Shown one piece after another: positions 1 to 64,000 of a stretch of 64,000 nucleotides of DNA. The notes beneath the pieces were generated by a model. It did not search any database. It had not been told where the DNA came from and saw only the letters and a list, made by a program, of their open reading frames with translations. The stretch is from an uncultured Roseovarius sp. (lineage in GTDB: Bacteria; Pseudomonadota; Alphaproteobacteria; Rhodobacterales; Rhodobacteraceae), in contig CANMOU010000006.1 in assembly GCA_947499555.1 (NCBI GenBank), forward strand, positions 1 to 64,000, in the 5' to 3' direction. Position 1 is the stretch's first letter; the number at the start of each line of letters is the position of its first letter. A program made the translations under genes and the position numbers.

Positions 1-335
1 TTGGTGGTTACGATGTGCCAGAAACCCTCCCTTATCAAATCGACCTAAACTGTCCCATTGGTGCTGACGTTAGACACCTCATCGTAACTGGGTACTTGTT
101 GGTATATTTATCTAAAATGAATGTAGCTGCATCTGCGGATGACAGATTACGCAAATGTGAGCATTCTTTGCGGTCGTTTTCGTTCATATCCGATAACTAG
201 AATGCGGTCGGACGTTGTGCAACTTCGGGCTCAAACTAGTCATCTGACAGTTTTGCTTGGGCAAACTAGCGAATTCTTGCGCGCGAAGGTCGGCAAAGCG
301 GGACCTTGCTGCCATTCGTATTCTGGCAACGAAGG
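1..335. other. Intergenic stretch, no supported gene
   Basis: This A+T-richer stretch lies downstream of the leftward dioxygenase gene. Short open frames exist, but none has a ribosome binding site with a recognisable protein. A phrase near 217-235 (GCAACTTCGGGCTC) recurs in nearly the same form near 1083-1096 (GCAACTTTGGGCTC), beyond the other end of the dioxygenase gene. I see no gene here. Confidence 0.5.
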
Positions 336-1137
336 TCAGGTTTCTGAAACCTGCTCGCTCCATGACAAGGGCGGCGGTAGCTGAGACGCAGAAAAATCTA
401 TCCGCAATACCCTGCGGCCGGACGGCACCTGCGCTGGCTTTGATGCATGCAAAGTCAGCATTTTCAGTACCAACACATCGCCGCGCTTGGCCACGCATGT
501 CTCAATTTGATGAGTGTTTGCTATTTCTTCTGCTTTTGCCGCTGGAACAATCCCAACCGAATGGCTTCCCACAGCAATCTCCATCGCTCCATTGAATTTA
601 TCAGTGTCATCCAAGTGCACCCGAACGAATAGCATCTCATCCAAGATCGACTGTGGAGGTTCGCAGTGCCAAGTGCCTGACTTGTTTGTCCAATTGCTGT
701 ATTCAGCGACATCGACCTTCTCAGCCACAGCGATGACCCGGTCTTGATGCCAAGGAACACCCCAGTTGGCGCTTTCGGACTTGTTGAACGCGACAGTTCG
801 CACGGGCATAGCTGCGGGGGCGAGGCGTTGCACGGTTCGCAACAACGAGCTTTCCTTTGACAACGCGGCTCGCAAAGCCGCTGAGACATCAAGTCTTCGT
901 CCTGCTTTCGCAGTGGCTGAGGTCAGATCATCGAAAAGCGCTAGGTCCTCTTTCGAAATGGCGTTCCTGAACCAGACACGACCTCTTTCTTCAAATTCAT
1001 CATCAATTGAATGTTCAGTTACCATGTCTTCCTGTTATTCGACCGCCATTCAAGCGGACATTGGCTGCGTTGCAGAAAACTTGCAACTTTGGGCTCAGAG
1101 CAGACATTCGTAGCGGTTCGCACTGTCTAACGTCAGC
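63..1137. repeat. 14-bp inverted repeat flanking the dioxygenase gene
   Basis: GCTGACGTTAGACA occurs at 63-76 and its exact reverse complement at 1124-1137, so the two arms bracket the PhyH-family gene at 336-1025. Each arm is also next to an ATTGGT motif (ATTGGT 57-62, and ACCAAT at 1142-1147 on the other side). The arms may be the ends of a small non-autonomous element or a dispersed intergenic motif. No transposase is present between them. Confidence 0.4.
336..1025 (-). CDS. Phytanoyl-CoA dioxygenase (PhyH) family protein
   Basis: 229 residues, the usual length for small bacterial PhyH-family Fe(II)/2-oxoglutarate oxygenases. The iron triad is visible as H93-Q-D95 in a WHQDR motif and H193 in LTLH, with arginines about 11-15 residues later (R204, R205, R208) that could bind 2-oxoglutarate. 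The substrate cannot be predicted; family members hydroxylate lipids, amino acids and small metabolites. It is paralogous to the gene at 43317-43976: the NKS..ANWGV.WHQDRVIAV core, the WHC.PP motif and the GDVLVL.MLTLH strand match closely. Unlike that copy it sits alone in A+T-richer sequence near a tRNA gene, which suggests acquisition or relocation. The ATG at 1025 is chosen because the ORF shows no better downstream start. Confidence 0.8.
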   Translation of the reverse strand: MVTEHSIDDEFEERGRVWFRNAISKEDLALFDDLTSATAKAGRRLDVSAALRAALSKESSLLRTVQRLAPAAMPVRTVAFNKSESANWGVPWHQDRVIAVAEKVDVAEYSNWTNKSGTWHCEPPQSILDEMLFVRVHLDDTDKFNGAMEIAVGSHSVGIVPAAKAEEIANTHQIETCVAKRGDVLVLKMLTLHASKPAQVPSGRRVLRIDFSASQLPPPLSWSEQVSET

Positions 1138-1760
1138 GCCTACCAATACGTCAAGGACATCCCATTGGTGGTGTCCAAGTCTCTCTAAACACCTCGCATG
1201 CTTTGATAAAGTAGCGCAATGCTAAAACTCAGCGGTTTCAACCATAAACGTGTATGCCAGTTAGATTGCTCAAGTTGTCCAGGTTTAAGGCGATTGGATT
1301 GAATGGCAAACTTGCGACTGATCTCAATTTGGGAACGATAGGCAGCATATGCGAAGGCTATACAAGCTTCACAGCGGAAATCACTTCCTCAGCGCCGCCA
1401 GCAGATTCTTATGTCACGTTGGGCACAGAAGTCAGGTTGGAAGGTAAGAGAATTGTTTCAGGGACATCTCCAGGCAGCCCCTGTTCTTCTGACGGCACGC
1501 CTATGTGAAGCGAGTTTTTCCAAATTTTTTGGTTTATCTTCGGTGTCATTTGTCCCGAAGGCGGCCCACGGCATCGTCTCTGGCACTTCGCTTGGTGAAT
1601 TTAGATCGCACTAGTTCTCTAGGCCAGCGCAACCAAAAGGGGAGTTCTATAAGAATGCCTCAAAGTAGAACTAAGTACAAAAAGTTGGTCATGATTACAC
1701 ACGAATTACACGTAAACTTGTGTGCACCGGGCGGAAAAGCATCTAAATCGTTGATTTAAT
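1026..1760. other. Long intergenic stretch, no supported gene
   Basis: About 735 bases between the dioxygenase gene and tRNA-Phe. Base composition is A+T-richer than in the rest of the window. Open frames of 60-115 codons exist but lack ribosome binding sites, codon bias and recognisable domains. The right arm of the 14-bp inverted repeat lies at 1124-1137. No copy of the tRNA 3' end is visible here, so no attachment-site duplicate can be named. Confidence 0.5.
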
Positions 1761-1835
1761 TGGTGCCCGGGGGCGGAATCGAACCACCGACACGAGGATT
1801 TTCAATCCACTGCTCTACCCCTGAGCTACCCGGGC
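1761..1835 (-). tRNA. tRNA-Phe (anticodon GAA), CCA encoded
   Basis: The minus strand folds as a 75-nt tRNA. The acceptor stem is GCCCGGG/CCCGGGC with discriminator A and an encoded CCA. The D arm is GCTC..GAGC. The anticodon loop TTGAAAA gives anticodon GAA, and the T arm is GGTGG-TTCGATT-CCGCC. The anticodon stem has a T-T mismatch at position 28-42. The 3' end points toward the A+T-rich stretch on the left, which is the usual orientation for an integration site. Confidence 0.95.
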
Positions 1836-1908
1836 ACGTGTCAAACGGTGTTGATCACGTCGCAGCGTTCTAGGCGACCTGATGCAGGCTGTCCAGAGGC
1901 ATTTTCGG

Positions 1909-2094
1909 TCAATTAATCGGTGTTCTTGTGAAACCCGGTACGCGCAACTCCGCCTCGTCGTTTTCATCTGCATTCTCAGACGCAACAACGTATTTTCCGC
2001 GCATCCAGTTGGCCAAATCGATGTCCGCGCAGCGCTTGGAACAAAACGGACGCATGGCCGGAACAGTCTCATTTCCGCAGATTGGGCAGCTCAA
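1909..2094 (-). CDS. yacG: DNA gyrase inhibitor / zinc-binding protein YacG
   Basis: 61 residues with the YacG treble-clef zinc site: CPIC at residues 3-6 and CSKRC ending near residue 22, followed by DLANWMRGKYVV, typical of the family. E. coli YacG binds GyrB and inhibits DNA gyrase. The ATG overlaps the stop codon of the upstream RNase E/G gene by 4 nt (ATGA), so translation is probably coupled. It is the last gene of the infA-maf-RNase-yacG series and ends about 70 nt before tRNA-Phe, which is on the same strand. Confidence 0.9.
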   Translation of the reverse strand: MSCPICGNETVPAMRPFCSKRCADIDLANWMRGKYVVASENADENDEAELRVPGFTRTPIN

Positions 2095-3116
2095 TTCATC
2101 ACCTCCACAAGGGGCAACCGATCGCGTTTACGTTGTAGCTCATAATGCCCCAATGGTGTCCAACCCACCAGCGTCGTTTCCACGCTGTCTCTGCGAAAGG
2201 CCGCCCTGAGGGCGCTTTCAAAGGCACGCCTGTCCCGTTTGGGCATAGGCGCAAGATCAAGCACCACCTGACCGCCAAGGCCCCGCACCCGCAGCTGCCG
2301 GGGCAGCGCCTGCGCTGTCGCCAGATTGGCTTTCAGACCTGCCGCCGCAGATACATCCGCTCCGGTATTCACATCCACAGCGACAAGAGCGCGGGTGGGC
2401 TCGACATAGGCCGACGCCCCCGATGGCAAGGGAACATGCGATCGCATGTGCTCATCAAGAAGCTCCAAAACACCATGATTTTCAAAGCTTTCTTTGGCGT
2501 CTGCCCAGATCTCTGACCGCGGCCAGTCGCGCCAGGCAAGATCATGTGGGCCGTCACCTTCCAGGAGCTTTTCTGCTCCGGCATCCCCAGCATCTGTCAT
2601 CACCTGAGCGGCAACCGAGACCATCTGTGCAATATCGGCGGCAATCTCTTCGTCATCGGCCTCAGCACAAGAGGAGCGCAGGATCAGCCCCGCCTCCTGC
2701 CCGTCCATCGCGGCCTTGCCCAACACAGTCAGTGCATCGCGGCGGTCCTCATCGCGAATGGCACGCGAAACATTCACGCCCGGCGCCTGCGGTGTGACAA
2801 TCGCATAGCGGCTCTTGAAAAGAAGCCGCGACGTGACGGGCATCGCCTTGCCCGGCTCGGAATAACCGGTCACCTGAACCAGAATTAGCTTGCCCGCTCC
2901 GAGGCCTTTTACATTCCGCAGAAACCCCATGCCATCCGGGGTTTTGACGAACATCCCCCCCTGCCCTTTCACAGGGCGGTCCGCAATGGCGCGATAGATC
3001 GTGCCGGGGCGTGGCTGATCACCTTCGGTCAGAAAATCGACGAGTTGGCCATCTTCAATGAGCGCCGCCGCTTCGCCCGAACCCAGATGGCCCAATGCAA
3101 TCACACGACCCTTCAT
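2091..3116 (-). CDS. Short ribonuclease E/G family protein
   Basis: 341 residues from the ATG at 3116, whose start overlaps the maf stop by 4 nt; the longer open frame upstream is the shadow of maf. The protein carries the catalytic Mg-binding strands of RNase E/G: DVNTGAD (counterpart of D303 in E. coli RNase E) and VVLDLAPM (counterpart of D346). It is much shorter than RNase E (about 1000 aa) or RNase G (about 490 aa). The S1-like N-terminal part is reduced. The C-terminal zinc-link CPxC motif and the degradosome scaffold are absent, and the chain stops soon after the DNase-like core. It may be a compact endoribonuclease or a specialised paralogue acting beside a full RNase E encoded elsewhere. 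Confidence 0.85.
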
Positions 3117-3691
3117 GCGCGAGCCTCGAAGACCGGATATCCCGCCGCCTGCAACAGGCCCGCAGTTTCTGCCAATGGCAGGCCCACAACAGCCGTAAAC
3201 GACCCTTGGATCCAGGGTATCAAAGCGCCAGCGGGGCCTTGAATACCGTAGGCGCCGGCCTTGCCGCACCAATCCTCGGTCGCAAGATAGGCCTCCAGCT
3301 CAGTATCGGACAATCGCTTCATTTTCACATCGGTCACGACGTCCTTTTCCCAAAACTGGTCCCCCCTGCGAATGGCCACAGCCGTGATGACCTTGTGACG
3401 CCGCCCCGACATAAGCCGCAAAAACACCTCCGCCTCGGCCCTGTCTTCCGGCTTGCCCAGAATACGTCGGCCCAGGGCCACGGTGGTGTCGGCCGACAGC
3501 ACAACGTCATCTGCATCTGCCTCAACGACCAGCGCCTTTTGCCGGGCCATGCGTATGCAGTAGGGTTTGGGCAACTCACCTCTCAGAGGCGTTTCATCAA
3601 TGTCGGGCGGGCGAATTTCATCGGCCACCACACCAATCTGCGCCAGCAGCTCGCGACGGCGCGGACTGCCTGATCCGAGGATCAAACGCAT
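3113..3691 (-). CDS. maf: Maf-family nucleoside triphosphate pyrophosphatase
   Basis: 192 residues, full length for Maf. The N-terminal SGSPRR nucleotide-binding motif, the SADTTV metal/catalytic motif near residue 70 and the AYGIQG loop near residue 147 are all present. Maf proteins hydrolyse modified or canonical NTPs (dTTP, UTP and methylated pyrimidines) to monophosphates, a housecleaning role linked to septum control. It lies 14 nt downstream of infA and overlaps the RNase E/G start, so it is inside a co-transcribed and probably translationally coupled unit. Confidence 0.92.
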
Positions 3692-3705
3692 TTCTTTTCA
3701 GACAC

Positions 3706-3924
3706 TTACTTAAAGCGATAGTTGATCCGACCCTTGGTCAGATCATAGGGGGTCATCTCGACCTGCACCTTGTCGCCTGCCAGAACGCGAATGCGGTTCT
3801 TGCGCATTTTTCCTGCCGTATGGGCGATAATCTCATGGCCGTTCTCAAGCTCGACCCGGAATGTCGCGTTAGGCAGGAGTTCCTTGACGACACCTGGGAA
3901 TTCGAGCGTGTCTTCCTTGGCCAT
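3706..3924 (-). CDS. infA: Translation initiation factor IF-1
   Basis: 72 residues, the exact family length, and an OB-fold sequence typical of alphaproteobacterial IF-1 ([13 protein letters not shown] at the start, GRINYRFK at the end). IF-1 binds the 30S A site and assists IF-2 and IF-3 during initiation. A good ribosome binding site (GGAG) lies about 5 nt before the ATG. It heads the infA-maf-RNase E/G-yacG group, and the roughly 75-nt gap to the next upstream gene is the likely promoter region. Confidence 0.97.
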
Positions 3925-4002
3925 GGTATCTCCTGTGTTTGCCGTCCCCTGAACGGGACGCGCTCTAAATGGTCTTATTTTCAGGGATTTTCAAGCTGAA
4001 TG

Positions 4003-4893
4003 TTAGCGTAATGGCGTGGCTGTCACATGCATGTGACGCCCGTTTTGCTCGGTCCAATGGGTACGGCCCAGAACCCGACCATCCGCTCGAACATGCGCAA
4101 CTTTCTCCAGATCAACCTCGGCATAGGTCCATCCGGGCGCATTGAGCGTGCCCTCGGCCAGAACACCAGTGTCGGGGAAGCCTGCGTCGGGCGGGCCAAA
4201 AATGCCGCCCATCCCGGTCGTCAAATCCGCCACTTCGTTCCACGGGGCTTCTCCCACCAGCGAGGCCATGACCGACACACATTGTGTCTCCAAAGCACGA
4301 GCCATCGCCCCGATGCGGACCCGCCAGTAGCCAGACAGTGCTTCAGTGCAAGACGGTGCGAGGATGAAATCCGCATCGTAAAGCGCCCGCCCCAAAAGCG
4401 GAAATTCGCTGTCATAACAGATGAGTATGCCAATCTTGCCAAGCTCGGTATCGAAAAGCTGCAATGGGCCGCCCGGCGCGGCCCGCATCGGGTCTCGCTC
4501 CCAGCGGGTCATGATTTGCTTGTCCTGAATGCCAATCTGCCCGGTGGGCGTGATAAGCCGGGCCCGGTTGACCGGGCGATCCCCGATCTTTGGATCGTAA
4601 ACCGGCGCAGAACCTGCACAGATATGGACGTCGAACTTTGCAGCCAACTCCACATGTATCGCGTCGGCTTCAAGAACACGCTTCGAGACCGCATGAAGCG
4701 ACGCCTCCAGATCAGACGCCGCCTCGGGCCCGGCCAGCATCGCCAGTTCCATGCCCGCATATTCGGGAAATACCAAAAGGTTCGCGCCGTTGCGGGCCGC
4801 CTCAGACACCCAGTTTCCAATTTTTTCCGCATAGGCCTCCCACGTGGTCACGGCATCAAGCGGATATGCGGCAGTGGCGATTTTGACTGGCAT
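4003..4893 (-). CDS. Nitrilase-superfamily carbon-nitrogen hydrolase
   Basis: 296 residues with the Glu-Lys-Cys triad of the CN-hydrolase fold: E44 in VFPEYAGM, K125 in QDKQIMTRWE and C159 in ILICYDSEFP. Members hydrolyse amides, carbamoyl compounds or nitriles; the ICYDSEFP form and length fit an omega-amidase or aliphatic amidase branch rather than true nitrilases. The substrate is not predictable. The start codon overlaps the upstream glycosyltransferase stop by 1 nt (TGATG), implying translational coupling and perhaps action on a product of that enzyme. Confidence 0.85.
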   Translation of the reverse strand: MPVKIATAAYPLDAVTTWEAYAEKIGNWVSEAARNGANLLVFPEYAGMELAMLAGPEAASDLEASLHAVSKRVLEADAIHVELAAKFDVHICAGSAPVYDPKIGDRPVNRARLITPTGQIGIQDKQIMTRWERDPMRAAPGGPLQLFDTELGKIGILICYDSEFPLLGRALYDADFILAPSCTEALSGYWRVRIGAMARALETQCVSVMASLVGEAPWNEVADLTTGMGGIFGPPDAGFPDTGVLAEGTLNAPGWTYAEVDLEKVAHVRADGRVLGRTHWTEQNGRHMHVTATPLR

Positions 4894-6035
4894 CAGGTTT
4901 CTCTCAGCAGGATATCAAGGCTCTGAAAACATTCGCGTGTTTTGTGGGTATCCAGTAATCCCGCATGGGCCAAGGCTGCGGATTTCAGATCCGAAACTGA
5001 TGAGATATCAAAGCCATGGTCGCAAGGCGCATCAGGATCGGTCGGCATAACAAGCGTCGGCTCGACGCGTGCGCCGGCCTTTCGGAGTTCTGACTGCAAA
5101 CCATCTGCGAGCAGCTTGATAGCTGGCGCAGAGGAGGTCAGGATCTGCACATGTCTCTCGGGGCCAAAGGGCGCAAAACCTTCGAGTCTGTCGAGGGCGA
5201 GCACCCGAAGTGTCGGCCATTTCTCAAGACATCCACCCAAGGCATCCATGCAGGTGGCAGCATCTTCCACAAAAATCGTCACCACGCCCCCGGCCTTCGC
5301 GCGCCCGGCGCAAAGACCAAATGCACTTTGCAAGACTTCTTCGGCGCTCCGCGCAAGGACGACCAGTTCTTCGGTGATCCTCATTGACTGGCACTGCAGC
5401 AGAAAGCCCATGATCGTCTCGGCCATTTTGTTGTAATGACCGACATTGCGCATGTCATGCTCGATCCGCCCGATATCAACCTCAACAACCCTAGCACCAG
5501 CAGCGTAGATACGGACCATGATGTCCAGATCAGCTGCGTAGTCACCCACGATCTCCTGATGCGCAATCAAAGAGCGGTTCACGAGGTAGATGCCGGTGTT
5601 CGGTGACCGCAGAGTGCTTAAACCTTGAAAAAGCCATCTTAATCCGGGCTTTACCAGCAACCGCGTCATCGGCATATTATCTTTCGGATCGGTCCAGTCG
5701 CCCTTGACAAGGCCGACACCCTCTACCCTTGCCGCGGCCATTTCGGAAAATAGTTTAACGTTAAACTTTTCCAGGTCCGCATCAACTTTCATGACCCAGT
5801 CATGGGTCGCCGCTGCCAGTCCGGCGCGCACCGCGTGCCCCATGCCCGGCTGCGCTTCAAAAACACTCCGCGCACCGGCGGCTTCGGCCAGAGCCGCCGT
5901 TTCATCGTCGGAATTGTTGTCGACAACGACGACTTCGCTGACCCAGTCCATGGCCAGCAGGTTGCGAACAACCGAACCAATTGTCTCCGCCTCATTGCGG
6001 GCGGGCACGACAACGGAAAGAGGCAAGCGTGTCAC
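4893..6035 (-). CDS. Family 2 glycosyltransferase with extra C-terminal domain
   Basis: 380 residues starting at a GTG. The N-terminal GT-A fold shows VVVPARNEAETIG, VVVDNNSDDET and a D85-A-D87 metal motif in VMKVDADLEKF, so it is a nucleotide-sugar-dependent transferase. The pattern is closest to soluble GT2 enzymes of the glucosyl-3-phosphoglycerate synthase type, since no membrane segment is visible. Residues from about 230 to the end form a second region that I do not recognise (GGVVTIFVEDAATCMDALGG, then HVQILTSSAPAIKLLADG), possibly another alpha/beta domain. It is coupled to the amidase downstream. Acceptor and product are unknown. Confidence 0.75.
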   Translation of the reverse strand: MTRLPLSVVVPARNEAETIGSVVRNLLAMDWVSEVVVVDNNSDDETAALAEAAGARSVFEAQPGMGHAVRAGLAAATHDWVMKVDADLEKFNVKLFSEMAAARVEGVGLVKGDWTDPKDNMPMTRLLVKPGLRWLFQGLSTLRSPNTGIYLVNRSLIAHQEIVGDYAADLDIMVRIYAAGARVVEVDIGRIEHDMRNVGHYNKMAETIMGFLLQCQSMRITEELVVLARSAEEVLQSAFGLCAGRAKAGGVVTIFVEDAATCMDALGGCLEKWPTLRVLALDRLEGFAPFGPERHVQILTSSAPAIKLLADGLQSELRKAGARVEPTLVMPTDPDAPCDHGFDISSVSDLKSAALAHAGLLDTHKTRECFQSLDILLRET

Positions 6036-6103
6036 GGGATCAATGTCCTAAGAATTGTTACCCGATCCTTAGACCTGACCAGCCTGCGTCACAAGAGAGA
6101 TGC

Positions 6104-7021
6104 TCAAGCTGGCTCCACAGGGCGCTGCAAACGAAGCGGAATTTCCCGAGCCAGCCGAATAAGATGTGCCATAAACGGTTTGTCGGCGTCGTCCTCCCGG
6201 ACAGCCGCATAAAGACGCTTCGTGACCCCGCCAGGCGTCAAGGGCCGTGTGATATATTCGGTGCTGGTCCGCTGCTCGCGCAGGACCCAGTCGGGCAACA
6301 CCGCCACACCCCGATTTGACGCCACCAGAAGGAGGATGACGGCCGTCAGTTCAATCTGGCGAACGGCGCGCGGCTCAACCTTGGCAGGCGTCAACAGCTC
6401 CGTGAAGACATCCAGCCGAGACCGGTCCACCGGATAAGTGATCAGCGTTTCATCCCGGAAGTCCTCGGCCACCACGTGGTCATGCGCCGCCAGGGTGTGC
6501 TGACTGGACGCAACGAAAAGCGGCTCATAGTCAAAAAGAGGTTGAAAAACAATGCCTTCAAGCGTTTCAGGGTCAGAAGATACAACCAGATCCACTTCCT
6601 CTTTCTGCAAGGCGGGCAACGCATCAAAAGCCAAGCCGGGGCGGATATCAATATCGACATCGGCCCAGGTCTGCCGAAATCGTTCCAGCACAGGAAAAAG
6701 CCATTCAAAACAGGCGTGGCATTCAATCGCAATATGCAGCCGCCCTGCACTGCCCTGTCGCAAACCGGAAAACTCCGCCTCAAGCGCCTCGACCTCTGGC
6801 AGTACCTTCTCCGCCACCCGCAGCAGACGCATCCCCGCTGCGGACAGCTTGAGCGGCTTGGACCGTCGCACGAAGAGCTCGACACCCGCCTGATCCTCAA
6901 GCCCCTTGATCTGATGTGACAGCGCCGACTGAGTGATGTGCAAAAGATCAGCGGCCCTTGCAAGCCCGCCGGCCTGATGAATGGCCCGGATCGTGCGGAG
7001 GTGGCGAAAGTCGATATGCAT
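6104..7021 (-). CDS. metR: LysR-type regulator, MetR-like
   Basis: 305 residues. The N-terminal winged helix-turn-helix covers residues 1-60 (ARAADLLHITQSALSHQIKGLE), followed by a periplasmic-binding-like effector domain. The sequence pattern and the divergent position relative to metF fit MetR, the homocysteine-responsive activator of methionine genes. The 101-bp region between the two start codons contains TTCA-N5-TGAA, a LysR-type dyad, and is the expected control region for both genes. Identity as MetR rather than another LysR protein relies partly on context. Confidence 0.82.
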   Translation of the reverse strand: MHIDFRHLRTIRAIHQAGGLARAADLLHITQSALSHQIKGLEDQAGVELFVRRSKPLKLSAAGMRLLRVAEKVLPEVEALEAEFSGLRQGSAGRLHIAIECHACFEWLFPVLERFRQTWADVDIDIRPGLAFDALPALQKEEVDLVVSSDPETLEGIVFQPLFDYEPLFVASSQHTLAAHDHVVAEDFRDETLITYPVDRSRLDVFTELLTPAKVEPRAVRQIELTAVILLLVASNRGVAVLPDWVLREQRTSTEYITRPLTPGGVTKRLYAAVREDDADKPFMAHLIRLAREIPLRLQRPVEPA

Positions 7022-7040
7022 GGTTTATGAGCCGGCCTCA

Positions 7041-7053
7041 TTCAAACAATGAA
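7041..7053. promoter_or_regulatory. Candidate MetR operator between metR and metF
   Basis: TTCAAACAATGAA is a TTCA-N5-TGAA dyad in an A+T-rich patch of the divergent metR-metF promoter region. A further TGAA at 7057-7060 follows in direct repeat. E. coli MetR sites are written TGAA-N5-TTCA, the opposite arm order, so the match is to the half-site and not to the full consensus. Confidence 0.4.
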
Positions 7054-7122
7054 TTTTATGAAGTTGTCTCACATCCGGCGCTTTGCGACAAGCGGCATAC
7101 AGTGTCTTATCGGAGATAGCCC

Positions 7123-7989
7123 ATGTCTGCCCCCTCGGTCTCGTTCGAATTCTTCCCGCCCAAATCGCTCGAAGCCTCGTTTCGGCTATGGGACACCGTC
7201 CAGTCGCTTGCGCCGCTTGATCCGCGTTTCGTTTCCGTCACTTACGGCGCTGGCGGCACGACCCGAGAGCTGACCCGCGATGCGGTGGCCACGTTGCACA
7301 ACTCCAGCGGCCTGAACGTCGCGGCGCATCTCACCTGCGTCGAGGCGACAAAGGAAGAGACGCTTGCCATCGCCCAGGACTTTGCCAAAGCCGGAGTGCG
7401 TGAGATCGTGGCGCTGCGAGGTGATCCGCCGAAGGGGGCTGCAAACTTTGAGCCTCACCCAGGTGGCTTTACCGACAGTTGCGAGCTTATTTCCGCGCTG
7501 GCAGACACAGGTGATTTCACAATTCGCGTTGGCGCCTACCCTGAAAAACATCCTGATGCTGCAGACCAACAAGCCAATATTGACTGGCTCAAGCGCAAAC
7601 TGGATGCAGGTGCATCTGAAGCCATCACCCAGTTTTTCTTTGAAGCGGATACCTTTTTCCGCTTCCGCGATGATTGCACAAAGGCGGGGATCGAGGCACC
7701 AATCATCCCCGGCATACTGCCTATCGAGAATTGGTCCGGTACGCGCCGCTTTGCCCAAGCCTGTGGCGCAACCATCCCCGACTGGCTGAGCGATGCGTTT
7801 GACAAGGCACAACGCGACGACCGCGAAGAGCTTCTGGCGATCGCCGTCGCAACCGAGCTTTGCAGCACGCTAATTGACGGCGGGGTTGAGCACCTGCACT
7901 TCTACACGCTCAACCGCCCCGATCTCACGCGCGACATCTGCCATGCTCTGGGCGTGACCCCAAAAGCCGAATTGCGCCACGTCGCCTGA
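7123..7989 (+). CDS. metF: 5,10-methylenetetrahydrofolate reductase
   Basis: 288 residues, the usual bacterial length. The TIM-barrel FAD enzyme reduces methylene-THF to methyl-THF for methionine synthesis. Visible signatures are SFEFFPPKS at residues 7-15, VSVTYGAGGT, HLTCVEATKEE, VALRGDPPKG (folate/FAD region) and the QFFFEADTFFRF segment near residue 170. The ATG at 7123 follows a GGAG about 10 nt upstream. It is divergent from the metR-like gene and is followed by a rho-independent terminator at 8030-8065, so it is probably monocistronic. Confidence 0.95.
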   Translation: MSAPSVSFEFFPPKSLEASFRLWDTVQSLAPLDPRFVSVTYGAGGTTRELTRDAVATLHNSSGLNVAAHLTCVEATKEETLAIAQDFAKAGVREIVALRGDPPKGAANFEPHPGGFTDSCELISALADTGDFTIRVGAYPEKHPDAADQQANIDWLKRKLDAGASEAITQFFFEADTFFRFRDDCTKAGIEAPIIPGILPIENWSGTRRFAQACGATIPDWLSDAFDKAQRDDREELLAIAVATELCSTLIDGGVEHLHFYTLNRPDLTRDICHALGVTPKAELRHVA

Positions 7990-8029
7990 TCCAAAGTTCC
8001 CTGTGAGGGCCCCCAAGCCCGCACATTTC

Positions 8030-8065
8030 GCCCCCGCTCGCTCCCCATGAGTGGGGGCATTTTTT
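8030..8065 (+). terminator. Rho-independent terminator after metF
   Basis: Stem GCCCCCGCTC (8030-8039) pairs with GAGTGGGGGC (8049-8058) with one G-T wobble. A 9-nt loop separates the arms and a T6 run follows. It stops metF transcription and lies just before the convergent gene at 8076. Confidence 0.85.
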
Positions 8066-8075
8066 GACCTTCCGT

Positions 8076-8513
8076 TCAGAGGTCTTCGACGATCAGCCTT
8101 GTCTCAAGGTCTGTTTGCGTCCGCCAATGCCATATCAGGCAATGAATAGAAATCATGCCCGTCGCCCAGATCATGGCACTCATCGGCGCGCCCACAACGC
8201 CACCAAACAAGAGGACCGGTCCCCAATGGACAAGGGACCAGAAGCCGGAAAAGATAGGCGCCGTGAAAGACCCAATCAGCGTCGCAAAAAGTGCCGCACA
8301 GATGAATTTAAGCGTGCCAACAGGTCCCGAATGGCCGAACCAAGGGCTGGTCAGCAACCCGCCAAGCACCGCGCCCAGAAACGCCGGTCCAACGAAAATC
8401 AAAAGGTCCGGGCATGCGTTGCCGATGGCAATGGTAAACATGACCAACGCCCCACAACCCCCCATCAGGATTGCATGCGTAAGGACCTGCCAAGAGCTGA
8501 GTTTCCGAAACAT
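8076..8513 (-). CDS. Small four-helix integral membrane protein, unknown
   Basis: 145 residues from the ATG at 8513, chosen because AGGAGG lies about 6 nt upstream in the message; the longer open frame has no such site. Four hydrophobic segments are visible, near residues 13-33, 39-58, 67-85 and 95-120, with a polar C terminus ending ETRLIVEDL. I do not recognise the family. It is separated by about 120 nt from the DUF2235 gene upstream on the same strand and may be transcribed with it. Confidence 0.65.
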   Translation of the reverse strand: MFRKLSSWQVLTHAILMGGCGALVMFTIAIGNACPDLLIFVGPAFLGAVLGGLLTSPWFGHSGPVGTLKFICAALFATLIGSFTAPIFSGFWSLVHWGPVLLFGGVVGAPMSAMIWATGMISIHCLIWHWRTQTDLETRLIVEDL

Positions 8514-8634
8514 CAAAGACCTCCTGCTGAAAAGCGAACTGAAGCTGTAATGCGCCCCAGTTTTCGCAGAAGCCTCTGATGAGCTGTGCAGATATTTAGG
8601 ATCTTGGTGTGACAGGAAGAGTTGAGAGAACGGG

Positions 8635-9714
8635 CTAAACCGCCGGTTCCGCGCCGACAACATCCTCTTTTTTATGCCCCTGTGCGGTATCATGCAGCCG
8701 CTCAGAAGGGTCCGCCCCAACCTTGCGCGGCCCGCGTAACAGGAAAATCCGGGCCCATCCTCGCCAGGTGCCAACGGATGGCGCTGTCACATCCCGTTCA
8801 AACCGGCTTTGCCACCCTTCTGGAAGGTCAAGCCCGTGGTGATGCGCCCGTTCCAGCAGCCAGACCAGAGAAATATTTGCCAAGGGCCGCGCCGCATGAA
8901 AGCCATCAAGCTGGCCGCCCACGTCCCCGTGGCTCCCGCGAAACCAGACCTGCTCGATCCGGCCTTTCGCACTTGGGCCATCGCGCTGCGTATCCCACAG
9001 CACCGGGGCATAGGCCTTGCGCGTCTCGTTCAATGCCAGCGCGTGATAGCCGTGGCGGATATGCGGCCCCAATTCATGGTTGTGAAACGCATGTTTCGGC
9101 GTGCTGAACCGCCACAGGATCGGAAGTCCAAGGCCCAGCGCCTTGACCGTGTCCCACACACCGATCATTTCAATCTCGACCTCGGGGTGACAGCGCCTTT
9201 GCGTAAAGGCATCTGCCGCCTCGCGCCCAGGTTCGTCGCGGTAGTGACGATAGGCTGTCTCGATATGCCGCTCAGTCGCATATTGCGGCTTGAGAAGCCC
9301 AACCTGATCGATCACACCGGCCAAAGATCGAACCGCATACGCCCCGCGTGAGAAACCCAAAAGAAATATGCGATCACCAGGCCGATAGCGCGAGGCGAGA
9401 TATCCATAAGCTCTCTTGATCTGTCTGTTGATGCCCCGACCCAGGATGACATCGGCCGTGCGTTTCCAATCCGGCCATTGCACACCGGACTCGTAGTAAA
9501 GCGAAAGCCCAGAGCCCGTGACCTCGGACAAAAGCTTGTAGGCGTGACCGGCATTCGTTTCACAGCCTTCGGTCAGCGTGGACATCGTACCGTCAAGGAT
9601 AATGACATGGGTGACAGAGCTTCGCACCGTCCGCCGGACGCGTGGACCGCGCCGGGGACGCCTCGAAAGAAGGCGTTTAATCGGTCGAATGAAGCGTGTC
9701 AGATCCATCGTCAT
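8635..9714 (-). CDS. DUF2235 alpha/beta hydrolase (Tle1-like)
   Basis: 359 residues. A basic N-terminal tail (residues 1-32) leads into VTHVIILDGT, then the nucleophile elbow G120-F-S122-R-G124 in LLGFSRGAYAVRSL, the IGVWDTVKALG strand near 190 and WFRGSHGDVGG near 265. These are the hallmarks of DUF2235, the family containing type VI secretion phospholipase effectors of the Tle1 group and fungal homologues. No VgrG, PAAR or immunity gene lies beside it, so a secreted antibacterial role is not supported here. The start lies 38 nt inside the 3' end of the upstream gene and has a GGAAG site 8 nt before it. Confidence 0.82.
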   Translation of the reverse strand: MTMDLTRFIRPIKRLLSRRPRRGPRVRRTVRSSVTHVIILDGTMSTLTEGCETNAGHAYKLLSEVTGSGLSLYYESGVQWPDWKRTADVILGRGINRQIKRAYGYLASRYRPGDRIFLLGFSRGAYAVRSLAGVIDQVGLLKPQYATERHIETAYRHYRDEPGREAADAFTQRRCHPEVEIEMIGVWDTVKALGLGLPILWRFSTPKHAFHNHELGPHIRHGYHALALNETRKAYAPVLWDTQRDGPSAKGRIEQVWFRGSHGDVGGQLDGFHAARPLANISLVWLLERAHHHGLDLPEGWQSRFERDVTAPSVGTWRGWARIFLLRGPRKVGADPSERLHDTAQGHKKEDVVGAEPAV

Positions 9715-11983
9715 TCAGCATCTTCCATACCCGGTGCGGCGTAAAGGGCATATCCGCGCGCGCCACACCAGCTTGTGACAAGGCGTCTGCCACCGCGTTG
9801 GCCACAGCCGCCATCGAACCCACCGTGCCCGCCTCTCCGCATCCTTTCATGCCCATCACATTGGTGGTCGACGGCACGGGCTCGGTTGTGAAGTTGAACA
9901 TAGGCACATCCGCCGCACGGGGCATCGCGTAATCCATGAAAGACGCCGTCAGAAGCTGCGCATCCTCATCATAGATCACGCGTTCGCAAAGCGCCTGACC
10001 GATGCCTTGCACCACGCCACCATGTACCTGGCCTTCCACTAACAAAGGATTGATAAGGTTCCCAAAATCATCGACAATCGTGTAGTGGACAACCTCGGTC
10101 CTTCCGGTCTCCGGATCAATTTCAACCTCGCAAACATGCGCCCCGTTCGGGAAGGATCGCGCCGGAAGCCGGGCCGTCTCACGATGGTTCAACAGATCGC
10201 GACGCCCATCTTCTCGCGCCATTTCGGCGGCCTCCAGAAGCGTTGGTGTCAGGTTAGAACCGGGTGCGCGAAAGGTCTCATGATCAAACTGAACATCGTC
10301 TTCGGCCACACCCATCTTCTCGGCAAGATATGGCGTAAAAGCCGCAACCATCGCATCCACCGTGACCAGTGTCGCATTGTTTTGCACCGTGACCGAGCGC
10401 GATCCACCCGTCCCGCCGCCTTTCTCAATGCGATCACTGTCCCCTTGCACGACAGTGATCTTTTCAACCGGAATACCGGTCTGGTCATAGAGAAACTGCG
10501 CGTATACGGTTTCATGCCCTTGGCCGTTGGATTGTGTGCCTACATAGAGCCTGACACCGCCTTCGTCGGCAAACTCGATATGCGCGGTCTCGGACGGGTC
10601 ACCAAGAATGCTCTCAATGTAAAAACAAAGCCCCAGCCCACGCAGCCTGCCGCGCTCCGATGCCTCTTCCCGTCGCCGTTCAAACCCCGCGCTGTCTGAT
10701 AGGGCTTCAACGCGGTCCAGCACTCGGCCAAAATCACCCACGTCATAGGTCTCGCCAATCGCGGTGACATAGGGGAACTGCTCCGGTGTGATGAAATTCC
10801 GCCGCCGAAGCTCCCATGGATCAACGCCAAGCTCACGTGACGCCTGATCCATGATCCGTTCCAGCGCAAAGATGGCTTCTGGGCGGCCAGCCCCACGATA
10901 GGCATCCACCTGAGTGGTGTTGGTGTAGATGCCGTCAACGTGCAGATAGACGTTTTGTACGTCATAGACACCCATCACCACCTTGGAGAAAAGCGTCGTC
11001 TGAATGTTTTGCGCAAAAGGGCTGCTATAGGCCCCGAGATTGCAAATCGTATCAACTCGGTAGCCGGTGATGTTCAGATCACTGTCAAAACCCATCGTCA
11101 GGTCATGTATCAGATCGCGCCCGGCATTGTCCGACAGCATCGTCTCGGTCCGGTCCGCGACCCAAAGCACGGGTTTCTTCAGCATCCGTGCGGCCTGTGC
11201 GACCACAAAGGTTTCGGGGTAATCGGGTGCCTTGGTACCGAACCCGCCGCCCACATCGGGAATGGTAACGCGAATGTCGTCAGGTGACAGATCCAGGATC
11301 CGCGCTGCATTTCGTTTGGTGTTCCACACGTTCTGCCCGCTGAAGGCGATATGCAGCCGCCCCTCTTCGACCTGCGCCAGAACACTGCGGCCTTCCATCG
11401 GGTTGGCAATGATGCGATTGTCGACCAACTCCATGCGCACGACATGCGCGGCTCGGGCCAAAGCCGCCTCTGCTGCCGCTTCGTCGCCGATACCCCAATC
11501 AAAGGCCCGGTTCTCAGGCGCGTTGTCGTGCAGCAGCGCGCCACCCGGGGCCAGATCAAGATGAACATCCCGCTCCTCATAGTCGATCTCGATCAACTCC
11601 GCCGCATCGCGGGCCACATCAAGGCTGTCGGCAACGATGAACACCATCGCCTCGCCGACAAAGCGCACCCGGCCTTCCGCCAGCAGGGGCCGGCGGGACA
11701 TCGGCGTCTGGCTGCCATCGCGATTGGGAACCGACATGGCTGGCATCGGCTCGACCACGCCTGCGGCTGCCAGCCCCGCGGCATCAAGCACAAGATGAAC
11801 GCCCGCCATGTCCCTGGCCGCCTCCAGATCCAACGTGAAGTTTGCATGCGCAACAGGCGAACGCAGGAAATACCCCTTCAGGCAGCCGTCCGGCACCAGA
11901 TCCGAAACATACCGGCCTCGTCCCGTTAGGAACCGCTGATCCTCAATCCGGGTCACGGGCTGGCTGCGTCCAAATTTTTCCAT
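9677..11983 (-). CDS. Molybdenum hydroxylase large subunit (CoxL-like, form II type)
   Basis: 768 residues, full length for the molybdopterin cytosine dinucleotide subunit of the xanthine oxidase/CO dehydrogenase family. The GGGFGTK motif (245-251), the active-site loop AYRGAGR (361-367) and the late KGCGEAGTVGS motif with the catalytic glutamate (about residue 733) are present. The AYRGAGR loop marks form II, not true CO dehydrogenase (AYXCSFR), so the substrate is more likely an aldehyde or N-heterocycle. The FAD (CoxM) and 2Fe-2S (CoxS) subunit genes expected beside it are absent, as are CoxD/E/F maturation genes. It probably partners with subunits encoded elsewhere. Confidence 0.88.
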   Translation of the reverse strand: MEKFGRSQPVTRIEDQRFLTGRGRYVSDLVPDGCLKGYFLRSPVAHANFTLDLEAARDMAGVHLVLDAAGLAAAGVVEPMPAMSVPNRDGSQTPMSRRPLLAEGRVRFVGEAMVFIVADSLDVARDAAELIEIDYEERDVHLDLAPGGALLHDNAPENRAFDWGIGDEAAAEAALARAAHVVRMELVDNRIIANPMEGRSVLAQVEEGRLHIAFSGQNVWNTKRNAARILDLSPDDIRVTIPDVGGGFGTKAPDYPETFVVAQAARMLKKPVLWVADRTETMLSDNAGRDLIHDLTMGFDSDLNITGYRVDTICNLGAYSSPFAQNIQTTLFSKVVMGVYDVQNVYLHVDGIYTNTTQVDAYRGAGRPEAIFALERIMDQASRELGVDPWELRRRNFITPEQFPYVTAIGETYDVGDFGRVLDRVEALSDSAGFERRREEASERGRLRGLGLCFYIESILGDPSETAHIEFADEGGVRLYVGTQSNGQGHETVYAQFLYDQTGIPVEKITVVQGDSDRIEKGGGTGGSRSVTVQNNATLVTVDAMVAAFTPYLAEKMGVAEDDVQFDHETFRAPGSNLTPTLLEAAEMAREDGRRDLLNHRETARLPARSFPNGAHVCEVEIDPETGRTEVVHYTIVDDFGNLINPLLVEGQVHGGVVQGIGQALCERVIYDEDAQLLTASFMDYAMPRAADVPMFNFTTEPVPSTTNVMGMKGCGEAGTVGSMAAVANAVADALSQAGVARADMPFTPHRVWKMLNDDGSDTLHSTD

Positions 11984-12046
11984 GACTGCTCCACGTCTTA
12001 GGGTTACGCGGACCCTAGCGTGGCGTGGCTTGGTGTCCAGCCTTGC

Positions 12047-13177
12047 TCAGTCGAAATGCGACACAAGCACCGGCTTGGCCGGACCATAGCCATTAAAGTC
12101 TGTGGCAAGACATTCGGCATAAGCGCCCATGCCTTCGAAGATCACGTAATCTCCCTCCACCAGATCCGATGGCAGTGACAGCGGGTCAGGCAAACGGTCA
12201 AGACTGTCGCAGGTGGGCCCAAAGACAATGCGCGCCGAGTGTGCGCCCTCGCGCAGCACACCGGCCTCAGACACCACGCGGACACGCGCCACCGCGCCCA
12301 TATCCCGCGCTTCGGCCAAGGCGCCGTAAAGCCCGTCATTGAGAAACACCGCGCCGGAATCCCGCGTCGCCTTAACGCGGGCGGCAAGGCAGAATGCATC
12401 GGCAACCATCGCGCGGCCCGGCTCACACAGAAGCTGCGGCGCCCCTGGTCCGAAGACATCCTGCGTCACAGCCGCGATATGGTCGAAAATCGCCTTCAGG
12501 TCCGGCGCAGCCCCATCCCGATTCGACGCAAAGCCGCCGCCGACATTAAGTCTCGCCAGCGTAACACCTGCCGCTTGCGCGACATCCGCCACCGCGCGGA
12601 TATAGACACCCCATGGCTCTGGATCCGCACATTGCGTACCCGGATGAAAACAGATCGCCGGCACATATCCCCGCTCTGCCACCAGCTGCAACAGCATAGC
12701 CGCCTCGTCTGGCTCGGCCCCGAATTTTGCGCCAAAATCATAGGCCGCGCCCTTGACCGGAAGCGCCAGACGCACTGCAATTTCCGTCCCTTGCGGCACG
12801 ATGCTCAGCTTATCGAGCTCCGAAAGCTCATCCACCGAATAGGACGCCACGCCATGCTTTACCCCGCAGCGCACCTCCTGAGGTGAGCGCACCGGGTTGT
12901 TGTAATGCAGCAACGCGTCGGGAGCGACCGACCGCACGGCCTGCATCTCTGCCGGGCTTGCCACATCAAAAGCGGAAAGCCCCGCAGCCACTAGGTTTTC
13001 CAGAACGTGCTTATTCGGATTGGCCTTGACGGCATATGTCACCAGTCCGGGGAATCCGGCCTGAAACGCCCGCGCCGTGGCCTGTAACACCGCAGGACAA
13101 AAGTATAAAACCGCATTGTCTGGCTTTTTTCGGCTCAGGTGATGGATCGGACCCGGCCATTGAAATCGCGTATACAT
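12047..13177 (-). CDS. Fold III PLP-dependent ornithine/lysine decarboxylase
   Basis: 376 residues with the alanine racemase-like barrel and the Schiff-base lysine K51 in TYAVKANP. The glycine-rich phosphate loop NVGGGFASN lies near 211, CEPGRAMVA near 251, and the ornithine decarboxylase catalytic pair C323-D324 in GPTCDSLD near the C terminus. Eukaryotic-type ODC and the bacterial lysine/ornithine decarboxylases share this set, giving putrescine or cadaverine for polyamine synthesis. It is divergent from an Lrp/AsnC regulator, which may control it in response to an amino acid. Confidence 0.88.
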   Translation of the reverse strand: MYTRFQWPGPIHHLSRKKPDNAVLYFCPAVLQATARAFQAGFPGLVTYAVKANPNKHVLENLVAAGLSAFDVASPAEMQAVRSVAPDALLHYNNPVRSPQEVRCGVKHGVASYSVDELSELDKLSIVPQGTEIAVRLALPVKGAAYDFGAKFGAEPDEAAMLLQLVAERGYVPAICFHPGTQCADPEPWGVYIRAVADVAQAAGVTLARLNVGGGFASNRDGAAPDLKAIFDHIAAVTQDVFGPGAPQLLCEPGRAMVADAFCLAARVKATRDSGAVFLNDGLYGALAEARDMGAVARVRVVSEAGVLREGAHSARIVFGPTCDSLDRLPDPLSLPSDLVEGDYVIFEGMGAYAECLATDFNGYGPAKPVLVSHFD

Positions 13178-13286
13178 GGTCTGCCTCGAAACATTGTTTT
13201 TCTTAACATTACACCAGTTTGAGTTAAAATATGGCGGCAGTTTGGATGAATTGACGTATTATTTCGGCAAAGTGATTGGGGGAATC
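13178..13286. promoter_or_regulatory. A+T-rich divergent promoter region
   Basis: The 109 bp between the decarboxylase and Lrp-family start codons are clearly A+T-rich, with stretches such as TTTTTCTTAACATTACACC and GAGTTAAAATATGG. Both genes must be transcribed from here, so this is the likely binding region for the Lrp/AsnC protein. No clean palindrome could be defined. Confidence 0.4.
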
Positions 13287-13721
13287 ATGCATACAGACGA
13301 ATTGGATGAAGCGCTGATCGCGCTCTTGCAGGAAAACGCCCGTGCGCCTGTGGCCATGCTCGCACGGCGTTTGGGTCTTGCCCGAACAACCGTGCAGGCC
13401 CGGATTGAACGGCTTGAAACCAATGGTGTGATCGCGGGCTACACCCTGCGCGTCAATGCCGCGCGCCGCGCGCCTCTCAGGGCAACCGCCCTCGTGCGGA
13501 TCGAGGCGCGCAGCCAGCCCACGGTGATGTCCCGGCTAAGCTCGCTGCCAAATGTGCGCAAGGTGCACACGACGTCAGGCCGGTTTGACCTGATCGTGGG
13601 GCTCGAGGCGGAAAGCACCGAAGAGCTTGACGAGGCGCTTGACCGCATTGGTGAGGCCAAGGGCGTGCAAGGGTCTGAAAGCCTGATCCATCTGGCCACA
13701 AAGCTCGACCGCTCAAACTAG
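13287..13721 (+). CDS. Lrp/AsnC family transcriptional regulator
   Basis: 144 residues from the ATG at 13287, preceded by GGGGGA. The N-terminal HTH (DEALIALLQENARAPVAMLARRLGLARTTVQARIERLE) matches the AsnC-type winged HTH. The rest is an RAM/AsnC ligand-binding domain with the GRFDLIVGLEA strand. The family forms octameric discs and senses amino acids. Its position, divergent from the ornithine decarboxylase-like gene, suggests it controls that gene. The 3' end overlaps the convergent dacB by 4 nt. Confidence 0.9.
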   Translation: MHTDELDEALIALLQENARAPVAMLARRLGLARTTVQARIERLETNGVIAGYTLRVNAARRAPLRATALVRIEARSQPTVMSRLSSLPNVRKVHTTSGRFDLIVGLEAESTEELDEALDRIGEAKGVQGSESLIHLATKLDRSN

Positions 13722-15205
13722 CCGTAAAGCGTGCTCCATCGCTCAATAAGCTTTTGCTGAAGCCGCTTGGAGCGCGTGTTCCAGCTCTTTGAGCCGGGCG
13801 GCCGCGTGTCGTTCTTGCTGTCAACTTTGGCGCGCAAATCATCATTGGCAGTCAGGATCGCAAAGGCCAGCTCCTTGCCTTTCGGCGATGTGGCATATCC
13901 CGCCAGTGAACTGACAAAGTAAAGCGTGCCCGTCTTGGCCGCGACGTCGATAGGATGCTTCTTGTTGGGCGATCCATTCTGATCTCGCATCGTGACGGGC
14001 TTCAGGATAGGCCGGAGCGCGTCAGATTTCCCAACTCGGGCCAGCGCACGCGCCAGATCGACCGCAGTCAGATATGATGCATCACTTAGCCCGGAATGAT
14101 CCGCTAGAGCGGCGTTTTTCATCCCCAGTTCCTGCTGCGCCCAAATCGACATTTCCCGCGCCGAAGCCGCAAGACCTGTGCGCCGCCCGCGCCGCCGGGC
14201 CGAGGCCGTCATGCCCACAAGCTCTGCCGTCAAATTCGTCGAAAACTTCAACATATCCTGCAAAATATCCCGAAGCGGCGCACTTTGATGGCTCACCAGC
14301 ATCGGCGCATCAGGCAGCGCTTTGACGGCTTCGCCGGCTGTCACGGTGATGCCGGTCACTACAGCAAGACGCGCAAACACCTCCGTGGCATAGGCATGCG
14401 GATAGCGCACCGGCAGCCACCGCGCGCCGCCTTTGCCCAAGGCCCGCCGTGCCACGCTCCAGCGGTCATGATCGCCGCCATCGGAATAAACATAGACAGG
14501 CCCCTTGCGATCAGCGATCTGCATGCGGGCCGCACGAACCGACGGTCGGAACCGCGCCGTGCGCGCCTCCATTGTCACATCATAATCCTGGCCTTTGCGC
14601 TTCCATTCGAAATGCACCCGGTTGAAGTTGAGGTTCAGCCCGGAAATGGAAGGGTTGTATCCCACATGATCAGGCTGCCCGGGGTCGATTGCCCGCACGA
14701 ACGGGACGGCGCCCGCCCAACATCTAAGCTTGCCGGCGACACGCGTCACACCCGTCGCTTTCAACTTTTCTGCCATTGATGCCAGAACATCTGTATCCAC
14801 CGTCGGATCGGCACCGCCAGCCAGGATCAGGTCGCCCTCAAGCACACCATCCTTCACCGGCCCCGTCGCCAACAGTCTTGTTTCAAAACGATAATCGGGT
14901 CCCAGCGTATCAAGCGCATAAAGCGCTGTCAGGGCTTTCGTCACACTGGCCGGTGGCAGGCCCTTCGCTCCGTTATGCGCCTCGAGCACCTTGCCTGTGG
15001 CCGGGTCAACCACGGCGAAACTGACTGTGCCACCCAAGTTTGCAGTATCGATCAGCGTCTGCGCGCCAGTGGCTCTTGGCGGGCGGGGACCATCCGGGCG
15101 CTTTTGGGGGCGTAAGGAGACCTCGGGCGCACCGGCGAACCCGGCTGTGCCCAGCGCGCTCAATGCAGTTGTGACAAAAAAACGTCTCGAATACTTAAAA
15201 GTCAT
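13718..15205 (-). CDS. dacB: D-alanyl-D-alanine carboxypeptidase/endopeptidase (PBP4 family)
   Basis: 495 residues. All three penicillin-binding motifs are present: S87-V-T-K90, S322-T-N324 and K424-T-G426, with the long inserted domain between motif 1 and motif 2 typical of class C PBP4/DacB. The N terminus (YSRRFFVTTALSALGTAGFAGA) is an export signal with a twin arginine followed by a hydrophobic core, so Tat or Sec export to the periplasm is likely. The enzyme trims or cleaves peptidoglycan stem peptides. The convergent overlap with the Lrp gene leaves no room for a separate terminator. Confidence 0.92.
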   Translation of the reverse strand: MTFKYSRRFFVTTALSALGTAGFAGAPEVSLRPQKRPDGPRPPRATGAQTLIDTANLGGTVSFAVVDPATGKVLEAHNGAKGLPPASVTKALTALYALDTLGPDYRFETRLLATGPVKDGVLEGDLILAGGADPTVDTDVLASMAEKLKATGVTRVAGKLRCWAGAVPFVRAIDPGQPDHVGYNPSISGLNLNFNRVHFEWKRKGQDYDVTMEARTARFRPSVRAARMQIADRKGPVYVYSDGGDHDRWSVARRALGKGGARWLPVRYPHAYATEVFARLAVVTGITVTAGEAVKALPDAPMLVSHQSAPLRDILQDMLKFSTNLTAELVGMTASARRRGRRTGLAASAREMSIWAQQELGMKNAALADHSGLSDASYLTAVDLARALARVGKSDALRPILKPVTMRDQNGSPNKKHPIDVAAKTGTLYFVSSLAGYATSPKGKELAFAILTANDDLRAKVDSKNDTRPPGSKSWNTRSKRLQQKLIERWSTLYG

Positions 15206-15263
15206 ACCCGCAGTTAACCCAAGCTTCCCCCATCACACAATCCGCTTCGAGGCTCACTTGACC

Positions 15264-15878
15264 TCAACTTTTCGCCAACCCGCTCCAGTCACCCCGAGCA
15301 CGGATTTCTGTCGATGAAATCGCGGTCATCGGTACATTTACAAAACACCATGCCGGCGCATCTGCCAAGGCCAGTGCGCGCGAATGCCGCCCTTTGATGC
15401 GAAAGCGACGATAGATCTGGGACGCTTTCGAGGTTCGTGCCGAAATCCTCTGTCCGGGCCGGGCTAGCACACCAATTGGCACACGCCCCATAATCTCATG
15501 CCAATCCTGCCATTGATCGAGCTGAGCAAGGTTGTCCGCACCCATAAGCCAGACAAACCGCACGCCGGGTCTGGCCATCTGCAGGCGCGCCAGCGTCTCG
15601 GCGGTGTACCGCGTCCCGGCCTGCGCCTCAAAATCAGAAACGTGAATGGCGGGATGGCGCAAAAGCGCGCGACTGGCCTCAAGGCGTGTGCCAAGCGGCG
15701 CCGGTCCACGCGTCTTGAGCGGATTGCCGGGGCTGACAAGCCACCAGACCTGATCAAGATCAAACCGCCGCAGCGCCTCGCGCGAAATATGCACATGCCC
15801 TGCATGCGGCGGATCAAAAGACCCTCCCAGCAGCCCCACGATTTGACCGGGCCGGGTGAATGGCAGCTGATACTGCAT
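15264..15878 (-). CDS. nadD: Nicotinate-nucleotide adenylyltransferase
   Basis: 204 residues. The nucleotidyltransferase motif [11 protein letters not shown] (residues 18-28) and the C-terminal ISSTEIR motif are intact. NadD converts nicotinate mononucleotide to deamido-NAD, the step before NAD synthetase, whose gene nadE lies in this window at 40036-41694. It is transcribed away from the divergent GGDEF-EAL gene. Confidence 0.93.
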
Positions 15879-15996
15879 GTCCTTGTGCTGGTTCCTCGTC
15901 AGTCATTCATCACGCCCATTCTGCACAGGAGGCGACCCGGCGCAACGCCTTCGGATCAAAGCAATTTTAAGAACTTTATCCTTGTCCCCACACCGC

Positions 15997-17874
15997 ATGT
16001 TAACAGCAGCGGCGCATTCTGCGGTCTCGTTTTCTGGACGCAGACACATCTTGAGCAATCCGCGCAACATCCATGGCCACGCCAACCCGGAATCCTCAAC
16101 GGGATTACCGACGCTGTCTCTTTGCACGCGTCTGGTGAACTGCGCGAAAGACGCGATCATCCTGCAGGACACCGAAAGCCGAGTTTTGTGGATCAATCGC
16201 GCCGCAGAACTCATGTTCGGCTGGACAATCGATGAGGTCCGGGGCTTTCCGGGGGCGTCAATTGCCCAAGGCCATCTGCAAAAAATTCCGTTTAACTACG
16301 ATTTCTCCAGTTCTATTTTTGAACGTTACGTCGCCACTCGAAACACCAGAAAAGACGGCACTTCTTTCTGGAACCAGCAAACATTTTCAGTCGTCGATCC
16401 AATCTACGACGAACAAAAGCCCTTGGTCCTGGTCACCTGCCGCGACATCACCGAACAGGTCGAAACGGAAAACGAATTGCGGCAGGCGAAGGTAGAGCTG
16501 CAGCATGCCGCCTTTCACGATGATCTGACCGGTCTGGCCAACCGCAAGAGGCTCAAGAACTACCTGGAGTCTCCGGCCGTAAGCGTCGCCCTGGCCCAGC
16601 AGCAGATCGGCGTTCTGCAGATCGATCTCGATGAATTTAAGGAAATCAATGACACGTTGGGGCACGCCGCAGGTGACAGCACGCTTGTCCATGTGGCCGA
16701 TGCCTTGCGCCGAAGCACGGGCCCGCTTGATCTGGCATGCCGTTCGGGAGGCGACGAATTTGTTTTGGTCTGCCCAAAAATGGGCTCCAAAGACGCGCTC
16801 GCCGCCCGCGCCGAACTGGTGATGAGCGAAATTCGCAAACCCATGCAATGGCAAGAACAGACGCTCCATATCCGCAGCTCTATTGGCGCAAGCCTGGCCA
16901 CCCCCGGGACCACCTCGGGCGAGGCGCTCATTCATCAGGCCGATCAGGCGCTTTACGCGGCAAAAGAGGCCGGGCGCTCTCGCATCATGATGCACTCCCC
17001 CGACCTGGGGCGCGAACAGACCAGAAAAAACCGGCTGGTGCGGGATCTACCGGACGCAATATCCAGCAATCAATTCTCGGTCATGCTGCAACCGCAGATG
17101 CGCCTGTCGGATGACAAAATCGTCGGATGCGAAGCCCTCTTGCGCTGGGACCACCCTGATTTCGGCCAACTTGCACCGGTCGATTTTCTTGAAATAGCGC
17201 GGCGTTCCGGTGTCCTCGCCGATCTTGACTACCGCTCGATGAACCTGTCGCTGGATGCGCTTTTGTCATTGCGCAAGGACGGCTTCGAAAGCGTCACGCT
17301 GTCTCTCAATGCCTCGGCCGAGATTATGGCCGACACCAATTACCCCGGGCTGCTGGACTGGGCATTGCAATCACGGGGTCTGATGCCGCGCGATATCTGT
17401 ATCGAAATCCAGGAAACAGCCATTCTGCACTCGGGCGATTACACCGTCACCACAACCGTCGACAAGCTCAAACGCATGGGCGCGCGTGTTGCACTCGATG
17501 ATTTCGGCACCGGCTATGCGGGGCTTGCGCATATGTCAGCCATTGATCTGGACGAAATCAAACTTGATGGTGAAATCATCACCCGTCTCGAAAGCGACCC
17601 GCGGGCGCGCCATATCGTCAAGGCGCTGATCGGACTGTCGCACCGCTTTGGCATGTCTGTTGTCGCCGAAGGTGTGGAAACGCCCGGCCAGCTTCGGCAT
17701 CTGCGTGCCGCGAACTGCTCTGTGATCCAGGGTTTCGGCCTCGCCCATCCCATGCCAGCCAAGCAGTTTACACAGTGGCTTCGCCTCCCAGCCAAGGAAA
17801 GACGTGCCTTTGGCGACACACGCTCATCCGAACCGCGGCCAAATGCGCAAAAGCGCGTCGGCCCGGCGCAGTGA
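15997..17874 (+). CDS. PAS-GGDEF-EAL cyclic-di-GMP protein
   Basis: About 625 residues from the ATG at 15997; the open frame extends upstream but would run into nadD, and no start has a strong ribosome binding site, so the N terminus is uncertain. A PAS domain (LVNCAKDAIILQDTESRVLW, ending RDITEQVETENELRQA) is followed by a GGDEF domain with an intact SGGDEF active site and FHDDLTGLANR start. The EAL domain keeps CEALLRW, the ALDDFGTGYAGL loop and VVAEGVET. Both activities may therefore exist; such tandem proteins often act mainly as phosphodiesterases with GTP-binding GGDEF regulation. No membrane segment is seen, so it is probably cytosolic. Confidence 0.9.
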   Translation: MLTAAAHSAVSFSGRRHILSNPRNIHGHANPESSTGLPTLSLCTRLVNCAKDAIILQDTESRVLWINRAAELMFGWTIDEVRGFPGASIAQGHLQKIPFNYDFSSSIFERYVATRNTRKDGTSFWNQQTFSVVDPIYDEQKPLVLVTCRDITEQVETENELRQAKVELQHAAFHDDLTGLANRKRLKNYLESPAVSVALAQQQIGVLQIDLDEFKEINDTLGHAAGDSTLVHVADALRRSTGPLDLACRSGGDEFVLVCPKMGSKDALAARAELVMSEIRKPMQWQEQTLHIRSSIGASLATPGTTSGEALIHQADQALYAAKEAGRSRIMMHSPDLGREQTRKNRLVRDLPDAISSNQFSVMLQPQMRLSDDKIVGCEALLRWDHPDFGQLAPVDFLEIARRSGVLADLDYRSMNLSLDALLSLRKDGFESVTLSLNASAEIMADTNYPGLLDWALQSRGLMPRDICIEIQETAILHSGDYTVTTTVDKLKRMGARVALDDFGTGYAGLAHMSAIDLDEIKLDGEIITRLESDPRARHIVKALIGLSHRFGMSVVAEGVETPGQLRHLRAANCSVIQGFGLAHPMPAKQFTQWLRLPAKERRAFGDTRSSEPRPNAQKRVGPAQ

Positions 17875-19191
17875 TCAGCGGTCCACCAGAGGCCGGTCAA
17901 GCATTTCGGGCAAAGGCTCTGCAGGATAATTCTGGTGCAGGCTCCAGATATTGCCCGCGACCGGATCAAGCGGGCGAAACCGCGTGCCCGGCATCGCGCG
18001 CGTCCGCAGGGCCAGAACGATATCCGACAGCACGGCGGGGTTTTCGCGGAAATAGGCATGCCCCAGCTGCACGGACCCGCCATCCACCATCACGATGTTC
18101 ACATTCCGGGCACTCTCTAGGTCGCGGACCTCCCGTTCTGACAATTTTTCCGGATCAATCCCGCCAAGCCGCGTCACATTCCCGATCAGCCGGGACAGTC
18201 TAAGCGCACCATCGTCGGGGTTGGTGTAGATATTGATCTGCTCAAACCCATCTGCAAACCGTTCGGCCACGAGCCGCTGGCGCGTCACCCCGATATCAAG
18301 ATCAGCCGCCGCAAGCACAAGCACCCCTGTCTTCATGTCGCGCCTCGGATCCCGGCCTGCGCCACGGCTCTCCAGCATCAGCTCGCGCAACGCAGCACTC
18401 ATCACCGCCGAGCCGCGAGAATGCGCGACGATATCGATCCGCTTCACCTCGGGCACATCGGCCAGAATGCGCATGAACTCCTTCAGGTGAAAAACCGAGA
18501 ACTCGCCGGACTCAATATCGCGGAAATACGCCAGCGGCCCGTCATTGCCAGCCGGCCACGAAAACAGCACGGGCAAGGATCGCCGTCCCGCATAGTGCCA
18601 AATGCTGGCCAAAGTCCCGACGCCATCATCGAAATCGTTATTGAAGCCGTGGATGTAGAGCAGCACCCGGTCAACCTTGGCATCCCGCATGCGCGCCGTG
18701 ATCTCCGCCCGTACGGCATCGCTGCGCGCGCCATAAGCCGAACGCGCCTCTTGCGTGGCCTGCAACCGCCCGCCGCCCGGCGCATAGGGTAAAGGTGTCG
18801 AGGGCAAGCGCGCCAGCTCGGTCAGCCCAACAGGTTCAAGCCGCGTCACGGCACCTGATCCGGTCGCCTGGGTGCGCGCAATCAGGTCCGACCAGGTATC
18901 AAGCCCGCCATACTCTACCCAGCTTGCGCCAAATGCCATGGCATCGCTGCGCCGCGCGCCATAGGTGACGACCGCTCCGAACTCATCCAGCACGGGGTTG
19001 CGGTCGGTCATATATAAGATTTCCGTGGTCGTGGTGCGAAAGCGCGACGGCACATTCGCCTCCGGATAGGACCCGCCGGTTTCAAATGTATAAAGATTCG
19101 GGGTTGGTGACAGGATACCCGTCGTGTTGCGCCCCGCGCAGGCCGCCAGAAAACTCAACAGCAGCACCGCCGCCCAGGCACGCAATGTCAT
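17875..19191 (-). CDS. Lipoprotein alpha/beta hydrolase, DUF900 family
   Basis: 438 residues from the ATG at 19191, chosen because it begins a lipoprotein signal (MTLRAWAAVLLLSFLAAC, lipobox LAAC) and has a GAGAGG site. The DUF900 core shows VLLYIHGFNNDFDDG (oxyanion strand) and the nucleophile motif DIVAHSRGSAVMSA with an A-H-S-R-G elbow, as in this family. It should be anchored in the outer or inner membrane facing the periplasm. The substrate is unknown; esterase or lipase chemistry is likely. The stop is immediately next to the convergent GGDEF-EAL stop. Confidence 0.85.
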   Translation of the reverse strand: MTLRAWAAVLLLSFLAACAGRNTTGILSPTPNLYTFETGGSYPEANVPSRFRTTTTEILYMTDRNPVLDEFGAVVTYGARRSDAMAFGASWVEYGGLDTWSDLIARTQATGSGAVTRLEPVGLTELARLPSTPLPYAPGGGRLQATQEARSAYGARSDAVRAEITARMRDAKVDRVLLYIHGFNNDFDDGVGTLASIWHYAGRRSLPVLFSWPAGNDGPLAYFRDIESGEFSVFHLKEFMRILADVPEVKRIDIVAHSRGSAVMSAALRELMLESRGAGRDPRRDMKTGVLVLAAADLDIGVTRQRLVAERFADGFEQINIYTNPDDGALRLSRLIGNVTRLGGIDPEKLSEREVRDLESARNVNIVMVDGGSVQLGHAYFRENPAVLSDIVLALRTRAMPGTRFRPLDPVAGNIWSLHQNYPAEPLPEMLDRPLVDR

Positions 19192-19647
19192 CAGGTCTTT
19201 CCTCTCGTTCCGGCCCGCATCATTTGCTGATTTCACCGCCCGCCCCGGTGACTTGCAAATCAACTCTTGATCGAAGCGAAGAAAAACTCAATGGCGCGCG
19301 GGCTTGACCGGGCGGACAAACCGGTCCTTCAACCAGCCTTCATGCCTGGCCCAATCCGGAAACCGGCCTTGGCCGGACCAGCGGAACCCCTTGTAAGAAC
19401 AGAGATTCCAACGGCCCCGCAAGCAAGTTCCTGCCAGCATCTCCACTTATCCACGCGGCTTTCCGCCTTGCGCCCGACGTGATCCTTTTCGCGCCGACAA
19501 CGGTCTGCCGAAAACGCAGGAACACGCGCAAATCCCGCCTGAATCGATGAAGCCCTAACGCCCCCGTCAGCTGTTTTTTACAAACATCGGCGACCGGCAT
19601 GCCGGGGACAGCTGGTCACGTAGCAGTAACGCTGAAAGGACAAGAAA
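19192..19647. other. Intergenic stretch, no supported gene
   Basis: About 456 bases between the divergent DUF900 and CAP-domain genes, so it must hold both promoters. Open frames on either strand lack ribosome binding sites and recognisable products. Several short inverted repeats such as GACCGG..CCGGTC near 19309-19325 are present. I could not identify an RNA gene. Confidence 0.45.
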
Positions 19648-20859
19648 ATGCCGGTGAATGCCGATCCCTTGGAACTCCACATGCTTTCACTCATCAATGA
19701 AGAAAGGACGTCACGCGGGCTCGATCCGCTGGAACTAGAGACCAACCTCAACATGTCCGCCGAAGATCATTCGCAATGGATGCTCTCGACCAACAATTTC
19801 TCCCATACAGGCGCAGGCGGCTCTTCGGCCACCAGCCGGATCGAGGCAGAGCTTGATCTCACTGGCAGCTGGCGTACGGCCGAAAACATCGCAATCCAGT
19901 CAATCCGCGGCGAACCCGGGCTTCTGGATGATGTGGAAAACCTGCACGATTCTCTAATGAACAGCCCCGGACATCGGGCAAATATACTCAACCCTGATCT
20001 GGACTATATCGGTCTCGGCATCGAACTTGGCGAATTCACCTATTCAGGCGGCAGCACATTCCAGTCGCTGATCGCGACACAGAATTTTGCCACCACCACA
20101 GCACCGGTCGATCTGGACCCCGGCGCAGGCGCGACACCACTCGAAATGCCAGATCCGATACCCGGGCCGGAGCCTGAACCAGTGCCAGACATTGCTGCGC
20201 CTGAAACACCCCCCGAAACACCCGATGAGATGGAGGAAACGCCGGTGGCCGAGGCCCCAGATCCGGCCCCGGAAGAGCCGGAGACGACAGGCAACGAAGA
20301 CGACGAAGAGACACCCGTCGAAACACCCATTGCCGAAGCGCCCGATCCCGCGCCATCAGAACCGGAGGACATTGAGGATACGCCAGTGGCCGAGGTCCCC
20401 GATCCGATGCCCGATGAACCCGAGGAGCAAGAGACCCCCGTGGCCGAAGCCCCAGACCCACAGCCAGAGACCCTGATGCCGGAGGAGCCCGAGAATGCCG
20501 ACAATCCGGAAGAAATCTTTGCCTGCCCCTTCCTGCCAGATGATTTCGACATCATGCCCGCACGCAGCACCGCCCGCTTCGATTTCGATGGCGACGTCTT
20601 CGAATTCCGACAGAGCGAGACCCTCTTTGGCGATTTCTCAATGGGCGATCTGATCAATAATGTGCTGACACAGGCCGCGGAATTTGCCGAGCAGAATGGT
20701 GGTGAGATCGACAGCTTCGAATTCGCCGTCACCTTTGACTTCCAGCCCGGCGAAACCACCCCCGCGGCGTCATCAGGGCAAGTGCCTTTTGAGGCTGGCG
20801 ATCTCGACTTCGCGGGGTTCCAGGCACCGGCTGAGCAAAATATCGAGCTCTTCAGCTGA
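19648..20859 (+). CDS. CAP (SCP/PR1)-domain protein with acidic Pro-Glu repeats
   Basis: 403 residues. Residues 8-148 are a CAP domain with the cavity residues H41, H53, E79 and H109 (NNFSH, TAENI, NSPGHRANIL). Residues about 155-290 form a very acidic proline-rich linker with repeats of the type ETPVAEAPDPAPEEPE. The last 110 residues are a separate domain rich in Phe and Asp that I do not recognise. No N-terminal signal peptide is visible, and no RTX nonapeptides are seen, so how or whether it is exported is unclear; the acidic composition and CAP domain argue for an extracellular place. AGGAC lies about 8 nt before the ATG. Confidence 0.8.
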   Translation: MPVNADPLELHMLSLINEERTSRGLDPLELETNLNMSAEDHSQWMLSTNNFSHTGAGGSSATSRIEAELDLTGSWRTAENIAIQSIRGEPGLLDDVENLHDSLMNSPGHRANILNPDLDYIGLGIELGEFTYSGGSTFQSLIATQNFATTTAPVDLDPGAGATPLEMPDPIPGPEPEPVPDIAAPETPPETPDEMEETPVAEAPDPAPEEPETTGNEDDEETPVETPIAEAPDPAPSEPEDIEDTPVAEVPDPMPDEPEEQETPVAEAPDPQPETLMPEEPENADNPEEIFACPFLPDDFDIMPARSTARFDFDGDVFEFRQSETLFGDFSMGDLINNVLTQAAEFAEQNGGEIDSFEFAVTFDFQPGETTPAASSGQVPFEAGDLDFAGFQAPAEQNIELFS

Positions 20860-20882
20860 CCGCCCCACGCCCAAAAACCGGA

Positions 20883-20905
20883 CCTGCCCCTCCTTGTGGG
20901 GCAGG
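20883..20905 (+). terminator. Hairpin after the CAP-domain gene
   Basis: CCTGCCCC (20883-20890) pairs with GGGGCAGG (20898-20905) across a 7-nt loop. Only a weak T-containing tail follows (CCATTTGATC). It is probably the transcription end of the CAP-domain gene. Confidence 0.5.
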
Positions 20906-20998
20906 CCATTTGATCTCTCTCTTTCATCCTACGCATTGCCCCGCCCTTGGCGCTTCGCTATCTAGCGGTCTGAAACCAGTTCTGACCGGAGAGACCGC

Positions 20999-22654
20999 AT
21001 GGCCGCTTATCAATATGTCTATCACATGCAAGGCGTGTCCAAGTCCTATCCAGGCGGCAAGAAATGCTTTGAAAACATTCATCTAAGCTTTCTGCCGGGT
21101 GTGAAAATCGGCGTTGTGGGCGTCAACGGCGCGGGTAAATCCACCCTGATGAAGATCATGGCGGGGCTTGATACCGATTTCACAGGTGAGGCCTGGGCCG
21201 CCGAAGGTGCGAAAGTCGGCTACCTCCCGCAAGAGCCGCAACTCGATGAAAGCCTCAATGTGCGTGACAATGTCATGCTGGGCGTCGCCGAGAAAAAGGC
21301 CAAGCTCGACCGCTTTAACGAGCTCGCGATGAACTACTCCGATGAGACCGCCGACGAAATGGCCGCCCTGCAGGACCAGATCGACAGCGAAAACCTGTGG
21401 GACCTTGACGCACAGGTCGATGTCAGCATGGAGGCGCTGCGTTGCCCCCCTGACGACGCCAATGTCGCCTCTCTCTCGGGCGGGGAACGCCGCCGCGTCG
21501 CGCTGTGCAAGCTTCTGCTCGAAGCCCCCGAGATGCTGCTTCTGGACGAGCCCACCAACCACCTTGATGCCGAAACCATCGCCTGGCTGCAACAGCACCT
21601 CATCGACTACAAAGGCACCATCCTGATTGTCACCCACGACCGGTATTTCCTCGACGACATCACCGGCTGGATTCTCGAGTTGGATCGGGGCCGCGGCATC
21701 CCCTACGAGGGCAACTACTCCGCCTGGCTCGAACAAAAGGCCAAACGCCTCGCGCAGGAACAGCGAGAGGACAAATCCAAACAAAAGACCCTCGAACGCG
21801 AACTCGAATGGATGCGCCAGGGCGCCAAGGCACGCCAGTCCAAGCAAAAGGCCCGGATCGAGCGCTACAATGAGCTCGCCAACCAATCCGAGCGAGAGAA
21901 GATCACCCGCGCCCAGATCGTCATCCCCAATGGGCCGCGTTTGGGCGGCAAGGTGATCGAGGTTGACGGGTTGCAAAAGGCCATGGGCGACAAGCTTCTG
22001 ATCGAGAACCTCACCTTCTCGCTGCCCCCCGGCGGCATCGTTGGCGTCATAGGCCCCAACGGTGCCGGCAAATCCACCCTCTTCAAGATGCTCACCGGCC
22101 AGGAAAAACCCGATGCCGGAGAGATTTCCTACGGCGACACGGTGCAGCTCTCTTACGTCGATCAGTCCCGTGACGACCTCAAGGATAACGAGACCGTTTG
22201 GGAGGCCATTTCCGGCGGCGCCGAAGTGATCGAACTGGGCGATGCGCAGGTCAATTCCCGCGCCTACTGCTCGTCCTTCAACTTCAAGGGCGGCGACCAG
22301 CAAAAGAAGGTCTCGCTCCTCTCGGGCGGCGAACGCAACCGCGTGCATATGGCAAGGCTTCTCAAGGAAGGCGGCAACGTGCTTCTCCTCGACGAGCCGA
22401 CCAACGATCTCGACGTTGAAACGCTGCGCGCCCTGGAAGACGCGCTTGTCGATTTCGCCGGCTGCGCCGTCGTCATCAGCCACGACCGCTTCTTTTTGGA
22501 CCGCATCTGCACGCATATCCTGGCCTTCGAGGGCGAGGCGCATGTGGAATGGTTCGAAGGTAATTTCGAGGACTACGAGGAAGACAAGAAACGCCGCCTC
22601 GGCCCCGACGCGCTAGAGCCGAAACGGATCAAGCATAAGAAATTTGCGCGGTAG
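20999..22654 (+). CDS. ettA: ABC-F ATPase EttA (energy-dependent translational throttle)
   Basis: 551 residues, the EttA length. There are two ABC domains without membrane segments. Walker A motifs are GVNGAGKST and GPNGAGKST, signatures are LSGGERRRVAL and LSGGERNRVHM, and Walker B motifs are LLLDEPTNHLD and LLLDEPTNDLD. They are joined by the basic linker that reaches into the ribosome E site (KRLAQEQREDKSKQKTLERELEW). EttA gates initiation complexes in response to the ADP/ATP ratio. It starts 140 nt after the CAP-domain gene with its own GGAGAG site and is probably separately transcribed. Confidence 0.95.
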   Translation: MAAYQYVYHMQGVSKSYPGGKKCFENIHLSFLPGVKIGVVGVNGAGKSTLMKIMAGLDTDFTGEAWAAEGAKVGYLPQEPQLDESLNVRDNVMLGVAEKKAKLDRFNELAMNYSDETADEMAALQDQIDSENLWDLDAQVDVSMEALRCPPDDANVASLSGGERRRVALCKLLLEAPEMLLLDEPTNHLDAETIAWLQQHLIDYKGTILIVTHDRYFLDDITGWILELDRGRGIPYEGNYSAWLEQKAKRLAQEQREDKSKQKTLERELEWMRQGAKARQSKQKARIERYNELANQSEREKITRAQIVIPNGPRLGGKVIEVDGLQKAMGDKLLIENLTFSLPPGGIVGVIGPNGAGKSTLFKMLTGQEKPDAGEISYGDTVQLSYVDQSRDDLKDNETVWEAISGGAEVIELGDAQVNSRAYCSSFNFKGGDQQKKVSLLSGGERNRVHMARLLKEGGNVLLLDEPTNDLDVETLRALEDALVDFAGCAVVISHDRFFLDRICTHILAFEGEAHVEWFEGNFEDYEEDKKRRLGPDALEPKRIKHKKFAR

Positions 22655-22673
22655 GGTGGGTTTCCAACCCACC
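22655..22673. repeat. Perfect hairpin GGTGGGTT-TCC-AACCCACC
   Basis: An 8-bp perfect inverted repeat (22655-22662 and 22666-22673) with a 3-nt loop begins right after the ettA stop codon, in the context GTAGGGTGGG. Sequences of this kind are common dispersed intergenic repeats in proteobacteria. No T run follows, so it is not a canonical terminator, though it may protect the ettA 3' end. Confidence 0.5.
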
Positions 22674-22850
22674 TTCCCAACACCGGGTCGCGTGGTTGGT
22701 TCCCGCACATACCGGGTTTACCCACCGGCAAGGCTTAACAACGGGTTGCTGGGGCAACAGGCGCTCCTTCACCCTTCATCACACCGCCGCGATACCCCCT
22801 CGCTATGATGCATACCGCCTCCTACGTCATCCCCATGAAAGGAGGCTCCC

Positions 22851-22952
22851 ATGCCTGTCTCAGCGAATACGCCCGCCCCGCGGCCCAGACCGCCATTGCC
22901 CCGGCATCCGCACCCCGTACTCTATCGCTTCACCGATTGGGCAGCTTTTTAG
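22851..22952 (+). CDS. 33-residue proline-rich small ORF
   Basis: An ATG at 22851 is preceded by AAAGGAGG with 6 nt spacing, the best ribosome binding site in the neighbourhood. The 33-codon frame ends TAG at 22952. The product is rich in Pro and Arg at the front (SANTPAPRPRPPLPRHPHP) and ends LYRFTDWAAF. There is no membrane segment or cysteine. It is convergent with the BrnA-like gene, whose stop lies 10 nt further on. I do not recognise a family. The strong initiation site is the main argument that it is a gene. Confidence 0.5.
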   Translation: MPVSANTPAPRPRPPLPRHPHPVLYRFTDWAAF

Positions 22953-22961
22953 CGCAAATGC

Positions 22962-23393
22962 CTAGCGGGCCATCATCCCGTCCCATCCGGCCCAGACGGC
23001 GTCTTCCGGTGCATTCGATGCGATCCGCTCGTTCAGCATATCCTCAAGCCGGACCTGCTTGGCCGCATGCATCTGTACGAAGGTCGATAGCACCCGGTTG
23101 ATCCGCGCCTGATAGCCCAGCCCCATATCACGGAAAAACTTGGCCACCGGGCGGTCAAGATAAAGCGTCACCTTCTGCTTTTTCGCCTCCACATCCAGAT
23201 CATGCAAAAGCGTGTGCCAGGCATCGGGGGTTTCATCGGCCATCATGTTCGGGATCCAGGTTTCCCGGTAAAGATAGGTCAGGTCTTTCAGAAGCATTTC
23301 TCGCGCGGCCTGTTCGCGCTGCGGCCGCCGGGGCTTGGCCGACGCCTTTGGGGTCTCTTTCCCGGGTCCGGGTGGCGGTGTGGTGTATATCAT
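22962..23393 (-). CDS. Orphan BrnA-like DNA-binding protein
   Basis: 143 residues from the ATG at 23393, chosen for the GGAGG site about 9 nt upstream. Residues 74-110 (VTLYLDRPVAKFFRDMGLGYQARINRVLSTFV) match the ribbon-helix-helix core of BrnA antitoxins, in which a beta strand is followed by GxGYQxRIN. The N-terminal 70 residues are a basic proline-rich tail plus a helical region, longer than in usual BrnA. No BrnT toxin gene lies on either side. It may be a solitary regulator. An 11-bp direct-repeat array lies about 70 bp upstream of the start codon and is a natural candidate operator. Confidence 0.75.
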   Translation of the reverse strand: MIYTTPPPGPGKETPKASAKPRRPQREQAAREMLLKDLTYLYRETWIPNMMADETPDAWHTLLHDLDVEAKKQKVTLYLDRPVAKFFRDMGLGYQARINRVLSTFVQMHAAKQVRLEDMLNERIASNAPEDAVWAGWDGMMAR

Positions 23394-23462
23394 GGCAGGG
23401 GCCTCCGGCTGGTTGGCCTGCACCCTCGGTGCCAAACCCTGCTCAAAGGTTAACGGATCGGC

Positions 23463-23504
23463 ACCGACGCAATACCGACGTGATACCGACGTGATACCGA
23501 CGTC
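23463..23504. repeat. 11-bp iteron array upstream of the BrnA-like gene
   Basis: ACCGACG begins at 23463, 23474, 23485 and 23496, an exact 11-bp period; the last three units share ATACCGACGT. One helical turn per repeat places every copy on the same DNA face. The array sits 70-110 bp upstream of the BrnA-like start codon and about 145 bp before the L,D-transpeptidase start on the other strand, so it lies in a divergent promoter region. Confidence 0.8.
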
Positions 23505-23646
23505 CAAAATCGGCCCCGAAGCGGCGCGGCAAAATCGCAACGCCACGTTGTAAATATGTCAATTTCACCCCGAATTGATTTTTCGGCGAAAAGGCGCCAC
23601 ATTACTTTGCTTTGGGTAATCCGCCTGATTTTTGAGGGGAATCAAT

Positions 23647-24201
23647 ATGATGGACCGACGTACTTTTGTTGCCGCTGGTTTGGCCGCTGCCACAGTGCCT
23701 GCCAGCGCGATGTCATTTGAGCTCAATCCGAAATACCGCCCGCAAAGCGTTGAAATTTCGACTAAATACCAGCCAGGGCAGCTTCTTGTCCTGCCCCGCG
23801 CGCATTTCCTTTACTTCATCGAAACCCCCGGAAAGGCGCGCCGTTACGGCGTCGGTGTTGGTCGGGCCGGTCTCGAATTCACCGGTCGCGCCACGATTGA
23901 CGTCAAGAAAAAATGGCCGACCTGGCGCCCGACCAACGAGATGATCGAGCGCGAGCCGCATCTTTACACAAAATTCATCGATAACGACTACGTTCAGCCA
24001 GGCGGTCCGGGAAATCCGCTCGGCTCGCGTGCGCTCTACCTGTTCCAGAACGGGCGGGACACGTATTTCCGCATCCACGGGACAAATTCGCCGAAATCTA
24101 TTGGCCGCTCGGTGTCAAATGGCTGTATCCGCATGATCAACGAGCATGTGCAGGATCTTTACGAACGTGTCCCTCTTGGCACAGTCGTGACAGTTCTCTA
24201 A
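23647..24201 (+). CDS. L,D-transpeptidase (YkuD domain), Tat-type signal
   Basis: 184 residues from the ATG at 23647, with GAGGGG upstream. The N terminus MMDRRTFVAAGLAAATVPASA is a short twin-arginine-like export signal. The catalytic block IHGTN followed by SNGCIRM gives the His and Cys of the YkuD active site. Such enzymes form 3-3 crosslinks in peptidoglycan or attach proteins to it, in the periplasm. It is divergent from the BrnA-like gene, and the repeat array lies between them. An imperfect palindrome at 24237-24260 follows the gene. Confidence 0.9.
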   Translation: MMDRRTFVAAGLAAATVPASAMSFELNPKYRPQSVEISTKYQPGQLLVLPRAHFLYFIETPGKARRYGVGVGRAGLEFTGRATIDVKKKWPTWRPTNEMIEREPHLYTKFIDNDYVQPGGPGNPLGSRALYLFQNGRDTYFRIHGTNSPKSIGRSVSNGCIRMINEHVQDLYERVPLGTVVTVL

Positions 24202-24236
24202 GCGGCTTGCACGCGAATTTTCTTGAATATTTCCGT

Positions 24237-24260
24237 CGCGCATCACATATGTGTCGCGCG
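24237..24260. repeat. Imperfect palindrome CGCGC-N2-CACATATGTG-N2-GCGCG
   Basis: A 24-bp dyad with a perfect 10-bp centre CACATATGTG and matching CGCGC/GCGCG ends lies between the L,D-transpeptidase and the cold shock gene. No T run follows. It may be a protein-binding site in the csp promoter region or a structure at the 3' end of the upstream transcript. Confidence 0.45.
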
Positions 24261-24371
24261 ACGTTACCACTATCGACCATCTGCTCCCTTATCCGGCACA
24301 GGCACTCGATCTTGCACTGACACGCCGGGCTGCCGCATTCCGCGGGCAGCACCAAATTAAGGAGAAAACGG

Positions 24372-24578
24372 ATGGCCAGTGGCACCGTAAAATGGTTCAA
24401 TGCAACAAAAGGCTTCGGCTTTATAGCGCCCGATGACGGCGGCAAGGACGTGTTTGTGCACATCTCCGCTGTCGAGCGCGCAGGCCTCACCGGGCTCAAG
24501 GATGACCAGAAGGTTACCTTTGAAATCGAAGCGGGCCGCGACGGGCGCAGCTCAGCATCGAATATTGAGCTCGCATAA
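24372..24578 (+). CDS. csp: Cold shock protein, CspA family
   Basis: 68 residues, one complete cold shock domain with both RNA-binding motifs: KGFGFI (RNP1) and DVFVHIS (RNP2). It opens [18 protein letters not shown], typical of alphaproteobacterial CspA proteins. It binds single-stranded nucleic acid and acts as an RNA chaperone. AAGGAG lies about 9 nt before the ATG. The 170-nt upstream gap could hold a long structured 5' leader as in other csp genes. A strong terminator follows at 24605. Confidence 0.95.
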
Positions 24579-24604
24579 GGCACAAGCCTTTGAAGCTGAA
24601 CACG

Positions 24605-24631
24605 AAAAGGCCCCTTTCCGGGGCCTTTTTT
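24605..24631 (+). terminator. Rho-independent terminator after csp
   Basis: AAAAGGCCCC (24605-24614) pairs with GGGGCCTTTT (24620-24629) around a 5-nt loop, ending in a run of T. The A run on the other side makes it potentially bidirectional, serving the convergent tesA gene as well. Confidence 0.9.
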
Positions 24632-24643
24632 AATGCCCGCCCC

Positions 24644-25318
24644 TTACTCGATCTCCTGGATAAGCTCCTGCACAATCGGCCCCATGCCGTCAACGATCTG
24701 CGCAACGCCCTCGGCGTTTGGATGAATGCCATCGGCCTGAAAAAACTGCTGCAGCTCAGAGGGTTGTCCCTCTCCCATCCCGGCAAAGAAACTCTGCAGA
24801 TAAAGCACGTCATACTGCTCGGCCAATTCAGGGTAGATGGCGTCAAACGCGGTCTTGTACTCAACCCCGTAATTGCCAGGCGCAGGCAGCCCCACAAGCA
24901 AGACCGGCAGGTCGCGGGCTTTTGCCACGTCAAGGATTGCTGTCAAATTCTCGCGGGCGACCTCCGGGGCAATACCGCGCAGCATGTCGTTGCCCCCCAG
25001 CGCCACGATCATCGCGTCTACCTCAGGCGTCAGGCTCCAGTCCACACGTGCGGCTCCACCTGCCGTCGTGTCGCCCGACACACCGCCGTTGACCAGCGTC
25101 ACCTGATCGCCCTGCGCGTCAAGCCAGCCTTGCAATTGCGGCACGAACCCGTCTTCTGCAGGCAAGCCAAACCCTTGGGTCAGACTGTCGCCCAATGCCA
25201 GAACCGTGACCGGCTCGGCCCAGGCAGGGCTTGCAATCAAAACCAGCACCACTGCCTTGCCGCGCAGCGCGCGCACCCCATATGTCAGAAAACCTTTCAA
25301 AAACAGGCGCAATCCCAT
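24644..25318 (-). CDS. tesA: GDSL arylesterase / lysophospholipase TesA
   Basis: 224 residues from the ATG at 25318. A signal peptide (GKAVVLVLIASPAWA) leads to the SGNH hydrolase blocks: ALGDSLTQGFG with the nucleophile Ser, NGGVSGDT, ALGGNDMLRG and DGIHPNAEG with the Asp/His pair. TesA is a periplasmic multifunctional thioesterase, protease and lysophospholipase. Its start codon overlaps that of the divergent ABC ATPase gene, CATG at 25316-25319 serving both. The same divergent tesA-ybbA arrangement is known from E. coli. Start choice is slightly uncertain because GTG codons lie further in. Confidence 0.9.
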   Translation of the reverse strand: MGLRLFLKGFLTYGVRALRGKAVVLVLIASPAWAEPVTVLALGDSLTQGFGLPAEDGFVPQLQGWLDAQGDQVTLVNGGVSGDTTAGGAARVDWSLTPEVDAMIVALGGNDMLRGIAPEVARENLTAILDVAKARDLPVLLVGLPAPGNYGVEYKTAFDAIYPELAEQYDVLYLQSFFAGMGEGQPSELQQFFQADGIHPNAEGVAQIVDGMGPIVQELIQEIE

Positions 25319-26012
25319 GACAGATCCCGTGTTGTCGCTTCGCTCCGCTGCATTGGCACTTGAGGGAAATGCAGGTCTTGTACGGATACTTGACGCGATC
25401 ACACTGGATGTCCACCGCGGCGATACACTCAGCCTTGTAGGGCCATCTGGCTCTGGCAAATCCTCGCTCTTGATGCTGATGGGGGGCCTCGAACGCGCCA
25501 CATCGGGCACCGTAGAGGCGCTAGGCCATGATCTCTCAGCCATGAGTGAGGATGCGCTGGCCCGGCTCCGGCGTGATCATATTGGTGTTGTCTTTCAATC
25601 CTTTCACCTCATCCCCACCATGACCGCCCTTGAAAACGTGGCCACGCCGCTTGAGCTTGCGGGCCGCAAAGATGCCTTTGCGCGCGCCGAGGAAGAGCTG
25701 CACGCTGTGGGCCTTGGCGCACGTCTGGGGCACTACCCTTCCCAACTTTCCGGGGGCGAACAGCAGCGCGTGGCTCTGGCGCGGGCAGCGGCCCCAAGGC
25801 CCGATATTCTGTTGGCGGATGAACCCACCGGCAATCTTGACAGCACCACGGGTGCCGACATTGTCAACCTGTTGTTTGGTCTGCAAAAACGCCACGGCGC
25901 GACGCTTGTGCTGGTCACACATGACCCAGCTCTGGCGACCAAATGCGCGCGGCAGATCACGCTGCGCGACGGGAAGATTGAAGCGCGTTCGGAGAAGGCC
26001 GAAGTGGCATGA
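25317..26012 (+). CDS. ybbA: ABC transporter ATPase, YbbA/LolD-like
   Basis: 231 residues. Walker A GPSGSGKSS, Q-loop FQSFHLIPTMTALENV, signature LSGGEQQRVALARA and Walker B ILLADEPTGNLD place it in the MacB/LolD/YbbA exporter ATPase family. The ATG at 25317 is needed to keep the first beta strand (VLSLRSAALAL). The stop overlaps the permease start by 4 nt, so the two are coupled. It is divergent from tesA with overlapping starts, so its promoter should lie within tesA coding sequence unless the pair uses internal starts. Confidence 0.92.
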   Translation: MTDPVLSLRSAALALEGNAGLVRILDAITLDVHRGDTLSLVGPSGSGKSSLLMLMGGLERATSGTVEALGHDLSAMSEDALARLRRDHIGVVFQSFHLIPTMTALENVATPLELAGRKDAFARAEEELHAVGLGARLGHYPSQLSGGEQQRVALARAAAPRPDILLADEPTGNLDSTTGADIVNLLFGLQKRHGATLVLVTHDPALATKCARQITLRDGKIEARSEKAEVA

Positions 26013-28525
26013 AGATTGGCGTCGCAGCCCGGTTCGCCGCGCGTGAGATGCGCGGCGGCTTTCATGGGTTTCGCATTTTTCTGGCCTGCGTCATCCTGGG
26101 TGTTGCGGCAATTGCGGCCGTAGGCACGGTGCGCGAAAGTATTGCGCGGGGTCTGGCCGCTGAGGGCGCACAACTTCTGGGCGGCGATGCCGAGGTTGAA
26201 CTGACCTACCGCTTCGCAACGCAGGACGAACGCGCCTGGATGGAGAGTGCCGCCGACCGCGTATCCGAAATCGCCGACTTTCGATCCATGGCCGTGGCCG
26301 AGAATGGCAGCCGCAGCCTGACCCAGGTGAAGGCTGTTGACGATCTCTACCCCCTCGTTGGGCAAGTCGCGCTGGAACCGGAGATAGACTTGGACCAAGC
26401 TTTGGCAGGCGATGGGAACCTGCCGGGGCTGGTGATGCACCCGACCCTCGCGGACCGGCTTGGCATCGCGCCGGGTGACACTGTTCGGCTGGGCGAAACC
26501 GCCTTTGCGGTCACGGCCCTGATCAAGCGCGAGCCAGACACACGCACCGCAGGTTTCGGGCTTGGTCCGCGCAGCATTGTCCTGCGAGACGCCCTGGAAG
26601 GCTCTGGCCTGCTTGCCCCAGGCACGCTTTTTTCGACGCATTACCGTCTTGATCTGCCTGATGGGGCCAATCTGTCGGTGTTGAAATCAGAGGCCGAAAC
26701 AGCGCTCGACGGCAGCGGCATGCGCTGGAGCGACGCGCGCAATGGGGCACCCGGCGTAGCTGTGTTTGTCGATCGGCTGGGCGCTTTCCTGATCCTTGTC
26801 GGGCTATCAGGGCTTGCTGTGGGTGGCGTCGGCATTTCGGCTGCCTTGCGCGCCTATCTGGCAGGCAAGACCAAGGTCATCGCCGTCTTGCGCACATTGG
26901 GCGCAGATCAAAGAACAATCTTTCTGACCTACCTCTTTCAGGTCAGCACATTGGCCACGGTTGGAATTGTGATGGGCCTTCTTCTTGGTGTCGGCACACC
27001 GGTTGCCCTGGCCTCGATACTGGAGGCACGCCTGCCTGTGCCGGCAATCTTCGCGGCTTACCCCAAACCCATGGTGGAAGCCGTTCTTTACAGCATTCTC
27101 ACCGTACTCATATTTACACTTTGGCCTCTGGCCCGCGCGCGCAATGTGCGCCCTGCAGCGCTTTATCGGGATGGCTCGGAAAGCTTGCAACATCCCGGCA
27201 TGGTCACCTTATTGGCCATTGGCGTGCTGGTTGCTCTTTTGATCTGGCTGGCTGCGTGGTTCTCGGGAAACACGGCGCTCACGGTCTGGACGGCCGGCGG
27301 CATCGCCGGGGCGCTTGTTCTTCTGGCCCTCGCGGGTCAGGCCCTGCGTGCGATCAGCCACCGGCTCAGATCAAGAACACGCGGACATGTGGCACTTGGC
27401 TGGGCCCTGGCTGCGATCTCAGGCCCCGGCAGCACAGCCAGCGCTGTGGTCTTGTCGCTTGGCCTCGGGCTGAGCGTGCTGGCCGCCGTCGGCCAGATTG
27501 ACCGCAACCTGCGTGATGCGATTTCCAGAGATCTGCCAACCCGTGCGCCAAGCTTCTTCTTTGTCGACATCCAGCGCGATCAGATGCCGGGATTTGAGGC
27601 CCGCCTTGATGCAGATGAAGGCGTAAGCCGTGTCGATGCTGCGCCGATGCTGCGCGGGATCATCACCCAAATCAACGGCAAGCCTGCCTCTGAGGTCGCG
27701 GGCAATCACTGGGTGCTCGAAGGCGACCGGGGCGTGAGCTACGCCGCCGCCCTGCCCAAACGCAGCACGCTGACCGATGGCACCTGGTGGGCCGAGGATT
27801 ACAGCGGCGCCCCGCAGGTCAGCTTCGCCGCAGAGGAAGCGGAAGAGATGGGGCTAAACCTGGGCGACAAAATCACAGTCAACATCCTGGGCCGCGATCT
27901 GACGGCGGAAATCACCTCGTTCAGAGAGGTGGATTTTTCGAGTGCGGGCATGGGTTTTATTATGATCATGAACGAGGCCGCTCTGGTCAACGCACCGCAC
28001 AGCTACATCGCAACCGTCTATGCCGAGGAAGCTGCGGAAACGCCGATCCTGCGCGACCTTACCCAACAATTCCCGAACATCACAGCCATCGCTGTCCGCG
28101 ATGCCGTGGACCAGGTCAGCGACCTTCTGGCAGGCCTTGCCTCGGCCACGGCCTGGGGCGCGGCAGCAACGCTTCTGACCGGCTTTCTGGTGCTGATTGG
28201 TGCAGCGGCAGCGGATCAGCGCGCACGCAGCTATGAAGCCGCCATCCTGAAGACGCTGGGCGCGACACGCGCCCGTATCCTCTGGGGTCTGACCCTGCGC
28301 GCGAGCCTGCTGGGCGCAGCCGCAGGAATCGTTGCGCTGGGCGCGGGCCTGGCCGGGGCCTGGGCAGTCAGCCACTACATCATGGAGACGCGGTTCGCGA
28401 TTGATTGGCCCTCGGGCCTGGCCATCGTGCTGGGTGGCGCGCTAATCAGCCTGCTGGCAGGGCTCGCTTTTGCCTTGGGTCCGATGTCAACGCGGCCGGC
28501 GCGGGTGTTGCGCGCGCGCGAGTAG
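26009..28525 (+). CDS. ybbP: FtsX-like ABC transporter permease, YbbP family
   Basis: 838 residues, the size of YbbP. The pattern is a duplicated FtsX/MacB permease: an N-terminal helix near residues 20-40, a large periplasmic domain, a helix bundle around 250-420 and 440-490, a second periplasmic domain (about 500-700) and three final helices (GAAATLLTGFLVLIGAAAAD, LLGAAAGIVALGAGLAGAW, ALISLLAGLAFALG). The conserved SYEAAILKTLGATRARILW coupling segment precedes the last helices. With YbbA it probably extracts a lipophilic substrate from the inner membrane. Confidence 0.92.
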   Translation: MKIGVAARFAAREMRGGFHGFRIFLACVILGVAAIAAVGTVRESIARGLAAEGAQLLGGDAEVELTYRFATQDERAWMESAADRVSEIADFRSMAVAENGSRSLTQVKAVDDLYPLVGQVALEPEIDLDQALAGDGNLPGLVMHPTLADRLGIAPGDTVRLGETAFAVTALIKREPDTRTAGFGLGPRSIVLRDALEGSGLLAPGTLFSTHYRLDLPDGANLSVLKSEAETALDGSGMRWSDARNGAPGVAVFVDRLGAFLILVGLSGLAVGGVGISAALRAYLAGKTKVIAVLRTLGADQRTIFLTYLFQVSTLATVGIVMGLLLGVGTPVALASILEARLPVPAIFAAYPKPMVEAVLYSILTVLIFTLWPLARARNVRPAALYRDGSESLQHPGMVTLLAIGVLVALLIWLAAWFSGNTALTVWTAGGIAGALVLLALAGQALRAISHRLRSRTRGHVALGWALAAISGPGSTASAVVLSLGLGLSVLAAVGQIDRNLRDAISRDLPTRAPSFFFVDIQRDQMPGFEARLDADEGVSRVDAAPMLRGIITQINGKPASEVAGNHWVLEGDRGVSYAAALPKRSTLTDGTWWAEDYSGAPQVSFAAEEAEEMGLNLGDKITVNILGRDLTAEITSFREVDFSSAGMGFIMIMNEAALVNAPHSYIATVYAEEAAETPILRDLTQQFPNITAIAVRDAVDQVSDLLAGLASATAWGAAATLLTGFLVLIGAAAADQRARSYEAAILKTLGATRARILWGLTLRASLLGAAAGIVALGAGLAGAWAVSHYIMETRFAIDWPSGLAIVLGGALISLLAGLAFALGPMSTRPARVLRARE

Positions 28526-28624
28526 CCAACCGCACGGTCCCCCAACGCGTTGTTGATCTTCGGCAGGTCGAATGCGATGCCAAGGCAAGACCCGCCGTGA
28601 CGGATTCGCCGAAGGACGTCCGAA

Positions 28625-29500
28625 ATGCCTGACAGTTTACCCATCCCCCTCACCTCGCCGCTCAGCCCGGCGCAGAAGACAAGCCTGATCAATCTGGTGC
28701 GGCGCGCGGCCAAAGCCGAGATCCTGCCCCGGTTTCGCAATCTTGGTGCAGATGACGTTGCAACCAAATCCAGCGCCCATGACCTTGTGACAGAAGCCGA
28801 CACCGGTGCCGAGGCCATGATGGCGCGCGGCATTCAGGCGATGTTCCCACATGCGCTTGTGGTTGGCGAAGAGGCTGCGACGGTGGATGCCAAGCTCAAG
28901 GAAAAGATTGGCGAAGCCGAGCTGGCCTTCATAATAGATCCGGTTGATGGCACATGGAACTTTGTCAATGGTCTGGGTGTTTTTGGCGTGATCCTTTCAA
29001 TCACACGCTTCGGCAAGCCGGTCTTTGGTCTGCTTTATGATCCGCTGGCCGATGACTGGATCACAGCAGAAGAAGACAGCCCTGCCGAATTCACCCGCGC
29101 CATCGGCACCACGCGTCCCCTGCGCGTCTCCGAAGGCGGCGAGCTTGGTGATCTGTCCGGGTTCACCCATTACAACTACCTGCCGCAAGACGCCAAACCC
29201 GGCGTGGCTGGCGCACTTCCAGGGCTTGGTAGGGCGATGTCTCTGCAGTGCTCCTGTCATGAGTACCGGATTCTGGCCCGTGGCGGTGCGGATTTCCTGT
29301 TCTCGGGCACGCTGAACCCGTGGGACCATGCCGCCGGAGTTCTGATCCTGCAACGCGCGGGCGGGGTCGTGCGCATGCTCAACGGCGACGACTACACCGC
29401 CATGGCGAACCAGGGATATATTCTGGCTGCCCCGAACGAGGCGACTTGGTCAAAGCTGCGCGACCATTTTGCGTTCTTGTTGGAAGACACCAAAGCCTGA
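28625..29500 (+). CDS. Inositol monophosphatase-family phosphatase
   Basis: 291 residues with the family metal sites: GEEAA (residues about 79-83), IDPVDGTWNFVNG (motif 1) and WDHAAGVLILQRAGG (motif 2). The fold removes phosphate from inositol phosphates, histidinol phosphate (HisN type) or 3'-phosphoadenosine phosphate. Nothing in the neighbourhood decides between them; no other histidine or sulfate gene is adjacent. It follows the transporter by about 100 nt and ends 1 nt before the convergent gcvP stop. Confidence 0.88.
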   Translation: MPDSLPIPLTSPLSPAQKTSLINLVRRAAKAEILPRFRNLGADDVATKSSAHDLVTEADTGAEAMMARGIQAMFPHALVVGEEAATVDAKLKEKIGEAELAFIIDPVDGTWNFVNGLGVFGVILSITRFGKPVFGLLYDPLADDWITAEEDSPAEFTRAIGTTRPLRVSEGGELGDLSGFTHYNYLPQDAKPGVAGALPGLGRAMSLQCSCHEYRILARGGADFLFSGTLNPWDHAAGVLILQRAGGVVRMLNGDDYTAMANQGYILAAPNEATWSKLRDHFAFLLEDTKA

Positions 29501-29501
29501 T

Positions 29502-32351
29502 CTACTCCGCCGCTTCGGCATAATCCTCCATCGGTGGGCAGGTGCAGACCAAGTGCCGGTCACCATAGGCATTGTCGACCCGATTGACGGGCGGCCAGTA
29601 TTTATCGACCCGGAACGCACCGGGCGGAAAACAGGCCTGTTCGCGGCTATAGGGCCGGTCCCAGTCCCGCACGAGATCCTCCATCGTATGCGGCGCGTTC
29701 TTGAGCGGGTTGTTCTCGCGGTCCATGCGCCCCTCTTCGATCTCGGCGATCTCGGCGCGAATGGCCAGCATCGCATCGCAGAACCGGTCAAGCTCGGCCT
29801 TGGTCTCGGACTCGGTGGGCTCGATCATCAACGTGCCCGCCACCGGCCAGCTCATCGTGGGGGCGTGAAAGCCGTTATCGATCAGACGCTTGGCAATGTC
29901 ATCCACGCTCACATCAGCACTTTCGACAAAGGGGCGCGTGTCGATGATACACTCATGCGCTACCCGGCCCTGACCACCGCGATACAGCACGTCATAGGCC
30001 CCTTCGAGCCGCTTGGCGATGTAATTGGCGTTGAGGATCGCAACCCGCGTCGCCTGTGTCAGCCCCTCACCGCCCATCAGCAAAATATAAGCCCAGCTGA
30101 TCGGCAGGATCGAGGCCGAGCCATAGGGCGCGGCTGAGACTGGCCCTTCTTCGCCACCTTGCTCAGGATGACCCGGCAAATGCGGCGCCAGGTGCGCCTT
30201 CACCCCGATCGGCCCCATGCCGGGGCCGCCCCCGCCATGGGGAATGCAAAAGGTCTTGTGCAGGTTCAGGTGACTCACATCGCCGCCCAGATCACCGGGA
30301 CGCGACAGGCCCACCATCGCGTTCAAATTGGCGCCGTCGATATAGACCTGCCCGCCGTGATCGTGGGTGATCTGACAGACCTCAAGCACGGTTTCTTCAA
30401 ACACGCCGTGCGTCGACGGATAAGTAATCATGCACCCCGCCAGATTCTCGGCGTGCTGCTTAGCCTTGGCGCGGAAATCGTCCAGATCGATATCGCCATT
30501 CTCGGCTGATTTGACCGGTACAACGGTCCAGCCCACCATCTGGGCGCTGGCTGGGTTGGTGCCATGCGCGCTCATCGGAATAAGGCAGACATTGCGATGC
30601 CCCTCACCATTGGCCCGATGATAAGCGGCGATGGTCAATAGGCCCGCATATTCGCCCTGCGCGCCCGAATTGGGCTGCATCGACATGTCATCATAGCCTG
30701 TGATCTCGCAAAGTTTCGCGCTGAGATCACTGATCAGTTCGTTGTAGCCCCGCGCCTGATCACGCGGCGCAAAGGGGTGCAAGCGCGAAAACTCGCGCCA
30801 GCTCACCGGCATCATTTCGGCCGCTGCATTGAGTTTCATCGTGCAGGACCCAAGCGGGATCATCGCCCGGTCAAGCGCCAGATCGCGGTCTGCCAGACGC
30901 CGCATATAGCGCATCATCTCGGTCTCGGCCCGGTTCATGTGGAAAATCGGGTGGGTCAGATACTCCGATCGGCGATGCATATTCTCTGGCACGCGGTACT
31001 CTGGCTTGAATTCACAATCCTTGCGTTCAATCCCAAAAGCGCGCCAGACCGCTTCGATATTGCGCGGGCGCACCGCCTCATCGAGCGTGATGCCAACCCG
31101 CCGCTCGCCCACCTTGCGCAGGTTGATGCCCTCATCCACCGCAGATTTCAGCACCGCCGCCTGAAGCGGCCCCACATCCACGGTGATCGTGTCGAAGAAC
31201 ACTTTGGGATCGACCTTGAATCCGGCCTCTTCCAGCCCATTGGCCAGTCTTACAGTCTTGCGATGAATGCGCTGTGCAATGGCCTGCAGGCCCTTTGGCC
31301 CATGAAAGACCGCATACATCGACGCCATCACCGCCAGAAGCGCCTGCGCTGTACAGACGTTCGAGGTGGCCTTTTCCCTCCTGATATGCTGTTCACGCGT
31401 TTGCAGGCTGAGTCGGTAGGCGCGGTTGCCCAGACTGTCGATACTGACCCCCACGATCCGGCCCGGCATGGCGCGCTTGTAGGCATCGCGACAGGCCATA
31501 TAGGCCGCATGCGGTCCGCCATAGCCCATGGGCACGCCGAAGCGCTGCGCGCTGCCCACTGCGATATCGGCCCCCATGGCACCCGGTTCTTTCAGCAGCG
31601 TCAGCGCAAGAGGATCAGCCGAGACAATGCCAATGGCCTTCTCGGCATGCAATTTCGCGATGTGATCAGTGAAGTCGCGCACATGCCCGTACGTACCGGG
31701 ATACTGGAAGAGAGCGCCAAAAACCTTTGTCGGATCCATCTTGTCGGGATTTCCGACAATCACCTTGATACCAAGTGGAGCCGCGCGTGTTTTGATCACG
31801 GCGATGTTCTGCGGATGACAACCGCGGTCCACAAAGAACGCCGCCGCCTTCGATTTCGCCACCCGCTGCGCCATGGTCATCGCCTCAGCACAGGCGGTAG
31901 ACTCATCGAGCAATGAGGCATTGGCAATTTCAAGTCCGGTGAGATCGGAAATCATCGTCTGAAAATTCAGCAGCGCCTCGAGCCGCCCCTGGCTGATCTC
32001 GGGCTGATAAGGCGTATAGGCCGTGTACCAGGCGGGATTTTCGAGGATGTTGCGCTGAATGGCCGGTGGCGTGACCGTGCCGTGATACCCCTGCCCGATC
32101 AGACTGACCAAAACCTTGTTCTTGGCCGCCGTCATGCGCATGTGGTGCATCAACTCCCGCTCGGATTTGGGCTTGCCAAAATCGAGCCTCGCCGTTTGCC
32201 GGATCGACGATGGCACCGTCTCGTCAATGAGTTGATCGAGGCTTTTGACCCCGAGAACACCAAGCATTTCGCCCATTTCTTCTGGCGAAGGACCAATGTG
32301 ACGACGATTGGCAAAATCATAGGGCAGGTAATCAATCGGTTTGAACGCCAT
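29502..32351 (-). CDS. gcvP: Glycine dehydrogenase (decarboxylating), P-protein
   Basis: 949 residues, the homodimeric full-length form. The PLP lysine is in [21 protein letters not shown] in the C-terminal half. The N terminus ([10 protein letters not shown]) is typical. The P-protein decarboxylates glycine and passes the aminomethyl group to the lipoyl arm of GcvH. It is the last gene of gcvT-gcvH-gcvP, with GGGAGA 5 nt before the ATG. An approximately 95-nt gap to gcvH holds a strong hairpin (32407-32442). Expression should be set by the glycine riboswitch upstream of gcvT. Confidence 0.97.
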
Positions 32352-32406
32352 GTCTTTCTCCCGTGGTCAAACGATGGTCTTTCAGTGTTGTCAAAATACG
32401 CCCACC

Positions 32407-32442
32407 GGCGGCGCAAAAATCTTTCAAAGATTTTTCGCCGCC
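32407..32442 (-). other. Long hairpin between gcvH and gcvP
   Basis: GGCGGCG-C-AAAAATCTTT (32407-32424) is complementary to AAAGATTTTT-CGCCGCC (32426-32442), giving about 17 pairs with a single bulge and a minimal loop that must open. It lies in the message between gcvH and gcvP and may tune the ratio of the small H protein to the large P protein by partial termination or 3' end protection. Confidence 0.6.
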
Positions 32443-32448
32443 AGGGCG

Positions 32449-32808
32449 TCAGCTGATGAAATCCTTGTACCCGGCCTCATCCATGTAGTCGTCAATCTGG
32501 GACGGATCGCTTGGTTTCATCTTGAAGAACCACGCGTCGCCCATTGGGTCTTCGTTGATCTTGCCCGGCTCATCGACGATGGCCTCATTGACCTCGACGA
32601 TCTCACCATCCAAAGGGGCAAGAATGTCGGATGCGGCCTTGACGCTTTCAATCACCACGATCTCATCATCCTTGGTCACTTCTGTTCCGACCTCAGGCAG
32701 CTCAACGAAAACGATATCGCCAAGCTGTTCGGTGGCATGTTCGGTGATGCCGACGGTGATGACACCATCGTCATCCAGCAGCCACTCGTGCTCTTCTGTG
32801 TATTTCAT
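32449..32808 (-). CDS. gcvH: Glycine cleavage system H protein
   Basis: 119 residues. The lipoylated lysine is K57 in [12 protein letters not shown], and the flanking acidic surface ([20 protein letters not shown]) is typical. GcvH shuttles the aminomethyl intermediate between the P, T and L proteins. AAGGAG lies 7 nt before the ATG. It is 18 nt downstream of gcvT and followed by the hairpin before gcvP. Confidence 0.97.
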
Positions 32809-32826
32809 TGACGGTCTCCTTGCTGT

Positions 32827-33951
32827 TCAGCGTTTGAAATTGGCGCGGATGAAGGGCAGCGGCGCGACACTGACCGGCAGACGTTTGCCGCGCACCTCCC
32901 CAAAAAGCATTGTCTCGGGCGAGGAATGGCTCGCTGCGACATAGCCCATAGACATAGGGGCCTCGATTGAGGGGCCAAAAGCACCGGATGTGATTTGGCC
33001 GATGGGTTCGTCTGCGTCTTCGCTGCCATAAATCAGCGTGCTCTGGCGCATCGGCGCACGTGTTTCCGGGCGCAGGCCCACACGGCACCGGGCGACCCCA
33101 TTCTCGATCTGATCCAGAATGATCTCTGCCCCGGGAAAGCCGCCCGCGCGCTTGCCATCTGCGCGCCGGGATTTCTGAATGGCCCAGGTCAGCCCGGCCT
33201 CCACGGGTGTCGTCGCCACATCGATATCCTGGCCATAAAGACACAGGCCTGCCTCCAACCGCAGGCTGTCACGTGCCCCAAGGCCTATGGGTTCAACCGC
33301 GTCGTGAGACAAAAGTGCCCTTGCCAGCGCTTCGGCCTGGTCATCCGGCACGGAAATCTCATAGCCATCCTCGCCGGTATAGCCGGAACGAGAAACCCAT
33401 AGTTCCCCGAAATCAGACGTGAAAATCCCGGTGTCGAGAAACTTCATAATCTCGCAGCCGCCGGCAATCGGCGCGAGCGCTTCAACAGCCGCAGGTCCCT
33501 GCAGTGCCAGCAAGGCGCGGTCTGTCACAGCCACCACTTCACAGTCAGGCAAACCTGCTTTCATATGCGCGATATCGGCCCCTTTGCAGGCGGCGTTGAC
33601 GACCACAAGCAGGTGATCGCCCCGGTTGGTGAGCATCAGATCATCCAGAATGCCGCCCTGCTCATTGGTGAAGAACCCGTACCGTTGGCGCTTCTCGCCA
33701 AGCCCAAGCAGGTCTACCGGAACAAGGCCTTCCATGGCCTGCGCCGCGCCGCCATAGCCCGCAGGGTGTCGCACGATCACCTGCCCCATGTGGCTCACGT
33801 CAAAAAGGCCTGCCTTGGCGCGCGTGTGCAAATGTTCCTTCATCACGCCCAAAGAGAATTGCAGCGGCATGTCATAACCTGCAAATCCGGTCATCTTGGC
33901 ACCCAACTCGCGATGCAATCCTGTCAGCGGCGTTTCTTTCAGCTCACCCAA
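32827..33951 (-). CDS. gcvT: Aminomethyltransferase, glycine cleavage T protein
   Basis: 374 residues from a TTG at 33951. The open frame continues upstream, but alignment to the family start (LKETPLTGLHRELGAKMTGFAGYDMP) and the GAGGAG 7 nt before this TTG decide the start. The folate-binding motifs GLFDVSHMGQ and SRSGYTGEDGYEI are present. The enzyme transfers the one-carbon unit to tetrahydrofolate and releases ammonia. It is the first gene of the operon, directly behind the tandem glycine riboswitch. Confidence 0.95.
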   Translation of the reverse strand: MGELKETPLTGLHRELGAKMTGFAGYDMPLQFSLGVMKEHLHTRAKAGLFDVSHMGQVIVRHPAGYGGAAQAMEGLVPVDLLGLGEKRQRYGFFTNEQGGILDDLMLTNRGDHLLVVVNAACKGADIAHMKAGLPDCEVVAVTDRALLALQGPAAVEALAPIAGGCEIMKFLDTGIFTSDFGELWVSRSGYTGEDGYEISVPDDQAEALARALLSHDAVEPIGLGARDSLRLEAGLCLYGQDIDVATTPVEAGLTWAIQKSRRADGKRAGGFPGAEIILDQIENGVARCRVGLRPETRAPMRQSTLIYGSEDADEPIGQITSGAFGPSIEAPMSMGYVAASHSSPETMLFGEVRGKRLPVSVAPLPFIRANFKR

Positions 33952-34035
33952 AGCGCAGCTCCTCTCGATTTCGAGCCGGGCGCGTGTCTTGCAAAGCATC
34001 CGGCATCAGTCTTCCACGCCATGCAGGCGCGTCTG

Positions 34036-34192
34036 ATGCCCCCTCTGTCCTTTCGCCTGAGATCGCTATCCCTTCGGCGTCCCAGGCATCTCGCCGGGGC
34101 TCTCTCCAGAGTAGTCTGATTGAACGGTCCGTTTGCCTGAGAGTTTCCGGGGCGGTTGCTCCTTCGGCACCGGTCAAACCGGTTCTCCCGAT
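34036..34192 (-). ncRNA. Tandem glycine riboswitch controlling gcvTHP
   Basis: On the minus strand two glycine aptamers follow each other. The first (about 34192-34115) has CGGGAGA, GCCGAAGGAGCAA and AACTCTCAGGCAAA..GGAC. The second (about 34111-34036) has TGGAGAGAGC, CGCCGAAGGGATAGC and ATCTCAGGCGAAAGGAC. These are the family-conserved strings of the cooperative glycine riboswitch. It ends about 85 nt before the gcvT TTG start and should turn the operon on when glycine is in excess. Confidence 0.95.
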
Positions 34193-34334
34193 CCAATCAC
34201 GGTGGACGATAGTATACCGAATGAGTCGCGGCAAGCCGCTTTAGCCGCCACCCGGTCAAACGAAGGTGACCGGCCTGACCCAGCGGTTGCGATGCTTGAC
34301 CTCGGCGCGCCGAAACGCCAGAAAAACCAGGGTG

Positions 34335-34943
34335 ATGGCACAGGAGCAAATGGTGACGGGCGGATATTTCTTCGGGTATGGGAGCCTGGTCAATAAAGGC
34401 ACGCATGGGTTTGACGAGGCCCATCCGGCGCGCCTCAAAGGCTGGCGTCGGATGTGGCGCAAGACCGACCTGAGAGAAGCCGCCTATCTTACTGTGGTGC
34501 CGGACGCCAACTCTGAAATTGATGGCCTGATTGCCGAAGTTCCGCATGGCGACTGGGCAGCACTTGATGAACGCGAGCGCGCCTATGTTCGGGTGGATGC
34601 CGCGCATCAGATCACCCATCCGCTGGCGGCGGTGCCAAAGATCGTGGTCTACGCCATCGAAGACGGCCAGCACGGCCCGCCAGACCATCAAAGCCCGGTG
34701 CTTCTGAGCTATATCGACGTGGTCGTGCAGGGATATCTTCAGATCTTTGGCGAAGACGGCGTTGCGCGCTTTTTTGGCACAACTGGCGGCTGGGAAGCCC
34801 CTATCATCAATGACCGCGCAACACCCGTCTATCCGCGCCATCAACCGCTTTCGCCAAAAGAACAAGCACTTGTCGACGATATGCTGGACAGTGTTGGTGC
34901 GACTCGCAGGTCCCTTGAGACCATCAGCCCTTGGCGCGAATAA
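34335..34943 (+). CDS. Gamma-glutamylcyclotransferase-like protein
   Basis: About 202 residues from the ATG at 34335; an alternative ATG at 34350 has AGGAG only 3 nt before it. The substrate loop FGYGSLVN and the acid residue region LDERERAYVRVD mark the GGCT-like fold. Family members convert gamma-glutamyl dipeptides or glutathione to 5-oxoproline, but many bacterial members have unknown substrates. The C-terminal 70 residues (FFGTTGGWEAPIINDRATPVYPRH) are an extension not in the minimal domain. The 3' end overlaps the convergent gltX by 20 nt. Confidence 0.75.
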   Translation: MAQEQMVTGGYFFGYGSLVNKGTHGFDEAHPARLKGWRRMWRKTDLREAAYLTVVPDANSEIDGLIAEVPHGDWAALDERERAYVRVDAAHQITHPLAAVPKIVVYAIEDGQHGPPDHQSPVLLSYIDVVVQGYLQIFGEDGVARFFGTTGGWEAPIINDRATPVYPRHQPLSPKEQALVDDMLDSVGATRRSLETISPWRE

Positions 34944-36249
34944 CCTGCAAGAGCGGCAGAACCTGGCTCATATCCGGACCGTGCGATTGTCCGGTCAGCG
35001 CTTTTCGAAGCGGCATGAAAAGGCCACGCCCCTTGCGCCCTGTGGCCTCCTTGACGGCTGACGTCCATGCGCCCCAGCTTTCGGCATCATAAGGTCCCTC
35101 CGGGAGCAACGCCAAAGCCTCGGCCACGAATTCGCGGTCCTCATCATCGATCACCGGATCGGCGCCGTCGCGGAAGAGTGTCCACCAGCCATCCAGATCA
35201 GCCAGCGTTGTGATGTTGTCGCGTGCCACCTGCCAGAATTGCTCGGCCAAATCCTCGGGGACGCCAATCCCGGCCACTTTGTCCGCAACCGACTCAAACG
35301 GCAGCGCCTGAAGATGGTGCGCGGTCAAAGGAAGCAGGTCGTCGGCATCAAATTTCGTCGGCGCCGCGCCAAAGCGGGAGATGTCGAAACCGTCAATCAA
35401 CGCGCTCATCTCCGAGCGAAGCTCAACCGGATCAGAAGAGCCAAGCCGGGCCATCAAAGACAAGAGCGCCATAGGCTCAATTCCTTGCGCGCGCATGTCC
35501 CGCAAAGACAAGGTTCCAAGTCGTTTCGAAAGTGACTCGCCCTGAGGCCCGGTCAGCAAGGAGTGATGCGCAAATTCCGGGCATGTGCCTCCGAGCGCTT
35601 CGATGATCTGGATTTGCGTGGCTGTATTGGTCACGTGATCCGAGCCACGCACTACGTGCGTCACGCCCATTTCGGTGTCGTCCACGACCGATGCCAGCGT
35701 GTAAAGCACCTGGCCATCGCCACGAATGAGCACCGGGTCTGAGACACTGGCGGCATCAATTGAGATGTTGCCAAGAATGCCATCGGCCCACTCAATCCGC
35801 GTCTGATCCAGTTTGAAACGCCAGACACCATCGCCGCGCTCGGCCCGCAATGCGTCTTTCTCGGCATCCGTAAGTGCCAAGGCCGCACGGTCGTAGACCG
35901 GCGGCTTGCCCATATTGAGCTGTTTCTTTCGTTTGAGATCCAATTCCGTGGGTGTCTCAAAGGCCTCATAAAACCGGCCCATGTCGCGCAACTTGTCTGC
36001 CGCTTCGGCATACCGTTCGAGGCGCGCCGATTGCCGTTCGATCCGATCCCAGTTCAGACCAAGCCACTCCAGATCCTCCTGGATCGCGTCGACATATTCC
36101 TCCTTCGAGCGCTCCGGATCAGTATCATCAATGCGCAGGATGAATGTGCCACCGGATTTGCGCGCGATGAGGTAATTCATCACGGCAGTCCGAAGGTTAC
36201 CAACATGCAGATAGCCAGTTGGCGAAGGCGCGAAGCGGGTCGTGGTCAT
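34924..36249 (-). CDS. gltX: Glutamyl-tRNA synthetase
   Basis: 441 residues, a class I synthetase. The HIGH signature appears as HVGN in RFAPSPTGYLHVGNLRTA and the KMSKS signature as LSKRLG. The LRIDDTDPERSKEEY segment that binds glutamate and ATP is intact. The short length and D-rich C-terminal region resemble the GltX2-type copy of alphaproteobacteria, many of which carry two GluRS genes, so tRNA specificity (Glu or Gln) is open. It is leftward and precedes the riboswitch region without overlap. Confidence 0.93.
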   Translation of the reverse strand: MTTTRFAPSPTGYLHVGNLRTAVMNYLIARKSGGTFILRIDDTDPERSKEEYVDAIQEDLEWLGLNWDRIERQSARLERYAEAADKLRDMGRFYEAFETPTELDLKRKKQLNMGKPPVYDRAALALTDAEKDALRAERGDGVWRFKLDQTRIEWADGILGNISIDAASVSDPVLIRGDGQVLYTLASVVDDTEMGVTHVVRGSDHVTNTATQIQIIEALGGTCPEFAHHSLLTGPQGESLSKRLGTLSLRDMRAQGIEPMALLSLMARLGSSDPVELRSEMSALIDGFDISRFGAAPTKFDADDLLPLTAHHLQALPFESVADKVAGIGVPEDLAEQFWQVARDNITTLADLDGWWTLFRDGADPVIDDEDREFVAEALALLPEGPYDAESWGAWTSAVKEATGRKGRGLFMPLRKALTGQSHGPDMSQVLPLLQVIRAKG

Positions 36250-36313
36250 GGACGTCTCCTATTCGCGCGGGACATGTCACAGGCAGTTGGCTTTGTCCAG
36301 ATTTCACGCCGCT

Positions 36314-37642
36314 TCAGCCGTTGGTCGGCCAAGCACGATGCTCGTCATCAATGACAAAGGAATGCGCGTGCCGCCCCTTCTGCTGATGCGCCTGCAGATG
36401 CGGATGATCTGGCGGTAAATCCGGATGATCATGTACCAGCACCTCGGACTCGCTCACCGGCCAGACGCGCAGGGCAATAAATGATGAGACAAGCGCAATG
36501 GCCGACAGGATGAGCATGGTTGGCCCCAGTCCCAAAAGCACCCCGGCCCAGCCCGCTAGAGGATAGGTGATCAGCCAGCACGCATGGCTCAGCGCAAATT
36601 GCGCGGCGAAAATGGCCGGGCGATCCTCGGCATGGGCGGATCGGCGCAAAAGCCGCCCAGAGGGTGTAAGGACACCGGAATAAAGTGCGCCCAGACCAGC
36701 CCATCCGAAAAGTAGCCAGTACCAGGAGATCTCATTGGCCAGCAAAACCCCTAGTCCCGCGCCAAGAATTGAGAGGCTCAGCGCCGAAGAGATCATCACC
36801 GGGCGGTCCCGCACTTTTTCCAGCAGCCTGGGCAAGATCAGCGCCATTGCCATTGAGCCCGCCCCGTATGCCGCCAGAGCGAAGGCGAGGTCACGCTCGC
36901 CGCCGCCCATGACGCTGCGCACGAGCACAACCGTGTTCACCAGAACGAAGGCACTGATCGCCGCCGCTGCCATATTGAGTGCCAAGAGACCGCGCAATCG
37001 GGGTGTTGCGAGATAAATGCGTGCTCCCCGGGTCAGTCTTTCCGAGAACGGGCGCTTTGTGTCATCCGATTTTGCAGCAGGCACTTGTGCGCGCCAGATC
37101 AGCCAGGCCGAGAAGGCAAACCCGAACACGGTGCCCAAAAAAAGCCAGTTGTAGCTCAGTACGGTCAGAAGCATCCCGGCCAAGGCAGGACTGGCAAGGT
37201 TCTCGATATCGTAGGCCAACCGCGACAGGGAGAGGGCCTTTGTATAGTCCGCCTCATCCTTCAGGACATCGGGAATGGTGGCTTGAAACGCTGGCGTGAA
37301 CGTTGCTGATGCGGCCTGTAGCAGGAAAATCAGCGCATAGATCTGCCAGATTTCAGTGACAAACGGCAAGCAGAGTGCGACGGCGCCACGCATAAGATCG
37401 GCCGAAATCAGAACAAGTCGCCGCGGCAGATGTTGGATCAGCGCCTGCGCCACCGGTGACAGCGCAACATAGGCGACCATTTTGATCGTCAGTGCCGTTC
37501 CAAGGACCGCGCCAGCCTCTCTTCCGGCCAGATCAAAGGCCAGGAGACCCAAGGCGACAGTAAGCAGGCCTGTGCCGAGCAAGGCCACAACTTGTGCCGC
37601 GAAGAGTGCCGCGAAAACCCGGTGTCGCAAAATCTGTATCAC
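36314..37642 (-). CDS. MFS transporter with histidine-rich C-terminal tail
   Basis: 442 residues with about 11-12 hydrophobic helices and a GTG start with a weak binding site. The MFS pattern (ALTIKMVAYVALSPVAQAL, HLPRRLVLISADLMRG) is that of the MFS_3 / NreB-like drug or metal exporters. The cytoplasmic C terminus after the last helix is histidine-rich (HDHPDLPPDHPHLQAHQQKG, then HAHSFVIDDEHRA), a feature also known for the nickel exporter NreB. A metal export role, most likely Ni or Co, is therefore plausible but not proven. Confidence 0.8.
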   Translation of the reverse strand: MIQILRHRVFAALFAAQVVALLGTGLLTVALGLLAFDLAGREAGAVLGTALTIKMVAYVALSPVAQALIQHLPRRLVLISADLMRGAVALCLPFVTEIWQIYALIFLLQAASATFTPAFQATIPDVLKDEADYTKALSLSRLAYDIENLASPALAGMLLTVLSYNWLFLGTVFGFAFSAWLIWRAQVPAAKSDDTKRPFSERLTRGARIYLATPRLRGLLALNMAAAAISAFVLVNTVVLVRSVMGGGERDLAFALAAYGAGSMAMALILPRLLEKVRDRPVMISSALSLSILGAGLGVLLANEISWYWLLFGWAGLGALYSGVLTPSGRLLRRSAHAEDRPAIFAAQFALSHACWLITYPLAGWAGVLLGLGPTMLILSAIALVSSFIALRVWPVSESEVLVHDHPDLPPDHPHLQAHQQKGRHAHSFVIDDEHRAWPTNG

Positions 37643-37681
37643 GAGGGAAATCTAGGTGAGCAGGCCGCCCGGGCCAACATA

Positions 37682-38110
37682 TTATGCCGGATGGACCGGC
37701 CAATGCGTTGCCAGCTCATCGAGCCCGGCGCGAACAAGTTCCGTCAGAACACCCATATCAACGTCTTCAAGCTTGTTGATGTAAAGGCATGATTTCCCAA
37801 GTTTATGCTTGCCCAGCCTTTGAAGAATGGACGTGAAATCCGCGTAGCCCGGCATGATGTAGATGCTCAAAGCCGCTTTACGCGGACTAAAGCCGGTTGC
37901 GAGAAAATCTCCTTCGCGACCCGAAGCATAGACATAGTGGTAGCGCCCATACCCGACGATCGATGTCCCCCACATGACCGGGTCATATCCTGTCGTCTTG
38001 CGAAACATCTCGTCGAGTTGTGCAGCCTCCTTTCGCCGGCGTTCTGGCTGAACCTCTGCTATAAAATCAATCACGGAAATTGATCTTGGTTGCGTCTTGT
38101 TTTTGGTCAT
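37682..38110 (-). CDS. DUF1801 family protein
   Basis: 142 residues from the ATG at 38110. The longer frame to 38215 would overlap the next promoter and adds a non-conserved leader. The YdhG/DUF1801 pattern is visible: RRKEAAQLDEMFRKTTGYDPVMWGTSIVGYG followed by FSPRKAALSIYIMPG and a C-terminal helix LGKSCLYINKLEDVD. The fold resembles iron-chaperone-like and phage-associated small proteins, but the role is unknown. It is 39 nt from the MFS gene start and divergent from the beta-lactamase-fold gene. Confidence 0.8.
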   Translation of the reverse strand: MTKNKTQPRSISVIDFIAEVQPERRRKEAAQLDEMFRKTTGYDPVMWGTSIVGYGRYHYVYASGREGDFLATGFSPRKAALSIYIMPGYADFTSILQRLGKHKLGKSCLYINKLEDVDMGVLTELVRAGLDELATHWPVHPA

Positions 38111-38206
38111 CGGCGGAACCTGGCCGTTGGGTTTCACTTTGCTGTGACGGCTGCTGCACTTGTTTGAAAAGGCGTTAATTTTGCGAGTGTAGCATAGGAG
38201 AGCCTC

Positions 38207-39118
38207 ATGACCCATCCGACTTCGCGCCGCACGTTCCTGACAGCTGCCGCGGCTTTGCCCGCCCTCTCACTGCCAAGCTGGGCAGAAGCCCCGATGCTGG
38301 GTGCGTCGACACCGCTTTACAACAGGTTTGTGCTTGGAGAATTCGAGGTCACGACTTTGCTTGTTGGCACCGCGACGCGCCCGGATCCGCACACGATCTT
38401 CGGCCTCAATGTCTCGGTCGAAGAATTTGCCAAGGCCTCCTACGATGCCCTCATCCCAACTGACGTCGCACAGTTCTTTTTCACACCAACTGTGGTCAAT
38501 AACGGTAGCGAGCTTATCCTGTTTGACACAGGTCTTAACGCCGAAGGCACCAACAAGGCACTTGAGGCCGCGGGCTATGCCTCGGAAATGATTGACGTGG
38601 TCGTGCTAACGCACATGCATGGGGACCATATTGGCGGCCTTATGGCGGATGGAGCCCCCACTTTCCCGAATGCACGCTACGTGACTGCAGCCGTTGAATT
38701 TGATGCCTGGGCCAAGGCCGAAAATGCACTTTTTGACAGCAACATGAGACCCTTGGCCGAGAAAACCACAATGATTGATGATCAGGCCAGCGCCTTTTCC
38801 GGCCACACCGCGATGGCGGCCTTTGGGCACACGCCCGGGCATATGGTTCATGTCGTCGAGAGTGAAGGGAAATCACTGCTGATCGCGGCGGATTTTGCCA
38901 ATCATTACGTCTGGTCTCTGGCACACCCCGATTGGGAAGTGAAATTTGACATGGACAAGGCTGCGGCGGCTGAAACACGGCGCAAGCTGCTTGGCATGCT
39001 GGCCGCAGACCGGATGCCGTTTGTGGGTTATCACATGCCCTGGCCCGGCACCGGATTTGTCGAGGCGAAAGGCGATGGGTTTGAATATGTTCCATCAAGC
39101 TATCAGCTTATGCTTTGA
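38207..39118 (+). CDS. Exported metallo-beta-lactamase-fold hydrolase
   Basis: 303 residues. The N terminus SRRTFLTAAAALPALSLPSWAEA is a twin-arginine signal. The MBL metal site shows THMHGDHIGG (HxHxDH), GHTPGHMVH, AADF and the late GYHMPWPG histidine. AGGAGA lies 7 nt before the ATG. This branch includes periplasmic quorum-quenching lactonases, N-acyl homoserine lactonase-like and other hydrolases; no substrate can be named. It is followed by a short His-rich Tat protein on the same strand. Confidence 0.88.
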   Translation: MTHPTSRRTFLTAAAALPALSLPSWAEAPMLGASTPLYNRFVLGEFEVTTLLVGTATRPDPHTIFGLNVSVEEFAKASYDALIPTDVAQFFFTPTVVNNGSELILFDTGLNAEGTNKALEAAGYASEMIDVVVLTHMHGDHIGGLMADGAPTFPNARYVTAAVEFDAWAKAENALFDSNMRPLAEKTTMIDDQASAFSGHTAMAAFGHTPGHMVHVVESEGKSLLIAADFANHYVWSLAHPDWEVKFDMDKAAAAETRRKLLGMLAADRMPFVGYHMPWPGTGFVEAKGDGFEYVPSSYQLML

Positions 39119-39196
39119 TTTGAGGGCATGTTACAGAAATCTCACGATCTGACCGCGCAAGCGTGATTTGAGCGGAGCGAGAAGCGCCCCCACCTC

Positions 39197-39216
39197 ATTC
39201 GCAGACAAACGCGAAT
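39197..39216 (+). other. Hairpin next to the ribosome binding site of the His-rich gene
   Basis: ATTCGC (39197-39202) and GCGAAT (39211-39216) form a 6-bp inverted repeat with an 8-nt loop. The GGAG ribosome binding site of the next gene begins at 39217, immediately after it. It may be an operator or an RNA structure affecting initiation. Confidence 0.4.
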
Positions 39217-39226
39217 GGAGACGAAC

Positions 39227-39529
39227 ATGTCAACCGAAGAGAAAACACTGTCTCGCCGCGGTTTCTTGACCGCGGCCCTCGCCGCCATCCCGGCAACGGC
39301 CATCCTTGCCGTCTCTGCAGATCCCGCCGAGGCCGGCGGATTGGGGCACAAACATGTGGTGCACCACGGGCATGGGCACCACAAATACAAGCGCGGACAT
39401 GGTAAGAAAGTGTTTGGCCACGGTCATCACCACGGTCGTCACGACAAGTATTCCGGTCACGGATTTAAGTCGCGACGCCGTTCAAGCGTCAGGAAGAGAT
39501 TGAAAATCAAAAAGATTTTCAAGTTCTGA
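39227..39529 (+). CDS. Histidine-rich small protein with twin-arginine signal
   Basis: 100 residues from the ATG at 39227, which has GGAG 6 nt upstream; an in-frame ATG at 39215 has none. Residues 8-40 form a Tat signal (SRRGFLTAALAAIPATAILAV, then DPAEAGG). The mature part is about 60 residues, very rich in His, Gly and Lys (GHKHVVHHGHGHHKYKRG, FGHGHHHGRHDK), ending in a basic stretch KRLKIKKIFKF. It probably binds transition metals in the periplasm. The Tat signal is unusual for so small a protein and may mean that it is exported folded with its metal. I do not know the family. Confidence 0.75.
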   Translation: MSTEEKTLSRRGFLTAALAAIPATAILAVSADPAEAGGLGHKHVVHHGHGHHKYKRGHGKKVFGHGHHHGRHDKYSGHGFKSRRRSSVRKRLKIKKIFKF

Positions 39530-39539
39530 TCCTTGAACC

Positions 39540-40046
39540 CTACCGGTATTGCCACCAGTATCTCCGAAGCAGAGCCAAAAGCTCTGCTTCGGTCAACGCA
39601 AAGGGCGTGGTCAGGATCGACGCGCGAAAGGGCGATGGCTGACCCAAACGAAACAGCCGCTGCCCTGGTGTGAGGCGGTTCCAATACGCATCACGATCAT
39701 GAAGCTGAAGGCCAATAACGGTCGTCTTTCCTGACTTTGCAAGATCAATGTCGGCGATGTCGCTCCATTTCAAAGGCGCGGGCGCGTAGTAGCCCGAAAC
39801 CCCATCTGCATCCAAACGCAAGCCATGCGGCGTGAACATCGCGATACCACCAATGAAGGTTGAAAGCCCTCCGAACGCCACCAATGCACCCCACAGGGCC
39901 ATGTTTCTGAACGAGAATTGAAACCGCATATCGTCTGGCAGTGCGATCAGAAAGAAAAGCACGAAGAGCGCGGGCAACGCGCAACCTGCAGCGATGAAAC
40001 CCAACCGTGCACGGTTGAGTGACAGTCGGATTACGTCACCCGTCAT
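39540..40046 (-). CDS. Two-helix membrane protein with PH-like domain, unknown
   Basis: 168 residues from the ATG at 40046, which lies 11 nt inside the 3' end of nadE; the longer open frame is nadE antisense shadow on a different frame. Two hydrophobic helices (LGFIAAGCALPALFVLFFLIALP and ALWGALVAFGGLSTFIGGIAMF) are followed by a cytosolic domain (PHGLRLDADGVSGYYAPAPLKWSDIADIDLAKSGKTTVIGLQLHD) that resembles bacterial PH-like membrane proteins such as the STM3941 group. No function is known. It is probably co-translated with nadE. Confidence 0.65.
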   Translation of the reverse strand: MTGDVIRLSLNRARLGFIAAGCALPALFVLFFLIALPDDMRFQFSFRNMALWGALVAFGGLSTFIGGIAMFTPHGLRLDADGVSGYYAPAPLKWSDIADIDLAKSGKTTVIGLQLHDRDAYWNRLTPGQRLFRLGQPSPFRASILTTPFALTEAELLALLRRYWWQYR

Positions 40047-41694
40047 CGCGCCATCGATTGACGATCGGGTAACGGCGATCAAGCCAGAAGGCGCGCTTGG
40101 AAAGCCGCGTCCCAGGAGCGGATTGGAAACGTTTGTACTCAGAGATATAGAGCAAATGCTCAACACGTTTGGCGTGTTCTTGCGTGTATCCTGCGGCGAG
40201 ACAATCCGCGATAGACCCGTCCTGATCGACCAGAATCTCAAGAATGCCGTCTAGCGTTGGGTAATCAGGCAGCGAGTCGCTATCCTTTTGATCGTCGCGG
40301 AGTTCGGCCGACGGCGGTTTCTGAATGATGTTGTCGGGAATGACCGCGCCCGCGGGGCCCATCATCCAATCTCTGTGATTGGTGTTACGCCAACGGCAGA
40401 TGTCGAAGACGCGCGTCTTATAGAGATCCTTGATTGGATTATAACCGCCTGACATATCGCCATAAATCGTGGCGTATCCAACGGCGACTTCAGATTTGTT
40501 TCCCGTGGTCAAAAGCATCTCGCCGAATTTGTTGCTCAGCGCCATGAGCAGCAGGCCCCGCAGTCGCGATTGAATGTTTTCTTCGGTGATGCCCGGCTCG
40601 GTGCCTTCGAAAAGCGGCTCCAGCGTTGCGGTAACCGCCGCGCGCCCCTCTGAAATTGGTACAAAAACATACTTGCATCCAAGGTTCTGGGCGCAAGCCT
40701 TCGCGTCATCCAGCGACGATTGAGACGTGTACTCGGACGGCAGCATCACGCAGCGTACATTCTCGGGCCCAAGCGCATCGGCTGCAATCGTGGCGACAAT
40801 CGCACTATCCACACCGCCGGACAGGCCCAGAAGCACCTTCTGAAATCCCGTCTTCCTCATGTAGTCGCGCAAACTCAGGACCATCGCGTTGTAGTCGGTC
40901 TCAAGCGTGTCGGGAATTTTGGCCAGAGGCGCTTGTTCGATACGCCAACCATCGTCACCGCGCGTAAGATCAATATGCGCAATCTCTTCGTGGAAAAGCG
41001 GCATCTGAAGGGCCAGCGCGCCGCCCGGATTAAGCGCGAACGTGCCGCCATCGAAGACCTGATCGTCTTGCCCGCCTACGAGATTCAGGTAGATAAGCGG
41101 CAACCCCGTTTCGACAACCCGACTGACCATCAACTGATGACGCAGCTCCATCTTGCCGCGGTAATAGGGCGAACCGTTTGGAACCAGCAGAAACTCCGCC
41201 CCGGTTTCGGCCAATGTCTCAGGCACATCCTCGTGCCAGCTGTCCTCGCAAATCGGACTGCCGACGCGCACATTTCCTACTGCATAAGGGCCCCCAACAG
41301 GTGCTGCATCATAGATGCGCACCTCGTCGAAAACAGTTTCATTGGGCAAATGGTGCTTCAGCACGCGGGTCACGGCCTGTCCACCGCGCAGAATGTGGTA
41401 ACCGTTGTAAAGTTTGTCGTCTTCAGCCCATGGCCCACCAATGGCCAGCGTTGGCCCATCGGCACACGCCTTTGCCAGATCATCCAGTTCCGCAATGGCG
41501 TCACGGTGAAACGCGGGCTTCATAATGAGATCTTGGGTGTTGTAGCCGGTGATAAACATCTCTGGCAAAGCAACCAGATCCGCACCAGCATCCTTACCGG
41601 CCTGCCAGGCCTTCTTGGCCTTCGCGGCGTTTCCCTTCAGATCACCGACCGTTGCATTCAACTGTGCCAAGGTTATGCGAAAACGATCTGCCAT
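40036..41694 (-). CDS. nadE: Glutamine-dependent NAD synthetase
   Basis: 552 residues: an N-terminal nitrilase-type glutaminase domain (triad E46-region LPEMFITGYNTQD, K in VLKHHLPNETVFDE and C in SPICEDSWHE) fused to a C-terminal ammonia-dependent synthetase with the P-loop LLGLSGGVDSA. It amidates deamido-NAD to NAD with glutamine as nitrogen donor, the last step of the pathway begun by nadD at 15264-15878. It is leftward and overlaps the small membrane protein gene downstream. Confidence 0.95.
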   Translation of the reverse strand: MADRFRITLAQLNATVGDLKGNAAKAKKAWQAGKDAGADLVALPEMFITGYNTQDLIMKPAFHRDAIAELDDLAKACADGPTLAIGGPWAEDDKLYNGYHILRGGQAVTRVLKHHLPNETVFDEVRIYDAAPVGGPYAVGNVRVGSPICEDSWHEDVPETLAETGAEFLLVPNGSPYYRGKMELRHQLMVSRVVETGLPLIYLNLVGGQDDQVFDGGTFALNPGGALALQMPLFHEEIAHIDLTRGDDGWRIEQAPLAKIPDTLETDYNAMVLSLRDYMRKTGFQKVLLGLSGGVDSAIVATIAADALGPENVRCVMLPSEYTSQSSLDDAKACAQNLGCKYVFVPISEGRAAVTATLEPLFEGTEPGITEENIQSRLRGLLLMALSNKFGEMLLTTGNKSEVAVGYATIYGDMSGGYNPIKDLYKTRVFDICRWRNTNHRDWMMGPAGAVIPDNIIQKPPSAELRDDQKDSDSLPDYPTLDGILEILVDQDGSIADCLAAGYTQEHAKRVEHLLYISEYKRFQSAPGTRLSKRAFWLDRRYPIVNRWRDDG

Positions 41695-41838
41695 GCCGGG
41701 TGTACTCTAGTTTCACGATGACCCTGATTTACCAGAACAGTGCGCAAGGGAAAGCCGAAACCCCGAAAACCCGTTGTCAGCTTTGCGGGTGTCCTCTAAG
41801 TTCCCGACCACGCGCTCAGGGGGCATCGGGGGCAGGCA

Positions 41839-43320
41839 ATGCAGCACGCACGAATTTCGACCATACTTTCTGCCATTTCGTTTGGTGCAGTCATGGCGTT
41901 TGGCGCGCCAGCATATGCACAGTCTGGCACGGTTCAAACCAAGCAGTATGACGATGGCGGGATCTATGAAGGCACGTTCCGGAACGGGCTGCAGCATGGA
42001 ACCGGCACCTATACGCTTCCCAATGGATATGAATATTCCGGCGAGTGGGTTGATGGCGAAATTCTGGGCGAAGGCGTCGCGCGCTTTCCCAATGGTTCTG
42101 TCTATGAAGGCCAGTTTGCCAAGGGAAAACCCGAAGGGCTTGGCAAAATCGTCTTTTCCGACGGCGGCACTTATGAAGGCACGTGGCAAGACGGCAAGAT
42201 CAGTGGCGACGGCGTCGCGATCTATGCCAATGGCGTGCGTTACGAGGGCGGCTTTCGCAATGCCATGCATAACGGGCGCGGCAAGATGCTCAGCCCGGGC
42301 GGCTACATCTATGACGGAGACTGGGTCAATGGTGTCAAAGAAGGCCTGGCCAAAATCACCTACCCTGATGGCGCTGTCTATGATGGCGAAGTCAAGCGTG
42401 GCGCGCGTGACGGCCAGGGCAAACTTACAATGCCGGACGGTTTGACATATGAAGGCCTTTGGGCCGCAGGTCAGATCAACGGGTCGGGCAAACTGATCCA
42501 GCCCAATGGCGACATTTATGAAGGCCAGCTTGTTGCGGGGCGTCGCGAGGGCACTGGCAAAGTTGTTTACAACAACGGGGACATCTACGAAGGCGATTTC
42601 GCGGACGACCGCCGCCACGGACAAGGGACATTCACCGGATCGGATGGCTATCGCTACATCGGAAGCTGGGTCGCCGGTAAAATCTCTGGTGAAGGTGAGG
42701 TCACCTATCCGGATGGCTCCGTTTACGTTGGAGAGTTTCGCGATGATCTGGCCAATGGCCAGGGCAAAGTGACGTATCCGGATGGCGCCACATACGAAGG
42801 CCAATGGTCCGGCGGTGTGATTGAAGGTCGGGGGAAATCCACCTACCCCAACGGCCTTGTTTACGAAGGTGAATTTCTCAACGCCAAGAATCACGGGCAA
42901 GGTGTCATGACCTATCCGGATGGCTACCGATATGAGGGCGAATGGCGCAACGGCCAGCGTCACGGGTTGGGCAAAGCCACCTATGCCGACGGCTCTGTTT
43001 ATGAAGGTGACTTCGTAGGCGGCCAACGTCAGGGCACCGGAAAAATCGTTATGGCCGACGGGTTTACCTATGAAGGCGAATGGCAAAACGGCGAAATCAC
43101 AGGGCGCGGCATTGCTACTTACACCAATGGCGATGTCTATGAGGGCATGTTTGCCCAAGGCAAGCGTCAGGGCGAAGGCACTATGCGCTATGCCACGGGC
43201 GAAGAAGCCAGCGGCACGTGGTCAGCTGGCGCGTTGGAAGCGCAAAGCACATCGTCTGTCAGCGGCGAGACGTCAGGTGGTGAGACATCTGACGCAGAAA
43301 CTGACAACAGCACGAACTAG
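41839..43320 (+). CDS. Exported MORN-repeat protein, 18 repeats
   Basis: 493 residues. A signal peptide (ISTILSAISFGAVMAFGAPAYAQS) is followed by 18 complete MORN repeats of 23 residues (YEGxFxxGxxxGxGxxxxxDGxx) and one degenerate unit, then a Ser/Thr/Glu-rich tail. At DNA level this is a 69-bp tandem repeat. MORN repeats bind phospholipid headgroups or act as scaffolds; bacterial secreted versions are poorly studied. The mature protein should be periplasmic or surface-bound. The stop overlaps the convergent PhyH gene by 4 nt. A long open frame on the opposite strand is a codon-pattern shadow. Confidence 0.9.
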   Translation: MQHARISTILSAISFGAVMAFGAPAYAQSGTVQTKQYDDGGIYEGTFRNGLQHGTGTYTLPNGYEYSGEWVDGEILGEGVARFPNGSVYEGQFAKGKPEGLGKIVFSDGGTYEGTWQDGKISGDGVAIYANGVRYEGGFRNAMHNGRGKMLSPGGYIYDGDWVNGVKEGLAKITYPDGAVYDGEVKRGARDGQGKLTMPDGLTYEGLWAAGQINGSGKLIQPNGDIYEGQLVAGRREGTGKVVYNNGDIYEGDFADDRRHGQGTFTGSDGYRYIGSWVAGKISGEGEVTYPDGSVYVGEFRDDLANGQGKVTYPDGATYEGQWSGGVIEGRGKSTYPNGLVYEGEFLNAKNHGQGVMTYPDGYRYEGEWRNGQRHGLGKATYADGSVYEGDFVGGQRQGTGKIVMADGFTYEGEWQNGEITGRGIATYTNGDVYEGMFAQGKRQGEGTMRYATGEEASGTWSAGALEAQSTSSVSGETSGGETSDAETDNSTN

Positions 43321-43976
43321 ACAGCCCAACTGAGCGGTACGGGCAAGCCGCCCGACGCAAAATCCAGCCGCAAGGCCGCGCGCTGTGACGGCCTGCGTGC
43401 CGAGCTGGAGCGATGCAGCGTCAGCATGTTGAGTACAAGCACATCACCTGGCTCGGCGCAGGGCGTTTCAACCTCACGGGTTTCAACAACTTTTCCAGCT
43501 TCTTCTTTGCGAACAAAGCCTGCCTTGTGGCTACCCAGGCAGATCTGCATGGCACCGTTGTCTGCAGTATTCCTGTCGAGATGCAAACGCACGAAAAGCA
43601 TCTTTCGCAGCACATCAAGCGGCGGCACACAATGCCAGGCACCACCTTTGAAAGACCATTGTTCAAATCCCGGGACATCTGCCTTGGCCTTCACCGCGAT
43701 CACGCGGTCCTGATGCCAGGATACACCCCAGTTTGCCGCCGCCGATTTGTTGAATCCAACCATCCGAACCAAGCGCATGCCCGGCCAATGCGATGCGATC
43801 TGATCAAGAACAGGAAGCTTCGAAACGGCATGAAATAACGCATCAGAGGGTGCGATTCGCGCGCCTGGATTTTCGGACACAGGGAGGCTCGATTTAAGGG
43901 ATTCAATGTCCTTTGATGCCACCGCGCCGCGCAACCACGCACGCCCAGTTTCAGAAAAGTCTTTGAGATCAAGCAT
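43317..43976 (-). CDS. Phytanoyl-CoA dioxygenase (PhyH) family protein, second copy
   Basis: 219 residues. The Fe(II) ligands H88-Q-D90 (SWHQDRVIAV) and H188 (MLTLH) are intact, and the 2-oxoglutarate-binding arginine region RRPSQRAALRLDF follows. It is a clear paralogue of the gene at 336-1025, but with base composition like its neighbours, so it is likely the resident copy. It lies 42 nt downstream of the photolyase gene on the same strand and may be part of that transcript. The substrate is unknown. Confidence 0.82.
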   Translation of the reverse strand: MLDLKDFSETGRAWLRGAVASKDIESLKSSLPVSENPGARIAPSDALFHAVSKLPVLDQIASHWPGMRLVRMVGFNKSAAANWGVSWHQDRVIAVKAKADVPGFEQWSFKGGAWHCVPPLDVLRKMLFVRLHLDRNTADNGAMQICLGSHKAGFVRKEEAGKVVETREVETPCAEPGDVLVLNMLTLHRSSSARRPSQRAALRLDFASGGLPVPLSWAV

Positions 43977-44017
43977 CTCCGTTACTTAGGCCTGCACGGC
44001 TTCAATTCCAAGCTTGC

Positions 44018-45547
44018 CTAGACAATCTCTCCTGCGTCCATCTTTTTCAGAAACCGGCCTGCACCTTGCAGTACGGCATAGCGGCGCTTCTCATCCATCC
44101 TGTCCCAGGTGCGATACATCTGGCCCATCCGTGGATTGTTTGAAAACTTTTCGCGATGGCGCATCAGGAAGTCCCAATAGAGCAGGTTGAAGGGACAGGC
44201 GTCTTCACCGGTCTTGTCCTTGACCTTATACGCGCAGGATTTGCAGTAATCTGACATCCGATCAATGTAGTTGCCGGAACTAACGTAAGGTTTCGACGCA
44301 ATGATCCCGTCATCGGCGAACTGGCTCATCCCGACCGTGTTCGGGGCCTCGACCCACTCATAGGCATCGGCATAAACCGACAGATACCATTCATGCACCT
44401 GATGCGGGTCAATCCCGGCCAGAAGGGCGAAATTACCTGTGACCATAAGGCGTTGGATATGGTGAGCGTAGGCCTCTTCTTTGGTTTGCGCCACCGCATG
44501 GGCGATGCAATTCATCCGGGTCTCGCCACCCCAATACATGCCCGGCAAATCCCGTGTGTGGCCCAATGCGTTGCGGGTTGTGTAGTCGGGTCCTTCACGG
44601 AAATAGATGCCGCGCACGTATTCGCGCCAGCCAATAATCTGCCTGATGAACCCCTCTGCCGCGTTGATTGGGACGGTGCCTTCTTTCCATTTCTCTTCAA
44701 CGCGCTGGCACACCTCCAGAGGGCTCAGCAAGCCGAGATTGATGTAGGGTGACAGAACGGAGTGATGCAAAAACCGGTCGCCCTGCAGCATGGCGTCCTG
44801 AAAATCGCCAAAGCCCTCCAGAAGGTTTTTCACGAAATGATCAAGCGCGCGCAGCGCCTGAGTACGGGTCACGGCAAACCAAAACGGGCGTAACGTGCCG
44901 AAGTTTTTGCCAAACCGCTCTTCAACCAGATCAAGCACCTCTTCTGTGATCTCATCGGGTGTGAACTGCATCGGGGCGGAGCGCAACAAATCCGCAGAGG
45001 CTGGTTTGCGGTTGTCGTGGTCATAGTTCCACTTGCCGCCTGCTGGCTGATCGCCGTCCATCATCAACCCGGTCTTACGGCGCATGTCGCGATAAAAATA
45101 CTCCATCCGAAGCTGTTTGCGCCCTTCGGCCCAGGCGTTGAATTCCTCAAGTGAGGCGATGGACCGATCATCGGGCAAAAGCGTGATATCAAGCGGCGCA
45201 TCCTCGAGCGCCTCGATAAGGCGCCATTCACCTGGTCGCGTGGCGATGACTTTGGTCGTGCCGTACTCTTCCCCCCGGCGCAAAAGCTCTGCGACGATGG
45301 AAGACGATGTGCCGTCCTCATCCAGTCTGGAATAGGCAACCTGCCATCCTTCCTGTCGAAGCGCTGCCGCAAAATGGCGCATTGCCGAGAAAATTAGTGC
45401 GATTTTCTTGGGATGATGGCCAACATACGCCGCCTCATCAGCGACCTCGGCCATGACAATAATATCTTCCGCCTTATCCGCCTCGCGCAAAGCGGACAGG
45501 GACGTACTGAGTTGATCCCCCAGAACAAGGATCAGCCGTTTCACCAC
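44018..45547 (-). CDS. phrB: FeS-BCP cryptochrome/photolyase (PhrB type)
   Basis: 509 residues starting at one of two adjacent GTG codons. The N-terminal Rossmann part LILVLGDQLS and the FAD-binding helical domain (MLQGDRFLHHSVLSPYINLGLLSPLEV, RQIIGWREYVRGIY) match the FeS bacterial cryptochrome/photolyase class. Cluster cysteines are visible in RMNC, YCKSCAY and DACPFN. PhrB of Agrobacterium repairs (6-4) photoproducts with light, and the class carries a 4Fe-4S cluster and a lumazine antenna. The start overlaps the stop of the upstream SDR gene by 7 nt, suggesting an operon SDR-phr-PhyH. Confidence 0.93.
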   Translation of the reverse strand: MVKRLILVLGDQLSTSLSALREADKAEDIIVMAEVADEAAYVGHHPKKIALIFSAMRHFAAALRQEGWQVAYSRLDEDGTSSSIVAELLRRGEEYGTTKVIATRPGEWRLIEALEDAPLDITLLPDDRSIASLEEFNAWAEGRKQLRMEYFYRDMRRKTGLMMDGDQPAGGKWNYDHDNRKPASADLLRSAPMQFTPDEITEEVLDLVEERFGKNFGTLRPFWFAVTRTQALRALDHFVKNLLEGFGDFQDAMLQGDRFLHHSVLSPYINLGLLSPLEVCQRVEEKWKEGTVPINAAEGFIRQIIGWREYVRGIYFREGPDYTTRNALGHTRDLPGMYWGGETRMNCIAHAVAQTKEEAYAHHIQRLMVTGNFALLAGIDPHQVHEWYLSVYADAYEWVEAPNTVGMSQFADDGIIASKPYVSSGNYIDRMSDYCKSCAYKVKDKTGEDACPFNLLYWDFLMRHREKFSNNPRMGQMYRTWDRMDEKRRYAVLQGAGRFLKKMDAGEIV

Positions 45548-46206
45548 GGAACAGGCTTTCCAGCCCAGTCATAGAACTGTCCTGTGTCGTTAACCGTCAG
45601 GTGATCGATGACGGTTAGGAGGTTCTCCGCCGCCACCGCCGGAGGCACGGCGGCATGGCGCCCGACATATTTTTGGGTGAATTTCGTCTCCACCGTGCCC
45701 GGATGAAGCGCCACGCAAATCGCCTCTTTCCGGCTGCGTGCCAGTTCGATCGCGCTGGAATGCAGCATTTGGTTGAGAGCAGCCTTTGCTGTCCGGTAAG
45801 CGTACCAGCCTCCCAGCCCGTTATCCGCTATTGAGCCCACTCGTGCCGAGAGTGCGGCAAAAACCGCTCGGCCCTTGCGTGGCAATAGTCTGTGTGTGTG
45901 CTTGAAAATCAGTGATGGCCCCACGCAATTGAGTGCAAACTGGTCAAGCATCGCCTGCGCAGTGACATCGCGAATGGTTTTTTCAGGCTCCGCCCCGTTG
46001 ATCTCAAGCGCCCCGGTGGCAACGAAGATAAGGTCATAGGGACCTTCCAGCCCGGCCACGGTCGCCTCGATCGAGGTCTCATCCGTGACATCCAGCCCGT
46101 CTTGTGTACGCGACAACGCGGTTACCAACACGCCCCGCGCTTCGAGCGCGGCGCATAGTGCCGACCCGATCCCGCCTGAGGCACCGATTACAAGAGCTTT
46201 CCTCAT
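45541..46206 (-). CDS. Short-chain dehydrogenase/reductase
   Basis: 221 residues from the ATG at 46206. The cofactor motif GASGGIG lies at the N terminus, VATGALE in the middle and the YRTAK catalytic Tyr-Lys near residue 145, with the upstream Ser in FAALSARVGSI. It resembles the CsgA/C-factor-like SDR group often found beside FeS photolyases. It may use NADP(H), but the substrate is unknown. It heads the leftward group with the photolyase, overlapping it by 7 nt, and is divergent from the GFA-family gene. Confidence 0.88.
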   Translation of the reverse strand: MRKALVIGASGGIGSALCAALEARGVLVTALSRTQDGLDVTDETSIEATVAGLEGPYDLIFVATGALEINGAEPEKTIRDVTAQAMLDQFALNCVGPSLIFKHTHRLLPRKGRAVFAALSARVGSIADNGLGGWYAYRTAKAALNQMLHSSAIELARSRKEAICVALHPGTVETKFTQKYVGRHAAVPPAVAAENLLTVIDHLTVNDTGQFYDWAGKPVPW

Positions 46207-46315
46207 GCCGGAGGAGCTAGGCGCACCATTGCCGGGGTCAAGTTGGCAAAGCGCTCGAAATGCGACGGCGAGCGCTGTATCTTGACCCTGCACACTAAGC
46301 TGAAAGGGAAAACCC

Positions 46316-46726
46316 ATGCACATATCCGGCAGCTGTCATTGCGGCGCGGTCACGTATGAGGCCGAACTGGACCCGGAAAAGGTCGGGATTTGCCACTGCA
46401 CCGATTGCCAGGTCACCTCCGCCTCGGATTATCGAACCATCGCCATGGTAAGCGCAGATACTTTTCGCCTGACCGGTGCGGTGCCCAAAACCTATATCAA
46501 GAAAGCCGATAGCGGGAATAAACGCATTTTGGCTTTCTGTGAGACATGCGGAAGCAGCATCTATTCGGCCGCAACCGATGATCCACCCGAGCTTTACAAC
46601 TTGCGGGCCGGCACAATCCACCAGCGCCGCGATTTGCCGCCACGCTATGAGATTTGGTGCAACTCGGCCCTGCCCTGGGTAGGGCCTGTCACCGGCACAA
46701 AACGGTACGGCCTCCAATTCGTCTGA
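46316..46726 (+). CDS. GFA family zinc protein (glutathione-dependent formaldehyde-activating-like)
   Basis: 136 residues with the Mss4-like zinc sites: CHCGAV (residues 7-10), CHCTDC (26-31) and CETCGSS (about 75-78). Family members include S-(hydroxymethyl)glutathione synthase, but most short bacterial members, including this one, have no proven activity. The gene lies between the divergent SDR and the leucine leader region, with AAAGGGAA about 6 nt before the ATG. Confidence 0.88.
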   Translation: MHISGSCHCGAVTYEAELDPEKVGICHCTDCQVTSASDYRTIAMVSADTFRLTGAVPKTYIKKADSGNKRILAFCETCGSSIYSAATDDPPELYNLRAGTIHQRRDLPPRYEIWCNSALPWVGPVTGTKRYGLQFV

Positions 46727-46766
46727 GAGCGTGAATTCTGGGGTTTTCAAGCACCCGAAGGGCGCC

Positions 46767-46772
46767 TATAAT
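46767..46772 (+). promoter_or_regulatory. Consensus -10 box of the leuA leader transcript
   Basis: A perfect TATAAT lies 8 nt upstream of the leader peptide ATG at 46781, with TTTTCA (46745-46750) 16 nt before it as a weak -35 candidate. Transcription would begin near 46778-46781, so the leader peptide could be translated from a leaderless or nearly leaderless message. Confidence 0.6.
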
Positions 46773-46780
46773 CTGCCGCC

Positions 46781-46867
46781 ATGACGATGCAGGATCATAT
46801 CATTCACAGCCACCGCCCGGACGTCGTTCGTATGGCTGCCCTCCTGCTGCTCCTAAGCCGCCTCTGA
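46781..46867 (+). CDS. leuL: Leucine attenuator leader peptide
   Basis: A 28-residue ORF, ATG at 46781 and TGA at 46865-46867, is just upstream of leuA. It ends AALLLLLSRL, with five consecutive leucine codons CTC CTG CTG CTC CTA (46841-46855) and a sixth Leu codon before the stop. This is the signature of a ribosome-mediated attenuation leader: scarce charged tRNA-Leu stalls the ribosome here. There is no Shine-Dalgarno site, in line with a start site right at the ATG. The hairpin arms at 46861 and 46890 begin at the end of the ORF. Confidence 0.82.
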   Translation: MTMQDHIIHSHRPDVVRMAALLLLLSRL

Positions 46868-46899
46868 GCGTGCCCTGACCCGGCGCGACCGCTCAGAGG
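46861..46899 (+). promoter_or_regulatory. Attenuator RNA structures downstream of the leucine leader
   Basis: A perfect 10-bp stem joins CCTCTGAGCG (46861-46870) and CGCTCAGAGG (46890-46899). Its loop contains GGCGCGA (46882-46888), which can pair instead with TCGCGCC (46908-46914). The two pairings are mutually exclusive apart from a pseudoknot, as expected for a switch. A ribosome stalled on the Leu codons would cover the first arm. No T run follows either stem, so the mechanism may not be classical termination. Confidence 0.65.
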
Positions 46900-46944
46900 A
46901 TGCCTGATCGCGCCAATGGCTTAGGACAAACAAAGAGATACATC

Positions 46945-48510
46945 ATGACCAACACAGATAAAGACAGAGTTGTCATTTTTGACACCACGCTGCGCGACGG
47001 CGAGCAGAGCCCTGGCGCGACCATGACCCATGGCGAAAAGCTGGAAATTGCCGGACTTCTGGATGAAATGGGTGTCGATATCATCGAAGCCGGGTTTCCC
47101 ATCGCCTCTGAGGGCGATTTCAACGCGGTCAGCGAGATTTCCAAAAACACCAAGAATTCGGTAATCTGCGGGCTGGCACGCGCCAATTTCAAGGATATTG
47201 ACCGCTGCTGGGACGCGGTGCAGCATGCCCAACGCCCACGTATCCACACCTTCATCGGCACGTCGCCCTTGCACCGAGCAATCCCGAACCTCACGCAGGA
47301 TGAAATGGCGGACCGCATTCACGACACCGTCACCCATGCACGCAATCTCTGCGACAATGTGCAATGGTCGCCGATGGATGCAACGCGGACCGAGTGGGAT
47401 TACCTCGCTCGCGTCGTCGAAATCGCGATCAAGGCGGGGGCCACCACGATCAACATCCCTGACACAGTCGGTTACACAGCGCCGGTCGAATCTGCTGACC
47501 TGATCCGTCGCTTGATCAATGAGGTGCCAGGCGCAGACGAGGTTGTCTTTGCCACCCATTGCCACAATGACCTTGGCATGGCGACAGCCAACGCTCTGGC
47601 CGCTGTGGCGGGCGGCGCGCGGCAGATCGAATGCACGATCAACGGTCTTGGAGAACGGGCGGGCAACACGGCACTGGAAGAGGTGGTGATGGCCATGAAG
47701 GTGCGCGGCGACATCATGCCCTACTACACCCAGATCGACGCCACGAAGCTTATGCATATCAGCCGCCGGGTGGCCACGGTCAGTGGCTTCAACGTGCAGT
47801 TCAACAAGGCCATCGTCGGCAAAAACGCGTTTGCGCATGAGAGTGGCATTCATCAGGACGGCATGCTGAAAAACGCCGAAACGTTCGAAATCATGCGCCC
47901 CGAGGATGTTGGCCTCACCGAGACCAATATCGTGATGGGGAAACATTCCGGCCGCGCCGCACTGCGTTCGAAACTGAGCGATCTGGGGATTGAACTCGCC
48001 GACAATCAACTCAATGACGTGTTTGTCCGATTCAAGGAACTGGCCGACCGCAAGAAAGAGGTTTTTGACGACGATCTGATTGCCTTGGTGACAGCTGGCG
48101 AAGATGTGGAAAACGACCGGCTTGTGTTGAAATCCCTGCGGGTGGTTTGCGGTACAGGCGGACAGGCCGAGGCTGAGATGGTGATGACCATCGACGGGGT
48201 TGAAAAATCGGCCACGCAGTCGGGGGACGGCCCGGTTGATGCCACCTTCCGCGCCGTGCGTGAGCTGCACCCCAACGAGGCACATCTGTCGCTTTATCAA
48301 GTGCATGCAGTGACTGAAGGGACTGACGCGCAGGCGACGGTATCGGTTCGGCTTGAAGAGGCGGGTAACATCGCCACTGGTCAGTCTGCTGACACCGACA
48401 CGGTGGTGGCCTCTGCCAAGGCCTATATCAACGCCCTCAATCGCTTGCTTGTTCGTCGTGACAAGGTTGGCCAGGATCAGCGAGAGATCAGTTACAAGGA
48501 CGTCTCCTGA
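46945..48510 (+). CDS. leuA: 2-isopropylmalate synthase
   Basis: 521 residues from the ATG at 46945, preceded by AAGAGA; an in-frame ATG at 46900 abuts the attenuator stem and adds a non-conserved leader. The TIM-barrel signatures [13 protein letters not shown] and [13 protein letters not shown] are present, and the C-terminal third is the leucine-binding regulatory domain ([15 protein letters not shown]). It condenses 2-ketoisovalerate with acetyl-CoA, the first step of leucine synthesis. Control is expected twice: allosteric feedback by leucine and attenuation through the upstream leader. Confidence 0.96.
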
Positions 48511-48530
48511 TCCCACCACCTCCAAAAATA

Positions 48531-48571
48531 GGCGGGCCTTTCGTAAGTTGCGAAAGGCCCGCCAATTTTTT
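48531..48571 (+). terminator. Rho-independent terminator after leuA
   Basis: GGCGGGCCTTTCG (48531-48543) pairs perfectly with CGAAAGGCCCGCC (48551-48563), with a 7-nt loop, followed by AATTTTTT. It closes the leuA transcript, which is therefore monocistronic apart from its leader. Confidence 0.95.
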
Positions 48572-48587
48572 GTTCGCACTGTATGAT

Positions 48588-49076
48588 CTAGACATACAAC
48601 AAGCACCCAATGAACATGCAGGCGGCGGCGAGCGCCGACGCAACAGTGCGCACATGGTTCCAAACCGTCCAGGTGGTCGCGTAGCTGCGCCAATAATCCT
48701 GCGCAACAACACCATCGGGCGACATCGGATCAAGCCGCTTGTTCATCGGCACATTGCCTAAGACAGTGACCAGAAACGTGCCTGCGACATAAAATGCGCC
48801 ACCGGCGATCCACCACGGTTTCTCGGGTCCGTCTACAAAGGCGAAGGCATAGAGCGACAGCACTGTCGCGACCGGTGCCATGCCGACGAGCAATGCAAGA
48901 AAGACCGACGAATAGACCTTGCGGTTGATCTGTTGCATGGCCTCAATGCCGCTTGGCGGAGAGGCGGCACGCAATGAGCGCATGATGAAATCGGAGAAGG
49001 CGAGAAAGACGCCCGAAATGAGTGCCAAAAGCAATGTGGCCAGCGCATAGACCGTGATCGTGATGAAAGGTGTCAT
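48588..49076 (-). CDS. DUF1772 / anthrone oxygenase-like membrane protein
   Basis: 162 residues with four hydrophobic helices (starting near residues 5, 55, 85 and 140). The pattern LALISGVFLAFSDFIMRSL, INRKVYSSVF, VLGNVPMNKRLDPMSPD and YWRSYATTWTVWNHVRT is typical of DUF1772 proteins. The family includes fungal anthrone oxygenases, but the bacterial members have no known role. It is 22 nt downstream of the flavodoxin-fold quinone reductase and would share its TetR-controlled promoter. Confidence 0.85.
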   Translation of the reverse strand: MTPFITITVYALATLLLALISGVFLAFSDFIMRSLRAASPPSGIEAMQQINRKVYSSVFLALLVGMAPVATVLSLYAFAFVDGPEKPWWIAGGAFYVAGTFLVTVLGNVPMNKRLDPMSPDGVVAQDYWRSYATTWTVWNHVRTVASALAAACMFIGCLLYV

Positions 49077-49098
49077 GGTGTTTCTCCTTTTTGCCGGT

Positions 49099-49680
49099 CT
49101 AAGCCGCGCTGCGGCCCAGGGTTTCGGCCCGGTTTAGCCAGCCCTTGATTTTCTCTGGATCTGCCAGCTTGACCGACCCGAATTGCAGGATTTTCCGAGG
49201 TTTGATGCCACAGAATTTCAGAACCTGATTGCGCAGAACCCGGCGGCCCGGGCTGCGGTAGAGCAAGGTATCCAGCAATGGGGGTGTATCGGAGGTGATG
49301 AACGCGTCTGCCGTGCGGCCTGTCAGAAGCTTGTCCCACTTCATCCCCCGGCGATGATACTTGTAGGCGAACCCAGAGGTCAGCGCGCGATCAAGAACGG
49401 CCTTGGCTGTCGTTGGCATCGCCCCCCACCAATAGGGGTGCACGATCAGAACGTGATCGGCCCAGGCCACGTTATCCTGCCAGGCCAAAAGATCTGGCTC
49501 CAGTGCCGGGGCGTCCGGGCCGTATCCTTCGAAATGGGGATCGAACTGCATATCCGACAGATCCATGCGGCGCATCTCGGCGCCTCTTTGCGCCGCACCA
49601 GATTGATAGGCATCAGCCAGCGCCGCACAGAGCGAACCCGGTTTCGGATTGGCCACCCAGATAAAAATTCTTCGTGTCAT
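49099..49680 (-). CDS. Flavodoxin-fold NAD(P)H:quinone oxidoreductase
   Basis: 193 residues from the ATG at 49680. The NQO1/KefF-like flavodoxin_2 fold shows FIWVANPKPGSL at the start, WADHVLIVHPYWWGAMPTTAKAVLDRAL for the FMN site and LKFCGIKPRKILQFGSVK near the end. Such enzymes reduce quinones or azo compounds by two electrons, protecting against electrophiles. The promoter overlaps two copies of a 15-bp operator, and a TetR gene is transcribed divergently from the same region, so substrate-induced derepression is likely. Confidence 0.88.
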   Translation of the reverse strand: MTRRIFIWVANPKPGSLCAALADAYQSGAAQRGAEMRRMDLSDMQFDPHFEGYGPDAPALEPDLLAWQDNVAWADHVLIVHPYWWGAMPTTAKAVLDRALTSGFAYKYHRRGMKWDKLLTGRTADAFITSDTPPLLDTLLYRSPGRRVLRNQVLKFCGIKPRKILQFGSVKLADPEKIKGWLNRAETLGRSAA

Positions 49681-49709
49681 TTTCAGGTCTCCTTCAGTTT
49701 CATGTTGAC

Positions 49710-49764
49710 TTGACACAGTGTAAATTGACACGGTGTAAATAGAAGGAGATTTACACCGTGTCAA
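49710..49764. promoter_or_regulatory. Three copies of a TetR operator between divergent genes
   Basis: TTGACACNGTGTAAA occurs at 49710-49724 and 49725-49739 in direct tandem, and in inverted orientation at 49750-49764. Each unit contains the dyad ACAC-N-GTGT. The third copy covers the TetR GTG start codon (49758-49760) and the first two contain TTGACA strings that can serve as -35 boxes. This gives a direct steric explanation for autorepression and repression of the quinone reductase. Confidence 0.85.
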
Positions 49765-50342
49765 GTGAAGAAAATTCGACTCGTATCCGGATCTTGAAAG
49801 CGGCCTGGAATTTGCTGGATTCAAACCCTGGTGTTGCCGCACGCATGTCAGACATTGCCAAGAAAGCCGGAGTCAGCCGTCAGGCGCTTTATCTGCATTT
49901 TCCCAACCGGACAGAGCTTTTCATCGCGACGACCAAATATCAGGACAGCCAATTCGGCGTGGACGAGATGCTTGCGCAAAGCCGCGCTGCCAAAACCGGT
50001 CAGGAACGCTTGGCAGCATTTGTCTTGGCTTGGGGGAACTACATCCCGAAGATTTACGCAGTGGCAAAAACGCTGATGGTGATGAAGGAAACCGACGAAG
50101 ATGCCGACAAAGCCTGGTCGGAACGCATGGGAGATATGCGAGAAGGATGCGCCGCGGCGATCGATGCCCTTGATCGCGATGGCGACCTGGCAACAGCCCT
50201 GTCTGTTGCACAAGCGACCGATCTGTTGTGGACCTTGCTGTCCATTGCCACCTGGGAGCATCTCACACAAGACTGCGGCTGGTCCCAGGCAACATATATC
50301 GAGCACATGCAGGCCGTGACGCGTGGAACATTGATCAGATGA
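49758..50342 (+). CDS. TetR family transcriptional repressor
   Basis: 194 residues from a GTG at 49758 with AAGGAG about 9 nt upstream. Residues 8-55 are the TetR HTH (TRIRILKAAWNLLD, ARMSDIAKKAGVSRQALYLHFPNRTELF). The C-terminal helical ligand domain is typical in length. It likely represses itself and the divergent quinone reductase-DUF1772 pair through the three operators at 49710-49764, with a quinone or aromatic electrophile as inducer. The ligand is inferred only from the target gene. Confidence 0.9.
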   Translation: MSSEENSTRIRILKAAWNLLDSNPGVAARMSDIAKKAGVSRQALYLHFPNRTELFIATTKYQDSQFGVDEMLAQSRAAKTGQERLAAFVLAWGNYIPKIYAVAKTLMVMKETDEDADKAWSERMGDMREGCAAAIDALDRDGDLATALSVAQATDLLWTLLSIATWEHLTQDCGWSQATYIEHMQAVTRGTLIR

Positions 50343-50473
50343 CAAAATGAGCCAGCTACTGGGGTAAGATAAAACGCAGCGTCAAACTTGCGCCATAGGT
50401 TAAACCTGAGCATGTTAGCGCGATGGAAGGCGTGCCGCGTCAGGAGCCGCAGCACCGATTGGGAGGACACAAT

Positions 50474-52357
50474 ATGACATTTGCCACGCGCCAGGATGTT
50501 TTGGACATTCAGAATGAAATGCCATGGGAAGAGCGCGACGTTCCCAAAACTGTCTACCAGATGCTGTCCGAGACAACTGCGTCCTTCTCCTCGCGCCCCG
50601 CGATCAGCTACCAGATCATGTCTGGTCCGACCGACAAGGCCGAAACGCTGAGCTGGCAACAGGTTCACGATCAGGTCACTCAAGCCGCCAACCTCTTTCG
50701 CAGCCTGAAAATCGGTGAAAAGGACGTCGTGGCGCTGGTCATGCCCAATACGCTTGAGACCGCGATTGCCACGATCGGAGCAATGGTTGCTGGCATCGCC
50801 AATCCAATCAACCCTTTGCTAGAGCCCGAACAAATTGGCGCCATCCTGCGCGAGACGAATGCAAAAGTGGTTGTGACCCTCCGCGCGTTCCCAAAAACAG
50901 ACATCGCCCAGAAAACGGCCGAAGCCGTGCGCCACGCGCCGAATGTGCATACCGTTCTCGAAGTGGACATGAACCGCTACCTGACACCCCCGAAAAGCTG
51001 GATCGTGCCACTTATCCGCCCCAAGAATCCGGCCAACCATCACGCGGATCTCAAGAACTTCAACGCCGAGATGGCCAAGCACCCCAAGACGCTCAGCTTT
51101 GAAGACAGCGCCGGAGATCGTGTTGCGGCCTACTTTCACACAGGCGGCACAACGGGCATGCCAAAAGTTGCCCAACACCGGTATTCGGGCATGGTCTATA
51201 ATGGCTGGCTGGGGCATCGGCTGCTCTTTACTGAGCAAGATAGTGTGATGTGCCCCCTGCCGCTCTTCCACGTGTTTGCTTGCCACGTGATCCTGATGGC
51301 GATGATCAAATCCGGCGCACATGTGGTTTTCCCCACCCCAGCGGGTTACCGTGGCGATGGCGTGTTCGACAATTTCTGGAAGCTTTGCGAACGCTGGAAA
51401 ACCACCTTTGTCATCACCGTGCCAACCGCTGTGGCCGCGCTCATGCAGCGCAAGGTGGACGCCGATGTCTCGACAGTCAAAAACGCGTTCTCTGGCTCTG
51501 CGCCAATGCCGATGGAGCTGTTCAAACGGTTTGAATCGGCCACCGGTATGGCCGTGATCGAAGGCTACGGGCTGACCGAGGCCACGTGCCTCGTGTCCTG
51601 CAACCCGCCCACCGGCGAAAAGAAAGTCGGCTCCGTCGGTGTGCCTTTCCCGCATACGGATGTGAAGATCATTACCGCGACAGATAATGGCCCGATGGAA
51701 TGCGAGCCGGACCAGGTGGGCGAGATCTGCATCTCGAACCCCGGTGTTTTCTCTGGCAACACCTACACCGAGGCGGCCAAGAACGCCGATCTTTATCACT
51801 ACAATGAATACCTGCGCACCGGTGACTTGGGCCGGATTGACCCGGACGGTTATCTCTGGATCACAGGCCGCGCCAAGGACCTCATCATTCGCGGCGGACA
51901 CAACATTGACCCCGCCGAGATCGAAGAGGCGCTCATGGCTCATAGTGCGGTGGCCATGGCAGGGGCCATCGGTCAGCCAGATGCCCATGCCGGTGAAATC
52001 CCTTGCGCCTATGTGGAGCTTGTCGAAGGCGGCGATGTAGATGGCGAAACTCTGCTGGAGCACTGCAAAAAGCATGTGCATGAACGCGCCGCTATTCCCA
52101 AGCATATCGAAGTGCTGCCCGAATTGCCCAAGACCGCCGTCGGCAAAGTCTTCAAACCTGATCTGCGCAAGCGTGCGATCACGCGGATTTACAACGCCGA
52201 GCTTGAAAAAGCAGGGATAGCCGCATCTGTCACCGAGGTCATCGACGACAAGAAGCGTGGCCTGATCGCGAAAGTCGCCAAATCCGGTGACGTGGATGAG
52301 GCGACCCTGTCACAGACACTCGGTCAGTTCACCCGGCCCTGGGAGTGGGCAGACTAG
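50474..52357 (+). CDS. Acyl-CoA synthetase (AMP-forming)
   Basis: 627 residues from the ATG at 50474, with GGGAGG 7 nt upstream. The adenylation signatures are AYFHTGGTTGMPKVAQ (P-loop), GYGLTEAT, YLRTGDLGRIDPDG and the C-terminal lysine motif LPKTAVGKVFK. It activates a carboxylic acid to its CoA thioester. The length and sequence resemble fatty or dicarboxylic acyl-CoA synthetases, but substrate size cannot be read from sequence here. The gene stands alone, 130 nt after the TetR gene, and its 3' end overlaps the convergent nitroreductase by 4 nt. Confidence 0.88.
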   Translation: MTFATRQDVLDIQNEMPWEERDVPKTVYQMLSETTASFSSRPAISYQIMSGPTDKAETLSWQQVHDQVTQAANLFRSLKIGEKDVVALVMPNTLETAIATIGAMVAGIANPINPLLEPEQIGAILRETNAKVVVTLRAFPKTDIAQKTAEAVRHAPNVHTVLEVDMNRYLTPPKSWIVPLIRPKNPANHHADLKNFNAEMAKHPKTLSFEDSAGDRVAAYFHTGGTTGMPKVAQHRYSGMVYNGWLGHRLLFTEQDSVMCPLPLFHVFACHVILMAMIKSGAHVVFPTPAGYRGDGVFDNFWKLCERWKTTFVITVPTAVAALMQRKVDADVSTVKNAFSGSAPMPMELFKRFESATGMAVIEGYGLTEATCLVSCNPPTGEKKVGSVGVPFPHTDVKIITATDNGPMECEPDQVGEICISNPGVFSGNTYTEAAKNADLYHYNEYLRTGDLGRIDPDGYLWITGRAKDLIIRGGHNIDPAEIEEALMAHSAVAMAGAIGQPDAHAGEIPCAYVELVEGGDVDGETLLEHCKKHVHERAAIPKHIEVLPELPKTAVGKVFKPDLRKRAITRIYNAELEKAGIAASVTEVIDDKKRGLIAKVAKSGDVDEATLSQTLGQFTRPWEWAD

Positions 52358-53034
52358 TCATCGCTCAAAAAACGCGCGAAGGCTTCGACGGGTTCCCGTT
52401 CGGTCCGGTAGTTGTTCACTGGGTGTTCGGTATCGGCGTAGCCAAATGATATCGCGCACAGGATCAAACGGTCCTCGCCAATCCCGAACTGCCGCCGGAT
52501 GACGGCCGGGTATCCGGCAACAGCCGCTTGCGCGATAGTGCCGAGGCCCTGCGCAGTTGCAGCCGACATAAAGGCGGTCAGAAACCCGCCCGCATCAAGC
52601 GCGCCATAGGCCCCAAGAATTTTGGGCGTATGCAAGATCGCCACATGCGGCGCATCGAAAAGTTCAAAATTACGCATGGATTGTCGCCCACGGGCCGCGC
52701 GGTCCTCTCGCGCGATCCCAACTGCATTGTAAAGCGCATAACCACAGGTGCGGCGCCGCTCCCCCAACTCATCGGGATAAGCCTCGGGCCAGTCAAGGTC
52801 CGGGCCGGGCTTGCCGCTTCGCACCTCTTCCAGGAGCGCTTTGCGAAACCGGTCCGTCTCGGCACCAGATGTCACGATCACCTGCCACGGCTGCACGTTG
52901 TTCCAGCTGGCGGTGTGTCGTGCCGTATCCAGTATGCTCTCGATCACGCCTTTCGGCACCGAATCGGGCTTGAACGCCCTGCAGGAATAACGCGCCTGCA
53001 TTACGCGGTGAAATGTGTCGGCATCTGACGTCAT
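52354..53034 (-). CDS. Nitroreductase family flavoprotein
   Basis: 226 residues from the ATG at 53034. The FMN-binding blocks are RYSCRAFKPDSVPK, TASWNNVQPWQVIV, AAVAGYPAVIRRQFGIGEDRLILCAISFGYAD and the C-terminal NNYRTERE. The family reduces nitroaromatics, quinones or flavin using NAD(P)H. It is the last gene of the TerC-to-zinc-ribbon series, 7 nt after the preceding stop, so it may be co-expressed with the stress module rather than being an independent gene. Confidence 0.88.
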   Translation of the reverse strand: MTSDADTFHRVMQARYSCRAFKPDSVPKGVIESILDTARHTASWNNVQPWQVIVTSGAETDRFRKALLEEVRSGKPGPDLDWPEAYPDELGERRRTCGYALYNAVGIAREDRAARGRQSMRNFELFDAPHVAILHTPKILGAYGALDAGGFLTAFMSAATAQGLGTIAQAAVAGYPAVIRRQFGIGEDRLILCAISFGYADTEHPVNNYRTEREPVEAFARFLSDD

Positions 53035-53041
53035 GTCACCC

Positions 53042-54145
53042 TCATTGGTTGATGGCCACCAAATAGCCAATTGCCGCCGCCGCAATTGCACCCAATACAA
53101 CCGCAATGGCAATCTTGATGGCGGAGTAAGGGCGCTCCCCCTGCACCTTGCCGTTGCGTCCGTTGACCACAAAGCGATAGGTCCTGCCGCGATATTTGTA
53201 GGCCGCCAGCCAGACCGGCAACAGCACATGTTTGAAGGTCACATCCTTGATGTCGGTGCTGATCGAGTGAATGCGTTGCCTGTCGCCGCCGATGTCAAAG
53301 CGGACATCGCGGGCAATGACATTGTCCATGATCTGACGCGCCTCGGAAAACCCGTCCCGCAACTCCACCTGATAGCCTTCGGCCCTGAACCCGGCGAGGT
53401 ACTCAGGCGAATAAGGACGCAAATCGCTTAGATCCCAAGGTTCGAGCCCATCTGTATATCGCTTCGGCAGGGTGCGCGACGCCAACACAAGAACATCGTC
53501 AAAGAACCGCGCCACGCGACCCGAAACAGGCCGCCAACGCACCTTCGCTACGCGGACATTCTGCCGTTTTCCATTGCGCGTGACGGTCTTGTTTTCGTAG
53601 TAAACCGTGCCCCGTTCGCCGCGATAGCTTGACTTGGTGTCGGCGTCATAGGTCCAATAGGGCACGTAGACGCCCTGCATCTTGCGACCCTTGCGGGCAT
53701 AGTCCTGCAGCCCGTTCGGCGCAAACCATAGACTGCCCAGCCAGTCCGACATCGCCCCCCGCGCGCTTGGCTCATCCACACGAAACGGCAAAAGGCCGCG
53801 CGGCTTGATGTGACGGTGAATGCCGGTATCGGTCACAACTGGCGTGGCACAAAACGGACACTCGGCGGCGTGCAATGTCTCATCAAACTCGACCTGTGCC
53901 GCACAGTTCAGACATTGTACGACGCGGGTTTCCTCAATCTCGGCCTCAGCCAATTGCCCGTCTAGCGCGGTCTGAAAATCGAGCTCGCGGATTGAGGTCG
54001 CCCACGGGCTGGATTGCGCGACATCCTGGGTATTGCCACAATGATCGCAGATCAGTTGTTCATCACGAGGCGCATACCGAAAATCCGCGCCGCAATTGTC
54101 GCAGGGGAAACGGTGTTCTTCGACAGGAGATCGGTCTTCCGGCAT
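53042..54145 (-). CDS. Double zinc-ribbon membrane protein (YdjG-like)
   Basis: 367 residues. Two N-terminal zinc ribbons are visible: C15-x2-C18 with C33-x2-C36, and C78-x2-C81 with C96-x2-C99. The centre has VPYWTYDADTKSSYRGERG and LLPVWLAAYKYRGRTYRFVVNGRNGKVQGERPYS, typical of the TFIIB-type zinc-ribbon family that includes YdjG-like and PrimN-like hypothetical proteins. One C-terminal transmembrane helix (KIAIAVVLGAIAAAAIGYLVAI) anchors it with the ribbons probably in the cytosol. In Bacillus, YdjG and YdjH anchor PspA at stressed membranes. It lies 47 nt downstream of the SPFH-GYF gene and 7 nt before the nitroreductase. Confidence 0.82.
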   Translation of the reverse strand: MPEDRSPVEEHRFPCDNCGADFRYAPRDEQLICDHCGNTQDVAQSSPWATSIRELDFQTALDGQLAEAEIEETRVVQCLNCAAQVEFDETLHAAECPFCATPVVTDTGIHRHIKPRGLLPFRVDEPSARGAMSDWLGSLWFAPNGLQDYARKGRKMQGVYVPYWTYDADTKSSYRGERGTVYYENKTVTRNGKRQNVRVAKVRWRPVSGRVARFFDDVLVLASRTLPKRYTDGLEPWDLSDLRPYSPEYLAGFRAEGYQVELRDGFSEARQIMDNVIARDVRFDIGGDRQRIHSISTDIKDVTFKHVLLPVWLAAYKYRGRTYRFVVNGRNGKVQGERPYSAIKIAIAVVLGAIAAAAIGYLVAINQ

Positions 54146-54192
54146 CTGATTGGGTCAACCTGAGCAAAAGGCTTTTTCTGGTTGAAAGTGCT

Positions 54193-55272
54193 TTATCCCT
54201 GAGGTGGCGGCGGCGGCAAAACGGTAAAGAGCTGTGCCAATTCCTGCACCTCATCGGCTGGCAACCACCCATCCTGTCCGGCGGTCCAGACATAAGTTTG
54301 ACGCGTCAGCTTGCCCTCGCCTGCCATTCGGCCCAGATCCGCCCGGGAATAGGGCCCATGCGTCTTGCCGTTTTCCGCAATGTGCCAGACATGTTCGACC
54401 GGAGGAGGCGGCGGCGCTGCCTGCCCGCCCATCTGCGTGGCCATTGCCATACCCATGCCCATTCCAAGACCTGCACCCATGCCTCCACCCCCATCAGGGT
54501 TCCGCGCCGCAGCCGTCATCGCCTCGGCTGTGGAATAGTCGCGGAAACGTCTCAGATCACCCGCAACACCCATCGAGGTACGCTTATCGAGCGCCTCTTC
54601 CACGGCAGGCGGCAACGAGATGTTCTCGATATAAAATTCGGGAATATTCAGGCCATACTCCGCGACCACCTCGGAAATCTCTTCCGCCACCAGCTTGCCC
54701 AACTCGGCGGTGTTCGCCGCCATGTCCAGAACCGGAATGCCAGAGGCCGCAATGATACGCGAAAAGGCCTGCACGATAATGTTTCGGATCTGGTAGCTGA
54801 TCTCATCCATGGTGAATTCACCATCTGTCCCCACAATCTCGACCAGAAATTTCGCCGGGTCCACGACACGCACCGAATAAGTTCCGAAAGCGCGCAACCG
54901 TGTCGGGCCAAACTCTGGGTCACGCAGCATGATCGGATTCTTCGTGCCCCATTTCAGGTCATTGAAGCGGGTCGTGCTGACAAAATAGACCTCTGATTTA
55001 AAGGGGCTTTTGAACCCATGATCCCAGTGATTGATCGTGGTCAGGATCGGCATGTTGTTGGTTTCAAGCATGTAAAGGCCGGGCGTGAACACATCCGCGA
55101 GCTGACCTTCATGGACGAAAACCGCTGATTGCCCCTCGCGCACGGTGAGCTTGGCACCATATTTGATCTCGTGCCCTTCACGCTCAAACCGCCAGACCAT
55201 GGTGTCGCGCGTATCATCCGTCCAGTGGATGACGTCGATGAATTCACCCGTAAGAAAATCGAGAATACCCAT
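54193..55272 (-). CDS. SPFH-domain protein with C-terminal GYF_2 domain (YdjI-like)
   Basis: 359 residues. Residues about 30-230 form an SPFH/band-7 type domain in the virion-core-like branch (EGQSAVFVHEGQLADVFTPGLYML, GTYSVRVVDPAKFL, YGLNIPEFYIENISLPP). A Gly/Met-rich linker (261-283) leads to a GYF_2 domain at about 295-346 (HVWHIAENGKTHGPYSRADL..GWLPADEV). No clear transmembrane helix is seen, so membrane contact is probably peripheral. It matches YdjI of the Bacillus ydjFGHI envelope-stress operon in domain type. It is between the DUF2927 lipoprotein and the zinc-ribbon protein, each within 50 nt. Confidence 0.85.
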   Translation of the reverse strand: MGILDFLTGEFIDVIHWTDDTRDTMVWRFEREGHEIKYGAKLTVREGQSAVFVHEGQLADVFTPGLYMLETNNMPILTTINHWDHGFKSPFKSEVYFVSTTRFNDLKWGTKNPIMLRDPEFGPTRLRAFGTYSVRVVDPAKFLVEIVGTDGEFTMDEISYQIRNIIVQAFSRIIAASGIPVLDMAANTAELGKLVAEEISEVVAEYGLNIPEFYIENISLPPAVEEALDKRTSMGVAGDLRRFRDYSTAEAMTAAARNPDGGGGMGAGLGMGMGMAMATQMGGQAAPPPPPVEHVWHIAENGKTHGPYSRADLGRMAGEGKLTRQTYVWTAGQDGWLPADEVQELAQLFTVLPPPPPQG

Positions 55273-55293
55273 ATGTTTGGTCTCCTTTGACTG

Positions 55294-56247
55294 TCAGCTG
55301 GGACCGCTGCGATTGGCAAATATCCGTGAAAATATCGGCCGTGCCTCTTCGAGAGACATGCCCGTTTTCAGACTTGGGTTATAGAGGGTCCGCAACAACT
55401 CTTCGTCATGCGTCGTCAGCAGCGCGAATTCCTCATCGTCGTTGAAAATCGAAGGCCGCGCGCGGGGGCTGTCATTGGCCAAGCCCAGACCCTGTGCCAG
55501 TTCCTCGTGAATACAGGCCAGCCGCTGCAACGCGGTGTTCTCTGATCGGATGTAAGAAAGAGCCGCCTGGTACTCGTAGTTATCCTCCAGCCCCGCCGCG
55601 ATCACAAAGCAACGAATTGCACGCGGCAATCGCCTGTAAAAGCCCGGGCTGCCACGCTGAAAGCTGGGAAGTATCTCTTTCGTGCGCGCGCTCGCCTCTT
55701 CTGCGTCGTCGGCACTCATGATCATGACGATGAAATTGGCATCGCTGTTGTTCACCGAAATCGGATGACCGGTGACACGAGACAGCCGGGCTGCATAGGA
55801 CTTTATGCTGGTCAAATCCCGCGTCTGAATGTCTTTGGGCACCCGAGCCCCAAACTCCACGCCAATTCGCACCGGCACGCGCCACTTGCGCAATCGTCCT
55901 GGCACGTCATCCGCTGGGCTAAGACCACCGTTGTTCTGATACTCGTTGTAGAAGGCGATCCGCTCAAAATTTCGCCTGAGATCTGTATCACTAAAGGGCG
56001 TATCGACCCCCCCACCGCCAGTGCGCATCAGGTCTTGCGCCTGCAGGTCGTTCTGCAGCCTTGCGTAGTAAAGCGTCAGCGCCTCGCTTGTCGCCGACGG
56101 TTGCACATCGTCTGCATCAGCCAGATCTGCCGGACGGGCCTGGGGTTTCGTGGATGGATCCAAGGCCGTAGAGGCCAGGCAACCGGCGACAAGACCGGTT
56201 GCAGCAAGACCTAACATTATGCGCCAGACACGATGAACCCTGAGCAA
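55294..56247 (-). CDS. DUF2927 family lipoprotein
   Basis: 317 residues from a TTG at 56247 that gives a basic n-region (LRVHRVWR) before the hydrophobic core; an ATG at 56217 would lose it. The lipobox is VAGC with C23. The DUF2927 domain covers about residues 85-300. A motif CIHEELAQGLGLANDS (about 245-260) lines up with the matrixin zinc motif HELGHALGLGHS, position by position, but with the three metal His replaced by E248, Q252 and N258 while the catalytic Glu (E249) remains. This suggests a metalloprotease fold that may have lost classical zinc binding. It is 18 nt from telA upstream. Confidence 0.75.
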   Translation of the reverse strand: MLRVHRVWRIMLGLAATGLVAGCLASTALDPSTKPQARPADLADADDVQPSATSEALTLYYARLQNDLQAQDLMRTGGGGVDTPFSDTDLRRNFERIAFYNEYQNNGGLSPADDVPGRLRKWRVPVRIGVEFGARVPKDIQTRDLTSIKSYAARLSRVTGHPISVNNSDANFIVMIMSADDAEEASARTKEILPSFQRGSPGFYRRLPRAIRCFVIAAGLEDNYEYQAALSYIRSENTALQRLACIHEELAQGLGLANDSPRARPSIFNDDEEFALLTTHDEELLRTLYNPSLKTGMSLEEARPIFSRIFANRSGPS

Positions 56248-56265
56248 TGTGAGCGGCCTCGTCCC

Positions 56266-57462
56266 TTAGCTCGGCACCGCGGTGCCAGCGTTGTCACCAA
56301 CGCCGTCACGACGAGATGTGGCCGCGGCGAGCGTATCACGAAGCTCGGCCTCCATCTTCTTGAGCTCTTCTTCCGCAGCAGCGCGGCGGGCTTTGCCTTC
56401 GTCGGCAATCTGCAAGCTTTCTTCGATCGTGCCAATCAGATCAGCATTGGCTTGTTTGACCGCTTCGATATCGAAGACACCACGCTCCATTTCCTCGCGG
56501 ATCATCTTGTTCGCATCTCGCAGATTCTCGGCATTGGCCGTGAGCAATTCGTTGGTCAGATCGTTGGCATCGCGCACCGCGGCAGCCGCTTCTGCCGAGC
56601 GTTGGATCGTAACGGCTTGCGCCAATTGAGTTTCCCAGAGCGGCACGGTGTTGACCAGCGTCGAATTGATCTTGGTCACCAGTGATTTGTCATTCTCCTG
56701 TACCAGACGGATCGAGGGCAATGACTGCATCGTCACTTGACGTGTGAGTTTCAGGTCATGAACCCGCCGCTCAAGATCGTCCCTGGCGGCCCGCAGATCG
56801 CGCAATTCCTGCGCCTGCATCACCTGCTGGTCTTCCGGTGCGGCCTCGACCTCGGCTTCTTTGGCCGGAATTGCCTTTTCATCCAGCTCTTTCAGCTTGG
56901 CCTCGCCAGCGGCAATGTAAAGCGCCAGTTCGTCGTAGAACTGCAGCGTTTTCTCATAGAGCAGGTCGAGTGACTTGATGTCTTTCAACAGCGTATGCTC
57001 ATGCTGCAAAAGATCGTCGGTAATCTTGTCAATCTGCCCTTGAACCGTCTCGAAGCGGGCGGTGAATTTGGCAAAAGGCGCCGCGCGACCCAAGAGCTTC
57101 TCCCACCAGGTACGTTCTCTGCGAACGTCAAGTTCGGACACCGAAAAGCCTCGGATGGTCGTCACAATGTTGCGCAGTGAGCTGCCCGCAGGACCAACAT
57201 CCTTGTTGCGCACACCTTGCAGCATGGATTGAGATATCTCTTGTAGTTCCGACTGCGCGGCGGATCCGAAGGAAACGATTGAGTTGGTATCACCCATATC
57301 AATCTCGTCCATGCGCTTGCGAATTTCGGCTTCCTCGGCGGGCTCTGCCTTCGCAAGCGGAACAATGGCCCCGGCCTCTTTCGGCTCGGGCAGAATGACC
57401 CGGCTGATCTCTTCCACTTCGGCCAATGCGGCCTCTGCTTTTTTGCGAATGTCCTCTGACAT
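56266..57462 (-). CDS. telA: TelA-family toxic anion resistance protein
   Basis: 398 residues, all-helical and coiled-coil, matching the TelA/KlaA family over its whole length (RRERTWWEKLLGR, FETVQGQIDKITDDLLQHEHTLLKDIKSLDLLYEKTLQFYDEL, LPSIRLVQENDKSLVTKINSTLVNTVPLWETQLAQA). Family members are linked to tellurite resistance, lantibiotic and antibiotic tolerance and membrane stress, with no known enzyme activity. A strong GGAGGGGG site precedes the ATG. It is 15 nt after xpaC, the usual partner of telA in firmicutes and proteobacteria. Confidence 0.93.
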   Translation of the reverse strand: MSEDIRKKAEAALAEVEEISRVILPEPKEAGAIVPLAKAEPAEEAEIRKRMDEIDMGDTNSIVSFGSAAQSELQEISQSMLQGVRNKDVGPAGSSLRNIVTTIRGFSVSELDVRRERTWWEKLLGRAAPFAKFTARFETVQGQIDKITDDLLQHEHTLLKDIKSLDLLYEKTLQFYDELALYIAAGEAKLKELDEKAIPAKEAEVEAAPEDQQVMQAQELRDLRAARDDLERRVHDLKLTRQVTMQSLPSIRLVQENDKSLVTKINSTLVNTVPLWETQLAQAVTIQRSAEAAAAVRDANDLTNELLTANAENLRDANKMIREEMERGVFDIEAVKQANADLIGTIEESLQIADEGKARRAAAEEELKKMEAELRDTLAAATSRRDGVGDNAGTAVPS

Positions 57463-57477
57463 AAATCCCCCTCCGGG

Positions 57478-58374
57478 CTATTGCGTGTCTTCCAGTCGAA
57501 TGCCTTCTTGCGCCAAACGGTCCCGCAAGACGCCAATTTCGACCTCCAGATCACTGTTATTGTCGGACAAGAGCTTTCGCGTCTTGGCCGTGAAATTCTC
57601 TTCCAGGTCCGTCAGCAGCATCATATAGTCAGAGCGCGCTTTCGCATCCCGCGACCGACTATAGATGTCCGCGAACTTCGCCGTCGCGTCCCGAGCGCCC
57701 ATCAGGTAGACGCCCAAATATTTGCGCGTCGCGGTCAAATCGCGCGGATCATCCTCAACGGTTCGAAGCATGTCACGGACGCTGGTCTGAAACCGCTCCA
57801 GTCGCGCTTCGGCCTGCCGGTCTCCGGCACGTTTCATCGCATCGGACATTGCCGACAGATAATTCTCAGCCTTGTCCACCACGCGCGCAACACGATCAGT
57901 CTGCATCTTGTCAATGCCTTCCATGCCCTTGTCACGCATCGGATCGGGTCCAAAAGCCATGAAATGCAGCGCTGCCCCGAGAACGGCATAGATAACCGGC
58001 ACGGCAAAACCACCTGTTGATGCAAACCCAGCGACCGCAAGACCAAGCCCGGTGAAGACCGAACCCGCCATTTTGCGTGGAAACCCCGGCGCGCGGGCGA
58101 TTTTCCGAGACTCGTAGGATTCCTGGGCGACAATTCCCTCTCGCGTCAGCCACGCCGCAAGAAGCAGAGCACCAAGTGCGATGAGATAGAGTGCCAACCC
58201 GGTGGGGCCTGATGTGAAAGCCGACCAGATCAGCGGCAGCGGAGCGAGAAACAACAGGTTTACACGTCCACCCGCCTGCGTCCTGCGCGCACCTTGATAA
58301 GCCCCGCGCTCAGGCGCTCCTGTTGACGGCGACTGGCCATCCGGGCTGTATTTTCCGCCATAACGCTGCGCCAT
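57478..58374 (-). CDS. xpaC: XpaC-family membrane protein
   Basis: 298 residues from the ATG at 58374, overlapping the stop of the 27-aa ORF by one base (TGATG). A polar N terminus is followed by about four hydrophobic helices (VNLLFLAPLPLIWSAFTSG, GLALYLIALGALLLAAWL, VFTGLGLAVAGFAS, VPVIYAVLGAALHFMAFG), then a long helical cytosolic domain (KAENYLSAMSDAMKRAG ... LTDLEENFTAKTRKLLSDNN). This matches XpaC, historically named for 5-bromo-4-chloroindolyl phosphate hydrolysis, although no active site is known. XpaC and TelA are conserved neighbours and probably act together at the membrane. Confidence 0.88.
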   Translation of the reverse strand: MAQRYGGKYSPDGQSPSTGAPERGAYQGARRTQAGGRVNLLFLAPLPLIWSAFTSGPTGLALYLIALGALLLAAWLTREGIVAQESYESRKIARAPGFPRKMAGSVFTGLGLAVAGFASTGGFAVPVIYAVLGAALHFMAFGPDPMRDKGMEGIDKMQTDRVARVVDKAENYLSAMSDAMKRAGDRQAEARLERFQTSVRDMLRTVEDDPRDLTATRKYLGVYLMGARDATAKFADIYSRSRDAKARSDYMMLLTDLEENFTAKTRKLLSDNNSDLEVEIGVLRDRLAQEGIRLEDTQ

Positions 58375-58457
58375 CACACGCCCCCTGTGAAAGAGACGTA
58401 AAGGATCAGTATGACAAGCAGAACAAATGCCAGTCTTTGCAGGCCACTTCCCGTCAT
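58374..58457 (-). CDS. 27-residue single-span membrane peptide
   Basis: A small ORF on the minus strand runs from the ATG at 58457 to the TGA at 58374. The message has GAGGGG 5 nt before the start, a strong site. The peptide starts MTGSGLQRL and continues with a hydrophobic span AFVLLVILILYVSFTGG. Its stop shares a base with the xpaC start (TGATG), so xpaC initiation is probably coupled to it. It is absent from standard length cut-offs. It could be a small subunit of the XpaC/TelA complex or simply a translational coupler. Confidence 0.65.
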   Translation of the reverse strand: MTGSGLQRLAFVLLVILILYVSFTGGV

Positions 58458-58575
58458 AATCCCCTCTGATTGGCGTTCACCTCAAACAACTTAGGTCATG
58501 GACCTATCCCTTGCTAGGGGGAAGTTTCCACAGCCCGACGCAGCAGCATATCTGCGCCGTGTTTTGCGCCACTGC

Positions 58576-59394
58576 TTACAGCTTTGAATGGGTCCGACGT
58601 TCGGCATTCAGCTTCCGTGTATAGCCGGACTGAATGATTTCGACCGCGACAAGAACCAGAACGGAGAAGTAGAACGTGGTCTTGGACATCGGGATCACCT
58701 CGTAGCCGAACACCTTCAGCGCGAGACTGTCATCATGCATCGCATGCGCCGCCGCCTGCCCGGCCTCGCCCAGAAGAACGACACCCACGATAAGCAGGAT
58801 AAAGAGACCCAGAACTTCGTACATCCGGTTCTTCTCGAGAAACCGCGTCACGCCATCGGCCAGAACCAACATGGCAATTCCCGACAGAATGATGGCTGTC
58901 GCCAAAATCGGGAAGACATCCGTGATCGCCAATGCTGAGAGAACCGAGTCAAAGGAAAAAATGAGGTTCATCAACACGATAAGCATGACAACCTTGACCG
59001 CTGACTTTCCTGACTTGCCCTCAACATCGGTGTCCAGATGCTCGATGGTGAGCATATGGCTGATCTCTTTGACAGCCGTATAGATGATGAAGATGCCACC
59101 CAAGATAAAGACGCAGGTGGCGAAATTCACTCCACCCTCCAGAAAACCGGGTGAGTTGAAAATGTAGAATGGCTCAGCCATCGCATCGATGAGCTGGATC
59201 ATGGTGAAAAGAAGAATAACCCTGAGCGCCACCGCGATGATGATGCCCCAGAACCGAACCGCTTTTTGATGCGCGACCGGCGCACGTTGTGATTCAATCG
59301 AGATGTAGAGCAGGTTGTCGAAGCCTAGAACAGCCTGCAGAAAGCACAGCATCAGCAGGTTACCTAGATTTTCGATTGTTAACAGTTCAGCCAT
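58576..59394 (-). CDS. terC: TerC-family integral membrane protein
   Basis: 272 residues from the ATG at 59394, preceded by GAGGGG. About seven hydrophobic helices are present. The two characteristic acidic membrane motifs are GFDNLLYISI (near residue 24) and FSFDSVLSALAITD (near 148), as in TerC/Alx. TerC-family proteins export metal ions such as Mn(II) or load secreted metalloproteins, and belong to tellurite and stress modules. It is the first gene of the leftward series, about 120 nt before the small peptide, and is divergent from the histidine kinase. Confidence 0.9.
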   Translation of the reverse strand: MAELLTIENLGNLLMLCFLQAVLGFDNLLYISIESQRAPVAHQKAVRFWGIIIAVALRVILLFTMIQLIDAMAEPFYIFNSPGFLEGGVNFATCVFILGGIFIIYTAVKEISHMLTIEHLDTDVEGKSGKSAVKVVMLIVLMNLIFSFDSVLSALAITDVFPILATAIILSGIAMLVLADGVTRFLEKNRMYEVLGLFILLIVGVVLLGEAGQAAAHAMHDDSLALKVFGYEVIPMSKTTFYFSVLVLVAVEIIQSGYTRKLNAERRTHSKL

Positions 59395-59543
59395 GTCAGT
59401 GCCCCTCAAAGAATATCGCTTTTTCGCGTCATAGCGCACAGGCCGCCAGAAACAAAACTCAAAGATAGCGACCAGAGACCGCAATAATGGACCAAGGCAC
59501 GGGAATGGCTTAATGTTTCAGGCAGGGAGAAGGAAAATCTGAC

Positions 59544-61514
59544 ATGACGTCGGTTCGCCTGAGATTGCTCATCCTGGCATTGCTGCCACTGGTGGTTCTT
59601 ATGCCGCTCTTGTTGTGGCTTGCGGTAAGCCGCTGGGCTGCGAACTACGACAATCTTCTCATCGCCAACGTCGAAAGCGACTTGCGCATCGCCGAGCAAT
59701 ATCTGGCGCAAATCATGATCACCACCGGCGACGGGGTGGAAGCCCTTGCCACATCCGCAGCCTTTCGCGATGCAGCGAACCTGTCTCGCGGCCAGCTTGA
59801 TGATTTTCTAGAACGAAAGCGCGAAGAACTTGCTCTGGATTTCCTATATTACCTCCCGCGCGGAGCAGCGCAGCAAGCCGGGTCGAAATGGCCTGTCATA
59901 GAAAGTGCAATTCACGGACGAGGCGGCACTGAAATCGATATTTTTTCCGGCTTGGATCTGACGGCGATTGACGAAGATCTGGCTCTTCGCGCCCGGCTAT
60001 CGCTGATTGAAACGGAGGCTGCAGTTCCGACCGACAGAGTGGTCGAGGATCGCGGGATGGTCGTTCACACAGCAACCGGCGTCTCTGTGCCGGGACGGAT
60101 CGGCGTTCTGGTTGGCGGCATTCTTCTGAACCGCAATCTGGACTTTATCGATACGATCAACGCCCTCGTCTATCATTCCGAAGGCACAGAGAACGGAGAA
60201 CGACAAGGCACCGCAACGCTCTTTCTTGAAGATGTTCGGGTGTCCACGAATGTTCGGCTTTTTGAGGGTGCGCGCGCATTAGGCACCCGCGTGTCTGCCG
60301 TTGTCAGGAATGCGGTCCTTGATGAAGGGCAAACCTGGCTCAATCGCGCATTTGTCGTAAATGACTGGTATATCTCTGGATACCTGCCCTTGATTGACAG
60401 CCGCGACCAAAGGGTCGGCATGCTTTATGTCGGCTATCTTGAAGCGCCTTTCATCACGGCCAAGCGCGGGGCCTACATCCTTATATTCTCGGCTTTTGCC
60501 GCCGTGCTTGCTTTGACCATTCCTCTGTTCCTGCGCCTTGCCGGGGGAATTTTCTCGCCTCTTGAACGGATGACGCTGACCATGAAGCGCGTGGAAGGCG
60601 GGCAACTGGATGCCCGCATCGGCGAGGTGGCGGCGAAAGATGAAATCGGAGAGGTCGCGGCTCACCTCGATGAGCTTCTCGATCAAGTGCAGGAACGCGA
60701 CCGTGCGCTGCGGTCCTGGGCCGACGAATTGAACGAGCGCGTCGAAGACCGCACGAAAGAACTTCGGGAGACCAACGAAAAACTCGAGGCCACCTATCAG
60801 CAACTGGTCATGAGCGAGAAGCTGGCCTCAATCGGCGAGATCACAGCGGGCGTCGCACATGAGATCAATAACCCTGTGGCCGTCATTCAGGGCAATGTCG
60901 ATGTCATTCGCGAAACCTTGGCCGAAGCAGCCGATCCGGTGGCAACCGAGCTGGCCCTGATCGACAAGCAGATTTCACGCATCAACGCCATCGTCAGCAA
61001 ACTGCTGCAGTTTGCCCGGCCAAGCGACTACGGCGTTTTCGCCGAGCAGATTGACGTTGGTACGGTCCTTGATGATTGCCTGGTGCTTGTCGACTATGTG
61101 ATCAGTAAAGGCGATATCGAGGTCGAAATCGAAAGATCTGACGCACCTCCGGTCAGCATGAACACCGGCGAACTGCAGCAAGTGATCATCAATCTGATCG
61201 TCAATGCAGTGCAGGCCATGGACAACAACGGAAAGCTGAAACTGTCTGTCGGAAAATCGATGCGCGATGGCCGCATCGGCACAACACTTGTCGTGGCGGA
61301 TACTGGTCCGGGCGTCGATGCAGAGCGGCTGAACACCGTTTTCGATCCCTTTTATACGACCAAACTTGGGGAGGGCACCGGTCTTGGCCTTTCGGTCAGC
61401 CAGACCTTGATACGGCAGGCCAATGGGCTGATCACTGTTCGCAATCAAGACGATGGCGGCGCGGAATTCTCGGTCTGGCTTCCCGAGGCTCAGGACGATC
61501 AGGAAGCCGCCTGA
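59544..61514 (+). CDS. Sensor histidine kinase with periplasmic Cache-like domain
   Basis: 656 residues. TM1 is near residues 8-28 (LLILALLPLVVLMPLLLWLAV), a periplasmic sensing region of about 280 residues with a Cache-like pattern follows, and TM2 is near 312-332 (AYILIFSAFAAVLALTIPLFL). Then come a HAMP linker, a coiled coil (ELRETNEKLEATYQQLVMSEKLA), the phosphoacceptor H-box AGVAHEINNPVAVIQGN, the N-box LIVNAVQAM and the G-boxes DTGPGVD and GTGLGLSV. It is of the NtrB/DctB-like HisKA type. The convergent gene 1 nt away is the obvious response regulator partner. It is divergent from terC, sharing a 149-bp promoter region. Confidence 0.92.
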   Translation: MTSVRLRLLILALLPLVVLMPLLLWLAVSRWAANYDNLLIANVESDLRIAEQYLAQIMITTGDGVEALATSAAFRDAANLSRGQLDDFLERKREELALDFLYYLPRGAAQQAGSKWPVIESAIHGRGGTEIDIFSGLDLTAIDEDLALRARLSLIETEAAVPTDRVVEDRGMVVHTATGVSVPGRIGVLVGGILLNRNLDFIDTINALVYHSEGTENGERQGTATLFLEDVRVSTNVRLFEGARALGTRVSAVVRNAVLDEGQTWLNRAFVVNDWYISGYLPLIDSRDQRVGMLYVGYLEAPFITAKRGAYILIFSAFAAVLALTIPLFLRLAGGIFSPLERMTLTMKRVEGGQLDARIGEVAAKDEIGEVAAHLDELLDQVQERDRALRSWADELNERVEDRTKELRETNEKLEATYQQLVMSEKLASIGEITAGVAHEINNPVAVIQGNVDVIRETLAEAADPVATELALIDKQISRINAIVSKLLQFARPSDYGVFAEQIDVGTVLDDCLVLVDYVISKGDIEVEIERSDAPPVSMNTGELQQVIINLIVNAVQAMDNNGKLKLSVGKSMRDGRIGTTLVVADTGPGVDAERLNTVFDPFYTTKLGEGTGLGLSVSQTLIRQANGLITVRNQDDGGAEFSVWLPEAQDDQEAA

Positions 61515-61515
61515 T

Positions 61516-62898
61516 CTACGAGTTGCCCCAAGCCGCGCACTTGCGATCAATTGTCTTTCGCGACACGCCCAAGCGACGGGCGGCTTCGGCTCTGTTGCCA
61601 CCACAAGCATCCAACACATTCATGATGTGGCGTTGCTCGACCAACTCCAGCTTCTCAATCGCCAGTGCGCCCGAGACCGTGCCCCGCGCGTCGAACTCTT
61701 CCGGGAAAGCGCCAAGAATCACGGACCTTTCGATCAGGTTTCGCAGCTCCCGCACATTGCCCGGCCAATCATAACGGCTCAGTTTCAGAAGAATTTCTTC
61801 ATTCAGATCAAGCGACGGATGCCCAAGCGTCTCCGAGCTTTCACTCATGAACAACGCAGCAAGTTCCACGATGTCGTCCTGCCGATCACAGAGTTTCGGC
61901 ATCTGAACATTGACCACGTTGATCCGATGATAAAGATCGGCACGAAACTTCCCCTGCTCCACAGCCAGTTGCAGATCAGCATTGGTCGCAAAGAAAAACC
62001 GCAGGTTTAGCGGGATCTCCCGCTCGGCACCAAGAGGGCGAATTTTGTGATCTTCCAACACGCGCAAAAGCGCCGCCTGCACCTGCTCTGGAAGCTGGGC
62101 CACCTCATCAAGAAAGAGCGTCCCGCCGTCAGCATGCAAAAACAAACCATCCTTGCGATGTGACGACCCGTCGGTGACACCAAAGAGTTCTTCAGCAATA
62201 CGATCTGTTGAAATGGTGGCACAATTGACCGGAACGAATGGTTTCTCGGCGCGATCAGAAAGACCGTGCAAGGTGCGCGCGGCGATTTCCTTGCCGGTTC
62301 CACTGGCACCGGTGAAAAGCACCGGAGCTTGCGTTGGACCCAGTCTTGCGAGCGTTTCGCGCACGGACTGGATCGCAGGCGAATGTCCCAGAAGACGACC
62401 AGGCCCACGCGTGCTGCCACCAGACAATTCATGCTTGAGAAGGAAATTCTCCCGGCGCAGGTATTTTCGGTCAAGCGCACGCGCGACAGCGTTCAATATC
62501 TGGTTCGCTCGAAAGGGTTTCAAAACGAAATCCGCCACCCCGGTGCGCAGCGCTTTGATGGCCGTATCCAGATCAGCATACGCCGTGATCATGATCGCAT
62601 CAGCAAACAGGCCCACGCGTCTTTGTTCTTCTAACCACTCCAGACCGGTTTTCTTAGGCATGATGTTATCAAGGATCACCAGATCGAAATGGGATTGATC
62701 AAGAATGCCCGAGGCCTGTTCAGCCGAGCGAGCCTGTTCAAGCCGCTTGACGCGGGGCTCAAGTATCTTTGTTAAGAAATTGCGCATGCCTGGCTCGTCA
62801 TCGATCACGAGGACCGAGGCGAACTGCAGGTTCTCACCGTAGTCACCCTCAGTTCGCAACGAAGCCGATGTAGTCGGGCGCGCGGTGGGTTTGTTCAT
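61516..62898 (-). CDS. NtrC-family response regulator lacking the GAFTGA loop
   Basis: 460 residues. The receiver domain has D77 (VILDNIMPKKTG) and the acidic pair in VIDDEPG. The AAA+ domain has Walker A GASGTGKE (198-205) and Walker B GGTLFLDEV (258-266). Between ELFG (237-240) and HADGG the sequence is only VTDGSSHRKDGLFL, so the sigma-54-contacting GAFTGA loop is missing. The C-terminal Fis-type HTH is AEAARRLGVSRKTIDRKC. It probably cannot activate sigma-54 promoters and may work with the housekeeping sigma factor, as NtrC of Rhodobacter capsulatus does. It lies 2 nt after the 43-aa ORF. Confidence 0.9.
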   Translation of the reverse strand: MNKPTARPTTSASLRTEGDYGENLQFASVLVIDDEPGMRNFLTKILEPRVKRLEQARSAEQASGILDQSHFDLVILDNIMPKKTGLEWLEEQRRVGLFADAIMITAYADLDTAIKALRTGVADFVLKPFRANQILNAVARALDRKYLRRENFLLKHELSGGSTRGPGRLLGHSPAIQSVRETLARLGPTQAPVLFTGASGTGKEIAARTLHGLSDRAEKPFVPVNCATISTDRIAEELFGVTDGSSHRKDGLFLHADGGTLFLDEVAQLPEQVQAALLRVLEDHKIRPLGAEREIPLNLRFFFATNADLQLAVEQGKFRADLYHRINVVNVQMPKLCDRQDDIVELAALFMSESSETLGHPSLDLNEEILLKLSRYDWPGNVRELRNLIERSVILGAFPEEFDARGTVSGALAIEKLELVEQRHIMNVLDACGGNRAEAARRLGVSRKTIDRKCAAWGNS

Positions 62899-62900
62899 CG

Positions 62901-63032
62901 TCAGCTGTCGCCCAGCCTGACAGCAGGACTGCTGCTGCGATCCCCGGCGGAAAAGCCTATTTCACCAAGCGCATACCATGCGCCAACCGCAATCACGACT
63001 GTTGCCAGAAACGCGGCGTACATCGCTTTCAT
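62901..63032 (-). CDS. 43-residue membrane peptide in the regulator operon
   Basis: A small ORF on the minus strand begins at the ATG at 63032, 1 nt after the stop of the WD40-cytochrome gene, with GAGGGAGA about 7 nt upstream, and ends TGA at 62901-62903. Residues 1-25 contain a hydrophobic span AFLATVVIAVGAWYALGEIGF and the rest is polar (SAGDRSSSPAVRLGDS). It could be a membrane-anchored or cleaved exported peptide. The response regulator starts 2 nt after its stop, so the three genes are one tight operon. No family is recognised. Confidence 0.7.
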   Translation of the reverse strand: MKAMYAAFLATVVIAVGAWYALGEIGFSAGDRSSSPAVRLGDS

Positions 63033-63033
63033 C

Positions 63034-64000
63034 TTAGTTCTCCCTCTCTTGCTCGGGCACATTGCCGTTTGCCGCTTGCTTTAGAAACGCAATAAGGTCC
63101 TTGCGGTCTTGCTCACCCGTAATCCGCTGCATCGGCATCTTTGATCCAGGAATATAATGATCCGGCCCGATATCGAACAGAGCGTCAATCGTGTCATCTG
63201 ACCACACAATATCCGATCCATCCAGAATGTCCGAATACGGGTATCCCGCAACGGTACCGGCCTGACGCCCAAAGACTTCGTACAGTGTCGGCCCGGCCTT
63301 GCGGGACGGTGGCGGCGTAAGAGCGTGACAAATCGAACATTTCCGCATGAATTGGCGCTCGCCGTTGGACATCTCTTCGGGATCCTTGAGAAAACTCCGC
63401 ACCGTCCCGCCGGCAGGATCAAACTCATCCAGAAAGGCCACAGGCCAGGCAAATGCCACATCTTCGATGCCACCTGCATAGATTAACGTGCCATCGTTCG
63501 AGAAATCGAGCGCCCAGACAGGGCCATTGCGCATGGCTCTGAAATCACGGGTGATGCGCCAGTCTGATGTATCGATCAACATGATGTAGCCATGACCATC
63601 GCCCGCAGCCAATGCATGGGTTTCCGGGTGATAGGCCATCGAAAGAATCGGACGACGATCAAGCGAGAAATCGCGAAGTGTGTCGCCACTTTCCGGGTCA
63701 ACGACGCGCGTCACGCCGTCAACCGCACCGTAAGCCAACCAGCTTTCGTCTGGCGCGAGAATAAGCTGATTAACACCAAAGCCCTGATTAACAACGATGC
63801 GCGGTGCGCCGTCCGATTCATCAAGCCGCCAAGTCCGGATTGTTCCGTCCGCGGAAGACGTAAAAATTCGTGTGCCATCCGCGGTGAATAGGACGTCACT
63901 GACACCAGAGCCATGACCGGTTAGAAATCGTGGTTCTGAACCATCAAGTGGCCACAAGCCCACGCTGCCATCCCAGCTTGCCGAGGCAATCAGCTTCTGA
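63034..64000 (-). CDS. WD40-repeat cytochrome c protein (partial, right edge)
   Basis: The frame is open to the right end of the window, so the N terminus is missing; at least 322 residues are seen. Several WD40 blades are visible (ASASWDGSVGLWPLDG, FTSSADGTIRTWRLDE, LAAGDGHGYIMLIDTSDW, IYAGGIEDVAFAWPV). They are followed by a C-terminal cytochrome c domain with the haem motif CSICH and a distal Met in GSKMPMQRI. It should be exported, with the haem in the periplasm. The role is probably electron transfer or redox sensing. It is the first visible gene of the operon with the 43-aa ORF and the response regulator. Confidence 0.88.
   Translation of the reverse strand, partial: QKLIASASWDGSVGLWPLDGSEPRFLTGHGSGVSDVLFTADGTRIFTSSADGTIRTWRLDESDGAPRIVVNQGFGVNQLILAPDESWLAYGAVDGVTRVVDPESGDTLRDFSLDRRPILSMAYHPETHALAAGDGHGYIMLIDTSDWRITRDFRAMRNGPVWALDFSNDGTLIYAGGIEDVAFAWPVAFLDEFDPAGGTVRSFLKDPEEMSNGERQFMRKCSICHALTPPPSRKAGPTLYEVFGRQAGTVAGYPYSDILDGSDIVWSDDTIDALFDIGPDHYIPGSKMPMQRITGEQDRKDLIAFLKQAANGNVPEQEREN

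Follow-up and report, generated by a model that had tools for sequence, protein, structure and literature searches.

A conserved Rhodobacterales operon joining xpaC-telA to SPFH and zinc-ribbon genes, a candidate inner-membrane scaffold for envelope integrity

A core operon of Rhodobacterales, with gene order micropeptide-xpaC-telA-DUF2927-spfh-znr and sometimes a nitroreductase gene at its end, may encode an inner-membrane scaffold for envelope integrity; we put the probability of this reading at about 0.55. The operon was analysed in a window of 64,000 nt (the whole stretch of DNA under study) from the genome of an uncultured Roseovarius sp. The scaffold reading is favoured because the order XpaC-TelA-DUF2927-SPFH-ZnRibbon was found in 35/39 and 67/70 scorable Rhodobacterales loci (two locus sets), because TelA is present in 194/196 genomes of the order, and because XpaC-TelA-SPFH-ZnR recurs, without DUF2927, in three other alphaproteobacterial families. 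Two poorly understood gene sets for envelope protection are thus joined in one block in nearly every member of the order examined.

Locus layout and gene families

All eight ORFs of the original prediction are present, leftward and at the positions it gave them (Table 1). A Pfam search bore out its family assignments; the zinc-ribbon protein had no Pfam match above the cut-off. The genes had been described as mostly 0-50 nt apart, which is true of every junction except that of TerC, 118 nt from the micropeptide. The micropeptide and XpaC genes overlap by 1 nt, and the gaps downstream of xpaC are, in order, 15, 18, 21, 47 and 7 nt; telA follows xpaC directly, an adjacency conserved in relatives.

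Table 1. Features of the operon region (positions in the window)
Feature	Position	Strand	Remarks
TerC family membrane protein	58576..59394	-	PF03741 130.9 bits; optional neighbour, upstream of promoter-like element
Promoter-like element TTCCCCCTAG-N19-CTAAGTT	58488..58523	-	exact match; 30 nt before micropeptide start
27-aa single-TM micropeptide	58374..58457	-	stop overlaps XpaC start
XpaC family membrane protein	57478..58374	-	PF10112 88.1 bits; ATG at 58374
TelA	56266..57462	-	PF05816 363.6 bits; predicted all-helical
DUF2927 lipoprotein	55294..56247	-	PF11150 188.6 bits; TTG start, lipobox LVAGC; predicted metzincin fold
SPFH protein, C-terminal GYF_2	54193..55272	-	Band_7_1 PF13421 339.7 bits; GYF_2 PF14237 72.8 bits
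Double zinc-ribbon (ZnR) protein	53042..54145	-	four CxxC, C-terminal TM segment; relatives adjoin SPFH
Nitroreductase family protein	52354..53034	-	PF00881 91.6 bits; optional last gene, 7 nt after ZnR

The Pfam search detected no PspA, TerD or TPM match among the operon proteins. The predicted lack of PspA and TerD thus held, and the block lacks both in almost every Rhodobacterales locus that we examined. We rejected a defence-system reading: in a PADLOC search with seven proteins the sole match was a weak one of TelA to PbeC (E 0.0039, 13.7 bits).

Conservation of the core operon

The conserved gene order that the original prediction proposed to look for in relatives was present in 102/109 scorable loci, a combined count in which the 39-locus and 70-locus sets overlap in part; given this recurrence, the core order is more than chance. 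The prediction had also taken all eight genes for one fused unit. Fusion of XpaC/TelA with SPFH/zinc-ribbon genes stood up, as a conserved co-directional block in almost every Rhodobacterales locus examined; the figure of eight did not. TerC was found in 11/39 and 9/70 scorable loci, the nitroreductase in 8/39 and 41/70, and both together in only 2/39 and 3/70. TerC and nitroreductase are therefore optional members, and the conserved unit is smaller than eight genes. In many loci the neighbours are, by eye, housekeeping genes (pseudouridine synthase, TadA-like, Dtd-like).

SPFH-ZnRibbon is an older module, standing as SPFH-ZnR-TPM in Enterococcus; the E. gallinarum relative of the window ZnR protein (27% identity, E 3e-27) is located in such an arrangement, and B. 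subtilis has a PF13421 match. The link of TelA to SPFH is not obligatory, since outside the class SPFH-ZnR was found without TelA or XpaC, and three genomes checked that have TelA and lack SPFH at the locus retain SPFH elsewhere. Three loci (L046, L064, L168) lack both SPFH and ZnR and contain XpaC-TelA-DUF2927. In the class, a strong Band_7_1 match adjoins TelA in five of the six genomes having one; none of the three genomes with no TelA (two) or with weak TelA matches only (one) had Band_7_1 above the cut-off.

Micropeptide and promoter-like element

The micropeptide was located at the XpaC start in 105/122 loci. A first search pattern was too strict (46 genes); a wider one detected the peptide at 109/135 Rhodobacterales XpaC genes, and a loose hydrophobicity scan upstream of 112/140 XpaC genes, class relatives included. 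Since the rows were chosen by motif, which favours conservation, pN/pS was computed a second time with the codons used for picking left out; owing to the relatedness of the sequences, the codon bootstrap falls short of a full significance test. Its codons show constraint, and the 27-aa peptide is a real gene under purifying selection. A longer form (55-80 aa) occurs in 20 loci and the short form only in 85; neither Pfam nor NCBIfam has a model for it.

A fixed-spacing element precedes the micropeptide in 64/120 loci (at most 2 mismatches) and has no match in 4.2 Mb of background sequence. At the same threshold it is absent from 56/120 loci: 15 of the 20 with the longer peptide, 26 of the 85 with the short form only, the rest being loci without a peptide call. 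The window element, an exact match, is the sole occurrence in its genome at up to 2 mismatches; at up to 3 mismatches the pattern has 4 matches there and a control 8, so that only the exact match stands out. At no more than 1 mismatch the element was detected in 16/61 genomes of the order, once in each, and a reversed control pattern gave 4 matches in the same 61 genomes. Eleven of the 16 have it on the TelA strand, ~1.2 kb upstream of that gene (compared by hand), three have it elsewhere (G030, G045, G049) and two (G038, G044) are unplaced, as TelA positions are missing from their listed matches. Scanning for sigma-70 promoters gave 2 sites, where shuffled sequences averaged 3.6, and neither site is at the element.

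In the window the element separates TerC from the rest of the operon, and TerC is upstream of it in all 10 element-bearing loci among 25 TerC loci. Separate promoters for each gene would have spoken against a single operon; by sequence, such a separation is indicated for TerC.

Structural predictions

The AF2 model of the DUF2927 lipoprotein had a mean pLDDT of 86.2. All Foldseek matches among the 50 listed were metzincins, with probabilities of 0.75-1.00 and E-values from 1.2e-3 to 5.3e-2 (none at or below 1e-3), and a metzincin (matrix-metalloprotease) fold is predicted on this basis. The DUF2927 profile run against PDB sequences returned no matrixin and two unrelated matches at E 2.2. The motif EExxQxxG is present in 63/63 operon members (EExxQxxGxxND in the window), position 258 being N in 61 and D in two; the zinc site HExxHxxGxxH occurs in none of these 63, and some distant DUF2927 members retain HExxHxxG. 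If the model is right, the lipoprotein resembles a protease without its zinc site.

The TelA model, built on 56 rows with 79-88% identity to the window protein, had a mean pLDDT of 65.7, a low confidence. Its Foldseek matches were generic helical bundles (AhlC, ClyA, BAR-type, coiled-coil chains), none with an E-value better than 0.07. With this pLDDT and no PspA among the 50 matches listed, TelA as a PspA/ESCRT-III look-alike was rejected and survives only in the tentative, more specific version of the scaffold given below. The best match of the TelA profile to PDB sequences (E 0.02, cytochrome b562 helices) was taken as chance. TelA as a simple stand-in for a missing PspA was likewise rejected: PspA_IM30 matches occur in 39/101 genomes of the order, among them that of the window, whose PspA homologue lies on another contig (C2:315002-315673, 76.3 bits). 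The low-confidence TelA model without a PspA-like fold match, the genome's own PspA homologue, the non-obligatory link between TelA and SPFH and the equally good fit of near-universality to housekeeping were counted against the scaffold reading.

Possible mechanism and alternatives

In the proposed scaffold, the membrane anchors would be the zinc-ribbon protein, via its C-terminal TM segment, and XpaC together with the 27-aa TM micropeptide; TelA and the SPFH-GYF2 protein, as cytosolic and assembly-prone parts, could dock on them. Such docking would be analogous to that in Bacillus, where membrane recruitment of YdjI and PspA depends on YdjG and YdjH (PMC8581546, in excerpt). The lipidated DUF2927 protein would face the periplasm. 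With a predicted metzincin fold that lacks all three zinc-binding His, it would most likely serve as a sensor or adaptor, binding a peptide or an envelope component without cutting it. We infer the complex, the roles of its components and a benefit to the cell. A more specific version, in which TelA replaces PspA on the SPFH/zinc-ribbon platform, the 27-residue peptide is a membrane subunit of XpaC, the dead-metzincin lipoprotein is a periplasmic sensor and expression is driven by a promoter element that each genome uses once, is offered tentatively.

A housekeeping organiser that shapes membrane domains or helps membrane or cell-wall enzymes to their places whatever the growth conditions, with stress protection as a side effect, seems unlikely to us. 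It would fit the almost universal and nearly always single-copy TelA, the housekeeping neighbours seen by eye in many loci and, in excerpts of PMC8581546, the misplaced cell-wall synthesis of Bacillus without YdjG or YdjH under alkaline shock; three genomes of the order do without TelA or nearly so, however, and Firmicutes relatives of XpaC and TelA are stress-induced or alter drug sensitivity. According to excerpts of the sources, mutation of the Listeria TelA homologue lmo1967 raised nisin sensitivity 4-fold and tellurite sensitivity 2-fold (work cited in PMC12791056), the Lactococcus xpaC and telA genes fall within a CesSR-related transcript response (PMC3139573), and xpaC was up ~7-fold in an Enterococcus liaR mutant (PMC10269926). 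Presence in nearly the whole order would suit a housekeeping function too, so the label 'stress system' is one that we only infer.

The tellurite effect in Listeria, together with the family names and the neighbouring TerC and nitroreductase, is what speaks for a metal/oxyanion resistance unit, in which TerC would export Mn, TelA would confer tolerance of tellurite and the nitroreductase would assist with redox reactions. We find this rather improbable, as TerC and the nitroreductase are optional, TerC lies upstream of the element wherever both were found, TerD has 0 matches at E<=0.001 across the whole genome, and neither a yybP-ykoY riboswitch nor any other Rfam family matched positions 52000-60000 at E<=1. 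Quite improbable, too, is that XpaC-TelA-DUF2927 and SPFH-ZnR are functionally separate modules merely sharing one transcript. SPFH-ZnR does stand alone outside the class, XpaC-TelA does so in Firmicutes (in the published excerpts), and three loci keep XpaC-TelA-DUF2927 by itself; against this, nearly all scorable loci keep the join, as do three other families, and genomes without TelA also lack Band_7_1.

In the open-licence literature we found no paper on TelA, XpaC and TerC together, on TelA with SPFH in one operon or on DUF2927, and no Rhodobacterales phenotype or expression data for the operon genes. If the more specific, tentative version is true, an undescribed TelA-for-PspA envelope-maintenance machine is core to Rhodobacterales. 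The order is large and easily grown, and the joint function of both gene sets becomes testable by simple deletions. The analysis also offers a first clue to the structure of DUF2927, brings to light a conserved micropeptide previously overlooked and, with a dedicated promoter-like element, allows its regulator to be sought.

Comparison with known systems

As in the pspA-ydjGHI operon of Bacillus subtilis, a PF13421 SPFH protein stands beside a zinc-ribbon TM protein (YdjG and YdjI being likened by description). We take YdjG to be of zinc-ribbon type and YdjH to be the TPM protein. The window operon has neither PspA nor a TPM protein; in their stead it carries a micropeptide, XpaC-TelA and a DUF2927 lipoprotein.

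The TelA and TerC families are linked to Ter (TerD-type) stress systems, and both are neighbours in the window; here, in contrast, TerC is optional and outside the core. With the metzincin metalloproteases (matrixins) DUF2927 shares its predicted fold and motif spacing; its zinc-binding His positions, however, read Glu, Gln and Asn, with the catalytic Glu kept.

In the xpaC-telA operons of Firmicutes (Listeria lmo1966-1967, Lactococcus llmg_1115-1116), which the published excerpts link to envelope stress, XpaC adjoins TelA as it does here; the Rhodobacterales operon adds SPFH-ZnR and DUF2927, and has its own promoter-like element as well as a coupled micropeptide.

Conservation of the gene block

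The original prediction described eight leftward genes, encoding TerC, a 27-aa micropeptide, XpaC, TelA, a DUF2927 lipoprotein, an SPFH-GYF2 protein, a double zinc-ribbon protein (ZnR) and a nitroreductase; the analysis bears out both the positions and the families of all eight. The tight spacing holds from the micropeptide to the nitroreductase (a 1-nt overlap, then 15, 18, 21, 47 and 7 nt) but not between TerC and the micropeptide, which lie 118 nt apart. The closest named matches of the window TelA come from Roseovarius and other Rhodobacterales. Coordinates of individual features are collected in the table.

Coordinates of features in the window and in compared loci
Feature	Location	Strand	Remark
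Promoter-like element	window 58488-58523		30 nt to micropeptide start
Nitroreductase gene 3′ end	window 52354-52357	-	4-nt tail-to-tail overlap with the next gene listed
Acyl-CoA-synthetase-like gene (by eye)	window 50423-52357	+
Second DUF2927 gene in the genome of the window (L212)	G000:C1:627787-628386		longer frame (477 aa), EExxQ motif likewise
Small protein between SPFH and ZnR	L041:5363-5821		similar places in other loci
SPFH-ZnR pair with annotated TIR-domain and TRAFs-binding protein genes, Vibrio coralliilyticus plasmid	L192:980-1849 and 4888-7041		~3 kb between the pair and these genes

TelA was matched in 194 of 196 Rhodobacterales genomes, nearly always as a single copy (the match in one of the 194, G085, is weak), and in only 10 of 114 alphaproteobacterial genomes, a count including the window's own genome and one genome of the same family. 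Gene order was compared at 41 Rhodobacterales TelA loci (39 scorable, two too close to a contig end) and at 80 loci of a named set (70 scorable, 10 too close); the two sets overlap partly and are therefore not independent, and loci L067 and L172 probably represent one contig. The neighbourhood search recovered the order XpaC-TelA-DUF2927-SPFH-ZnR in 35/39 and 67/70 scorable loci, respectively. It is this five-gene core that is conserved, but not the whole eight-gene unit that had been proposed: TerC (11/39 and 9/70) and the nitroreductase (8/39 and 41/70) occur jointly in only 2/39 and 3/70 loci. Exceptions to the core order lack ZnR nearby (L033, L179), lack both SPFH and ZnR nearby (L046, L064, L168), retain XpaC-TelA only (L039) or have all five genes with SPFH counted twice (L146).

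Two tandem XpaC genes were found in 12 of the 70 named loci. Identity within the 14 pairs compared (L058, L116, L118, L123, L127, L132, L133, L142, L144, L154, L156, L157, L173 and L185) is 22-32%; in 10 of them the first copy is preceded by a micropeptide relative of 65-66 aa, and in one by an 86-aa frame. The L127 contig, titled Enemella evansiae (Actinomycetota), carries the Rhodobacterales operon, its TelA sharing 84% identity with that of the window; the assembly has probably been mislabelled or contaminated. Between SPFH and ZnR there are often additional genes for small proteins (~120-200 aa, some predicted to lie in the membrane), a set that varies; a Pfam scan of one gave no match.

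Band_7_1, the Pfam family of the SPFH protein, did not exceed the cut-off in any of the three genomes without TelA (G011, G106) or with weak TelA matches (G085). In G110, G124 and G189 the SPFH gene does not adjoin TelA, yet is encoded elsewhere in the same genome. Six alphaproteobacterial genomes have a strong Band_7_1 match, adjoining TelA by coordinates in five and ~130 kb from it in the sixth (G205). XpaC-TelA-SPFH-ZnR without DUF2927 was found in three other alphaproteobacterial families; in the remaining four scorable loci of the class, TelA either stands by itself or has an XpaC gene further along. A different layout is seen in L077 and L078: TelA, then a gene for a ~520-aa binding-protein/vWA-like product, followed by a short XpaC and a further gene of binding-protein-like type (functions by eye). 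PspA homologues of Rhodobacterales (L085, L087-L090) sit apart from the operon, the one in L089 flanked on one side by a TetR-like gene and on the other by a 92-aa protein with two TM segments, YiaAB-like by eye.

Micropeptide and promoter-like element

The 27-aa ORF has, by eye, a ribosome-binding-like sequence AGAGGGG, and the stop codon of the ORF overlaps with the start of XpaC. In a motif-and-position test the peptide adjoins 109 of 135 XpaC genes (105 of 122 loci, the window among them) at offsets of -4 to +7 nt; at some missed loci, e.g. L033, L035 and L040, the corresponding position is occupied by a divergent hydrophobic ORF. Its common form is MS(D/E/G)TGLQKLAF..LLV.LI.YVS..GG, and in some genomes it is the C-terminus of a 62-77 aa form. 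The pN/pS ratio is 0.33 (bootstrap 0.21-0.47) over 36 distinct sequences of the window type and 0.40 (0.30-0.51) over 63 of the other main type, with shifted frames at 0.84 to 2.25; as the sequences were selected by motif, the calculation was repeated minus the picking codons, giving 0.45 (0.31-0.60) and 0.44 (0.32-0.56). The five codons after the ATG have pN/pS of 0.26 (0.10-0.42). No micropeptide was found in three alphaproteobacterial relatives carrying the four-gene block, and no model in Pfam or NCBIfam matches the 27-mer.

The element TTCCCCCTAG-N19-CTARNTT, which resembles a promoter, TARRTT being its -10-like part, occurs upstream of XpaC at ≤2 mismatches in 64 of 120 loci (no match in 56), against none in 4,226,887 bases of background sequence from these loci; the window copy is the sole such match in its genome. 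It is present in 10 of 25 TerC loci, after TerC in all 10. At ≤1 mismatch it was found in 16 of 61 Rhodobacterales genomes, once each (11 upstream of TelA, three elsewhere, two unplaced), vs 4 matches for the reversed control pattern. At ≤3 mismatches none was found in the seven alphaproteobacterial relatives checked.

DUF2927 as a probable metzincin derivative

For DUF2927, a lipobox-like site was found in 60 of 70 cases. Residues E248, E249, Q252, G255 and D259 are invariant in a 63-protein alignment, position 258 is N in 61, and an invariant RPSIFNDD comes after. With the AF2 model (mean pLDDT 86.2, pTM 0.81) as Foldseek query, all 50 matches listed were metzincins (matrix-metalloprotease catalytic domains, including a Streptomyces zinc protease and karilysin) with target TM-scores mostly 0.56-0.67; the best E-value among these 50 was 1.2e-3, none being ≤1e-3.

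DUF2927 occurs in 16 of 114 alphaproteobacterial genomes. Among 18 profile-matching proteins from such loci, 11 have EExxQxxG, one QExxQ and three HExxH; the pattern used found no such motif in the other three. L206 retains the full HExxHxxGxxH, and L208 and L211 retain HExxHxxG, their third His lying one residue further on. In the profile alignment the H, E and H of these three proteins align to E248, E249 and Q252, respectively; N258 aligns with H in L206, and D259 with H in L208 and L211. The L206 match to Peptidase_M10 is weak (E 0.082, below cut-off). Given the fold matches and HExxH in distant members, the family is most likely metzincin-derived, operon members having lost the zinc-binding His and kept the catalytic Glu. 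We infer that the operon protein is inactive; an alternative metal site is possible.

Proposed role of the block

In Bacillus subtilis, according to PMC8581546, YdjI and PspA reach the membrane only with YdjG and YdjH, and fluidity falls on YdjI loss. PMC12791056, PMC3139573, PMC10269926 and PMC7864038 tie Firmicutes relatives of TelA and XpaC to cell-envelope agents. From these data and the block composition we propose, with a probability of roughly 0.55, that the block encodes an inner-membrane envelope-protection scaffold. The micropeptide and XpaC would serve as membrane anchors, as would ZnR via its C-terminal TM segment (present in 53 of 53 proteins); TelA and SPFH with its GYF2 domain would supply two cytosolic, assembly-prone kinds of protein, and DUF2927 would be the one lipoprotein. 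A housekeeping membrane organiser, which would look alike at the sequence level, is the less probable reading. The parts of the proposed scaffold are members of known families; no earlier description of the micropeptide, of the element or of DUF2927 as a metzincin was found in Pfam, NCBIfam and the open-licence literature searched.

SPFH-ZnR pairs without TelA

Band_7_1 was detected at E ≤ 1e-20 in 32 of 249 Pseudomonadota genomes. A ZnR gene scoring >300 bits was present in at least 7 of 16 loci fetched from outside the Rhodobacterales, a lower bound because the gene caller missed SPFH in several loci; none had TelA or XpaC. Relatives of ZnR were found in 12 plasmid-collection records, and an SPFH gene adjoins the relative in all five inspected (Paracoccus, Vibrio, Comamonas, Tsukamurella and Enterococcus). 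The Vibrio coralliilyticus plasmid region is perhaps a defence or stress island. The gene order in the Enterococcus gallinarum record, SPFH-ZnR-TPM, is reminiscent, by gene context and the domains of the Bacillus proteins, of ydjI, ydjG and ydjH.
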